Source: an uncultured bacterium (GTDB lineage Bacteria > Fidelibacterota > Marinisomatia > Marinisomatales > Marinisomataceae). Taken from it: 49,399 bases of DNA. The notes below the pieces were generated by a model that saw only the letters and a program-made list of their open reading frames with translations, was not told the DNA's origin and did no database searches. Of this stretch, positions 1-49,399 are shown in pieces (position 1 is the stretch's first letter; each line of letters begins with the position of its first letter). The translations under genes were made by a program, and so were the position numbers. The stretch spans positions 1 through 49,399 of the forward strand of contig CALSRE010000001.1 in the NCBI GenBank assembly GCA_943788675.1, written 5' to 3'.

Positions 1-1
1 A

Positions 2-339
2 AGTATTAGAGACAATTATATCAAGCTTGTTAAAGAAGCCATTCAAAAGGGATCTTATGTTGGTATAGCAACGCATGACGAAAACTTGATAGACAGCCTC
101 TATGTTCATGGTTGAAAGAAAATAATGTTCCTAAAAATAGGTTTGAATTTCAGGTATTACACGGTGTACCAATGCGTAAAAAACTTAAACAACTTATGGA
201 TGATGGAAATACTGTTCGAGTCTATCTTCCCTATGGAGATAATTGGTATGACTATTCTATTAGAAGGCTAAAAGAAAATCCAAAAATGGCGGGGTACATT
301 ATCAAAAACTTATTTTCCTCAATTTTTAGACTTAGATAG
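2..339 (+). pseudogene. proline dehydrogenase, C-terminal part (partial, frameshifted)
   Basis: The C-terminal end of a proline dehydrogenase (FAD-dependent oxidation of proline to pyrroline-5-carboxylate). The frame starting at base 2 reads IRDNYIKLVKEA and then GIATHDENLI, the IATHD strand of the PRODH TIM barrel. It meets TGA at 113-115. The frame starting at 112 continues as NRFEFQVLHGVP and VRVYLPYGDNWYDYSIRRL, the usual family ending. One missing base (or two extra) near 110-112 separates the halves. The protein stops right after the barrel, so it is a single-domain PRODH and not a PutA fusion. The N-terminus lies outside the window. The gene would be annotated as broken, but I suspect a sequence error. 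Confidence 0.8.
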
Positions 340-826
340 ATTTTTATATCTATAAATATATAATAAAATTATTCCTGCGCAATTTGGTATTATCACTTCC
401 GGAGCTAGACCATGAAATTCCATCAAAATGCATATCTGATAAAGGCCAAAAAATTTTCACTGGAAAGAATTCTTTCGTATGAAATGGGAAATCTAAAACA
501 ATATGGAAAGGCCATGCTAACATAGGCCAAACTAACTCTTTTTTAAATTTTGCTGCTAATTCACAATCACTAATAAAAGCTGTTAAAAAAACTGTGGGAT
601 AAATTATCCATAAAAAAGAGCCAATCTGGAAATGGCTCAAGCTGTTTTAAGCTTTCTAAGGTTGGCAATCCTCCATATTTCAAAGAACCGCTAAAAAACC
701 TTACAACAAACAGAACTCCAAACGATACCAGATCCGGCATTGCACCAAAAAAAATGGCTAACTTCCAATGTCCTCTGTATCCAAAAAGTCCACTACCCCC
801 CACAGCGCATGACTTAAAGTATCCAT
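319..826 (-). pseudogene. small multi-pass membrane protein, DUF457/YdjM-like (frameshifted as read)
   Basis: Reading across three frames gives a membrane protein of about 168 residues. It starts MDTLSHALWG, continues GLFGYRGHWKLAIFFGAMPDL, then DNLSHSF, WPFHIVLDFPFHT and FFWPLSD-like segments, and ends PNCAGIILLYIYRYKN before TGA at 319-321. The HALWG, PD, HS and HIxxDxxxHT motifs, with hydrophobic stretches between them, match the family called membrane-bound metal-dependent hydrolase (DUF457, YdjM-like). Its catalytic activity is not established. Breaks lie near 806 (G run), 585 (T run) and 410. The ATG overlaps the pepC stop as TAAATG, suggesting coupling. The 3' end overlaps the oppositely directed proline dehydrogenase by about 20 bases. 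Confidence 0.6.
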
Positions 827-2189
827 TTATTTTGCTAATGCGCCCATAGGATCCCATGGTTTTTAATGGAATTGCTTCTCCAGATTCAAAAATTTCGTTT
901 AGCTCATCTGATATATAGTCTTTATGGACAACAATCTCATAATTATACTCATCAAACCACTTATCAGTCATAATATGGTATCCTTTATTCCCGCCTTTGT
1001 CACCCCAGCTATTTTCTACTCTCCATTTTACTGCATTTTGATTCTTCATCTAAGTCAACACCAGTGAAATAGCATGGCATGCGTCATTTGGCTTTGGACC
1101 ATACTCTAGTCTTTCGGCTTTATTCATTTTAAAACCTGTATCATAAAACATTTCGTAGTCAAATAATTCTGTGTCCATCACCCCTAAATCCCTATGAAAA
1201 TGCTTTCCTACATCGCAACCGAACCACACAGGATTGTCATCCTTTGATTGATTTAATACAGGCTTCTTTCATAGTGCTGCTTTCAACATTAAGATATCTA
1301 ATTGCATTGCCCTCCTACCACATTACCTATAGTGCTCTACAGTATAAATCTTGATTATACTCTTTTATCGCTCATCGGACAATTTATCAAGCAAACATAG
1401 TCATCAAGATTTAATCCAACATGTTTCTTGATAAAAAGATTGCGGTGTTAAATTTTCAAATCTTCTAAATCTTTTTATCCTTATCTCGTGACCTGCCAAT
1501 CAAAAGTTTCTGGAGGAGTTCCTAGATGCATAGTTAGCATTTTAAAGATTTCCTCAATCATGTGATTTTTCAATTTGCTTAAATCATCATTTGAAGATCC
1601 TTCCGTAGATTTTTTACGTAAATCATGTGCGTTCTCTCTTAACTTTCTTGACAGCATCTTGTTCATTTCAGAAGACTGGCTTGAGGAAAATGATTTCCGA
1701 CATTTCAGCTTGCGGTATCACGCCATACTTCTTAATTAAGTTTGCCCACATATCCCACTGTCCGCCAGCTTCAGTTGGTGTTTGAAGTAAATGCATAATA
1801 ATTCTGCTGTCTGATTTTTCTGTCAAGCGTTGATAGAATTGACTCCAAAAAATAGTTTGCTTTTTCTAGCTTATCCCAGAATCATAAAATAGCTTTGAGA
1901 AAATTGAAAATCTTTCAAGTTGTGTTTTCTTCCTAAATAAATTCTAAAAAGATTCAATCCAGCAAAACCCCAACACCTTCCACTTGATTTTTGATTAGTA
2001 GCAGGGCATTTCTCCGGTCACAACATGAGAAAAAGAGTGATCTATCTTTCTATACTCTATCCCAATCCATTGAAAGTTCGCTAGAACTAGTTTTAATCAT
2101 TGCATTTCTTACAACTTTTGTATGTTTATCTTCTGAAACGTTGGCTCTGAGTTTGATTTAATTTGATCTGTTGATATTTTTTTTGACAT
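827..2189 (-). pseudogene. pepC: aminopeptidase C / bleomycin hydrolase, peptidase C1B (frameshifted as read)
   Basis: Cytosolic papain-fold aminopeptidase that removes N-terminal residues from peptides. Pieces in several frames line up in family order: start MSKKISTDQIKS at 2189; VVRNAM; IDHSFSHVVTGEMP; NQKSSGRCWGFAGLN with the catalytic Cys codon at 1973-1975; FSQSY; GGQWDMWANLIKKYGV; SRKLRENAHDLRK; LGTPPETFDW; MTHAMLFTGVDLDE with the catalytic His at 1079-1081; VKWRVENSWGDKGGNKGY with the catalytic Asn at 1011-1013; and the ending PLKPWDPMGALAK at 827. The span of 1363 bases fits the usual length of about 450 residues. All three catalytic residues and the conserved C-terminus remain despite at least six shifts, which argues for sequence error. 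It lies 19 bases downstream of nadK in the same direction. Confidence 0.8.
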
Positions 2190-2208
2190 TTTTTTGATTT
2201 CCTTTTTT

Positions 2209-3079
2209 TTATGACCCTCTTTTTCCCCAAATCATTTTGTTTTTGAGGGGTCTCATAGTAATTATAATCTTTGAAAAGTGATAAATTTTATAATGATGCT
2301 TAGCTTGAGATAGTCTCACCGTAGACTGACTTGTGAAGTTTGATAATATTCTGCCCGTCAACAATAAGGTTAAGATTTTTTTCAGAATCAGCATTAAACC
2401 TGAATTCAACTTCAACATCAGGTGGCAACACAAGAGGTCTCGATGTAAGAGAATGCGGTGCATATCGGTTGTTACTATAATTGAGAAAACATCTGGTTGA
2501 ACAATTGGTCCACCCTGAAGATAAAGAATATGCAGTTGACCCTGTTGGAGTGCTTATTATAATTCCATCGGACTTGTAGTCGCTTACATGTTGGTTGTCT
2601 ATAAATAATGACAAGGACGTTACTCTAAACGACGTTTCGTTTTGAACTACAAAATCATTGACAGCATAAAAAGAATTATTATTGTCTGAAATTTTAGCAG
2701 ATAAAACCAATCTATCTTGAATTTTAAATTCATTATTCTTAACTGCTTCTAATTTATCAATCAACACCTCTGGAGTAATTTGAGCTAAAAATCCCAGTCC
2801 TCCTAAATGAACACCAATTACAGGAACTGATGGATTAGAAAAAATTCTTACACCGGATATAAGAGTACCATCTCCTCCTAAACAAAGAAGGAAATCTACT
2901 TCTGGTGGATTTTGGGTAGAAAAATATGAAACATCACCATCGATGCTAATACTTTTTAGGCGATCGGCTAAATGAACATTTATATTATTTTCACTAGCCC
3001 ATTGCAAAGCGTTTTGGACTAACGCAGGAACTTTTTCTTTTTCTGCATTAGCCCATATAGCAAAACTCTTGACTTGCAT
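2209..3079 (-). CDS. nadK: NAD kinase (3' third frameshifted as read)
   Basis: Phosphorylates NAD to NADP in the cytosol. Residues 1-190 read cleanly and contain LCLGGDGTLI (the GGDG ATP/NAD-binding motif), GVHLGGLGFLAQ, the region before DGIIISTPTGSTAYSLS, and the NDFVV loop. After that the frame breaks: the expected GGPIVQPDVFSIIVT and PxCPHSLTSRPLVLP lie in different frames. An extra G near 2513 and two extra A's near 2459-2470 (minus-strand sense) restore them. The ending LKNKMIWGKRGS sits in another frame and stops at 2209. The uninterrupted open frame as written ends at 2300. With corrections the protein would be about 288 residues, normal for the family. The essential role and perfect motifs suggest sequence error. 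Confidence 0.85.
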
Positions 3080-3084
3080 TTTAA

Positions 3085-3180
3085 TTATTTATTTTTTTTC
3101 TTATGTCTATCTGCTCTTAAACGTTTTTTACGTTTATGAGTATTCATTTTTCTTTTTTTTCTTTTTTTACCGCAAGGCAT
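3085..3180 (-). CDS. 31-residue basic protein, AURKAIP1/COX24 (mS38/bS22-like) type
   Basis: A very short open frame reading MPCGKKRKKRKMNTHKRKK followed by RLRADRHKKKNK. More than half of the residues are Lys or Arg. It matches the pattern of the tiny COX24-domain proteins (MPCGKKRKRHKMATHKRKK type) found in Bacteroidetes and relatives, which are homologous to mitochondrial mS38 and mycobacterial bS22 of the small ribosomal subunit. An AGGAG-like sequence lies before the ATG (GGAGCAATAA ATG). It sits 10 bases after the HU gene and 5 bases before nadK, so it is in the same transcript. The ribosomal role is inferred from homologues. Confidence 0.8.
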   Translation of the reverse strand: MPCGKKRKKRKMNTHKRKKRLRADRHKKKNK

Positions 3181-3190
3181 TTATTGCTCC

Positions 3191-3481
3191 TTAATATTCG
3201 ATTAATTTTTCATTTACTGTTTTCTTCATAAACTTTGATGGCTTAAAAACTGGTACATATCTCTCAGGCAAGAAAATTGGATCTCCAGTCTTAGGATTTC
3301 TTGCCTTTTTAGGCAGTCTATGCTTAACACTGAATGTACCAAATCCTCGCAATTCTATTTTATCATTACTACTTAATGCTTTAATTATTTCACTAAAAGA
3401 CTCATTAAGTACAGCTTCCACCTCTACCTTCGTAAGCCCAGTAGCGCTTGCTACATTGTCTACTATATCTTGCTTAATCAT
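3191..3481 (-). CDS. hup: HU/IHF-family nucleoid DNA-binding protein
   Basis: A 96-residue histone-like protein that bends and compacts DNA as a dimer. The N-terminal helices (MIKQDIVDNVASATGLTKVEVEAVL) are followed by the signature GFGTFSVKHR and the DNA-intercalating arm with ARNPKTGD and the family proline. The C-terminal FKPSKFMKKTVNEKL is typical. The ATG overlaps the stop of mltD by four bases, so translation is probably coupled. The sequence does not show whether it acts as a general HU or a specific IHF subunit. Its position in a housekeeping run favours HU. Confidence 0.93.
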   Translation of the reverse strand: MIKQDIVDNVASATGLTKVEVEAVLNESFSEIIKALSSNDKIELRGFGTFSVKHRLPKKARNPKTGDPIFLPERYVPVFKPSKFMKKTVNEKLIEY

Positions 3482-5223
3482 TCAAAATAAATTGTTAGTT
3501 TTTGACCAGGATAAATTGTAGAAGATTTCATACTATTCCAACTTTTAATTTTTGCTACAGTAGTGCTATTTTTCTTAGCAATCTTGCCCAAACTATCACC
3601 GGTCTTGACAATATAAACATTTTTCTTTGGACTATCCTTAACTGGTTGTCCTTTTACAAATAAAGATAATTTTTGACCAGGGTAAATAACAGATTTTGAT
3701 CCCATATTATTCCATTTTCTAATTTCACTAGCTCTAGTATTAAACTCTTCAGCTATATGTCCGAGTGTATCACCAGTTTTAACAGAATATATAATTTTTT
3801 CAGGATAATTCGAATAAAGTCCACCTTTAACTGGAATCTTTAACCTTTGACCGATTGAAAGCTTATTAATATTAGAAATATTATTTATTGTCTGTAAATC
3901 AGCAACTAATACTCGATATTTAGAAGCAATAGAAATTAAATTCTCACCTTTTTGAACTCTATGCTCTACTTTTTGAAAAGCAAACTTTCTATCCTCTGGA
4001 ATTTCACTAAATTTTTTATAAAAAATATCTTTTTTACCATCTGGAATATTTAATGAATATGGGCCATTATTTGGTGTTGCAGGTTGTCTCAGTTCAGGAT
4101 TTAACCTCTTTATTGTACTAAGTTTAGTTCCTGCAGCTTTAGCTATAACTGTCAAATCTGCGCTCTTTTCAATTTGGACTACATCATACTTAAGAGGATT
4201 TGATCTGGGAATTTTAAAACCATATTTTTCAGGATTTTTTACAATTATTGCTGCAGATAAATAATAAGGTATATAATTCTTTGTTTCTTGTGGTAATGAA
4301 TATAGTTGCCAATAATCAGATGTTTCATGAAGCTTTAATGCGCGATTCAGTCTACCCCACCCTCCATTGTATGCAGCTAAAACTAAATACCAATCATCAA
4401 ATTCTTTATAAAGATCTTTAAAGTATTTTGCTGCAGCATGCGTAGATTTTATTGGATCTTGTCTTTCGTCTATATACCAATTTCTATTTAAACCATATTC
4501 CTTACCAGTAGAATACATAAATTGCCATAATCCAACAGCCTGAGCTCTAGATACAGCTTTAGGGTCTAAACCTGCCTCTATCATCGAAACAACAATTAAT
4601 TCCTCAGGTAAATCATATTCGTCTAATATGGGTAAAATAATATCTTTATACTGAACATACCTTTTTAACCAAACATTAAATCCTTTTCTTCCCTTGCCTT
4701 GGAAATATCTAATATAGCTTTCTACCTGTGAATTTGAGACAAGAGGGATATGGCCTTCTCTATCATCAATAATTGTAAACTTTGTTAATCCCATCTCAAC
4801 AGACTCATTTTCTGAAGTATATTCTTCGATATCTCGTTTTATTAGATCTGCTGTAAGAAATTGAGTTGAACTATTTATGGTATTTAGTCTAGTTGTATAG
4901 ATCTTAACAAAATCAGTTTGAAATTTTTCAAATTCAATTTTATCCAACTCTTCTCTGACGCCTAGTTGTTCAACATCTGACATAAGGTCAAAAACTTTTT
5001 TAATATTATATACTACTTCTACTGTATCCAAATTGACATCTGCAATTATAGCATCTGATAAAAACTGTTTAGCTTCGTCAAGTATGGATGTTATACGGTT
5101 TGATGTTCCAAGGAAAGAAATATCATCAGTATTCATAAATGGTTTTTTTGGCTTTTCTGAAAGATTTTGTCCAAAGGCAGCTGAGAATAATGCTAAGGCA
5201 ACTATTATATATTTTTTTGTCAT
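3478..5223 (-). CDS. mltD: membrane-bound lytic murein transglycosylase D with three LysM repeats
   Basis: A 581-residue periplasmic peptidoglycan-cleaving enzyme. A signal peptide covers residues 1-18 (MTKKYIIVALALFSAAFG). No lipobox cysteine is seen, so it is probably secreted rather than lipidated. The SLT domain spans about 190-330 and contains SMIEAGLDP with the catalytic Glu216, AVGLWQFM, DERQDP and LAAYNGGWGRLNRA. The Glu is followed by Ala where many homologues have Ser. Three LysM peptidoglycan-binding repeats follow at about 425-470, 480-525 and 538-581, two of them starting VKTGD. It sits between rfaE2 and HU in the same direction and overlaps HU by four bases. Confidence 0.93.
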   Translation of the reverse strand: MTKKYIIVALALFSAAFGQNLSEKPKKPFMNTDDISFLGTSNRITSILDEAKQFLSDAIIADVNLDTVEVVYNIKKVFDLMSDVEQLGVREELDKIEFEKFQTDFVKIYTTRLNTINSSTQFLTADLIKRDIEEYTSENESVEMGLTKFTIIDDREGHIPLVSNSQVESYIRYFQGKGRKGFNVWLKRYVQYKDIILPILDEYDLPEELIVVSMIEAGLDPKAVSRAQAVGLWQFMYSTGKEYGLNRNWYIDERQDPIKSTHAAAKYFKDLYKEFDDWYLVLAAYNGGWGRLNRALKLHETSDYWQLYSLPQETKNYIPYYLSAAIIVKNPEKYGFKIPRSNPLKYDVVQIEKSADLTVIAKAAGTKLSTIKRLNPELRQPATPNNGPYSLNIPDGKKDIFYKKFSEIPEDRKFAFQKVEHRVQKGENLISIASKYRVLVADLQTINNISNINKLSIGQRLKIPVKGGLYSNYPEKIIYSVKTGDTLGHIAEEFNTRASEIRKWNNMGSKSVIYPGQKLSLFVKGQPVKDSPKKNVYIVKTGDSLGKIAKKNSTTVAKIKSWNSMKSSTIYPGQKLTIYFE

Positions 5224-5257
5224 AAAGTCGTGAAATTATTTGTAATAACTCTGATAA

Positions 5258-5725
5258 TCAAGTTAGGGTTTTTATTTTACTTATATAGCTAGAGCTACTG
5301 TAGCCTTCATGAAATTGTAAAACTTTTACATTTCCTCCGTTTTTAATTACGGTATTTGAGCCTACAATATCCTCAATTTTATAATCACCACCTTTCACAA
5401 GAATATCTGGCAGTATTTCTTGTATCAAATTTTTGGGAGTTTGTTCCTCAAATACTAAAACCATATCGACTGATGTGAGCGCCATTAACAATTTAGCTCT
5501 ATCTTCAAAAATATTAATAGGTCTGTTTTCACCCTTAAGATTCTTGACTGATTTATCTGAGTTTAATCCAACAATTAAATAATCTCCTAACTCCTTTGCT
5601 TTCGATAAGTATCGGATATGACCTACATGTAATAAATCAAAACACCCATTAGTGAAAACTATTTTTTTTGCTTCATTTTTTAACAAATTAATATGTTCTA
5701 AATTATGTGTAATTGAATATTTCAT
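5258..5725 (-). CDS. rfaE2: D-glycero-beta-D-manno-heptose 1-phosphate adenylyltransferase
   Basis: A 155-residue nucleotidyltransferase that makes ADP-heptose for the lipopolysaccharide inner core. VFTNGCFDLLHVGHIRYL contains the HxGH motif for ATP binding, and LIVGLNSDKSVKNLKG followed by NRPI is the usual substrate loop. It corresponds to the C-terminal domain of E. coli HldE; the kinase domain is absent and must be encoded elsewhere. The gene begins one base after the plsC stop. Together with kdsD at 26827 it shows that this organism makes a heptose- and Kdo-containing outer membrane. The related glycerol-3-phosphate cytidylyltransferase is a less likely alternative. Confidence 0.88.
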   Translation of the reverse strand: MKYSITHNLEHINLLKNEAKKIVFTNGCFDLLHVGHIRYLSKAKELGDYLIVGLNSDKSVKNLKGENRPINIFEDRAKLLMALTSVDMVLVFEEQTPKNLIQEILPDILVKGGDYKIEDIVGSNTVIKNGGNVKVLQFHEGYSSSSYISKIKTLT

Positions 5726-5726
5726 A

Positions 5727-6428
5727 TTAAGCTCTCATCATTTTATCAATACTGTTTTTAATTAAATTTGTTAAATCATCTCTGTCACTATAAGTAAAAT
5801 TTTCTGGATTGATAGGTTTGCCAAATTCAATAATAATTTCACTTCTAGAGAAATCAAATAATCTTTTTTTTGCCCATTTAAAACTTCCCGATATAGCTAC
5901 TGGTACAATTGGTATTTTTGTATTTATACTTAACACGCTAGCTCCTTTTTTGAACTCTTTCAACTTTCCATCTTCTGTGCGAGTTCCTTCTGGAAAGACT
6001 CCAATAGACCTTGGGATTTTTTTAATTTCTCTGGTAAAATTATTCATTGATTCTATTGCATTCTTATTATTTTGTCGATCAACAAATATAAATCCGGCTT
6101 TATCTAAGATGGATTTAAAAATAGGGATTTTGCTTAATTCTTTTTTTGCAATAAATACCGTATATCTGTTAGTTGCAATTAATAATAAAGGTATATCAAT
6201 GAGTGAGGCATGGTTAGCTGAGAATATATAGTTCCCATGACTGGACAAATTATTTTTACCTTTGACAGTAAGTTTAACATTGAGTATTAAAGATAAAGTC
6301 TTTCCCCAAATTAGTCCAAAAAACTTAAAAAAATTCTTTCTTCTAGAAATTGAAATTACAATGAACGAACTAAACCCAAAAAGAAATGTCCAAAAAATTA
6401 GATTTAAATAAATCCATATTAAGCGCAA
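5727..6428 (-). CDS. plsC: 1-acyl-sn-glycerol-3-phosphate acyltransferase
   Basis: A 233-residue membrane enzyme that acylates lysophosphatidic acid to phosphatidic acid in phospholipid synthesis. An N-terminal hydrophobic segment (residues 1-27) is followed by the acyltransferase motifs: NHASLID (HX4D catalytic motif), FVDRQ, and VFPEGTRTEDG (the EGTR phosphate-binding motif). Motif IV appears as IPIVPVAISGS. The start codon lies directly against the serS stop, so the two are translated in tandem. Confidence 0.92.
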   Translation of the reverse strand: MRLIWIYLNLIFWTFLFGFSSFIVISISRRKNFFKFFGLIWGKTLSLILNVKLTVKGKNNLSSHGNYIFSANHASLIDIPLLLIATNRYTVFIAKKELSKIPIFKSILDKAGFIFVDRQNNKNAIESMNNFTREIKKIPRSIGVFPEGTRTEDGKLKEFKKGASVLSINTKIPIVPVAISGSFKWAKKRLFDFSRSEIIIEFGKPINPENFTYSDRDDLTNLIKNSIDKMMRA

Positions 6429-7694
6429 TTATTTTATCTCCGATTTACCCATATAAGGCTGAAGACAATCAGGTATACTTATAGTGCCATCTTCATTTTG
6501 ATGAGTCTCTATAAAAGCAGCAAAAATTCTTGGAGTTGCTAATCCCGAACCATTTAATGTATGCAGAAAATCAAGCTTTCCTTCATTATTTTTAAATCTG
6601 ATATTTCCTCTTCTCGATTGAAAGTCTTCAAAATTACTACACGATGATACTTCAAGCCATTTTTTCTCACCTGGAGCCCAAACCTCTAAATCAAAACACT
6701 TAGCTGCTGCAAAACTTAAATCTCCTGTACATAATTCAATTATTCGGTAATCAAGTTCTAACAAACCAAGTATATTCGTTGCTTGCTTAACTAATAATTT
6801 TAATTCCTTATAAGAATTTTCAGGTTCAACAAATTTTACTAATTCAACTTTATTAAATTGATGCACTCTTAAAAGCCCTCTAGTATCTTTTCCATATGAA
6901 CCTGCTTCTCTTCTAAAGCAACTTGAATACCCAAGATAATATTTTGGTAAATCCTTCACTTTTAGGATATCATCCTTGTGAATATTTGTTAAAGGTACTT
7001 CAGCAGTTGGAATTAAAAACAAATCATCTTTTTCAATATGGTACATATCTTCTGAAAATTTAGGTAACTGACCTGTTGTAACAGCAGATTCTGGTTTTAC
7101 TAAGTATGGAGTAAAGAATTCAGTATAGTTAAAGTTTTTTAGATGATAATCTATCATAAAGTTAATTAGAGCTCTTTCTAAAAGAGCGCCATCTCCCTTA
7201 TAAAGAGGAAAACCACTGCCAGACATTTTAGCTGCAACCTCAAAATCAAGAATATCCAATTGTTTACCAAGTTCAATGTGGTCTTTTATTTCGAAGTTAA
7301 AATCTTTTTTGACTCCTTTTTCAGAAACTACAATATTGTCTTTTTCAGATAATCCATCGGGAGAAGTTTCATGGGGAGTATTAGGTATTTCTAATAAGGC
7401 ATTTTTTAAATTAGATGATAGACTTCTTTGCTCTTTTTCTAAATCTTTTATTTTATCAGACAACACCTTCAGGTCCTTAAAGACTAACTCTGTAGATTCT
7501 CCTTTTGATTTTAAAATACCAACTTCTTTAGATTTGCTATTTTGCTCCGCTTGAAGATTATTTAGCTCAGTTGTTAAGGATTTTAAATCATTATCTAAGC
7601 TTAATATATGATTAATAGATAAATTTTTATCTTTTCTAACAAGGGACTGCGTTACCTCATTACTATTATTTCTAATTTTTTTTATATCTAACAT
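6429..7694 (-). CDS. serS: seryl-tRNA synthetase
   Basis: A 421-residue class II aminoacyl-tRNA synthetase. Residues 1-105 form the long antiparallel coiled coil that grips tRNA-Ser. The catalytic domain has motif 2 (SSCFRREAGSYGKDTRGLLRVHQF), the LIPTAEVPLTN strand, and motif 3 with NGSGLATPRIFAAFIETHQ. The length is typical. It lies between an orphan anchored protein and plsC. Confidence 0.97.
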   Translation of the reverse strand: MLDIKKIRNNSNEVTQSLVRKDKNLSINHILSLDNDLKSLTTELNNLQAEQNSKSKEVGILKSKGESTELVFKDLKVLSDKIKDLEKEQRSLSSNLKNALLEIPNTPHETSPDGLSEKDNIVVSEKGVKKDFNFEIKDHIELGKQLDILDFEVAAKMSGSGFPLYKGDGALLERALINFMIDYHLKNFNYTEFFTPYLVKPESAVTTGQLPKFSEDMYHIEKDDLFLIPTAEVPLTNIHKDDILKVKDLPKYYLGYSSCFRREAGSYGKDTRGLLRVHQFNKVELVKFVEPENSYKELKLLVKQATNILGLLELDYRIIELCTGDLSFAAAKCFDLEVWAPGEKKWLEVSSCSNFEDFQSRRGNIRFKNNEGKLDFLHTLNGSGLATPRIFAAFIETHQNEDGTISIPDCLQPYMGKSEIK

Positions 7695-7711
7695 TCAATT
7701 AATTTACTCAA

Positions 7712-8926
7712 TTAATCGTATAAATTAACATTTATAGTATCAACTAATTTGACTCCATTCATAATATTTATGAGATACTCTCCAGTATTTTTAAGTTGCA
7801 CTGAGCTAAAGTAATATCCGGAAATTGGATTATATAATAATTTAACCTCTTTTACAATCTCTTGATCTTTGATTATTTTAGCAATTAAAGTTTGAATTTC
7901 ATTATCAATTACATTTGAATATCCATAGAATAAAAAGGGTTTTTCTACTGTATTATACTTACTACCAAGAAAAAAAGAATACTTTACTTCACTATCTGAT
8001 AAAATCCATTCAACTGTATCATTAAAATTTTCTAAATTATTTTTTGATATATTATAAAAATCATTTGTCAAAATAAGTGAAGATTTAAAAGAATCTTTAG
8101 AAAATCTAGTAAATGGTCGAATAGCTTCCAACTCACTTTGATTTTTTAATTTCAACCCAAATATTGGCAAAAATTTCTCTAGAGAAATGAAGTCTCTATC
8201 TTGATGAGCATTAATAATTAATGAACTTTTTTCACTGTAAATTTTCTTTAAAAATAAATTCAGCCACTTATCCGATATAGGCTTAATTGGAAAGTTGTCT
8301 AGAATAATAATATCATATTTATTAAACCAAAAATTTGTTATATCTAAATCTCCATTAATTGGATCTGGATAATAATGTGAGAAGTCAGCATTAATATTAT
8401 TTAAAATAAATGGAGTATTAAAATTTAATTTTCCTGTTAAGATAGCAACTTTAGGTTTTTCAATCTTTAGAGAGCTTTTAAAAGAATATCTGTTGTTAGA
8501 AATATCTTTTTCAGAATTAATAGCTGAAATACTAATCTCAAAATCTTTATTGAAGTTTATCTTTTCAGAAATAAGAAATGATTGAGAAAAATTTGATGTA
8601 TTTTTTTTAAGAGCGATTTCACTCGATGCAACTAAGTTGCCATTATTAGTTAGAGCTATTTGAATACTACCTTCTCCATTCATATTTGAAATTTCAGTAT
8701 CAATATAAATTGAATTTTTATCATATTGATTTGGATATATTAAAACATTATTTATAGATATATCTACTTCATCTTTAATAGAACTCAATTCGGGTATTTC
8801 CTGAATAATACTATCTGATAAAATAGGTTCATCTTTTGTAAAGAAAGAAAGAGAATTAACATAAATTGCTGCTCCTATAGCAGTAGCAATTGATAACCAT
8901 AAAATGTATGATTGACTACTTTTCAT
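7712..8926 (-). CDS. unknown membrane-anchored protein with a GATase-like central domain
   Basis: I do not recognise this 404-residue protein. One hydrophobic segment at residues 9-30 anchors it, and the rest is probably outside the membrane. Residues 50-155 look like an Ig/CARDB beta-sandwich. Residues 160-290 have a Rossmann-like pattern: KPKVAILTGKL at the start, then YDIIILDNFPI and SLIINAHQD. This resembles the class I glutamine amidotransferase-like domain that follows von Willebrand domains in BatA-type proteins, but no catalytic Cys-His-Glu set is evident. Residues 340-404 look like a second beta domain. It begins two bases after tsaD and precedes serS in the same run. Confidence 0.6.
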   Translation of the reverse strand: MKSSQSYILWLSIATAIGAAIYVNSLSFFTKDEPILSDSIIQEIPELSSIKDEVDISINNVLIYPNQYDKNSIYIDTEISNMNGEGSIQIALTNNGNLVASSEIALKKNTSNFSQSFLISEKINFNKDFEISISAINSEKDISNNRYSFKSSLKIEKPKVAILTGKLNFNTPFILNNINADFSHYYPDPINGDLDITNFWFNKYDIIILDNFPIKPISDKWLNLFLKKIYSEKSSLIINAHQDRDFISLEKFLPIFGLKLKNQSELEAIRPFTRFSKDSFKSSLILTNDFYNISKNNLENFNDTVEWILSDSEVKYSFFLGSKYNTVEKPFLFYGYSNVIDNEIQTLIAKIIKDQEIVKEVKLLYNPISGYYFSSVQLKNTGEYLINIMNGVKLVDTINVNLYD

Positions 8927-8928
8927 AA

Positions 8929-9903
8929 TTAAAGAACCATTCCTCTTGAATAAGCGCTAAAATCTTTTGATAAATCAACTTTATTTTTTTTGAATTTATG
9001 CTCAGCTAAATAAGCTATCATGTCTGCGTTGTCCGTACAGTATTTCATTGAAGGATAGATAATATTCTTATCTAATTTGTCTAATTTTTCCCTCAAGCGC
9101 TTATTGGCAGCAACTCCGCCACAAATTATACCAGATTTAACAGAATATTGATTCATAGCCTTTTCAAATTTTGCAATTAATGTATCTACTATTGCTTCTT
9201 GATAGCTGGCAGCAATATCATCAAAATTATATTTATCCTGATTTACGCAATTTATCAAAGAGGTTTTAAGACCGCTGAAACTAAAATTAAATGAATTATC
9301 ATGAATCATTGGCCTAGGAAAATTAATTAAGTTTTTATCACCTGAAGTTGCCATTCTTTCTATTTCTGGACCGCCTGGATAATTCAAGTTTAATTTTTTT
9401 GCACCTTTGTCAAAAGCCTCACCGCATGCATCATCTAATGTTTCACCAAGAAGTTCATACTCAAACATATTTTTCACTAACCAAAGCTGAGTATGTCCAC
9501 CCGAAACTAATAAATTAATGAATGGAGGTTCGAGCTCTTCGTGCTCTATAAATACGGAGTTTAAATGTGCTTCTAAGTGATTTATTGGAATAATTGGGAC
9601 ATCCAATCCGTATGAAATACCTTTAGCAAAACTTATTCCAGACAATAGTGATCCCATCAATCCAGGACCATTTGTTACTGCGATTGCATCAATATCTTTA
9701 AATTTGATATTAGCATCTTTTAAAACCTTTTTTGTTATTCTTGGAAGATATTTTTCATGTTCTCTTGAAGCAATCTCCGGTACAACACCTCCGAACTGCT
9801 GATGGATAGATTGTGTTTTAGTATAACTTGATAGTATTTTGAAGTTGCTACAAATAGCAACTCCTGTTTCATCGCAAGATGTTTCTATTCCTAAAATAAT
9901 CAA
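8929..9903 (-). CDS. tsaD: tRNA N6-threonylcarbamoyladenosine transferase TsaD
   Basis: A 324-residue ASKHA-fold enzyme that transfers threonylcarbamoyl to A37 of ANN-decoding tRNAs together with TsaB, TsaE and TsaC. The family start IILGIETSCDETG is intact. Metal-binding HLEAH follows, then LLVSGGHTQLW and the GEAFDKGAKKL loop. The C-terminal DNADMIAYLA carries the metal-binding Asp. The start overlaps the end of the YbbR gene by four bases. Confidence 0.96.
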   Translation of the reverse strand: MIILGIETSCDETGVAICSNFKILSSYTKTQSIHQQFGGVVPEIASREHEKYLPRITKKVLKDANIKFKDIDAIAVTNGPGLMGSLLSGISFAKGISYGLDVPIIPINHLEAHLNSVFIEHEELEPPFINLLVSGGHTQLWLVKNMFEYELLGETLDDACGEAFDKGAKKLNLNYPGGPEIERMATSGDKNLINFPRPMIHDNSFNFSFSGLKTSLINCVNQDKYNFDDIAASYQEAIVDTLIAKFEKAMNQYSVKSGIICGGVAANKRLREKLDKLDKNIIYPSMKYCTDNADMIAYLAEHKFKKNKVDLSKDFSAYSRGMVL

Positions 9904-10871
9904 TTAATTTCTTTAATAACTAGAATCTCTAAATTACTTGGAGATAAATCTTTCCACTCTATTAGATATTCCGGGAGATTAATCTTAGGTGAATAAAATT
10001 GTTTATCAGAATTCCATAATGAAAAATCAATTACAACATCTATGTCATTTGGAAGAATATCTGTAATTTGATCGAGTCCTCCAACAATTGTTAGTGCTAC
10101 TGTTGCTGGATTAACAAAAACATTTATATCATTTGGCTTATTGATAAGTTGAACTGGAATGCCTGTTACAATAGTTTCGCTTATTGGTTGGATATTAATA
10201 AAACCAGTAACTTTTTTAGGGTCATAAATAACCAGCTTATTTGGGTTTAATATTAACCAATCATTTTCAACTGAAGAAATTAAATTTAAGAGGGTATCTT
10301 TCTCCGTTTGTACAAATTCAATAGCATTGACTGCTTCTTCTGGACCTCCGATACTGATCGAATCAGGAGAAAAAGTTCCTTCTAAAGCAATATATCCAGG
10401 TTCAGTAGAAACTAATATTTGTGATTGAATAGGTACCTTTTTGACTAAATATCTTTGAAGCTTAATTTGAATATTTCTTGGCGATAAAACTTCAATAAAT
10501 TGAAGATCCAAAGCTTCAGGTAATACAATTTTCTCGGGATTTTCTTTATAGTATGTATCCAGCTCAAAATCATACTCATCAGTAATACTACTTAAATCAA
10601 TAACAGCTTTAAAGTCATCTTCATAAAAACTATTAAAAAGTCTTAACCAAATAAAAGATCTTCCAGAACCTTTTAAAGTAACAAAGATGTTCTCAGGGAC
10701 TTCTTCTTTATATGTTTTTTGCTCTTGAAGATTTCTAGCTACTAAAGGAATATTAGTGTTGACAGAATATATATCTTCACTTTTAATGAAAAACCAAAAA
10801 ACAAAAGCTATTACAAAAGAGTAAGTAACTCTTTTGAATTGTCTGGTATTAATCGTTAACATTTGAATCAT
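9900..10871 (-). CDS. YbbR-like domain protein (CdaR type), membrane-anchored
   Basis: About 323 residues. A single N-terminal transmembrane segment (FVIAFVFWFFIKS) is followed by repeated beta-rich YbbR domains at roughly 30-115, 120-200 and 215-320. In Firmicutes such proteins (CdaR) regulate the diadenylate cyclase CdaA. No cdaA lies next to it here, so the role is open. Three starts are possible (TTG 10874, ATG 10871, ATG 10862); all overlap the end of rpsA, and I chose the first ATG. The stop overlaps tsaD by four bases. Confidence 0.75.
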   Translation of the reverse strand: MIQMLTINTRQFKRVTYSFVIAFVFWFFIKSEDIYSVNTNIPLVARNLQEQKTYKEEVPENIFVTLKGSGRSFIWLRLFNSFYEDDFKAVIDLSSITDEYDFELDTYYKENPEKIVLPEALDLQFIEVLSPRNIQIKLQRYLVKKVPIQSQILVSTEPGYIALEGTFSPDSISIGGPEEAVNAIEFVQTEKDTLLNLISSVENDWLILNPNKLVIYDPKKVTGFINIQPISETIVTGIPVQLINKPNDINVFVNPATVALTIVGGLDQITDILPNDIDVVIDFSLWNSDKQFYSPKINLPEYLIEWKDLSPSNLEILVIKEIN

Positions 10872-12651
10872 CAAGCATCAAGGTAATATTTTTATCATCT
10901 GACTTCACCTCAACTACAAGCACATCTAAATTATCACCATCACTGAGAGAACTAATAACATCTTTTTTCTGCTCTTTAGATATTTTACTCATAGGGATAA
11001 AACCTTCAATATCATCTTGTAACTTAACAATAACTCCTGAATCATTCACTCTTTCAAATGAACTTGATAATTTATCACCAGAGTTGAATTTTGATTCTAT
11101 ATCAGACCAAGGATTTTCAATTAAGTCTTTAACACTTAATAGAACTTTTCTTTCTTTTTCAAGAATATCCAAAACGACATATTCAAGAGTTACTCCTTCA
11201 TTTACAAACTCTTTAGGATGGGAAGGATTCTTTGTCCAATGAAAATCAGTAGTTCGAACAAAACCTTCAAGCTCATTTGTTAACGATACGAAGGCACCAA
11301 ATTTAGTTACCTTATTAACAGTGCCAGATTTTTTATCTCCAATCTTAACATGGTCAGTAATAGTTTTCCATGGATCGTCAGATAACTGTTTGATACCCAA
11401 GCTAATTTTTTGCTCTTTTGCATCAACAAACAATACTTTTGATTCAATTGAGTCACCAACTTTGTAAGAATCTTGCAAATTCTGGACGTTTTTGGTCCAT
11501 GAAATTTCAGATATATGAATTAAACCTTCTATCCCTTTTTCAAGCTCAATGAAGATTCCATAATTCATGATACTTACTATATTACCTTGGACCACATCTC
11601 CAACTTTAAATTTGTCAGGAATAGTCTCCCAAGGATTATCTACAAGTTGTTTTAATCCAAGAGAAATTCTTGATGTTTCTTTGTTAAAGTCAATAACCTG
11701 TACTTTAATATTATCACCAATAGATACTATCTCAGATGGGTGATTAATTCTTCCCCATGAAAAATCTGTTATGTGAATCAAACCATCAACTCCTCCAAGA
11801 TCAACAAAAGCACCAAAATCAGTAATATTTTTGACAACTCCCTCTAAAGAAGCACCAACCTCAATAGTTGTCATTAATTCTTGTCTTTTTTCGTTAAGCG
11901 ATTCTTCAAGAATAGCTTTTCTGGAAACCACAAGATTTTTTCTCATTTCATCGACTTTTACAATCTGAAAATCAAATTCTTGACCAATCAAATCATCAAA
12001 ATTTTTGATGGGTTGTACATCAGCTTGAGAGCCTGGTAAGAAAGCTTGTATGACTCCAAGGTCAACAACAAGACCGCCCTTAACTCTTTTGACAACTTTA
12101 CCTTTAACTGGTTCAGCATTATCGCAAATATGTTTTAATTCATCCCAACGTTTGATAAAATCTGCTTTGTACTTTGAAAGTGTGATATTTCCATCAGCAT
12201 CTTCAAACTTTTCTAAAAATATATCAATATTAGAACCTATCTCAGGAAGATCTTTATTAAACTCTGAACGATTGATTAGTCCTTCTGATTTAAATCCAAT
12301 ATCTACCATAACATCGCTATCACTAATTCCAATAACTTTGGCAGAAATAATTTGATTTTCGGAAATATCATTAAATGTACCTTGATACTCTTCAGACAAA
12401 ACGTCAGTTTTATTATTAAATGAATTGGAGTCATTTGTAAATGATATTCTTTTAATATCAGCAAATAAGTCTTTGCTTAAATAATCTTTAATTTTTTTCT
12501 TAGATGTTTTTTCTTCAACGCCCTTAACTACTTTGACTTCAGGCGGAGTTTCAACAACTTCTTCCTCTGTTGTTGCTTCAATTTTAACCTTTTCATCTAC
12601 TACAGTTTCTTGAGTAATTTCTTGTTCTTTATTTTCTAATTTATCGTTCAT
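10849..12651 (-). CDS. rpsA: 30S ribosomal protein S1
   Basis: A 600-residue RNA-binding ribosomal protein that helps load mRNA on the 30S subunit. After an acidic, low-complexity N-terminus (residues 1-60) there are six S1 OB-fold repeats. The third and fourth carry the clearest signatures (GVVKNITDFGAFVDLGGVDG; GNIVSIMNYGIFIELEKGIEG), each followed by an LIHIS or LIHIT strand. Linkers share a repeated DNPWETIP-like motif. It is downstream of cmk by one base, the cmk-rpsA order seen in many bacteria. Confidence 0.96.
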   Translation of the reverse strand: MNDKLENKEQEITQETVVDEKVKIEATTEEEVVETPPEVKVVKGVEEKTSKKKIKDYLSKDLFADIKRISFTNDSNSFNNKTDVLSEEYQGTFNDISENQIISAKVIGISDSDVMVDIGFKSEGLINRSEFNKDLPEIGSNIDIFLEKFEDADGNITLSKYKADFIKRWDELKHICDNAEPVKGKVVKRVKGGLVVDLGVIQAFLPGSQADVQPIKNFDDLIGQEFDFQIVKVDEMRKNLVVSRKAILEESLNEKRQELMTTIEVGASLEGVVKNITDFGAFVDLGGVDGLIHITDFSWGRINHPSEIVSIGDNIKVQVIDFNKETSRISLGLKQLVDNPWETIPDKFKVGDVVQGNIVSIMNYGIFIELEKGIEGLIHISEISWTKNVQNLQDSYKVGDSIESKVLFVDAKEQKISLGIKQLSDDPWKTITDHVKIGDKKSGTVNKVTKFGAFVSLTNELEGFVRTTDFHWTKNPSHPKEFVNEGVTLEYVVLDILEKERKVLLSVKDLIENPWSDIESKFNSGDKLSSSFERVNDSGVIVKLQDDIEGFIPMSKISKEQKKDVISSLSDGDNLDVLVVEVKSDDKNITLMLDDSNVND

Positions 12652-12652
12652 T

Positions 12653-13309
12653 TTATCTCTCTATATGTGTAAGAATTTGATTTACTTGCTCTTTGACTGA
12701 GCATTCTGAAGTATCTATTACTATAGCACCATCAGGTTTTGTTAATGGAGATAGTTTACGAGTGCTATCATACTTATCTCTAACAATCAAATCCTCTTTT
12801 ATTATGTTAATATTTTTGGCCTCATTTATTTTTTCAAAATCAGCCAACCTTCTTTTTGCTCTAATATCATAATCTGCAGTTAGGTAAAATTTATATTTTG
12901 CATCAGGAAATACCACTGATCCTATATCTCTACCTTCAACAATGAAATTACCTTTTCTGGTAGTAGATCTTTGAATGGAAACCATCATTTCTCTAACTTC
13001 CTTCAAAGCACTTACTGCACTAACATGACTTGTAACTTCTTGATTACGAATTTTCAAGCTAATATCTTTCTCATCAAGCAATAAAATCATTTCACTTCCT
13101 GATAAAAAATCTATTTGCAAATTCATGGCTTTAAGTGATTTATTGATATTGTTTGAAGACTGTAAATCAACCTCCTCAGCCAAAAAATAGAACGTAACTG
13201 CTCTATACATTGCACCAGTATCAAAATATTGATACCCTAGCTCCTTAGCTAATTCTTTTGCGGTAGTTGTTTTACCAACACCTGCAGCTCCATCAATAGT
13301 AATAACCAT
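12653..13309 (-). CDS. cmk: cytidylate kinase
   Basis: A 218-residue P-loop kinase that phosphorylates CMP and dCMP. The N-terminal IDGAAGVGKTTTAKELA is the Walker A loop, YFDTGAMYRAVT follows as the NMP-binding start, and VEGRDIGSVVFPDA is the conserved central motif. The length is typical for the bacterial type. It is followed directly by rpsA. About 58 bases with no evident feature separate it from the upstream pseudouridine synthase gene. Confidence 0.96.
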   Translation of the reverse strand: MVITIDGAAGVGKTTTAKELAKELGYQYFDTGAMYRAVTFYFLAEEVDLQSSNNINKSLKAMNLQIDFLSGSEMILLLDEKDISLKIRNQEVTSHVSAVSALKEVREMMVSIQRSTTRKGNFIVEGRDIGSVVFPDAKYKFYLTADYDIRAKRRLADFEKINEAKNINIIKEDLIVRDKYDSTRKLSPLTKPDGAIVIDTSECSVKEQVNQILTHIER

Positions 13310-13367
13310 AAAAATGCTCAGAAAGTTAGTTTTTCTTTAAACAAATACCAAGATGTTTAAGATTATT

Positions 13368-14078
13368 CTATTTTGACTGCAAATTAGATAAATATTTCAG
13401 TTCTTTTTTTGAAAGCAATCTCCAGCTACCTAACGGCAAACTACCTAAGTTGATTTCTCCAATTCTTAATCTTTTTAAAGAAAATAGATTTAAGTCTAAA
13501 AATTTAAAAATTCTTCTGATTTCATTTTTTTTACCCTGCTTTAAAATCAATCTTATTTCTACTTTCCCTTTCCTTTTTTCTTGAGAAACTATTTTAGCTT
13601 TTCCTTTTTGACTAGATCCAATAAAAATTCCCTTTCGCACCTTATTGATAGTTTTATCATTTATATACTGGTCTGAAGTTGCAACATATTCTTTCTCAAT
13701 TTTATTTTTTGGGTGCATTAAAAATTGAGCCAAATTACCGTCATTAGTCAAAAGTATTGCTCCAGTAGTATCCATATCTAGTCTTCCTATATGATTTAGT
13801 GGAGGTTTATTTGGGATTAACTCAAAAATTGTCTTTCTATTTTTCTCGTCCGACTTCGTGGACAAATACCCTTTTGGCTTATTTAATAAAATCGTTGTTA
13901 GATCTGAATTGAGTTTAATTTTTTGATTATCTAATCTAATATCATCGTTGGCTTGAATTTCAAACGAAGGATCAAGAATTAGTTTACCATTAACAGTTAC
14001 CATTGCCTCTTTTACAGAATCCATTGACTTTCTTCTAGACAATACGCCGGAAGACGATATCGCTTTAAACAATTTCAT
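13368..14078 (-). CDS. rluB: rRNA pseudouridine synthase, RsuA/RluB family
   Basis: A 236-residue RNA-modifying enzyme. An S4 RNA-binding domain (residues 1-60; SSGVLSRRKSMDSV, VTVNGKLI) precedes the catalytic domain. LLNKPKGYLST and HIGRLDMDTTGAILLTNDG contain the catalytic Asp in GRLDxxTxG. The C-terminal GKKNEIRRIFKFL is the family ending. The exact target (23S U2605 for RluB, or another RsuA/RluE-type site) cannot be told from sequence, but adjacency to scpAB is the context commonly seen for RluB. One base separates it from scpB. Confidence 0.88.
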   Translation of the reverse strand: MKLFKAISSSGVLSRRKSMDSVKEAMVTVNGKLILDPSFEIQANDDIRLDNQKIKLNSDLTTILLNKPKGYLSTKSDEKNRKTIFELIPNKPPLNHIGRLDMDTTGAILLTNDGNLAQFLMHPKNKIEKEYVATSDQYINDKTINKVRKGIFIGSSQKGKAKIVSQEKRKGKVEIRLILKQGKKNEIRRIFKFLDLNLFSLKRLRIGEINLGSLPLGSWRLLSKKELKYLSNLQSK

Positions 14079-14079
14079 T

Positions 14080-14610
14080 TTATGCTAAGGTTTCGGATTC
14101 AACTAACTCAGATACTTCATCTGGTGTGGGCATATCTTTTAAGTTGCTTATACCAAAATGTTTTAGATAATCATCAGTAGTTTTATACAGTAATGCTTTA
14201 CCAATTGAATCTTCCCTGCCTTGAATTTTGATAAGATTTTTAGATAGAAGATTTTTAATAACACCCTTACAATCTACCCCTCTAATAGATTCAACATCAA
14301 TTCTTGAAATTGGCTGTTTATATGCAATAATTGCCAACACCTCTAAAGCAGCATTTGACAGCATTAGTTTTTTTGAAGGAATTAATTTTGAAATAAAAGG
14401 TTCAAAATCTTTCTTACTGACCATCATAAAACCGCTTCCAATAGCTTTAATATAAAATGAGCTTTTTTCATAAAAATGATTTAAGTGTTTCACCTCATCA
14501 TCAAGAACGAGAGAATTTTCTTTTCCAAAAACTTTGTTAATATCTTTTTGTTCTAGCGGTACAGTTGACACAAAAAAAAGTGCTTCTATAATTTGTTGAT
14601 TTTTTGTCAT
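14080..14610 (-). CDS. scpB: segregation and condensation protein B
   Basis: A 176-residue kleisin-associated winged-helix protein that forms the condensin complex with Smc and ScpA. Motifs include IIEALFFVS at the start, NAALEVLAIIAYKQPISRIDVESIRGVD, and GREDSIGKALLYKTTDDYLKHFG. The ATG overlaps the end of scpA by four bases, the usual coupling. No smc gene is in the window. Confidence 0.95.
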   Translation of the reverse strand: MTKNQQIIEALFFVSTVPLEQKDINKVFGKENSLVLDDEVKHLNHFYEKSSFYIKAIGSGFMMVSKKDFEPFISKLIPSKKLMLSNAALEVLAIIAYKQPISRIDVESIRGVDCKGVIKNLLSKNLIKIQGREDSIGKALLYKTTDDYLKHFGISNLKDMPTPDEVSELVESETLA

Positions 14611-15329
14611 GCCTTTGCAATAGTTAATTTAATTTCAATGTCTTGAAATATTTTTTTCTGAGTACATAAAATTTCAGACTGTTTTATCATTTCCAATAGT
14701 GCAAGAAATGTAACAATTATTTCTATTTTTGTTTCAAGTTTTTTAACTATTTTTTTTAGAGAGACTACTTCATTACCCTCGAAACTCTCCATAATAAATT
14801 TTTTCTGGTCTGTTAGAGAAACTATTTCTTTATAAATTTTAAAAGAATCTTGTGTGGGAGCATTATCAATAGCATCCTTAAAAATCTTTGATATATCAAA
14901 AAGACTTACTTCTTTTAAAAAATCAGATACTTCAGGAGATTGGTCATATACAATTTTAGCAGATGATCTAAAAAATGAATCTTTGTTATTTTCGTGAAGA
15001 TTTCTAAGCTTATGTGCAAGATCTCTATATTTTTTATATTCGACTAGCTGAGCAACTAAGTCAATTCTTGGATCATCTATGTCTAGTCCTTCTTCGTCAA
15101 TCTGTCTAGGTAAAAGCATTTGGGTTTTAATTCTAAGCAACATAGAGGCCATGAAAAGGAATTCTCCGGCTACAGAAACATCCAATTTTTTTGCTTCGTC
15201 AATAACTTGAATATATTCATTGGTTATTTCTGTGATTGGAATATCATAAATATCAATTTTATCTCTTTTGATAAAATAGAGCAATAAATCTAAAGGACCT
15301 TCAAAATTTTCTAATCTAATATTAAACAT
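14607..15329 (-). CDS. scpA: segregation and condensation protein A (kleisin)
   Basis: A 240-residue kleisin that bridges Smc heads. The N-terminus has the signature NFEGPLDLLLYFIKRDKIDIYDIPI, then FLFMASMLLRIKTQMLLP. The C-terminal winged-helix part (VTFLALLEMIKQSEI) binds the Smc head. It lies one base from trpS and overlaps scpB by four bases. Confidence 0.95.
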   Translation of the reverse strand: MFNIRLENFEGPLDLLLYFIKRDKIDIYDIPITEITNEYIQVIDEAKKLDVSVAGEFLFMASMLLRIKTQMLLPRQIDEEGLDIDDPRIDLVAQLVEYKKYRDLAHKLRNLHENNKDSFFRSSAKIVYDQSPEVSDFLKEVSLFDISKIFKDAIDNAPTQDSFKIYKEIVSLTDQKKFIMESFEGNEVVSLKKIVKKLETKIEIIVTFLALLEMIKQSEILCTQKKIFQDIEIKLTIAKA

Positions 15330-16295
15330 TTATAATAAGCCAACTGCTTGTTTTACATGAGATAGTGTTTCACGAGCAATTTTTTGAGCTTTTGTTTTTC
15401 CTAAATTCATTAAGTCATTTACTTTGTCTTCATTTGCTATTAATTCATCTCTTCTCTTTCTCTGATGTGCAAAATAGTTTATGATTACATCTACAAGCTC
15501 TTTTTTGACTTCCATATACTTTAACCCTGGAGTATTATATCTTTCATGCAATTCTTTTTTTGGTTTGTCATCTAAAAAAAGAGAATAGATTTTGAAGAGA
15601 GGTGTATTTGTATCCTTGATATCATTTAAACCAGCTGAGTCTGTTACAATATTCATGACTTGATTATTTATTGAATCATGATCGCCAAAAATTGGTATTG
15701 TATTATTATAAGATTTACTCATTTTTTGATCATCTATTCCTACAATAATGTCATTACTATCATCTATTTCGATTTCAGGTATTGTAAAAATATCACCAAA
15801 AATATTATTGAACTTAATTGCAATATCGCGAGTCATTTCTAAATGCTGTTTTTGATCTTTTCCAACCGGTACAATATCAGAATTAAATAGCAAGATATCT
15901 GATGCCATTAAAATTGGATATGAAAATAATCCCATGTTTGGTTTAAGGCCGTTAGAAATTTTATCTTTATATGATGTAGATCTTTGCATCAATCCAACAG
16001 ATGAAAAGTTAGATAAAATCCATGCCAACTCTGTGACTTCAGGTACGTGCGATTGAATCCAAAAAGTAGATTTTATTGGATCAATTCCAAGTGCTAATAA
16101 ATCTACAAATGCCTCTTTAGTATTTTTTTCAAGCTTAACTTTATTACTTATTGATGTGAGAGAGTGATAGTTTGCAACGAAACAAAATAAATCTGCATTA
16201 GACTGAGAGCTTATCATTCTATTAATCATACCAAAATAGTTTCCAATATGTAATTGTCCTGATGGTTGAGCGCCGCTTAAAATTCTTTTCTTCAT
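15330..16295 (-). CDS. trpS: tryptophanyl-tRNA synthetase
   Basis: A 321-residue class I synthetase. The start has GAQPSGQLHIGNYFGM with the HIGH-type HIGN motif. VGKDQKQHLEMTRDIA and the KMSKS loop (DDQKMSKSYNNTI) follow. Length and motif spacing are typical. It starts three bases after the HNH gene and runs into scpA. Confidence 0.97.
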   Translation of the reverse strand: MKKRILSGAQPSGQLHIGNYFGMINRMISSQSNADLFCFVANYHSLTSISNKVKLEKNTKEAFVDLLALGIDPIKSTFWIQSHVPEVTELAWILSNFSSVGLMQRSTSYKDKISNGLKPNMGLFSYPILMASDILLFNSDIVPVGKDQKQHLEMTRDIAIKFNNIFGDIFTIPEIEIDDSNDIIVGIDDQKMSKSYNNTIPIFGDHDSINNQVMNIVTDSAGLNDIKDTNTPLFKIYSLFLDDKPKKELHERYNTPGLKYMEVKKELVDVIINYFAHQRKRRDELIANEDKVNDLMNLGKTKAQKIARETLSHVKQAVGLL

Positions 16296-16298
16296 ATT

Positions 16299-16826
16299 TT
16301 AATTCTTTTTCTGAAAGAGATATTCTTTCCATCCTTCATTCTTCTGACTAATATATTGATTATAGTACATAAATCTATTCGGTTTTTTTGGAATTTTCAT
16401 CAACTTCATTTCAGCTTCTAAAGGAGTTCTATTCCCTTTTTTTGAATTACAAGGCGAACATGCAATTATTAGATTTTCCCATGTATCTTGCCCCCCTTTT
16501 TGTTTTGGAATAATATGATCAATAGTCAAACTAGACTTTGACCCGCAATATTGGCAGCAAGAATCATCTCTCATAAGTAAATTTTTTCTGTTTAAAACAA
16601 CGTCTAAGCTATTGAATGAAACATACTTTCTAAGCTTTATCACGCTCGGGATTCTCATTTGTAAAGACGGCGAATGAATAAGGTCATCATAATTCATCAG
16701 AATATCAACTTTATCTAGAAAATATAGGCAAATAGCTCTTTTTGAGCTGCATACCCCTAAAGGCAAATAGCTAGCATTTAAGATTAATGTTAAACTGTTC
16801 AAATGGTTAGAATTGCAATCTGACAT
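16299..16826 (-). CDS. HNH endonuclease family protein
   Basis: A 175-residue protein with an HNH nuclease core at about 95-145. Two zinc-binding CxxC pairs (CQYCG and CSPCN) flank the catalytic IDHIIPKQKGG and WENLI. The N-terminal domain (LNASYLPLGVCSSKRAICLYFLDK) is shared by a family widespread in free-living bacteria; its job is not known. No phage, restriction or toxin gene lies nearby, so a housekeeping or repair role is more likely than mobility. It is the first gene of this minus-strand run, diverging from the btuB riboswitch. Confidence 0.85.
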   Translation of the reverse strand: MSDCNSNHLNSLTLILNASYLPLGVCSSKRAICLYFLDKVDILMNYDDLIHSPSLQMRIPSVIKLRKYVSFNSLDVVLNRKNLLMRDDSCCQYCGSKSSLTIDHIIPKQKGGQDTWENLIIACSPCNSKKGNRTPLEAEMKLMKIPKKPNRFMYYNQYISQKNEGWKEYLFQKKN

Positions 16827-16874
16827 ATTTTAATTTAAATAAATAATCGTTTACATTTGATAAAATAAACTTTA

Positions 16875-17018
16875 AAGTTTCTTTGCGAATGTAGGGAATA
16901 AAGTTCAAATCTTTAGCAGTCCCCGCTACTGTAATTACTGAGGTTTAATAAAGTCCATTCTACTATTGTAGGAGAAGGAATTAAACTGTTTTAGGTATAA
17001 GCCAGGAGACCTTATTTG
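16875..17018 (+). promoter_or_regulatory. cobalamin riboswitch (AdoCbl-type aptamer)
   Basis: The leader of the btuB-like gene carries the landmarks of the B12 aptamer: GCAGTCCCCGCTACTGTAA at 16916-16934 and the B12 box AAGCCAGGAGACC ending near 17011. A GTAGGGAA element precedes them, with pairing arms between. Cobalamin binding normally turns the downstream gene off. The ribosome-binding site GGAGG (17042-17046) lies about 30 bases beyond the aptamer, so control at translation initiation is plausible. No clear intrinsic terminator was seen. Confidence 0.93.
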
Positions 17019-17051
17019 TAAAAATAAAAAATAATAACTTCGGAGGAAAGT

Positions 17052-19118
17052 ATGATACAAAAATCATATATATTACTTGTTATACTTCTTACTAATCTTC
17101 TTGGACAAACTTTTTCAGGTACAATAAAAGATATTTCAGGAGAACCAATCTCTCACGTAATAATTGAGGAAATTAATTCAAAATCAGAAAATACAAACTG
17201 GACTATGTCTGATGAGAATGGCGACTTTACAATTAATGTTAATATTGAATCGGATGTTCTTTTTAAAAGAATTGGATTTAAAAGCCTGACCATCAAACCA
17301 AATGAAAGACTAACTAAATATGTTACAATGCTCTTTGAGAATATCTCGCTTGAAACAGTTGATGTCTACGGAAGAGATAATGATGAATATCTACGAAATA
17401 AAACTACTTATAATAATTTAGGAACTTATTCTAGAGGAGGATCTTTAAACCAAATTCCTTCTTTAGAAATGAGGACATATGGAGGATATGCTGGTGTAAC
17501 ATCTGCTTCATTTGATGGTGGGTATGCTAGACACACTAAAGTACTGTATAATGGAGTAGATTTGACAGATGCTATGAATGGACAAGCAGACCTTTCAACC
17601 TTACCATCATTTGCTCTTAAATCTATAAATTATAAACTTAATTCTGGAACCAAATATGGATCTGGGTCTATTGATGGATCGCTTAATATTAATAATAACA
17701 TAAAAAATAATAACGTTTTCTATGGAATCGGAGATTATGGTTTTTCACAATTTGGGGCTAATTATTCTATTGATAGAACAACATCAAAAAGAAATATAGT
17801 TTTTGGAAAAACATCTTACAACGGAGATTTTAAATTTAAAAACGCAAATGGTGAAGAAATTAAAAGATCTAATAATTATTTAGATCAATTTTTCTTGGCA
17901 ATGGACAGACAGTTTATTGTAAGGGATGATTTGATTGTTAACATAATGACTTTAAAAACAGAAAATACGCGTGGATTATCAGGTAGTACTAGCTTTCCAT
18001 CACCTAACGCAACGAGAACAGATGATTTTGAATTATTTGCACTATCCTTTAATAAGTTTTTTGATAAAGGCTTTTTAAAAGTACAAATGAATCGTTCAAG
18101 CAATGATCAGGTTTATGATGACTCTAATGCATCTTTCCCTGTATTTAGTGAACATAATTTAGATTACACTTCATTTGAATTGAAAGGAAAACAATCGATA
18201 ACCAAATCCCTTAATTATGAAGCTTTGTTTAATCAAAAAACGGAAAGAGTAGATAGTAGTGATTTAGAAAAACGTGAGCTTAAAACAACTTCATTATCAT
18301 TGACCGGTAATTATGTCAATCTTGAAAATGATTTCAAAATATCACCATCATTACGTTTTGATTCTAGAAAAGAAAATGAAAAATCAACTTTTAATCTAGG
18401 ACTTGAAGCGCTAAATCAATTAAATCATTCAAATAGTTCTTTTGATTTCAATTTAGATATAGGGTCTTCATTCCAATTTCCAACAATGAATGACTTATTT
18501 TGGCCAGATGGTTTATACAGCGGTGGAAATGAAGAATTAAAACCTGAAGAAAGTGAGTACATGGCTATATCTATATCAAATCTTTCTTCAATAGGAAAAA
18601 TAAAATTAACTGCCTCATTTAAAGATTATGAAAATTTAATATTATGGCAGCCAAATGAATCCTTAAAATATATTCCAATCAATGTATCTTCAGCGGAAAG
18701 AACATCATATAATCTACAGTACTTAAAAGAGTTTCCTAGATTACAAATGCAACTAACATACAATCTTTATGATTCTATAGATAAAGATATGGATGAAAAA
18801 TTATTATATGTCCCTGATAGTTCAGCTAGCTTATTACTTATCTTCAAACAAAATAACTCTACAAGCTATTCTATAAATTACAAATTAACTGGAGATAGAA
18901 TATTACAATATGGATCTGATTGGGCAAATGCAGTAAAAGATAAGGCTTTTGGATTAGTTAGTTTTGGACTATCAAAAAACATTGCTTTTGGAGGTAATCA
19001 AAATATGGTTAAAGCTAATCTTGCCATCGATAACCTTCTAGATGAAGTATATATTTCAACTATAGGATATCCAGAGCCTGGCAGGAGTATGAATTTAACA
19101 ATTGAATACCAGCTTTAA
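17052..19118 (+). CDS. btuB: TonB-dependent outer-membrane receptor, vitamin B12 uptake (BtuB-like)
   Basis: A 688-residue outer-membrane gated channel. A signal peptide at 1-18 is followed by a CarboxypepD-regulatory-like beta domain (about 20-100; GTIKDISGEPISHVIIEE), a short plug (about 110-215; MRTYGGYAGVTSASFDGG, VLYNGVDLTDAMNG), then a barrel rich in aromatic alternating strands. It ends in NLLDEVYIS, GYPEPGRSMNLTIEYQL, the usual TonB-receptor ending. The cobalamin riboswitch directly upstream identifies the substrate as a corrinoid. GGAGG lies five bases before the ATG. No btuFCD genes are in the window. The 3' end overlaps the convergent barrel gene by four bases. Confidence 0.9.
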   Translation: MIQKSYILLVILLTNLLGQTFSGTIKDISGEPISHVIIEEINSKSENTNWTMSDENGDFTINVNIESDVLFKRIGFKSLTIKPNERLTKYVTMLFENISLETVDVYGRDNDEYLRNKTTYNNLGTYSRGGSLNQIPSLEMRTYGGYAGVTSASFDGGYARHTKVLYNGVDLTDAMNGQADLSTLPSFALKSINYKLNSGTKYGSGSIDGSLNINNNIKNNNVFYGIGDYGFSQFGANYSIDRTTSKRNIVFGKTSYNGDFKFKNANGEEIKRSNNYLDQFFLAMDRQFIVRDDLIVNIMTLKTENTRGLSGSTSFPSPNATRTDDFELFALSFNKFFDKGFLKVQMNRSSNDQVYDDSNASFPVFSEHNLDYTSFELKGKQSITKSLNYEALFNQKTERVDSSDLEKRELKTTSLSLTGNYVNLENDFKISPSLRFDSRKENEKSTFNLGLEALNQLNHSNSSFDFNLDIGSSFQFPTMNDLFWPDGLYSGGNEELKPEESEYMAISISNLSSIGKIKLTASFKDYENLILWQPNESLKYIPINVSSAERTSYNLQYLKEFPRLQMQLTYNLYDSIDKDMDEKLLYVPDSSASLLLIFKQNNSTSYSINYKLTGDRILQYGSDWANAVKDKAFGLVSFGLSKNIAFGGNQNMVKANLAIDNLLDEVYISTIGYPEPGRSMNLTIEYQL

Positions 19119-20740
19119 TCATCAAATTCCCAAATGATTCCAAATGTTAAAAGACTACTCATTGGATTAAAAAATTCATGATTTTCTAATGAGTAGTCTT
19201 CATTTGAATAAAATTTTCCTAAAGCATTTTGGAGTCGTACAGTTAGCAGTACATCAGATATTGCAATCTCTGTATCAAGAGAAATATTGATATATTCATC
19301 ACTATCAATACTATTATTTCTTTCAGGCATATTTTTAAAATAATTAAAACTATAGTCTGAATTATTTTTTGACATGTACTGAAGACTAAGTTTTCCATCA
19401 ATTCCCAGATTATTTTCTATGAAAGATAAGCTGTAAAGATAATCTAAATTAAGAATATGAGCTCTATTTGAACTAATTAAACTATCATCAAAATTATATG
19501 AATGATTAAAATTTATTATACCATACTTGAATGGAATTTCAATCTTCATCTGCAATGACAACATGTCATCGTTTATAAATTTATACCTATCTGCCTCTGG
19601 TATAACAAAATTATTAGCTTTCACATATTTCAAAGATGCTGAAAAATCTGTTTCGGTATTAAAATAATAAGTGAGCGTTAAATTTTTCCACTCCTCAACT
19701 TCATTACCGCTAAATCGATCATTAGCAATGAAAACTTTTTCTGATTCAATATAATCCAAAGTGTTCATGAGGACTATTGAATGTTGATTTCTAGTCTTCA
19801 ATACTACATCGAGATTTCCAAAAATATTTTTATAATAAATATTAGGCTTGATATGATCTTCAAATAAATCAACACCATATATCAATTCTCCAACGGGGAA
19901 AGCACTTCCTGTTGGAACAGAAAAATTATGGTTTTGACGTGTTACACTTAAAGAATTTAATGCAAATCTTTTGAAAGATTTTTTATCTTCATAAAAACTA
20001 TTATTAAGAATAATATTTAAAAATAAAATATTATTTTTGTGTATTTCAGCTATAAATCTATTTCTATCTAAATCATATTTACTATTAATATTATACTCAT
20101 TTATTACTGAAGATTCGTATTTACTTATATGATTTAACTGTAAATCAAAATTAAAATCATTTTTACTAAAACTATTTCCTATGGTTAAAGAAATAAAATC
20201 AGAAAATTCATTATTTGGCACAGAGAAATTACTATCCAATGATGAATCAAAAAGGAAATTAGAATTTTCTCTGAAATACCCTAATGAAGAATAAATCTTA
20301 TTTCTTTCAAAACTCTTTGAATAATCCAGCTTATAGAACAAGCTCAATGGCGGTGTTTCTGAATCAGCAAATTCAGAGTATTGGCCAAAGAAACTTTTTT
20401 TCATGCCAATAAATTCAAAATTATTATCTTTTGAATGCTTTTTCAATCCAACGCTTAGCTTATCAAAGCCATAGTCACCAAACTCGTATATAAATTTACT
20501 TTTCACGTAAGTTGAATCGTTAGGCAATTTTTCAAAAGTTAAATTTGTAAATTTTTTTCTAAAATTTTTAGATGATCTATCAATCAAAAGTTTGTTAAAA
20601 GATATATCAGTATTCCAAGCTAATTGATTGTTACTTAATGGTACCGCAAATTGATTTGAAACATCAAACGGAATAACCTCTTGTCCAATTGATATACTTA
20701 ACGAACAAATTAGAAAAAGAAGTTTATATTTAAAATTCAT
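19115..20740 (-). CDS. putative outer-membrane beta-barrel protein, no plug domain
   Basis: A 541-residue protein of unknown function. A signal peptide (LLFLICSLSISIG, cut near residue 19) is followed by beta strands with alternating aromatic and polar residues, many Asn/Ser/Asp turns, and a C-terminus (LTFGIIWEFDD) with the aromatic ending of outer-membrane barrels. VRLQNALGKFYSNEDY before the end resembles the last strands of TonB-dependent receptors, but there is no plug or TonB box. It overlaps the YhaM-like gene upstream by 11 bases and is convergent with btuB. It could be a porin or a receptor partner; the substrate is unknown. Confidence 0.65.
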   Translation of the reverse strand: MNFKYKLLFLICSLSISIGQEVIPFDVSNQFAVPLSNNQLAWNTDISFNKLLIDRSSKNFRKKFTNLTFEKLPNDSTYVKSKFIYEFGDYGFDKLSVGLKKHSKDNNFEFIGMKKSFFGQYSEFADSETPPLSLFYKLDYSKSFERNKIYSSLGYFRENSNFLFDSSLDSNFSVPNNEFSDFISLTIGNSFSKNDFNFDLQLNHISKYESSVINEYNINSKYDLDRNRFIAEIHKNNILFLNIILNNSFYEDKKSFKRFALNSLSVTRQNHNFSVPTGSAFPVGELIYGVDLFEDHIKPNIYYKNIFGNLDVVLKTRNQHSIVLMNTLDYIESEKVFIANDRFSGNEVEEWKNLTLTYYFNTETDFSASLKYVKANNFVIPEADRYKFINDDMLSLQMKIEIPFKYGIINFNHSYNFDDSLISSNRAHILNLDYLYSLSFIENNLGIDGKLSLQYMSKNNSDYSFNYFKNMPERNNSIDSDEYINISLDTEIAISDVLLTVRLQNALGKFYSNEDYSLENHEFFNPMSSLLTFGIIWEFDD

Positions 20741-21611
20741 CCTGCTTCATAAAATTAATTCTTGAATCCATTAAATTTATTGTATGCAATAAAACGGCTT
20801 CAATAATTTGAGGCTCAACAGGGCTTTGCCACTCTTTTCTACCTTGATAAGATAAAATTAAATGCTCGAGTTTAAGTTTATCATCCTCTGGAAAATTTTT
20901 AATCTCTGCAATATATTTGTTTACAATATCCCTTGAAAGAATAGCGTTGCCAACAAGAGCTTTATGATTTGATTTTGCAATAGATGAGCCTAGATTTATT
21001 GAATAAAGCTTTCCAATCTGATGTAAGCAAGCGCCCGTAGCAAGCAAGTCAATATCTATATCGTAATGCATACCAACTTGTTTTGCAATTTGTAATAGCG
21101 ACACCGTCTGCTCAATTAATCCACTCTGGTAATTATAATGATAGGATATGCTTGCGGGATATATTTTAAACTTATCTTTATGGTCGGCTAAAATGCTTTT
21201 CGTTAGTTTTTTAAAATGACTTTTAGAAATTGCATTTACATCTTTTACTAACAACTTCCAAAGCTCATTTGGATTTTTTTTGGAAACTGGAATTAGGTCT
21301 GAAGATTTAAATCCAAATTTTTCATATTTGCTTTCATTTGCTTTAGAAATATTTTCAATTCTTATCATCAAATTTTCTCCAAATTGATACGTAGAGCCTT
21401 TAACAGCAACTGGATCGCCGCTTTCAAATTTTTTTGAAAAGGTGTCAACTTTATCCCAAATTCTAGCTCTAATTACTCCCGACTTATCTTGAAGTAGTAA
21501 GTTTAAGTAGGGAGAACCATCTCTTTTTTTTTGATTTTTTTTCTCAATACATAGATAAAAACCTTGAAACCTCATATCAGCAACTAGATTTGTAATTAAG
21601 ATAGATTTCAT
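20730..21611 (-). CDS. YhaM-like OB-fold/HD protein with degenerate metal site
   Basis: A 293-residue relative of the 3'-5' exoribonuclease YhaM. Residues 10-95 form the OB nucleic-acid-binding fold (LNLLLQDKSGVIRARIWD). Residues 150-285 follow the HD domain closely (YNYQSGLIEQTVSLL, LLATGACLHQIGK, LILSYQGRKEWQSP, EAVLLH). The metal-binding residues are mostly replaced: Gln168 for the first His, Gln198 for the Asp of the HD pair, Asn222 for the next His, Tyr255-Gln256 for the His-His pair, and Asn279 for the last Asp. The protein also ends about 25 residues early compared with Bacillus YhaM. It probably binds RNA or DNA without cutting. The frame is intact, so the changes are not decay. Confidence 0.8.
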   Translation of the reverse strand: MKSILITNLVADMRFQGFYLCIEKKNQKKRDGSPYLNLLLQDKSGVIRARIWDKVDTFSKKFESGDPVAVKGSTYQFGENLMIRIENISKANESKYEKFGFKSSDLIPVSKKNPNELWKLLVKDVNAISKSHFKKLTKSILADHKDKFKIYPASISYHYNYQSGLIEQTVSLLQIAKQVGMHYDIDIDLLATGACLHQIGKLYSINLGSSIAKSNHKALVGNAILSRDIVNKYIAEIKNFPEDDKLKLEHLILSYQGRKEWQSPVEPQIIEAVLLHTINLMDSRINFMKQDEF

Positions 21612-21615
21612 TTAG

Positions 21616-22080
21616 CTAGTTTTTAGCATGAGAACACTGATCATTATTGCAAGATGCAGAAAGTTGGTGAACTCTTTTTGTAACCCTTAGATTTAGATCA
21701 TCTGCAATCTTCTTCTCAATACTTGAAATATTATTATCATAAAATTCAAATATTTCACCGCAATCCTCGCAAACTATATGATCATGCTTTGGACTAATTG
21801 TCTTTTTGTTGTGCTCATAGAGAAATTTTCCAGAATCAAGGGTAATTTTTTTTAATAAACCATGCTTTACAAACACATCTATTGTTCTATATAAAGTTGC
21901 TCTAGATACATTTATTTTTTTCTTTTTTAAATCAACTAAAATTGTTTCAATATCTCGATGCTTATCAGATGAAGAAAGTTCATCCCAAATGTCAAGGCGT
22001 TGTTTAGTTGCTCTTAAACCTTCGCTTTTAAGCACAGCCTCAACCTCAACATGAAATCTACATGGTATTAAATTTTGCAT
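21616..22080 (-). CDS. Fur-family metal-dependent transcriptional regulator
   Basis: A 154-residue regulator. The N-terminal winged helix (GLRATKQRLDIWDEL; INVSRATLYRTIDVFVKHGLLKK) binds DNA. The dimerisation domain has HDHIVCEDCGEIFEF with the first CxxC zinc pair, and the C-terminus has a second pair (SCNNDQC). Sequence alone does not distinguish iron (Fur), peroxide (PerR) and zinc (Zur) sensing. It lies between pcrA and the YhaM-like gene. No iron or zinc transport genes are nearby. Confidence 0.9.
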   Translation of the reverse strand: MQNLIPCRFHVEVEAVLKSEGLRATKQRLDIWDELSSSDKHRDIETILVDLKKKKINVSRATLYRTIDVFVKHGLLKKITLDSGKFLYEHNKKTISPKHDHIVCEDCGEIFEFYDNNISSIEKKIADDLNLRVTKRVHQLSASCNNDQCSHAKN

Positions 22081-22106
22081 AATTCAAATTACATTAATTT
22101 ATAAGT

Positions 22107-24272
22107 TTAATCTATTTTTTTTAAGCGAGCATATTTGACAATTAATTTCTTTCTTAAGCCACCGTCAAATTCAACGCCAACCTTTTGGTTTTCACCTGTT
22201 CCGCTTAAAACTAAAATTGTACCAACTCCAAATAAATTATGCTGAACTTGATCCCCAATCTTAAAATCATCAAATTCGGTAACAGTTCTTGATATTTGGA
22301 TTTTTTTCTTACTACCTGTCCCTACCACTCTTCTTGTATATACAGATTTGTAAGCCTTTACCTTAATCACATTTTTATCAATCTCATCTAAAAAATCAGA
22401 CTGGACAAAAGAAGTTGTATTCATAGCTCCAAATCTTCTTCTATACTTTGCATTGAGTAAATAAACTTGATTCATGGCTCTTGTAACAGCAACATAAAAC
22501 AATCTTCTCTCTTCTTCCATTTGATCAGGTCCATCATCAATACGTACCAATGGAAATAACCCTTGCTCTAATCCAGCAACAAATACGGTAGAAAACTCTA
22601 AACCTTTTGCAGCATGAACGGTCATTAAGGTTATCGAGTTTTCTTTATCATCCCAGTCATCAATATCTGTAAATAATGATATTTCCTGAAGAAAATCTTT
22701 TAGATTTCCTCCTGTTTGATCAGAAAATTTATCAACTGAAGCTTTTAATTCTTGTATATTATTATAACGATCTTGCTCTGCAGGATTGTTCTTGTAATAA
22801 TTTTCAATATTAAACTCTTCCAATAAAGTTCTAAGCAATTCTTTAGGATCAAGCGTTTCTAATAGATTGCTAAACTTGGTTATAGAAGCGTGAAAGTTTT
22901 CAATTGAATCTTGCTGCTTACCTCTTAGCTTTATTTCTCTGCACTTTTCCAAACTATCGAATAATGAGCTTTTATTTTTTGCAGCTAGCTCAATAAACAT
23001 TTTAATTGATTTTTCACCAATTCCTCTAACAGGGAAATTTATAATTCTTTTCAGAGCTATATCATCACTAGTATTAGCAACTAATTTTAAATAAGCTAAT
23101 ACATCTTTTATCTCTTTGCGGTCATAAAATTTAGTTCCACCAACTATATTATATGGCAAACCTTCTTTAACCATTGCTTGCTCAATAGATCTTGATTGGG
23201 CATTAGTGCGATAAAGAACTGCGAAATCTTTAAATGTATTTTTATTCAACTTTATTTCAGACTTTATTGAATCGCAAATAGCATTTGATTCTTCTTCATC
23301 GCTTCCAGTGGATATAAAAGAAATTTTTTCGCCCTTGCCTTTGGTAGCAACCAGCTTTTTTTCTGCTCTGTTTTTATTATTTGAAACTACAGACCATGCA
23401 CCATCAAGAATTCTTTGAGTTGAGCGATAATTTTTTTCAAGCTTAATCTCAATGTTTTTTGCAAATACATCTTGAAAATTTGTGAGGATATTATCAATGT
23501 TTGCGCCTCTCCATCCATAAATTGATTGGTCATCATCTCCAACAACAGTAATATTTTGATGTTTACCTGCTAAAAGAGAGACTATTTCAAATTGTGGAGA
23601 GTTTGTATCTTGGAATTCATCAACTAAAACATACTTCCACGAATTTTGATAGTAGTCCAATATTTTTTTATTTTCTTTTAAAAGACGAATTGGCAACAAA
23701 AGTAAATCATTGAAGTCTAAAGCATTATTGGATTTTAATGTATCGCAATAAGCTTTATAAACTTCTGCAATTTTTTCGTCTTCAAAAGTTTGAGCTTTTG
23801 ATTCGATATCTTTAATTGAGAGATTGGCATTTTTAAATTTATCAATCTGCATTTTTAAGAAACCAATGTTTAACTCTTTAAATTCAGAAAGATTTAAATT
23901 TTCTATCACCTCTTTAATAACTGATTTTTGATCTACTGTGTCATAAATAGTAAAACTCGAATTATAATTATCATTCAATGATGCTATATGCATTCTAAGC
24001 ATTCGAGCGCCAATTGAATGGAATGTTCCAACATTAACTCCATCACAGGATATACTTTCCTGAATTCTAACTTTCATTTCAGCAGCAGCTTTGTTGGTAA
24101 ATGTGAGAGCTAGAATTTCATTAGGCTTGAAAAAATTTTCTTTGATAAGATGCCAAACTTTATATGTTAAAACTCTGGTCTTACCGCTTCCTGCGCCAGC
24201 AAATACTAATACAGGTTTGTTTACAGTTTGAACAGCTTTTAATTGTTGAGTATTTAAGTCTTGTAGTTTCAT
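22107..24272 (-). CDS. pcrA: UvrD/PcrA-type superfamily 1 DNA helicase
   Basis: A 721-residue 3'-5' helicase of DNA repair and replication restart. Motifs in order: VFAGAGSGKTRVLTYKV (Walker A), VDEFQDTNSPQFE (Walker B/II), VGDDDQSIYGWRGA (III), LEKNYRST (IV), LMTVHAAKGLEFSTVFVAGL (V) and EEERRLFYVAVTRAM (VI). The C-terminus has the PcrA Tudor-like domain (GDQVQHNLFGVGTILVLSG), which favours PcrA over Rep. The start overlaps the end of mltG by four bases. Confidence 0.95.
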   Translation of the reverse strand: MKLQDLNTQQLKAVQTVNKPVLVFAGAGSGKTRVLTYKVWHLIKENFFKPNEILALTFTNKAAAEMKVRIQESISCDGVNVGTFHSIGARMLRMHIASLNDNYNSSFTIYDTVDQKSVIKEVIENLNLSEFKELNIGFLKMQIDKFKNANLSIKDIESKAQTFEDEKIAEVYKAYCDTLKSNNALDFNDLLLLPIRLLKENKKILDYYQNSWKYVLVDEFQDTNSPQFEIVSLLAGKHQNITVVGDDDQSIYGWRGANIDNILTNFQDVFAKNIEIKLEKNYRSTQRILDGAWSVVSNNKNRAEKKLVATKGKGEKISFISTGSDEEESNAICDSIKSEIKLNKNTFKDFAVLYRTNAQSRSIEQAMVKEGLPYNIVGGTKFYDRKEIKDVLAYLKLVANTSDDIALKRIINFPVRGIGEKSIKMFIELAAKNKSSLFDSLEKCREIKLRGKQQDSIENFHASITKFSNLLETLDPKELLRTLLEEFNIENYYKNNPAEQDRYNNIQELKASVDKFSDQTGGNLKDFLQEISLFTDIDDWDDKENSITLMTVHAAKGLEFSTVFVAGLEQGLFPLVRIDDGPDQMEEERRLFYVAVTRAMNQVYLLNAKYRRRFGAMNTTSFVQSDFLDEIDKNVIKVKAYKSVYTRRVVGTGSKKKIQISRTVTEFDDFKIGDQVQHNLFGVGTILVLSGTGENQKVGVEFDGGLRKKLIVKYARLKKID

Positions 24273-25192
24273 TTGTTTTTTCTCTTATTAATTTTATACA
24301 CTCTTTTGGCCGCTTCATGGTCTCGCTCATTGGTTGTAAACTTATGAGAGCCATCTCCTTGAGCAACAAAAAATAAATAATCTGTTTCTAAGGGATAAAG
24401 CGCTGCTTTTATAGATTGAATCCCTGGATTATTAATTGGTCCAGGAGGTAATCCATAGTTTTGATAAGTATTGTATGGAGACTTAATTCTTAAGTCTCTT
24501 GTTGATAATGTTTTGGGTGGGCCTTCAATAATATACTGTATAGTTGGGTCTGCTTGTAATTTCATATTTATTTTTAATCTATTGTGATAAACTGAGGAGA
24601 TAGTTGAACGTTCGCTATCAAGCATCGCTTCACCTTCAATAATAGACGCTAAAGTTACAACCTCATGTACCGATAATCCTAACTCATTTGCTCTATTTAG
24701 TAACTTTTGGTCAAATTCTATCCAAAACTGCGATACTAACGTATCAACAATATCTGCAGGAGAGGTATCGTTAAAGAAAAAGTATGTATTAGGATATAAA
24801 TAACCTTCAAGTGAGCTACCGCTTATATTATATTTATTTAAGATATTTTTTTTAGTAAATAAATTGTTAAATCGGTGATCTGTTTTCAATAATAGATTAA
24901 TGCTCTCAAAAATTTTCTTAGCTGAGGTTCCTTCAGGAATAGTTAGTTTTAACTTTATTGGACCTTTATTAAAAATACTATCAATTAATATTGCATCAGA
25001 TACTTTTCCTTCGATTAAAAAGGTTCCTGTAGGTACTTTTGAAGCTAAACCACGTATTAGGATTTTAGCTTTTAAAACATTTTTGTTAACAATGAGGTTA
25101 TTTTCATGCAATAGATTAATAACACTATTTAAAGACATTCCTTTGCTAATTGAAATTGTTTTTGCTTCTATTTCTCTATTATTTACTGACAA
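24269..25192 (-). CDS. mltG: endolytic murein transglycosylase MltG (open frame lacks its anchor)
   Basis: Cuts nascent glycan strands at the inner membrane and so helps set their length. The open frame of 307 residues has the LysM-like start (ISKGMSLNSVINLLHENNLI), then GSSLEGYLYPNTYFF, LASIIEGEA with the catalytic Glu, LQADPTIQYI, SPYNTYQNYGLPPGPINNPG and the C-terminal FTTNERDHEAAK. It opens with TTG and no ribosome-binding site, and it lacks the family's N-terminal transmembrane helix. The helix is encoded just upstream in another frame (see 25187-25259). With one T removed from the T5 run at 25191-25195 the full protein begins at ATG 25259. Confidence 0.9.
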   Translation of the reverse strand: MSVNNREIEAKTISISKGMSLNSVINLLHENNLIVNKNVLKAKILIRGLASKVPTGTFLIEGKVSDAILIDSIFNKGPIKLKLTIPEGTSAKKIFESINLLLKTDHRFNNLFTKKNILNKYNISGSSLEGYLYPNTYFFFNDTSPADIVDTLVSQFWIEFDQKLLNRANELGLSVHEVVTLASIIEGEAMLDSERSTISSVYHNRLKINMKLQADPTIQYIIEGPPKTLSTRDLRIKSPYNTYQNYGLPPGPINNPGIQSIKAALYPLETDYLFFVAQGDGSHKFTTNERDHEAAKRVYKINKRKNK

Positions 25193-25259
25193 AAATGCGG
25201 GTACTTAAAATAATTAGAAACGATAATGCAATTGAGGTTATAGTGTCAATTTCTTTCAT
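25187..25259 (-). other. mltG: displaced 5' end of mltG (membrane anchor) and frameshift site
   Basis: From ATG at 25259 the frame reads MKEIDTITSIALSFLIILSTRI and then hits TAA shortly after the T5 run (A5 on the plus strand, 25191-25195). Removing one T joins it to LSVNNREIEAKTISIS of the main MltG frame, giving a normal anchor helix followed by the periplasmic domain. The anchor sequence is hydrophobic for about 17 residues, as expected. Either the consensus has one extra base here or the gene is truly shifted. Confidence 0.7.
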
Positions 25260-25346
25260 CCGAAGGGTAGAAATTAACTTATTTATAATCTCAAATCAAT
25301 GAATGGAATATTATTTTTGCAAAGATAAGTTATCAAAACTAACTTA

Positions 25347-25568
25347 ATGAATATGAAAGCAAAAAATAAACAATCAGTGAAATTTTCATGGCCTTATAAA
25401 AGAAAAAATTATCTTTTGTTTGGTGTTGGAGTTTTCGTTATAATTATGGGTTATTTGATAATGTATTTAGGAGAAGTTAATAGCTTCCAAAGCTTAGTAA
25501 TATCTCCTCTACTATTGTTAGCTGGATATTTAGTAATTATTCCACTAGCGTTGCTTTACAAAAAATAA
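25347..25568 (+). CDS. small two-helix membrane protein, DUF3098-like
   Basis: 73 residues: a short basic N-terminus, FSWPYKRKNYLLFGVGVFVIIMGYLIMY, a polar loop, then ISPLLLLAGYLVIIPLALLYKK. The KRKNY motif before the first helix and the SPLLLLAGY second helix match the DUF3098 family found across Bacteroidetes and relatives, where it sits near cell-division genes; its function is unknown. The gene ends three bases before tRNA-Asp. Either ATG at 25347 or 25353 could be used. Confidence 0.7.
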   Translation: MNMKAKNKQSVKFSWPYKRKNYLLFGVGVFVIIMGYLIMYLGEVNSFQSLVISPLLLLAGYLVIIPLALLYKK

Positions 25569-25571
25569 TTT

Positions 25572-25645
<74 letters not shown>

Positions 25646-25655
25646 CAAATTTTCA

Positions 25656-26744
25656 ATGAAAAAAATCTTTCAAATTGGTGCTGGTCTAGTTGGAAAAACA
25701 ATGGCCCACGATTTATCTAAGAATTTTGAACTTTTTTTAGCTGACTCTAATCTAAACTTACTTCAGGATATTAAATCTGAATTAAGTCATATCCATATTA
25801 AACGCTTGGATGTAACGGATACAAAAAGCTTACGTAAATGGATTAAAGATGCTGATATTGTCTTACTTGCTGTTCCAGGATTTTTAGGATTTAATGCACT
25901 AAAAACAATAATAGAATGTGGTAAGGATGTTGTTGATATCTCATTTTCTCCTGAAAATACTTTAGAGCTAAATGATCTTGCTATCAGCAATAATGTTTGT
26001 GCTGTGGTTGATGCAGGTGTTGCGCCAGGAATACCCAATTTTGTTTTAGGATATTGGAATTCACAAGTTGAAGTAGAAGCTTTTGACTATCTTGTTGGAG
26101 GGCTTCCTCAAAATTCTTCACCTCCCTATAATTATAAAGCTCCTTTTTCTCCAATAGATGTTATTGAAGAATATACAAGACCGGCGAGAATGATGATAAA
26201 TTCAAAAATAGTTACTAAACCAGCTTTATCTGAAATTGAAATTCTTGATATTTTAGATGTAGGAAAACTTGAAGCATTCAATACGGATGGCTTGAGATCT
26301 TTGTTATCAACAATGTCTCATATTCCAAATATGAAAGAAAAAACATTACGTTATCCAGGTCATGCCCAATTAATGCAATCGCTATTTGATCAAGGTCTGT
26401 TTCATAAAGATAGAATAAAAGAAACATCAAATAATCTTTTTAAAGATTGGAAACTAGATAAAAATGAAAAAGAATTTACTGTGCTAGACATTAATATATT
26501 TAGTACAGCAAAAAATATTCATTATCATCTTTATGATGAATTCAATGATAACACCCAATTCTCTTCTATGGCAAGAACTACTGGCTATACTGCTACAGCA
26601 ACTATAAATATGCTGGCTAACGATTTATGGGATAAAAAAGGGGTTCATCCTCCGGAAAATGTTGGAAAGAATAAAGAGTGTATAAACTTTTTATTTAAAT
26701 ATTTAGACTCAAAAAATATTTCAATACAAAAAAAAATAATCTAA
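25656..26744 (+). CDS. saccharopine dehydrogenase-family protein
   Basis: A 362-residue NAD(P)-dependent enzyme. The Rossmann fold begins at once (KIFQIGAGLVGKTMAHDLS), then NLLQDI, VDISFSPENTLEL, VDAGVAPGIPNFVLG, and the family motif YNYKAPFSPIDVIEEYTRPA. Homologues act in lysine breakdown or synthesis, or reduce related imines; the substrate here is not proven. ATG at 25656 fits because the nucleotide-binding strand starts there; the longer open frame would run into the tRNA. The leader after the tRNA is only ten bases and has no Shine-Dalgarno sequence. Confidence 0.85.
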   Translation: MKKIFQIGAGLVGKTMAHDLSKNFELFLADSNLNLLQDIKSELSHIHIKRLDVTDTKSLRKWIKDADIVLLAVPGFLGFNALKTIIECGKDVVDISFSPENTLELNDLAISNNVCAVVDAGVAPGIPNFVLGYWNSQVEVEAFDYLVGGLPQNSSPPYNYKAPFSPIDVIEEYTRPARMMINSKIVTKPALSEIEILDILDVGKLEAFNTDGLRSLLSTMSHIPNMKEKTLRYPGHAQLMQSLFDQGLFHKDRIKETSNNLFKDWKLDKNEKEFTVLDINIFSTAKNIHYHLYDEFNDNTQFSSMARTTGYTATATINMLANDLWDKKGVHPPENVGKNKECINFLFKYLDSKNISIQKKII

Positions 26745-26826
26745 AGACAGTTCTTTTTCAGCAAAAAACTTACTTGAGTATATTTTACGTAAATTATTTG
26801 AATCATTAATAAATTTTGAAATTATA

Positions 26827-27798
26827 TCAAACTAATTTTGTTTGATACAGATCATGCAATGTTAGAAGGCCAAGACAATTACTATTACTATCAACAATAG
26901 GTAAAACAGAAATTTGAGAACTTCTATCTTCCATAACTTTCATAGCATCTAAAATTGAAATTGAAGGGTTCACGGCTATAGGATTGTAGTTAATAAATTT
27001 TTTGATTGGTTGAGAAAATTCATTTGATGTGGCAATGGATTTTCTTATATCACCTTCCGTTATTATACCTAATAACTTCTTATTATCCAAAAGTAATGCT
27101 GCGCCTAAAGGTTTTTCTGTCATCTTTGTAGCACAATCACTAATTGAATCCTGTTCTGTAATTTGTGCAACATCATTAACAAGATGCATTACACTTTCCA
27201 CTTTCAATGATAATTGCTTACCTAATTCACCACCAGGATGATTTTTAGCAAAATCATCTTTGTTAAATCCTCTTTGAACCATTAAGACTGAAGCCAATGC
27301 ATCTCCTATAGCTAAAGCAACCAATGAACTTGTTGTGGGCACTACTCCCAAGGGATCAATTTCCTTATCAACAGTTCCGTTTAAAATAACATCAGAATTT
27401 TTTGCAATACTTGAATCAATATTTCCAACGATTGATATTAATGGGGATTTAAATTCTTTTAAAATTGGAATAAGCCTAACAAGCTCTTCTGTGTTTCCAC
27501 TCTTAGAAATGAGGATAGTTGGATCTCCTGGACTATAGATTCCTAAATCTCCATGAATTGCTTCAGCTGCATGCATATATACACTTTGTGTTCCAGTGCT
27601 ACACAGAGTAGCAACTATTTTTTGTCCAATAAGCCCAGATTTTCCTAATCCGCAAACTACAACCTTACCAGGATGATTAATAATTAGCTCTGATGCTTTT
27701 ACAATGTCATCATCAATATTTTTAGAAACTTCTAATAATTGTGAAGAAACACTCTCAAGAATCGATTTTGATAACCCATTTATTTTTGATTTGTCCAT
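26827..27798 (-). CDS. kdsD: arabinose-5-phosphate isomerase
   Basis: A 323-residue sugar-phosphate isomerase that converts ribulose-5-phosphate to arabinose-5-phosphate for Kdo synthesis. The SIS domain (residues 35-180) contains VCGLGKSGLIGQKI, MHAAEAIHGDLG, ISKSGNTEEL and PTTSSLVALAIGDALA. HPGGELGKQL leads into two CBS domains (about 205-260 and 270-323). The 82 bases between its start-side neighbour's end and its own stop hold no clear signal. It pairs with rfaE2 as evidence for lipopolysaccharide. Confidence 0.93.
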   Translation of the reverse strand: MDKSKINGLSKSILESVSSQLLEVSKNIDDDIVKASELIINHPGKVVVCGLGKSGLIGQKIVATLCSTGTQSVYMHAAEAIHGDLGIYSPGDPTILISKSGNTEELVRLIPILKEFKSPLISIVGNIDSSIAKNSDVILNGTVDKEIDPLGVVPTTSSLVALAIGDALASVLMVQRGFNKDDFAKNHPGGELGKQLSLKVESVMHLVNDVAQITEQDSISDCATKMTEKPLGAALLLDNKKLLGIITEGDIRKSIATSNEFSQPIKKFINYNPIAVNPSISILDAMKVMEDRSSQISVLPIVDSNSNCLGLLTLHDLYQTKLV

Positions 27799-27858
27799 AT
27801 AATTGATAATATAAATAGTTTTGCTGGAATTGTGACCTATAAATTTGTAGTATTTCGC

Positions 27859-28620
27859 ATGAATATTTTTATTACAGGTGCTAGCAGCGGTATTGGCGAA
27901 TATGTAGCATATGAATATAGTAAAAGAGGTGCAACTATTGCATTGTGTGCTAGACGTAAGGAAAAATTAGAAAATATTGCTAAAAAATGTGAATCGCTCG
28001 GTGCAAAAATATATACCTATTCTGTTGATGTTACAGATCAACATTCAACTAAAGAGTCAATTGAGGATTTTTTAAGCAAAGTTCCTACAATTGATTTGGT
28101 TTTTGCCAATGCTGGTTTGGGACTACTTGATTTTGTTGAAAAAGGAGATCCCACTGTGATGAATGATATGATTAATACAAATGTCATTGGCGTAAATAAC
28201 ACTGTTGTACCTTTTATCCCCAAAATGCTTGAACAATATAGTGGGCATATAGCTGTGGTAGGTTCAGTAGCTAGTTATGTTGCTTGGCCTGGCTCTGGAG
28301 CATATGCAGGCTCAAAATGGGCCGTAAGAGCGTTAACAGGCTCTTTACGAAATTCATTACCAAAACAAATATCAGTTACCTTAATTTGTCCAGGATTTGT
28401 AAAAAGTGAAATGACAGATCCTGTTGAATTTAAACCTTTCTTAATTGGTACGGAAAAAGCAGCAAAAAAAATTGTTCGCGCATTAGATAAAAAAAGAAAA
28501 GTATTCATTTTTCCATGGCAATGGAATGTAGTTGTTGCGTTTAGAAAATTAATCTACCTAATAATGGGAAGAGAATTTCAAAAGAAACACGATAATTACA
28601 GATTAAAAAAAACAATCTAA
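27859..28620 (+). CDS. short-chain dehydrogenase/reductase (SDR family)
   Basis: A classical SDR of about 253 residues. NIFITGASSGIGEYVA is the TGxxxGxG cofactor loop, FANAGLG the NAG motif, and VGSVASYVAWPGSGAYAGSKWA carries the catalytic Ser, Tyr (YxxxK) and Lys. CPGFVKSEM follows. The substrate is unknown. A GTG start nine codons upstream is possible, but the Rossmann strand starts right after ATG 27859. The C-terminus has a hydrophobic stretch (VVVAFRKLIYLIMG) that may touch the membrane. The gene diverges from kdsD and converges with a four-base overlap on the DMT transporter. Confidence 0.88.
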   Translation: MNIFITGASSGIGEYVAYEYSKRGATIALCARRKEKLENIAKKCESLGAKIYTYSVDVTDQHSTKESIEDFLSKVPTIDLVFANAGLGLLDFVEKGDPTVMNDMINTNVIGVNNTVVPFIPKMLEQYSGHIAVVGSVASYVAWPGSGAYAGSKWAVRALTGSLRNSLPKQISVTLICPGFVKSEMTDPVEFKPFLIGTEKAAKKIVRALDKKRKVFIFPWQWNVVVAFRKLIYLIMGREFQKKHDNYRLKKTI

Positions 28621-29450
28621 CTGATTAGTTTAAAAGCCAAATAAAAAAATATCAGTCCAGGAAAGAATAGTATAAAATTAATTTCTTCTCCAAAAATCAA
28701 ATAAGAATTAAAAATAGCGATTGGAATAACTGCATTATTCATAATGGCTAGTTTTTCTGCGCTTACTTTAGTTGCACCAATATTCCACATTAAAAATCCT
28801 ATTCCTGATGATATAATTCCTAGAAAAAGTAAAGAAAATAAATTGCTTTGAGTTAAAATAGCAGATTCAGATGACCCTAAAAAATAGAAAATTGAAGTTA
28901 TTAAAGTAGCTCCAAAAAATAATTGAGAAAAATTATGGACAATATCTTTGTCTTTATTTTTGTCATTCCATTTTTTAAATAATATTTGACCAGTTGCAAA
29001 AAATATGTTTGCACATTGAATAAGTACAAAACCCAACATATAATCTTTAAGATTTAAAGAATTGAACCTCATTAAATAAGACCCAATTATGACCAATAAA
29101 ATAGCATATATTCCATTTCTGTTGAGCGAATTACCATTTAAATATTTACTAGCTAAAACAACATAAATTGGTGTTGTAATTGTGAAAGTAGCAATAAAAT
29201 AAGCTGGCAAGTATTGATACGATTCAATATAAAAAATATACATTAAACCAAACTGCAAAGCGCCAATACCTACTAACTTTAAATCGAAGCTAAATTTTTT
29301 AATATTATAAATTGTTACTGAACTAAAAAATGTTAATGCCATTACATTTCTGGCAAAGCTAATAAATGAAGAGTCGATTCCTGCTAAGCCATATTTTATT
29401 ATCCCAAACGAAAAAGACCATAAAATTGATATGGCTATTAGGTAAGCCAA
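28617..29450 (-). CDS. DMT-superfamily (EamA) transporter
   Basis: A 277-residue integral membrane protein with about ten hydrophobic helices in two EamA-like halves. SFISFARNVMALTFF and GALQFGLMYIFYIESYQYLPA lie in the first half, with repeats such as IISSGIGFLMWNIGATKVSAEKLAIMNNAVIPI in the second. Family members export or import metabolites and amino acids. The substrate is not evident. It starts one base after the pterin dehydratase stop. Confidence 0.88.
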   Translation of the reverse strand: MAYLIAISILWSFSFGIIKYGLAGIDSSFISFARNVMALTFFSSVTIYNIKKFSFDLKLVGIGALQFGLMYIFYIESYQYLPAYFIATFTITTPIYVVLASKYLNGNSLNRNGIYAILLVIIGSYLMRFNSLNLKDYMLGFVLIQCANIFFATGQILFKKWNDKNKDKDIVHNFSQLFFGATLITSIFYFLGSSESAILTQSNLFSLLFLGIISSGIGFLMWNIGATKVSAEKLAIMNNAVIPIAIFNSYLIFGEEINFILFFPGLIFFYLAFKLIS

Positions 29451-29451
29451 T

Positions 29452-29685
29452 TTATAATCCTAGATCATCTATTATTTTAGCAAGCTTGTAGTCTTTATCA
29501 GTTAATTGACCAGCATCATGAGTAGTAAGAGAAATAGTTACTCTACAATATCCGATATTAATATCTGGATGATGATTTTCAATTTCTGCTATATTTGCAA
29601 CAGTATTCACAAAATCAATTCCATCTAAATATGAATGGAATTCAAAAGTTTTAGAAAGAATATTATTGTTGTTTGTCCATTCCAT
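29452..29685 (-). CDS. pterin-4a-carbinolamine dehydratase
   Basis: A 77-residue cytosolic enzyme that dehydrates 4a-hydroxytetrahydrobiopterin, recycling the cofactor of aromatic amino-acid hydroxylases. The signature ENHHPDINIGY contains the catalytic His pair, and LTTHDAGQLTDKDYKLA completes it. I chose the start MEWTNNN at 29685 because it gives the usual short length; an upstream extension would run into the DASS transporter. No phenylalanine hydroxylase gene is in the window, so it may serve another pterin or molybdopterin-linked role. Confidence 0.88.
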   Translation of the reverse strand: MEWTNNNNILSKTFEFHSYLDGIDFVNTVANIAEIENHHPDINIGYCRVTISLTTHDAGQLTDKDYKLAKIIDDLGL

Positions 29686-29687
29686 AA

Positions 29688-31478
29688 TTAGAACGGCCAA
29701 ATCATTGGAATCATAGCAACAGAAATAATCCATAAAATTATTCCTAGCGGAAGACCTACTTTAATATAGTCTGAATATCTATACCCTCCAGGACCAAATA
29801 CCATCAGATTAGTTTGGTAACCTACGGGTGTTATAAAGGATGCTGAAGCTGCATAACAAACAGCAAAAATAAATGGTTTAGGATCAAACCCAAAGTTTGC
29901 AGCTAGCGATAATGTAATAGGTGTCATAATAATTGCTGTAGCTGCATTAGAAGCTATTTCAGTTAAAATCATAGTAATAAAGTATATTAAAGCTAATAAG
30001 ATATATGGAAGTATATCAGTTGGAAAAATATTTACGAAACTAGATATTAAATCACTAATTATAACATCTAATCCGGTACGCTGAATTGCAGCTCCCATAG
30101 GAAGAAAGGCTGCAATCACTACTATAACCTGCCAGTGAATTGAACTATAAGCCTCATTAGGCGTAATAACACGAGATAATAATAATGCTATAACTCCTAA
30201 TATAACACCAACTACAATTGGGATAATTTTAAAAATAGCTAGAGTAACTGCTGTTAAAATTGAAGCTAAACTAAGCCACCAAAATGGGTGTCCATCTAGT
30301 GAACCATCAACTTTTCCTAATACAATAAATCCTTCCTTATTAGCAAGTTGATTAATTCTGTCTTTAGGTCCATAAACTAATAACGTATCAAATGGTTTTA
30401 GAATAAAATGAGCTAATTTTCTTCTTATAATCTCCCCTTCTCTACGAATTGCTAATACAAAACTTCCAAAAGATCTTCTAAAATTAGCTTCTTGCAAAGA
30501 TAGTCCAATTAATTCAGAATTATCTGTAACAAGACATTCCGCAAGAATATTATCCTCTTGCTCAAGCTCCTCTTGAGTAAGCTTTTCATCAGCAAGCATT
30601 GTTAACTTTTCTATTTCTTTTAATCGTTGAAAATTATCAAAAGAACCTTTCACAAAAAGAATATCATCTTTTTCTATACCAAGGTTTCTAAGGTTAGAAT
30701 TAATTATCTCTCCATTCCTCAATACATCTAAAACAATAACATCATAGTTTTCATTAATTTTTCTATCAAGAAGAGTTTTTCCTATTAATGGAGAATTGTC
30801 GCTAACTTTAAATTCTGTTAAATATCCATCCAATCTATAATCTTCAATACTTGATGATTTAGCAACTCTTGTGGGTAAAAGCTTATATCCAATAGTGAAT
30901 ATATAGATTAGTCCAACCACAAACTTTATTATACCAAATTTGGCAAATTCAAGCATACCTAATGTTACCGTTCCGCTAGAAGATTCAACAAGAATTGAAT
31001 TCACAATAAGATTAGTTGAAGTTCCTACTAATGTTAGGGTTCCACCTAATATTGCAGCATAACTCAAGGGAATAAGTACTTTTGATGGACTTATATTATA
31101 CTTATCAGCCAAACGAATAGTAACAGGCATAAAAATTGCAACTATGGCGGTATTATTTACAACAGCAGATGCTATACCAATTGCAAAGAGATATGCTATC
31201 ATTCCAATAACTCTAGATTTATCAATTAACTTATTAATATTTATAATAAGATATTCAAGTACATGAGATTTTTGCAATGCATGACTTAAAATAAATAAAC
31301 AAGCGATAGTAATTACTGCAGGATTGGAAAATCCAGCAAGACTTTCAGCTGGGCTGACAAGGCCAAGAATGAGTAATAAACCTAAAACTAGTAAGGCTGT
31401 TACATCAATTGGAAATAATTCTGTAACAAATAGTACTAAAGCTACCAGAATTATAACACCTAGGAATATAATTTCCAT
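29688..31478 (-). CDS. SLC13/DASS-type anion transporter with two RCK C-terminal (TrkA_C) domains
   Basis: A 596-residue inner-membrane symporter. Hydrophobic helices fill residues 1-190 (VNNTAIVAIFMPV; LVGTSTNLIVNS, the first DASS substrate/sodium motif). Two soluble TrkA_C-like domains follow at about 205-285 and 305-375. A second membrane half contains IASNAATAIIMTPI and ITPVGYQTNLMVFGPGGY, the second motif. Such proteins carry sulfate or dicarboxylates; the substrate is not shown. ATG 31478 is chosen because the longer frame runs through tRNA-Leu. The start is only three bases beyond the 3' end of that tRNA. Confidence 0.88.
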   Translation of the reverse strand: MEIIFLGVIILVALVLFVTELFPIDVTALLVLGLLLILGLVSPAESLAGFSNPAVITIACLFILSHALQKSHVLEYLIININKLIDKSRVIGMIAYLFAIGIASAVVNNTAIVAIFMPVTIRLADKYNISPSKVLIPLSYAAILGGTLTLVGTSTNLIVNSILVESSSGTVTLGMLEFAKFGIIKFVVGLIYIFTIGYKLLPTRVAKSSSIEDYRLDGYLTEFKVSDNSPLIGKTLLDRKINENYDVIVLDVLRNGEIINSNLRNLGIEKDDILFVKGSFDNFQRLKEIEKLTMLADEKLTQEELEQEDNILAECLVTDNSELIGLSLQEANFRRSFGSFVLAIRREGEIIRRKLAHFILKPFDTLLVYGPKDRINQLANKEGFIVLGKVDGSLDGHPFWWLSLASILTAVTLAIFKIIPIVVGVILGVIALLLSRVITPNEAYSSIHWQVIVVIAAFLPMGAAIQRTGLDVIISDLISSFVNIFPTDILPYILLALIYFITMILTEIASNAATAIIMTPITLSLAANFGFDPKPFIFAVCYAASASFITPVGYQTNLMVFGPGGYRYSDYIKVGLPLGIILWIISVAMIPMIWPF

Positions 31479-31481
31479 AAG

Positions 31482-31563
31482 TACCGTGGAAAGGACTCGA
31501 ACCTTCACATCTTACGATACTGGTTCCTAAGACCAGCGCGTCTACCAATTCCGCCACCACGGC
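31482..31563 (-). tRNA. tRNA-Leu (TAG)
   Basis: An 82-nt class II tRNA. Acceptor GCCGTGG pairs with CCACGGT (terminal G-T), the anticodon stem CTGGT/ACCAG encloses the loop CTTAGGA with anticodon TAG, there is a short variable arm, and the T-arm is AAGGTTCGAGTCCTT. The discriminator is A and CCA is not encoded. It lies directly upstream of the DASS transporter start in the same direction, downstream of the trans-sulfuration gene. Confidence 0.95.
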
Positions 31564-31603
31564 ATATTTTTTACAATATAAAAAAAATTAACTTAAAAAA
31601 GCG

Positions 31604-32779
31604 TTAATTATGATTCATTGCATAATCAAGCTCTGAAATTAAATCATCTGCATGTTCAATACCAACAGAAAACCTTAATAAATTTGGTGTTATTCCAAGC
31701 TCTGTTTTTTCTTCGTGAGGAACTGATGCATGAGTCATTGAATATGGACAAGATATTAAACTTTTTACTCCCCCTAAACTTTCAGCTAAGGTAATAATAC
31801 TTAAATTTTTTGCAAAATTATCGAGGTTAATAGAACTATCAAGCTCAAATGATATCATACTTCCGTACACCGGATCTCCATCTGGCGAAGAATGTTGTTT
31901 TGTTGCTAAATCAAATTGTTTATGTGATTGAAGTCCAGGATAAATCACTTTAGTAACTCTGGAATTGCTATCTAGCCATTTTGCAATTATTTCAGCATTT
32001 TTAAATTGTTTTTCAACTCTAACAGATAAAGTTTTTACTGACCTTAAAAGCAACCAAGCATCAAATGGACTAGGTAGTGCTCCTCCAGTATTTTGAATTA
32101 AGGTAATTTTTTCTGCAGCATCTTCATTATTGACCATTAGAGCTCCACTCAAAACATCCGAATGTCCACTTAAAAATTTTGTTGTACTATGCATTACAAT
32201 GTCTGCTCCTAAATCTAAAGGTCTTTGTCCGTATGATCCCATAAAAGTATTATCTACGCTAACTAAAATATTATGTTTTTGAGCTATATTTGATACCTGC
32301 TCTATATCAGCTAACTCTAACAAGGGATTACTTGGTGTTTCAAGATGTATTAGCTTAGTATTATCTCTAATTGATTTAGAAAGGGTTTCTAGATTGGTTG
32401 TATCAATAAACTCAAAATCTACTTTATTATCATTTAAAACTTTGGTTACTAATCTAAAAACACCACCATATACATTCCTTGAAATCAATACATGGTCTCC
32501 GGGTTTAAACATCATAAAAATTGCTGTCATAGCTGCCATTCCAGAAGAAAAAGCAAAAGCATGGTGAGCATTTTCAAGCATAGCTAAATTTTCTTCTAAA
32601 GCAGCTAATGTTGGACTTCCTACTCTTGAATAAACATATTCTGAATTACTATTAAAAGTAGGCTGTCTAAAAGTAGATGTAAAATGTATTGGAGTTACAG
32701 CAGCTCCAGTTTCATCAATTTTGTTACCAACATGTATAGTCTTAGTTGTAAAATGTAATTTATCTTTTTTATTAGCCAC
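31604..32779 (-). CDS. metB: cystathionine gamma-synthase/lyase-type PLP enzyme
   Basis: A 391-residue trans-sulfuration enzyme. TKTIHVGNKID, VYSRVGSPTLAALEENLA, AFSSGMAAMTAIFM, VDNTFMGSYGQRPLDLGADIVMHSTTKFLSGHSD (PLP Lys in STTK) and the C-terminal LLRFSVGIEHADDLI are in family order. Gamma-synthase, gamma-lyase and O-acetylhomoserine-type activities cannot be separated by eye, so the symbol is provisional. The start overlaps the end of secA by eight bases, a coupling that is unusual in function but clear in sequence. Confidence 0.88.
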   Translation of the reverse strand: MANKKDKLHFTTKTIHVGNKIDETGAAVTPIHFTSTFRQPTFNSNSEYVYSRVGSPTLAALEENLAMLENAHHAFAFSSGMAAMTAIFMMFKPGDHVLISRNVYGGVFRLVTKVLNDNKVDFEFIDTTNLETLSKSIRDNTKLIHLETPSNPLLELADIEQVSNIAQKHNILVSVDNTFMGSYGQRPLDLGADIVMHSTTKFLSGHSDVLSGALMVNNEDAAEKITLIQNTGGALPSPFDAWLLLRSVKTLSVRVEKQFKNAEIIAKWLDSNSRVTKVIYPGLQSHKQFDLATKQHSSPDGDPVYGSMISFELDSSINLDNFAKNLSIITLAESLGGVKSLISCPYSMTHASVPHEEKTELGITPNLLRFSVGIEHADDLISELDYAMNHN

Positions 32780-35700
32780 GTGTATATCCTTTCGATAAGA
32801 AAGATTCTAATTTTTTAAATTTTATTTCTTCTTCTTTTCCAGATGGAGATATAACTTTTATTTTGTCATTTCTTCCAATCTTGAGCTCATCTTTATTAGG
32901 GTTTTGCATTTGTACTTTCTGTTTTGAAGGCGGTGAAATAGCCTTGTCATTAACATCATCATGCTTTAACTGTAAATTTTTTTGTAATGGATTTATTTGA
33001 GGTTGAGTCTGGTCACTTACTTGGGCGTGAAAAACTCGCTGAACTACATTACTTCGCAAGCTCATCATTAATTCTTGAAAAAAATTATACGATTCAGATT
33101 TATATTCAATCAATGGATTTTTTTGTCCGTAAGCTCTTAATCCAATTCCTTCTCTTAATTGATCCATCCCAAGTAAATGATTTCTCCACTTTTCGTCAAT
33201 GGTTCTTAATACAATAAATTTTTCAACTTTTCTAAGCAGTTCTGATGGGATGACATCTTCTTTTAATTTATAGTACTGTAGTGCTTTATTATAAATGAAC
33301 GTAATTAATTCATCTGTATTATTTATTGATGCAACATCTTCAATGTTAATACTAACCAAAATATTACTATTGAGCTCTTGATTGATTCCTTGCCAATCCC
33401 ATTCTTTAACTTGCTTGAAATCTAGCTCTCCAACAATGTCATCTATATAGTCTTCAATAAATTCATGGATTGTATCTTTAATAGAATCAGATAGAAGGGC
33501 CTTATTTCTTAAATCGTAAATTATCTCTCTTTGTTGGTTTAGGACATCGTCGTATTCTAAAAGATGTTTTCTCATTGCAAAATTTCTTTCTTCAACTTTC
33601 TTTTGGGCATTACTGACACCACGATTTAACATTCCGGCACTCAACTCTTGGTCTTCATCCATTGATAACCGATCCATATAAGTTGCTAGCCTATCCATAT
33701 TAAAAAGTCTCATTAAGTCATCTTCTAAAGATATATAGAATCTTGATGAACCGCTATCCCCCTGCCTTCCTGACCTACCCATTAACTGTAAATCTATTCT
33801 TCTTGATTCGTGTCTAGCAGTTCCAATAATATGCAAGCCTCCCAATTCTTCTACCCCCGGTCCAAGCTTGATATCTGTACCACGGCCAGCCATATTTGTT
33901 GCAATTGTGATTGATTTTTTTAAACCTGCTTGAGCGACAATTTCTGCTTCACTTTGGTGCTGCTTTGCATTTAATACATTATGAGGAACGCCTTTTTGTT
34001 TTAACATTTTTGATAATAGTTCGGAAACTTCTACTGAAATAGTACCAATCAATACGGGCTGACCCTTTGAATAATATTCACCAACCTCATTAATAACTGC
34101 TTTATACTTTGCTTGCATTGACTTATATATAACATCATTAAAATCATTTCTTTTAATTGGTCTGTGTGTAGGAATAACTGTTACTCCTAAACCATATATA
34201 TTTTCAAATTCAGCTGCTTCTGTATCCGCTGTACCTGTCATGCCTGAAAGCTTATCATACATTCTGAAATAGTTTTGAATAGTGATTGAAGCAAGAGTTT
34301 GAGTTTCTTTTTCAATCTTGACATTTTCTTTTGCTTCTAGAGCTTGGTGCAAACCCCCACTAAATCTTCTTCCAGGCAACACTCTTCCAGTAAATTCATC
34401 TACTATTAAGACTTGTCCATTTTGTACGACATATTCTACATCTTTATCAAATAATGCATAGGCTTTAAGTAATTGACTTAAATAATGTATTTTACTACTA
34501 CGATCGGAATGCAGTTTATGAATTTTTTCTTTTTCTAATTGTTTTTGATCATCGGGTAAATTCTTTTCATCAATATCTGTTAATAATTCACCTAAATCTG
34601 GAATTGTAAATGCATCTTTATTATCTGGCGATAAAGCTTCTCTTCCTTTGTCAGAAAGATCTACGCTATTTGACTGTTCATCAATCGAGAAAAATAAATC
34701 TTCATCTAATAAATATGTTTTTTTATCTGCAATGTACTCAGACTCAACCGAATTCATCATTTTTATAGTACCTTGTTCTTGAAATAAATCTTGAAGCTTT
34801 TGATCTTTTGGTAAACCTCTCTTTGCTTTCAATAATAAGAGCCCTGCTTCAGCAGCCTCCTCATCAGACAGCTTTCCTTTTTTTATAAGTTTATTTGCTT
34901 CGCTGACTAAAGAATTAACCAGCTGTGTTTGCTTAACTACTAGCGATTGAACAGGACGTTTTAAATCTATGAATGATTGATTAATTTTTGATTCAACTGG
35001 ACCAGAAATAATTAGCGGTGTTCTAGCTTCATCAATTAAAACACTATCAACCTCATCAACTATAGCGTAATTATGCTTCCTTTGAACTAAGTATTCACTA
35101 TCTATTGTCATATTATCTCTTAAATAATCAAAACCAAACTCATTATTTGTACCATAAGTTATATCACATGCATAAGAAGACTTTCTTTCTTCAGGGTTCA
35201 TTGTATTTAAAATAAATCCTACAGAAAGACCTAAAGTCTCAAATACTCTTCCCATCCATTCTGCATCTCGTTGAGCTAGATAGTCATTTACTGTAATTAC
35301 ATGCACTCCTCTACCAGATAATGCATTAAGATATATAGGAAATGTAGCTACTAAAGTTTTTCCTTCACCTGTTTTCATTTCAGATATTTTTCCATCGTGA
35401 AGTACTAGACCGCCAATAATCTGCTCATCATATGGAATCATTTCCCATTTGATTTTTTGGCCCACAGCTAACCACTCTTGTCCGTAAAGAAGTTTACATG
35501 CATGCTTTACTAAAGCAAAAGATTCTACAATATAATCTTTTAAAACATTTTCCGTAATTTCAGATCTAATTCTTTTCAACTCTTTTGAATCGGTTATTTT
35601 GGATAAAAGCGCTTGTTCTTTTTTAGATATCTTAGATCTAATCTCATTTTGTAATTCTTTGGTTTTTCCTTGAAGAAATACTATATCTTTTCCATCAAGT

Positions 35701-35795
35701 GTATCATAAAATTCATTAATTTCTTTAACCATTGGGAGAATTTTTTTGATTTCTCTATCTGATTTAGTTCCAAATATTTTTGTTAAAATACCCAT
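32772..35795 (-). CDS. secA: preprotein translocase ATPase SecA
   Basis: A 1007-residue motor that pushes proteins through SecYEG. It contains [14 protein letters not shown] (Walker A), [19 protein letters not shown] (Walker B), [49 protein letters not shown] and [13 protein letters not shown]. A long insertion (about residues 280-430) lies in the nucleotide-binding/crosslinking region, as in FCB-group SecA. The C-terminus ends [11 protein letters not shown] with no cysteine-rich zinc tail, so SecB binding through that tail is not expected. It follows nusB with no gap. Confidence 0.96.
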   Translation of the reverse strand: [1007 protein letters not shown]

Positions 35796-36218
35796 TTATA
35801 ATTCCTTATAAATTGAATCTAATACACCGTTTACAAATGATATACTATCTTCTGAACTAAATTTCTTAGCATTTTCTAATGCTGAACTAATTGTGACCTT
35901 ATGAGAGATGTCATAAGACTGTAAATATATCATTTCACATAAAGACATTTGCAAAATTAATCTATCTATTACATTTAAACGATCTATTGTCCAATTATCT
36001 AAACTAGATTCAATTTTTTTGTCTAATTTACCGCTATTCTCTACTGTTAAACTAAAAAGCTCATCAACAAATTTTATCGTAAGCTTGTCAAATTTATATC
36101 TAGATTTAATGTCTAGTAGAACTTTTTTAGACTCTTCATTTGAAACATATTTTGCATACAATGCTTGCAATACAGCTTCTCTGGCTAACTTTCTTTGCTG
36201 TTTATCTACTTTAGCCAT
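35796..36218 (-). CDS. nusB: transcription antitermination factor NusB
   Basis: A 140-residue all-helical RNA-binding protein of the rRNA antitermination complex. RKLAREAVLQALYAKYVS is the family start, and IDRLILQMSLCEM and SFVNGVLDSIYKEL form the C-terminal helices. It lies four bases after the amino-acid dehydrogenase and immediately before secA. Confidence 0.93.
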   Translation of the reverse strand: MAKVDKQQRKLAREAVLQALYAKYVSNEESKKVLLDIKSRYKFDKLTIKFVDELFSLTVENSGKLDKKIESSLDNWTIDRLNVIDRLILQMSLCEMIYLQSYDISHKVTISSALENAKKFSSEDSISFVNGVLDSIYKEL

Positions 36219-36222
36219 CTAA

Positions 36223-37287
36223 TTACTGGTGACTCCATTTTATAAAATCTTGTATTCGTCTCTCAGCTAATAGATTTGCTGCTTCAAGTGTGGAAATATT
36301 ATTATTAGCAGCATAATCAAATATTCTCATCAATATATAATATATTCCTTCTACCTGATACTTTGCTTTTTCTTTATTATAACCTTGAAGTTCATTTGCT
36401 ACATTTATTAATCCACCAGCATTTATAACATAATCTGGTACATACATAATTTCTTTTTCCTTCAAAAGCTTAGCATCCCTATCTTCTTCTTCTAATTGAT
36501 TGTTTGCTGCTCCAGCAATAACACTACACTTTAAATTTTCAATGGAAGTTGGATTTATTACTGCTCCCATTGCACATGGTGAAAATACATCTAAATCCAT
36601 CGACATTAATTCATCTCCTGCTACAGGAATAACTCCAAATTCATCTACAACTTTATTTAATGCTTTTTCGTTTATATCATTACCAAAAACTTGAGCTCCT
36701 TCTTTTTGCAGATGTGATGACAAATAATATCCAACTTTTCCAAAACCTTGAATTCCTATCTTTAATCCTTTTATTGATTGAATATTTAATCTTTTTTTCA
36801 ATGCAGCTTTCATTCCAACAAAAACTCCAAGAGCTGTTAAAATTGAAGGGTCTCCACTTCCTCCCATTGCTCTTTTGATTCCTGTAACATGATCTGTTTC
36901 CATTCTAATATACTCCATATCATGAACAGACATTCCGACATCTTCCGCCGTAATGTACTTTCCTCCCAAACTTTGAACAAACTTTCCAAAAGATCTCAAA
37001 AGTATTTCTGATTTATCTGTATTTGGATCACCAATTATTACAGCTTTTCCCCCTCCAAGATTAAGGTTTGAAATTGAAGCTTTATATGTCATACCTTTTG
37101 AAAGTCTAAGCACATCAACTAGGGCCTCATCCTCACTTTTATATGGATACATTCTACACCCGCCTAGAGCAGGACCTAAAACAGTATTATGTATTGCTAT
37201 AATAGCTTTCAAGCCTGACAGAGGATCGTTACAATAAACAACTTGTTCATGATTTTTATCTGAAATTGTTTCAAAAATTGCACTCAT
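36223..37287 (-). CDS. leucine/phenylalanine/valine dehydrogenase
   Basis: A 354-residue NAD-dependent amino-acid dehydrogenase of the Glu/Leu/Phe/Val family, oxidatively deaminating branched-chain or aromatic amino acids. ALGGCRMYPYKSEDEAL, LSKGMTYKASISNLNLGGGKAVI (catalytic Lys residues), YITAEDVGMS, GIQGFGKVGYYLS (Rossmann loop) and AGAANNQLEEE are all present. It is shorter than glutamate dehydrogenases, so leucine or a similar substrate is more likely. An AAAGGAG Shine-Dalgarno lies before the ATG. Confidence 0.9.
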   Translation of the reverse strand: MSAIFETISDKNHEQVVYCNDPLSGLKAIIAIHNTVLGPALGGCRMYPYKSEDEALVDVLRLSKGMTYKASISNLNLGGGKAVIIGDPNTDKSEILLRSFGKFVQSLGGKYITAEDVGMSVHDMEYIRMETDHVTGIKRAMGGSGDPSILTALGVFVGMKAALKKRLNIQSIKGLKIGIQGFGKVGYYLSSHLQKEGAQVFGNDINEKALNKVVDEFGVIPVAGDELMSMDLDVFSPCAMGAVINPTSIENLKCSVIAGAANNQLEEEDRDAKLLKEKEIMYVPDYVINAGGLINVANELQGYNKEKAKYQVEGIYYILMRIFDYAANNNISTLEAANLLAERRIQDFIKWSHQ

Positions 37288-37299
37288 ATAAACACTCCT

Positions 37300-38241
37300 T
37301 TATTTACTTGATTTGGAATAAGCGCTTATTATATGCTTAACTAAATGATGTCTAGCGATATCATGCTCACTTAATTCAACTATTCCAATATCATTAATAT
37401 TTTTTAAAATCTTTAATACGTCAATCAGTCCAGAATTTGACTTTGTAGGTAAATCAATTTGCGATGCATCGCCAGTTATTATAGCTCTAGACTCTATACC
37501 TAATCTAGTAAGAAACATTTTCATTTGAATTGAAGATGCATTTTGAGCTTCGTCTAAAATCATTGCAGACCTATTGATTGTTCTACCTCTCATATATGCC
37601 AATGGAATAATTTCGATAATGCCTCTATCAAGTAGATTTTGTATTTTATTTTTTGGTAACAATTCATGCAGTGCATCATACAACGGAGCAAGATATGGAT
37701 CAATTTTATCTTTTAAATCTCCTGGCAAAAACCCCAAATTTTCACCTGCTTCTACAGCTGGTCTACAAAAAATAATTTTTTCAATATCATGCTTTTCTAA
37801 TAACGACAGCGCATAAGCTACTGCTAAAAATGTTTTTCCTGTACCTGCAGGTCCAACAGAAATAATAATGTCGTTTTTTAAAAAAGATTTTACTAAATCT
37901 TTCTGGCCATCTGTTCTTGGAAATACTGGCCCTTTTTTTCCATAAAAGAGAACATTTTCTGCTTTACCGTTTTTAGGAGATACTGGAGCTGCATTGTTCA
38001 AAAGTACAAGCTGAGTAATATCTTTTTCTGATAAAGTATTTCCTTTTTTAATTGAATCAATCATTTGGGTTAAAACAATATCAAAATTATTGATATCTTT
38101 TTTTAAACCCTGACAATAAATATTATTACCTCTTACGTTGAGTTTTAATGGAAATTGTGTTTCTAGAAAAAGGATATTCTTATCTCCAATACCATAGAGA
38201 TTTGTCAAATCAACACCTTGAACTTCAAACGTCTTTTTCAT
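37300..38241 (-). CDS. phoH: PhoH-like ATPase
   Basis: A cytosolic P-loop ATPase of about 313 residues, related to helicases and linked to RNA metabolism with YbeY in other bacteria. [20 protein letters not shown]-type Walker A and [22 protein letters not shown] Walker B are intact, with [20 protein letters not shown] and a GDASQIDLP motif. I chose ATG 38241, which has AAGGTG eight bases upstream; ATG 38268 is possible. Either start overlaps the end of aspS. No ybeY is adjacent. Confidence 0.93.
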
Positions 38242-39976
38242 CACTAAGCACCTTGATTCCAAGTTCATCTAACTGTTCTGTTGAAACGTAATTTGGAGCC
38301 TCTTCCATTAGAGCTGATGCTGATGTTGTCTTTGGAAATGCAATGACATCTCTAATATTATTTACTCCTGCCAATAACATGACTAATCTATCTAAACCAA
38401 AAGCAATGCCACCGTGCGGAGGAGCACCATATTTAAGAGCATCAATAAAAAATCCAAATTTTTCTGAAATTTCTTTTTCAGATAGATTCATAATCTTAAA
38501 AATTTCTTTTTGCAGCTCATGATCATGAATTCTTATAGATCCTCCTGCTACTTCATAACCGTTAATTACTATGTCATATCCTTTAGAAATAGTATCTGCA
38601 GGGCTAGAAACTACCTTATCTTTATCTGCGTCTTTAGGAGCTGTGAAAGGATGATTCACTGAATCAAATCGTTCAGTATCTTCATTCCAATCAAATAATG
38701 GAAAATCAACTATCCAAACTGGAGCAAATAATGTATTGTTTTTAAGATTGAGCATATCACCCAATTTATTTCTTACTTTTCCTAAAATACGTAGTGAATC
38801 ACTAAGCTTATCTCCAACCATAAAACAAATAGAATTATCTTTAAGGCTAAAGCTTTGAATAATTTCTTTACGCAAATCTTTATTAAAAAATTTAGATATT
38901 CCTCCTTCTAAATCATTATCATTAACTTTGAACCAAGCTAATCCTTTAGCTCCATTAGATTGAGCAAAACTGTCTAATTCATCTATTACTTTTCTTGAAA
39001 AAGTATCTGCATGTTTAGCAGAAACCATTTTTACAGCCTCGCATGTAGAGAATGCTTTAAAATCAGATTTATCTGAAAAAGATTTGAATTCGTTAATTGA
39101 CATATCAAATCTTAAATCAGGTTTATCTGTTCCATATTTTTCTATAGCATCTTTATATGCTAAAACAGGAAATTCTTTTATATCAACATCAATGATTTCT
39201 TTAAAGACTTTTGTAATTAAATTTTCTACTAGCGCCCTTACTTCTTTTTCATCTACAAAACTCATTTCTAAATCAATTTGAGTAAACTCAGGCTGTCTAT
39301 CTGATCTTAAATCCTCATCTCTAAAACATTTAACAATTTGAAAATATCTATCTAGGCCTGAAATCATAAAAAGCTGTTTGTACATTTGAGGAGATTGAGG
39401 CAAAGCATAAAATTGTCCATTATGTACTCTACTTGGAACTAAATAATCTCTTGCACCTTCTGGTGTTGACTTCATTAATACAGGAGTTTCAATTTCTAAA
39501 AAATTATTCTCAGATAAAAAATTTCTAACAATCTGCGCTGTTTTATGCCTGATAATTAAATTCTTTTGTAGAGAAGAATTTCTGAGTTCTAAATATCTAT
39601 ATTTTAATCTATGTTCTTCCGAAGATGCCGCTCTATCACTTATAGACAAAGGCACTGGTTCTGCAGAACTTAAAACAACTAAATCTTCAACAATAATTTC
39701 AATTTCACCGGTAGTTAAATCTGGATTAATTAGATCTTCAGATCTAGCTATAACTTTACCAGCTATATGAATAACGTCTTCATTTGATAATGACTTTCCT
39801 GTTTCAACCAAACTATCTGAATTTAGTATAATTTGAGTTTTACCAAACCTGTCACGAATATCTATAAAAATAATCTGACCATGAGTTCTTATCGAATTAA
39901 CCCATCCTGAAAGTTTTACAGTTTTGTCAATATGATTATTATTCAGTTCACCACAATTATGTGTTCTAATAGTCAT
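38225..39976 (-). CDS. aspS: aspartyl-tRNA synthetase
   Basis: A 583-residue class IIb synthetase of the bacterial type. An N-terminal OB anticodon-binding domain (residues 1-105; [23 protein letters not shown]) is followed by motif 2 ([23 protein letters not shown]), an inserted GAD domain (about 285-420) and motif 3 ([13 protein letters not shown]). The length with GAD is usual. It could be a discriminating or non-discriminating form; the tRNA-Asn pathway genes are not in the window. It lies 17 bases after atpC. Confidence 0.96.
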
Positions 39977-39993
39977 CTATAACAATCTAATAA

Positions 39994-42535
<2,542 letters not shown>

Positions 42536-42536
42536 C

Positions 42537-44054
42537 CTAGAAGCTCTTTTTAAATTCCTCTATTGCACTATTCATTTTCTTACCTAAATCATCAGAAATG
42601 TCTCCAGAGCTACTAATTTCAGCTAAACATTCTGAATGTTTTGCATCAAAATGCTCCAATAGCCCCACTTCAAATTCTTTTACTGAATCTAACTCAACAT
42701 CGTCAAGATAACCTTGGCTGGCCGCATAAATAATCGCAACCTGTTTTTCAGTTGTCATTGGTACGTATTGATTTTGTTTTAGAATTTCAACCATTCTTCT
42801 TCCTCTGGTAATTTGAGCTGCAGTTGATTCATCTAAATCTGAAGCAAATTTTGCAAATGCTTCAAGTTCTCTAAACTGAGCTAAATCCAATCTCAACTTA
42901 CCTGCAATTTTTTTCATTGCTTTGATCTGTGCACTTCCACCTACTCTTGAAACTGATAATCCAACATCAACAGCAGGCCTTACACCTCCGTTGAATAGGT
43001 TGGTATCCAAGTAAATTTGGCCATCTGTAATTGAAATAACGTTTGTAGGAATATATGCCGAAACATCTCCCTCTTGAGTTTCAATCACAGGAAGAGCAGT
43101 CAAAGAACCTGAACCTAAATCTTCAGACAATTTGGATGATCGTTCTAATAATCTACTATGCAAATAAAATACATCTCCTGGAAAAGCTTCTCTTCCTGGA
43201 GGTCTTCTTAAAACAAGCGACATTTGTCTATATGCTGTTGCCTGTTTAGACAAATCATCATAAACAATTAAACCGTGCATACCATTATCTCTATAATATT
43301 CTCCCATTGCACAACCTGAATATGGGGCAATGTATTGCAATGGAGCTGGATCTGAAGCATTAGCTACAACTACTGTTGTATACTCCATTGCTCCATTTGC
43401 TTCAAGCTCTGCAACTAATTTTGCAACAGTAGATGCTTTCTGTCCAATAGCTACATAAACACAATATACTGGGCTATCAGAAGTATGGGTTAATTTTTGA
43501 TTAATAATAGCATCAATGGCAATAGCTGACTTTCCTGTTTGTCTATCACCAATAATTAATTCTCTTTGTCCTCTACCAATTGGAATCATGCTATCAATAG
43601 ATTTAAGTCCAGTTTGTAGGGGTTCTTTAACTGGAAATCTTTGCATAACGCCTAAAGCTTTTCGCTCAATTGGTAATGTTTCTTTTGCATTGATAGGACC
43701 TTTTCCATCCATTGGCTGACCTAAAGGATCAACAACACGACCTAAAAGCTCTTTTCCAACAGGAACTTCAACAACTTTTCCAGTTCTTTTAACAGTATCG
43801 CCTTCTTTTACCAGACTGCTATCTCCAAACAATACAGCACCAACATTTTCCTCTTCAAGATTTAAAGCCATTCCAAAAACATCATTTGGGAACTCTACAA
43901 GTTCAGAACTCATAACACTTCCTAGTCCACTTGTTCGAGCAACTCCGTCTCCAATTTCTAGAACTTCTCCAACCTCATTAACATCAACGCTTTCATTGAT
44001 ATTTTTGATTTGACTTCTTAACAAATCTCCAATTTCATTTGTTTTAATATCCAT
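42537..44054 (-). CDS. atpA: ATP synthase alpha subunit
   Basis: A 505-residue regulatory F1 subunit. [18 protein letters not shown], the P-loop [52 protein letters not shown] and the Arg-finger region [20 protein letters not shown] are intact. The length is typical. It abuts atpH with no gap. Confidence 0.98.
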
Positions 44055-44597
44055 TTATACCCCTACTAATTTTGATTTTGCGTTTTCTAATTTTGTTTGC
44101 AGACTACTATCATATAGCGTATCGTCTACTTTAATTTTAAGTCCACCGATTAAGTTTTTATCAACATTAAAATCGATATTGATTTTTTTATTAACAAGCT
44201 CACTTAAAGAATTGGTAATATCATTTTTTTGATTATTATCCATATCAAATGATGACACTACTTCAACAAATGCTATATTTAGTTTCTTTTTAGATAATAA
44301 TGTAAAATTTTTAGATATATCTTGGATAAGATTTGTATCATCGTTTTCAATCACTACCTTTAATACTTCGACTAATATTGCATTCATTGAGCTTGAAACA
44401 GCTTTTTCAAAAAGACTAATTTTCTCAGAAACTTCGATAGTCTTTGATTTAAAGAAAGTATTTATAGCTAAATCTCCTTTAAGAACAATACTAAAATTTT
44501 CTAATCCGCCATTAACGCCATTGAAATCTTCAAACGTATTAACGGCATCATTAAGTAAATTAGAATATATATTTATCTTTTTAAGATTTTGCTTCAT
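44055..44597 (-). CDS. atpH: ATP synthase delta subunit
   Basis: A 180-residue F1-Fo linker (OSCP type). An N-terminal helical bundle is followed by the conserved C-terminal part: VVSSFDMDNNQKNDITNSLSELVNKKINIDFNVDKNLIGGLKIKVDDTLYDSSL with the GG-I/L-D signature. It overlaps the end of atpF by 17 bases. Confidence 0.93.
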   Translation of the reverse strand: MKQNLKKINIYSNLLNDAVNTFEDFNGVNGGLENFSIVLKGDLAINTFFKSKTIEVSEKISLFEKAVSSSMNAILVEVLKVVIENDDTNLIQDISKNFTLLSKKKLNIAFVEVVSSFDMDNNQKNDITNSLSELVNKKINIDFNVDKNLIGGLKIKVDDTLYDSSLQTKLENAKSKLVGV

Positions 44598-45087
44598 CTG
44601 CTTTCACTGCCTCTAATGATGATTTTATAAACTTACTATTATCATCATCCTTAACATTTCTTTGTAAAACTTTTGTAGCTAATTCTAAGCTAAGATCTAC
44701 AACTTCCTCTTTTATTTCTTTAATGGCGCGTGTTTTTTCAATTTCTATTTTCGATTTTGCGTCATCGAGAAACTCATTTGATTTAGCTTTTGCGTCATTT
44801 AGAATCTTAGCTGCAGACTCTTCAGCTCTTTGCTTGCTGTCGCCTACAATTGCTTTACCTTCCTTTTTTGCCTCATTAAGTATTTTTTCTGATTCGTCTT
44901 TAATTTGCTCTAAATCAGTTTTTGCACTTTCTGCCATTTTAAGAGATTCTGCAATATCCTTTTCTCTTTCTTCTAAAAAATCAAGTAAAGGATTCCATGC
45001 ATACTTTCTTAATACGAAAAGTACGGTCATAAAAATAACTAATGACCAGACATATGTGCCTAGTTCTGGCGTTAATAATGGATTCAT
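44581..45087 (-). CDS. atpF: ATP synthase b subunit
   Basis: A 168-residue peripheral stalk. One N-terminal membrane helix (YVWSLVIFMTVLFVLRKYAW) is followed by PLLDFLEEREKDIAESL and a long charged coiled coil rich in Ala, Glu and Lys to residue 150. Only one b gene is present, so the stalk is a homodimer. It lies 18 bases after atpE. Confidence 0.96.
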   Translation of the reverse strand: MNPLLTPELGTYVWSLVIFMTVLFVLRKYAWNPLLDFLEEREKDIAESLKMAESAKTDLEQIKDESEKILNEAKKEGKAIVGDSKQRAEESAAKILNDAKAKSNEFLDDAKSKIEIEKTRAIKEIKEEVVDLSLELATKVLQRNVKDDDNSKFIKSSLEAVKADEAKS

Positions 45088-45105
45088 ATTATTTCCTTAT
45101 TTTGA

Positions 45106-45306
<201 letters not shown>

Positions 45307-46305
45307 TTAGTGATCTACGTGTATAGCCATTCCTATAAAAACGGCTGTTAATAATGCAAAAACATATGCTTGGATAACTGCAACAAGCAATTCAAGCATA
45401 GTTAATCCTAGTGCAAGCGAAATTGAAAAAGGTGCAATACCAAATCCTGCAAACCCTCCAAGTTCCGCAGTAGCACTAAAAATAAATGTAATAAATATAA
45501 CTAAAGCAATATGTCCGCCCATCATGTTGCCAGCTAGCCTAAGAGTTAAGGCTAATGGTCGAATAAATAAACCCATGAATTCAATCGGAACTACTACAAA
45601 ATAAAGTGGCCATGGCAATCCTGAAGGTGCCAAATTTTTCCAATGTTGGGTAAAGCCATATTTCTGAATACCTGCACCGATGAATGCAAAAAAAGTAATA
45701 GTTGCAATTGCAAAGGTAACATTTACATTGGCAGTTACTGTATGTCCGCCCTTTGATAGTAAATATAAGACATTATCTTTATTTAACATATCTGCCTGAT
45801 ATCCAAGTTTCCCGATTAAGCCTGTTAAGTCAAAAATAGGTATCAAGCCCAAAATGTTTCCAAAAAGTACAAAGAAAAATATTGTATATATTAAAGAAGC
45901 CCAGTCTCTGTATTCTTTAGCTCCTATGAAATTTTTTAGTACATCATCTCTTAAGTAAATAACAAACATTTCAACAATGCTCATAAACTTATTAGGAATA
46001 TTTTTCTTGTGAGAAATATATGCTTGAATCAATGTAACTAAAGTTGATACCACAATAGTTGATACAAAAAAAAGTAAAAAAACATGCTTAGTAATCCCAA
46101 GATCAATATAAAAAATAGAATCAGACGTTAATCCAAAGAAACTTGAGATTTTTTCAGATAAAGAATTAAGAAATTCAAATTCAAAAATATTTTTTTTGCT
46201 ATTGGCGACGTGGTCAATGGCATACTGTGGAGCTTGATCCATTGTCCATTCTTTTCCAACTTTTTCACCAATAAACATCGCCGAAATATAAATAGAAACA
46301 AACAA
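45307..46305 (-). CDS. atpB: ATP synthase a subunit
   Basis: An Fo subunit of about 332 residues with the proton half-channels. LTLRLAGNMMGGHIALV contains the essential Arg, and LELLVAVIQAYVFALLTAVFIGMAIH forms the last helices. The N-terminus is a hydrophobic stretch (FVSIYISAMF) and then about 60 polar residues before the first core helix (HVFLLFFVSTIVVS), so a cleaved signal is likely, as in other FCB a subunits. The start is unclear: TTG 46305, ATG 46278 and ATG 46242 are in frame and none has a good ribosome-binding site. I kept TTG because it includes the signal. Confidence 0.95.
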   Translation of the reverse strand: MFVSIYISAMFIGEKVGKEWTMDQAPQYAIDHVANSKKNIFEFEFLNSLSEKISSFFGLTSDSIFYIDLGITKHVFLLFFVSTIVVSTLVTLIQAYISHKKNIPNKFMSIVEMFVIYLRDDVLKNFIGAKEYRDWASLIYTIFFFVLFGNILGLIPIFDLTGLIGKLGYQADMLNKDNVLYLLSKGGHTVTANVNVTFAIATITFFAFIGAGIQKYGFTQHWKNLAPSGLPWPLYFVVVPIEFMGLFIRPLALTLRLAGNMMGGHIALVIFITFIFSATAELGGFAGFGIAPFSISLALGLTMLELLVAVIQAYVFALLTAVFIGMAIHVDH

Positions 46306-46332
46306 GGAAAAACAGAAAAAAAGATGTAATTC

Positions 46333-46527
46333 TTAATTATTATTATTTACGTGATTATATGCACGATAAGAAGCATGAAAAACACCTATAATTATAATAA
46401 GAATTCTCCAAAAATCGTTAAAAATAAAAAAAGCAATTAAAAGCCATGAAATTATTATACCTAAAAATTCAAAATATACAGAATAACTTTCAGCGAGAAT
46501 TCTACTTAAGGGTTTTTTATCACTCAT
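46333..46527 (-). CDS. small AtpZ/AtpI-type membrane protein
   Basis: A 64-residue protein with two predicted helices (FLGIIISWLLIAFFIF and WRILIIIIGVFHASYRAY) directly before atpB. Position, size and helix pair match the AtpZ/AtpI accessory proteins that help c-ring assembly or ion supply of the Fo part. Residue-level similarity is modest. ATG 46527 or 46530 may be used. It overlaps the end of the bactofilin gene by several bases. Confidence 0.65.
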   Translation of the reverse strand: MSDKKPLSRILAESYSVYFEFLGIIISWLLIAFFIFNDFWRILIIIIGVFHASYRAYNHVNNNN

Positions 46528-46867
46528 CAACGATTATATCACATCTGCCTGAAAATTGGGCTCCATCTTCAATAGTAAGCACTTTATATTGTAAATTGCC
46601 GACTAATTCACAACCTTTCAAAAGTTCTGCTAGGCCATTAATTAAAGCATCTCCTTCGATAAATCCATTAATTTGAATCATAGTTGCCTTAACATCTCCA
46701 AAAATCTTACCACTCTTAGCAAGCTGAATAGCGCCTTCAGTGTGCACAGATCCTCTTATTTCTCCATAAATAGTAACATTGCCACTTAAGATCATATCTC
46801 CATCTATGGATACATCCTCAGCAATTATAGTTTGACTGTTTGTTGATTTAGTTTGAATCTTCATCAT
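46520..46867 (-). CDS. bactofilin
   Basis: A 115-residue polymer-forming cytoskeletal protein. The repeated short beta turns (DVSIDGDMILSGNVTIYGEIRGSVHTEG; GKIFGDVKATMIQINGFIEGDALIN; LVGNLQYKVLTIEDGAQFSG) are the right-handed beta-helix of the family. It overlaps the M23 peptidase gene by 20 bases, the pairing seen where bactofilins guide peptidoglycan hydrolases in cell-shape control. It lacks a transmembrane anchor; the N-terminal segment is short. Confidence 0.93.
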   Translation of the reverse strand: MMKIQTKSTNSQTIIAEDVSIDGDMILSGNVTIYGEIRGSVHTEGAIQLAKSGKIFGDVKATMIQINGFIEGDALINGLAELLKGCELVGNLQYKVLTIEDGAQFSGRCDIIVDE

Positions 46868-47597
46868 TAGTTAATTTATCAGATTTTAATTGAAAATCTT
46901 CAAAAAAAGTGTTTGGATTTATCGGAGATCCATCTTTCCAAATTTCAAAATGCAAATGTGGTCCTGATGACATTCCAGTATTACCCATCTTTGCAATAAT
47001 ATCTCCTGCAACAACCTTATCTCCTTTATTAAAAAATAAATCTTGATTATGATAATAATGAGACAAATATCCATTTTGGTGATCTATAATTATAAAATTA
47101 CCAAAATCATTTGAATAATCGCTAAAAACAACTATTCCATCAGAAGTAGAGAAAATAGGTGTTGATATCTCATTTACAATATCAATGCCAAAATGTTTTG
47201 TATCTGCATCAAACTCTCTACTTATCAATCCACTTGCTGGCTTAAATGAAGGCAAATTATTTGTTACCATATATCTAATATTATTATCATTTAAATTGTG
47301 AGATTCCTCAGTACCAATTATTGAATCAATATATGTTTTCATTAGCGCTATTTCTCCAATAGTTTCGTCAATATTGCTTAAAATTTCTTTCTGTTGTTTT
47401 ATCTCATTATTAATAGCGGAAATTTTTAGATATTCTTTGATAATTGGAGAAGACATGAATAATAAAATTATTGAAGTAAGTAGCAAAACAGCTATAGTTG
47501 ATAAAGAAGCAAAAAAAGTAAATCTTGTAAACTCGATTTGCCAACTTTTTTCTGAAAAAGGTGATATAAATAAAACCTTGTATTTACTTAACTTCAT
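46848..47597 (-). CDS. M23-family (LytM) peptidase, membrane-anchored
   Basis: A 249-residue zinc metallopeptidase of the cell wall. An N-terminal transmembrane helix (FFASLSTIAVLLLTSIILLF) and a coiled-coil stretch (about 50-85) precede the LytM domain at about 125-230. The zinc motifs are intact: HFGID (H-x3-D), a His in YLSHYYH, and HLHFEIW (HxH). It could cut stem peptides. The overlap with bactofilin suggests the two act together in cell shape. Confidence 0.92.
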   Translation of the reverse strand: MKLSKYKVLFISPFSEKSWQIEFTRFTFFASLSTIAVLLLTSIILLFMSSPIIKEYLKISAINNEIKQQKEILSNIDETIGEIALMKTYIDSIIGTEESHNLNDNNIRYMVTNNLPSFKPASGLISREFDADTKHFGIDIVNEISTPIFSTSDGIVVFSDYSNDFGNFIIIDHQNGYLSHYYHNQDLFFNKGDKVVAGDIIAKMGNTGMSSGPHLHFEIWKDGSPINPNTFFEDFQLKSDKLTNDEDSN

Positions 47598-47646
47598 TGA
47601 ATTATATTAGTCTGGTTTTATAGATTTTAACTTCTCTAATACTCTA

Positions 47647-48441
47647 TTAACTGTTTTTTTTATCAAAGCTAATTTTAATAAATCCCTTTTTAGTTTTATT
47701 ATTTTGCTTTATTGACACCTTCTCTCCAATCAGCCTTGAAAGAGAGCTCTGAATACTTTGTAATTGAGGAGATGTTTTTTTATTCTTATTGACTAACGAC
47801 TCAGTTCTTCTAACTGACATTTTTTCTTTTAGAAGTTTTTTCCAAAATTGAATCATTCCCTGAGTGGTTTTATTTTGTAGAATTGCTCTAGCTTGACCGG
47901 CGTTGATTTCTCCTTTTAAAATACTATCCTGAATTTGACTTGGAAGCTTGAGGAGTCTTAGTGTATTGGAAACAGCTGGCCTAGATTTTCCAACTGTCTT
48001 GGCAATTTCGGTAATTGAAGATTTCAAATTGTCTTGCAAGTACCTATAGCCTTTTGCTTCCTCAATTGGATTAAGATCTTCTCTCTGAATGTTTTCTATT
48101 AAAGCCATATACATTAAATCTTTATTTGACTCTGCATCAATAACATAAGCTAAAATTCTTTTCTTTTTTAAAAGCTTATGTGCTCTATATCTTCTTTCTC
48201 CTGCAACAATAACATATTTGTTGTCATCTTGCTTAACTGTAATTGGAGTAATTAATCCTTTTTCCTCAATTGACTGAGCCAACTGTTTTAAAGATTTATC
48301 CTCAAAACTTTTTCTGGGTTGATTAGGATTAGGCTTAATTTTGCTTATTAGAATACTACTTTGACTAAAATCTTCTAAACTAGATTTTGTTGGAGTCAAC
48401 AAAGCACCCAACCCTTGACCTAGGTTTTTATTTTTTGCCAT
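47647..48441 (-). CDS. parB: chromosome partitioning protein ParB
   Basis: A 264-residue CTPase and parS-binding protein. The N-terminal domain has ISKIKPNPNQPRKSFED and GERRYRAHKLLK (the GERRxRA arginine patch), followed by LIENIQREDLNPIEEAKGY and the helix-turn-helix TEIAKTVGKSRPAVSNTLRLL. The C-terminal dimerisation part is about 50 residues. It overlaps parA by 14 bases. No perfect parS site was seen in the window. Confidence 0.95.
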   Translation of the reverse strand: MAKNKNLGQGLGALLTPTKSSLEDFSQSSILISKIKPNPNQPRKSFEDKSLKQLAQSIEEKGLITPITVKQDDNKYVIVAGERRYRAHKLLKKKRILAYVIDAESNKDLMYMALIENIQREDLNPIEEAKGYRYLQDNLKSSITEIAKTVGKSRPAVSNTLRLLKLPSQIQDSILKGEINAGQARAILQNKTTQGMIQFWKKLLKEKMSVRRTESLVNKNKKTSPQLQSIQSSLSRLIGEKVSIKQNNKTKKGFIKISFDKKNS

Positions 48442-49192
48442 TTATTATCTCCAATGCTAAATCCATATAGTCTGTGGCTCCTGAGCAATTTACATCATAC
48501 ATAATTGCCGGCTTTCCATCGTCTGGAGCTTCAGCCAATCTTACATTTCTATTAATTTTTGTATTAAATAATTTATTTTTAAAATTTGTCTTTAACAAAC
48601 CTTCAACTTTTTTTGAAAGCTTAAGTCTTTTGGTGTGCATTGTTATTAATAAACCAAGAATATTTAATTTATCATTAATATTCTCTTTAACTATTTTAAT
48701 AGTCTCCTGTAAGCTCTTTAAACCTTCTAAGGCAAAAAATTCACTTTGAATAGGGATCAACACATCTGTTGAAGCGGTTAAAGCATTTAAAGTTAGTAGA
48801 CCTAAAGATGGAGGGCAGTCAATTAGTATAAAATCATAATTTTTCTTAACTCGATTAATTAATTTCAAAAGCTGCTTTTCTCTATTAGATATAGATACCA
48901 ATTCAACTTCACACCCAACCAAATTTGTGTCTGACTTTATAAAATCTAGATATTCAATATTTGTATTTGCAATGATATCTTTCATTTTTTTATTGCCTGT
49001 CATTGCATCATATATAGTATAATCACAATCAATACCAAAATTATTTAATCCAGTGGATGCATTTGCCTGGGGATCAAAATCAATTAGCAATGTCTTCTTT
49101 TCTAGTATTCCTAAACTAGCTGCTAAATTAATTGCAGTGGTGGTTTTGCCTACGCCGCCTTTTTGATTTATGATTGAAATTACTTTTTTCAT
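48428..49192 (-). CDS. parA: chromosome partitioning ATPase ParA (Soj)
   Basis: A 254-residue deviant Walker A ATPase. IINQKGGVGKTTTAINLAASLG is the deviant P-loop with the signature Lys, LLIDFDPQANASTGL the A' box, and LIDCPPSLGLLTLNAL the Walker B. The ending is of the short chromosomal type with no N-terminal operator-binding domain. It is the first gene of the long minus-strand block, and the 77 bases to the divergent gene should hold both promoters. Confidence 0.96.
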   Translation of the reverse strand: MKKVISIINQKGGVGKTTTAINLAASLGILEKKTLLIDFDPQANASTGLNNFGIDCDYTIYDAMTGNKKMKDIIANTNIEYLDFIKSDTNLVGCEVELVSISNREKQLLKLINRVKKNYDFILIDCPPSLGLLTLNALTASTDVLIPIQSEFFALEGLKSLQETIKIVKENINDKLNILGLLITMHTKRLKLSKKVEGLLKTNFKNKLFNTKINRNVRLAEAPDDGKPAIMYDVNCSGATDYMDLALEIINGKK

Positions 49193-49269
49193 TTGAGTAA
49201 AAAATTTAATTGGTTAAAAGGGTAATACAAAGTTTTTAAAAAATCATTTTATATAACTTAACTTACACT

Positions 49270-49399
49270 GTGAATTCAAAAATTTTAATAACAGGATTTA
49301 ATGGAGAATTAGGTAGTAAAATACTTGATTTTTTAGCCCAGAAAAATTATTCAATTATTGGGTTAGATTTAAACAAGAAATTGAGTCAATCTGACAACA
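49270..49399 (+). CDS. NAD-dependent epimerase/dehydratase-like protein, N-terminal part (runs off the end)
   Basis: The open frame starting at GTG 49270 reads MNSKILITGFNGELGSKILDFL, then NYSIIGLDLNKK, and continues to the last base. ITGFNGELG is the TGxxGxxG dinucleotide-binding loop of extended short-chain dehydrogenases, and the following Asp in GLDLN is expected for NAD preference. No other in-frame ATG lies upstream. Only 43 residues are visible, so the substrate cannot be told. It diverges from parA. Confidence 0.7.
   Translation, partial: MNSKILITGFNGELGSKILDFLAQKNYSIIGLDLNKKLSQSDN

Follow-up and report, generated by a model that had tools for sequence, protein, structure and literature searches.

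On the minus strand of the window, i.e. the whole 49,399-nt stretch of DNA that was analysed, lies a gene for a YhaM homologue from Ca. Marinimicrobia, a group of ocean bacteria, in which the metal site has been replaced by a different, conserved set of residues. The genus-wide occurrence of this residue set, the low dN/dS, the conservation of the pocket and the superposition of the HD domain on a solved YhaM structure together identify it as a maintained protein with a respecified pocket and not as a decaying gene. A homologous fold, loss of the catalytic residues and purifying selection, by which a pseudonuclease is recognised, were all found. The protein is a probable pseudoenzyme of a known nuclease family, the YhaM/Cbf1 3'-5' exoribonucleases (COG3481, PRK13480; PDB 9h3f and 9o7t), with which it shares the OB + HD architecture, the HD fold and sequence motifs; its unusual feature is the recurrence of the loss. 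In the available part of PMC11347170, YhaM homologues (287 extracted, 258 in the tree) are said to all possess invariant HD sites, and within one class of this phylum that site has been broken about ten times independently (8 to 11, from two trees) with the gene kept, in the window's genus within a genome of about 1 Mb (the window genome is ~1.0 Mb and 95.7% complete). The features of the locus are as follows.

20730..21611, minus strand: gene of a probable YhaM-derived pseudonuclease, 293 aa plus stop
21336..21611, minus strand: N-terminal OB fold of nucleic-acid-binding type, residues 1-92 (PF01336; AlphaFold model near the archaeal RPA OB domain, Z 13.4)
20733..21164, minus strand: HD-fold domain without the metal-ligand set, residues 150-293 (superposition on YhaM 9h3f)
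21108..21110, minus strand: Gln168 for a ligand His (9h3f His164), by alignment
21018..21023, minus strand: His197-Gln198 for the His-Asp pair (Gln for Asp195), by alignment
20946..20948, minus strand: Asn222 for a ligand His (9h3f His219), by alignment
20847..20849, minus strand: Tyr255 for a ligand His (9h3f His251), by alignment
20775..20777, minus strand: Asn279 for a ligand Asp (9h3f Asp275), by alignment
21616..22080, minus strand: Fur-family regulator, immediate upstream neighbour (PF01475, E 7e-29; adjoins yhaM in 20/20 genus loci)
22107..24272, minus strand: UvrD/PcrA-like helicase ORF, upstream in the same run (named from reading the sequence)
19115..20740, minus strand: 541-aa outer-membrane-barrel-like ORF with a signal-peptide-like start (from reading the sequence)

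An earlier note, made from the single sequence, had described an open frame encoding a normal-looking OB fold and an HD fold with its scaffold motifs retained, and each of these observations held. The gene is an ATG-started frame of 293 codons plus stop, and both Pfam and an AlphaFold model placed an OB fold before an HD-fold domain, which is the YhaM architecture. The OB fold matched PF01336 (E 8e-7, residues 28-89) and the OB part of the model lay nearest the OB folds of archaeal RPA, PolC and POT1 (Z about 12-13). Archaeal RPA and POT1 are OB proteins that bind single-stranded DNA or RNA but are not part of an HD protein, and a shared fold shows no function. The HD domain barely passed in Pfam (PF01966, 22 bits versus a cut-off of 22). 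The closest solved structures were the YhaM chains 9h3f (E 1.8e-33) and 9o7t, and residues 108-293 of the model (54 sequences; mean pLDDT 90.8, pTM 0.81, with one poor loop at 209-219) superposed on 9h3f with Z 27.6 and 1.6 Å over 180 residues, at 29% identity in the aligned part, supporting a predicted HD fold that is kept. The motifs SGL, IGK, EHLIL and EW.SP are common to the window protein and YhaM. YhaM enzymes are hexamers with Mn/Co-dependent 3'-5' exonuclease activity. The NCBIfam YhaM model matched residues 17-290 (E 3.7e-42, 144.5 bits), compared with 203-399 bits for five intact-site copies (L079 and L114 included; three from Marinimicrobia at 213-220 bits). Its cut-off of 460 bits was reached by none of these six proteins; the cut-off does not discriminate, and failure to reach it was rejected as a sign of divergence.

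The early C-terminal end proposed for the protein was also confirmed. Length was 291-295 aa in 20 genus copies versus 316-338 aa in 30 same-order relatives, and the C-terminal 'WT..RNYF' tail is absent from the window protein; YhaM homologues average about 325 aa (available part of PMC11347170). Among the best 80 of 107 relatives, the nearest named one was Candidatus Marinimicrobia UBA2980 (L054, 68% identity).

HD sites follow the pattern H..HD..H..H..D (PMC8177086, available in part). We infer that the corresponding ligands of the reference YhaM, PDB 9h3f, are H164, H194, D195, H219, H251 and D275, because these residues fit the pattern and the full set is retained by 64 of 68 named copies from outside the phylum, a biased sample (the best 80 of 107 relatives minus 12 Marinimicrobia) in which one search pattern touches the HD motif and two copies are titled 'bacterium' only. 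Three of the four exceptions, all from Actinomycetota, carry Glu as the fourth residue; the remaining copy is cut short by a contig edge. At the same positions the window protein reads Q-H-Q-N-Y-N (Q168, H197, Q198, N222, Y255, N279 in the alignment to 9h3f). Five of the six are replaced (His164>Gln168, Asp195>Gln198, His219>Asn222, His251>Tyr255 and Asp275>Asn279) and His197 alone is kept; of the catalytic HD superfamily motif H...HD...D, just the His of the HD pair is present. The residue numbers given previously (Q168, Q198, N222, Y255, Q256, N279) were all exact. The accompanying claim of a near-total loss of ligands stands for the five changed positions; it does not extend to the His of the HD pair, nor to Gln256, which aligns to 9h3f H252 and is ordinary in this lineage (Gln in 17/30 same-order relatives, His in 0/30). 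Ligands at shifted positions were ruled out by the sequence alignment, which gives no shift, and the structural match agrees in extent, without residue pairs.

The replaced site is a property of the whole genus. Q-H-Q-N-Y-N was common to all copies found (20/20, with Ser for Asn279 in 2), and replacement of the same five positions in every copy shows that it did not arise by chance. The gene was present, uninterrupted by a stop within the match, in 20/24 genus genomes; the four genomes without a match are 56-81% complete. In 13 genus pairs, dN/dS (taken as the ratio of dN and dS) was 0.04-0.11, rough for the three pairs with dS >1. Invariant positions among the 20 sequences numbered 66/144 in the HD domain, 31/92 in the OB fold and 18/57 in the linker. 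Mean pairwise identity was 0.85 within 4 residues of the ligand positions (ligands excluded), 0.71 in the rest of the HD domain and 0.74 in the OB fold; the equivalent values for 36 intact copies from the same order were 0.75, 0.60 and 0.65. The former pocket is under continued selection, with new residues. Selective loss of the site with the fold kept, as had been proposed, was therefore borne out by the absence of the ligand set, the retained fold and strong purifying selection. The proposal had been open to challenge by close homologues with an intact site; no genus copy was intact (0/20), and intact copies occur elsewhere in the same order, a distribution that points to loss from a probably active ancestor.

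No second YhaM was found in 11/11 genus genomes searched (85-98% complete), where the only other matches of the YhaM search were weak ones to frames of 701-702 aa, in 7 of the 11; an intact second YhaM was rejected on this search. Three other HD proteins of the window genome, PgpH-like, CCA/poly(A) polymerase and RelA/SpoT-like (HD and PolyA_pol domains from a domain search, the PgpH and RelA/SpoT names from reading the sequences), were rejected as replacements. RNase R (RNB) had no match in 14/14 genus genomes, RNB is present in several other loss lineages, and the link of site loss to RNase R absence is mixed. RNase Y had no match over the cut-off in 61 genomes. The window genome encodes two RNase_PH domains in a 703-aa frame, which from its domains and size we take to be PNPase, and RNase_PH matches occurred in 19/24 genus genomes. 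A single DHH match of NrnA-like size was found in 22/24 genus genomes, whereas the 570-600-aa DHH form seen in most relatives was found in none of the 24; the names NrnA and RecJ for DHH proteins are presumed from domains and sizes.

We scanned 175 phylum genomes, each at least 80% complete, for the gene. Matches were found in 166/175, of which at least 7, with weak E-values of 5e-8 to 6e-4, probably represent other OB proteins. In a table of 140 copies, one per genome and some from genomes outside the scan, the six residues were intact in 81 and not intact in 59. In 7 of the 59 rows the six positions include a gap or an unknown residue, and the f16 rows were hard to align. All 59 non-intact copies fall in a single class, the window's, and copies from outside it (families f20-f29) were intact in 30/30. 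The recurrence of loss in many other lineages of the phylum lies beyond what a reading of the single sequence could see.

The forms of the loss were diverse. A four-family group has Asp195 alone changed, to Gly, Ala or Ser (7 copies), and families f10/f15 carry Ser-His-Asp/Asn-His-His-His (5 copies); lineages with partial loss (Ser-His-Asp-His-His-His, or Asp195 alone lost) may still be active. Further site losses occur in several lineages of families f9 and f7. Family f16 has a heavily eroded or shortened copy in six genera (g35-g37, g39-g41; 11 genomes), and its genus g34 is intact in 5/5. The f16 loss rows are orthologous by position, with uvrD and fur directly upstream in 11/11 loci (L225-L232, L234-L236), and in one genus a stop follows the OB part, which is all that remains (L234). 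In family f7, genus g16 is without yhaM (no match in three genomes, a weak match in a fourth), showing that the function is dispensable there. Parallel genome streamlining is known in Marinimicrobia (PMC6143742, available in part). However, genomes of 2-3 Mb have lost sites too (G025 and G038, about 3 Mb), and simple streamlining as the sole cause was rejected on this basis.

One tree, for which the ligand columns and two others had been removed, contained 145 rows, namely the 140 minus the partial L233-L236 plus 9 outside rows, and requires at least 11 changes between the intact and lost states, all of them losses given an intact root. MAG errors could inflate this number, as two of the 11 are represented by one sequence each (L166 and L195) and that of L181 is backed by the partial L233. 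Some long branches meet in this tree, and two f23 copies, which do not belong to the class, are placed within it. A careful 60-row tree, made from rows chosen by hand that leave out the f16 loss rows and L195, requires 8 changes. In both trees the window's genus is attached by a long stem (1.2-1.27 changes per column), which leaves its exact place unsure.

Two modes of loss are apparent. The window's genus (family f1) has rebuilt its pocket and conserves it; in the f16 loss copies the pocket no longer stands out and the HD domain is eroded. Pairwise identity around the ligand positions was 0.38 in seven f16 loss copies versus 0.72 in nine intact f16/f18 copies. Between the same nine intact and seven loss copies, identity to the intact same-order consensus dropped more in the HD domain than in the OB fold: around the ligands it was 0.60 in the intact and 0.29 in the loss copies, for the remainder of HD 0.41 and 0.17, and in the OB fold 0.52 and 0.36. 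Pairwise identity in the OB fold exceeded that in the rest of the HD domain in the f16 loss copies (0.45 vs 0.29) and in five f7 loss copies (0.69 vs 0.49). However, this contrast is not special to loss copies, because the intact f16/f18 copies already show it (0.64 vs 0.48). The OB fold is the common denominator of the loss lineages. The 'pocket rebuilt' and 'HD eroded' lineages are natural variants with which a possible second role of YhaM can be probed.

We consider it fairly likely that the window protein is a pseudonuclease derived from YhaM and retained because it binds single-stranded RNA or DNA without needing metal. It would descend from the Mn-dependent 3'-5' exonuclease YhaM, keeping the OB fold and the HD scaffold, and its HD pocket would no longer be able to hold the usual metal centre, because five of the six positions are Gln, Gln, Asn, Tyr and Asn. 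The OB fold would grip single-stranded RNA (or DNA) without metal, and the polar pocket, the former seat of the 3' end, may still add a binding or partner surface without cutting. Action at RNA 3' ends is possible. Nuclease activity is probably absent, judging from the residues alone; more tentatively, the ligand may be RNA, and RNA ends may be protected or remodelled as a result, in cells that have no RNase R match either.

A single-strand binder is proposed by analogy with S. aureus YhaM, where D193A is reported to have lost activity while still binding RNA, apart from some degradation at high concentration, and the double mutant H192A/D193A to be inactive (available part of PMC11347170). 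Gln198 falls at the Asp193 position in an alignment counted by hand, and the window protein has four more changes. The S. aureus HD mutants also lose most multimeric assembly (same source), which counts against a simple transfer of the mutant behaviour and implies that binding could suffer, instead of being freed, when the metal site is lost. A further point against this reading is that the HD domain in the genus is at least as conserved as the OB fold, which is more than a pure OB binder needs.

Repeated site loss with the gene kept points to a second function of YhaM, one that may also operate in the active Firmicutes enzymes; in Firmicutes, YhaM homologues initially came to light as DNA-binding proteins with a possible part in replication (available part of PMC11347170). 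A more specific version, which we hold tentatively and lean slightly against, is that a nuclease-independent role of YhaM in Marinimicrobia is old enough for about ten site losses, and that in the window's genus the pocket became a fixed site, Gln-His-Gln-Asn-Tyr-Asn, which binds an RNA 3' end or a nucleotide without metal. The closest precedent is fungal Dis3L2/Ssd1 (RNase II family), a repeatedly inactivated 3'-5' exonuclease with N-terminal, RNA-binding cold-shock domains, which are OB-type folds. Its active site was lost at least four times with these domains conserved (PMC8097288, available in part). It differs from the window protein in its RNB catalytic fold and its occurrence in eukaryotes. 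If the second-role reading is true, bacteria would have their own equivalent of the Ssd1 pseudonucleases, and the window protein would represent a new class of OB-HD protein that binds RNA ends. Among the literature matches listed, whose coverage of subscription journals is thin, none described a YhaM that is inactive in nature; the 'YHAM' of PMC13180657 is the name of an AsCas12f variant and irrelevant.

Conservation within the protein is highest next to the pocket, which a mere scaffold would not require, and the new residues are polar and, apart from the two Ser substitutions, fixed throughout the genus. Both observations would suit a ligand sensor, in which the respecified pocket would bind a nucleotide or small molecule without metal and control OB binding or a protein partner, in analogy to the switch of RelA. 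RelA is a (p)ppGpp enzyme that, unlike the window protein, has neither OB-HD architecture nor exonuclease ancestry. Its pseudo-hydrolase HD-fold domain is reported to act as a regulatory switch (PMC8012599). That domain resembles the HD domain of the window protein in its loss of the site. We find a sensor unlikely, given that other loss lineages carry different residues and that neither the putative ligand nor the partner has a known candidate. The protein could also still be an enzyme, a weak or different hydrolase whose site is shifted or holds one metal and is built on His197 and nearby His/Asp/Tyr residues: His197, H250, H276 and D282 are kept in 20/20 genus copies and could hold a non-standard metal, and HD proteins are chemically diverse (available part of PMC8177086). 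This is improbable, since five ligand positions changed together, D193A alone was reported to inactivate the S. aureus enzyme (PMC11347170, available in part), and the retention of H250, D282 and H276 is explained by the fold, their positions being invariant (H250, D282) or His in 65/81 (H276) among the 81 intact phylum copies.

Relaxed selection in small genomes, with a functionless gene en route to loss, would account for the eroded or truncated copies elsewhere (f16; L234) and for the absence of the gene from g16. For the window's genus it is scarcely credible in view of the dN/dS values, the uninterrupted gene in 20/24 genomes (the other four being incomplete) and the conserved synteny. 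The losses in the ~3 Mb genomes of other lineages would not be explained by streamlining only. A pseudonuclease binding single strands remains our preferred reading, and it bears on annotation: homology would label these proteins exoribonucleases, crediting the genus with an activity that is probably absent, beside the missing RNase R.

The order uvrD, fur, yhaM was adjacent in 20/20 genus loci, followed by the barrel gene in 18; L019 and L020 have a TonB-receptor-like gene in its place. The fur/feoB surroundings are context and no evidence for a metal-related function. feoB occurred in 34 loci outside the genus, a number that counts some genomes twice, and in 0/20 genus loci, with flanks of mostly 1.5 kb. 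The intact relative L055 has two genes, feoB and a GNAT gene, separating fur from yhaM, and its yhaM is followed by an ECF-substrate-component-like gene (match below the Pfam cut-off). The 541-aa ORF at 19115..20740 had no Pfam or NCBIfam match. The run with a Fur regulator and a barrel gene starting inside the yhaM 3' end, as originally described, was recovered with an overlap of 11 nt; among the 20 genus loci such an overlap is shared by the window and L002 alone, the two genes lying 41-60 nt apart in 16 loci and another gene following in 2.

The exonuclease repertoire of the window's genome and of its genus is, as judged from sequence matches, very small, since matches to RNase R (RNB) and to a DHH protein of RecJ size were both absent, the former from all 14 and the latter from all 24 genomes of the genus searched. 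The name RecJ for this larger DHH form is our assignment from domains and sizes. In the same genome, a protein named PgpH-like from our reading of the sequence (an HD protein; locus L051, 1282-3417) was apparently broken into several short TTG-started frames. This is possibly a frameshifted gene or an assembly error.

Intact relatives, which keep all six metal ligands, show the gene order fur-feoB-GNAT-yhaM-ECF-S-like-barrel, as at locus L055 (2122-8078). In the window (19115-22080), fur directly adjoins yhaM without feoB in between, and this arrangement was the same across the window's genus. The genera of family f16 with degenerate yhaM copies also had fur and yhaM adjacent, with no intervening feoB. 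Some loci with a changed yhaM site, three from family f10 and one from f15, nevertheless retain feoB. Two further ORFs were identified in the window:

16299-16826, - strand, HNH-endonuclease-like ORF (175 aa) with a CxxC..DHIIPKxxGG pattern
17052-19118, + strand, TonB-dependent receptor-like ORF with a plug domain

We take the pattern in the first to be HNH-endonuclease-like. The second lies tail to tail with the barrel gene, with a 4-nt overlap.

Shortening of yhaM was apparent in genus g39 of family f16, where the copy (L234, 1500-1810) is cut to ~107 aa comprising the OB fold, followed by a stop; this OB-only remnant adjoins fur and uvrD. In genus g16 of family f7 (G041, G108, G109 and G110), yhaM seems to have been lost, as three of the four genomes had no YhaM match and the fourth only a weak one. 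Finally, three Actinomycetota YhaM copies (L113, L115 and L116) carried Glu at the H219 position, the remaining five ligand positions being standard.
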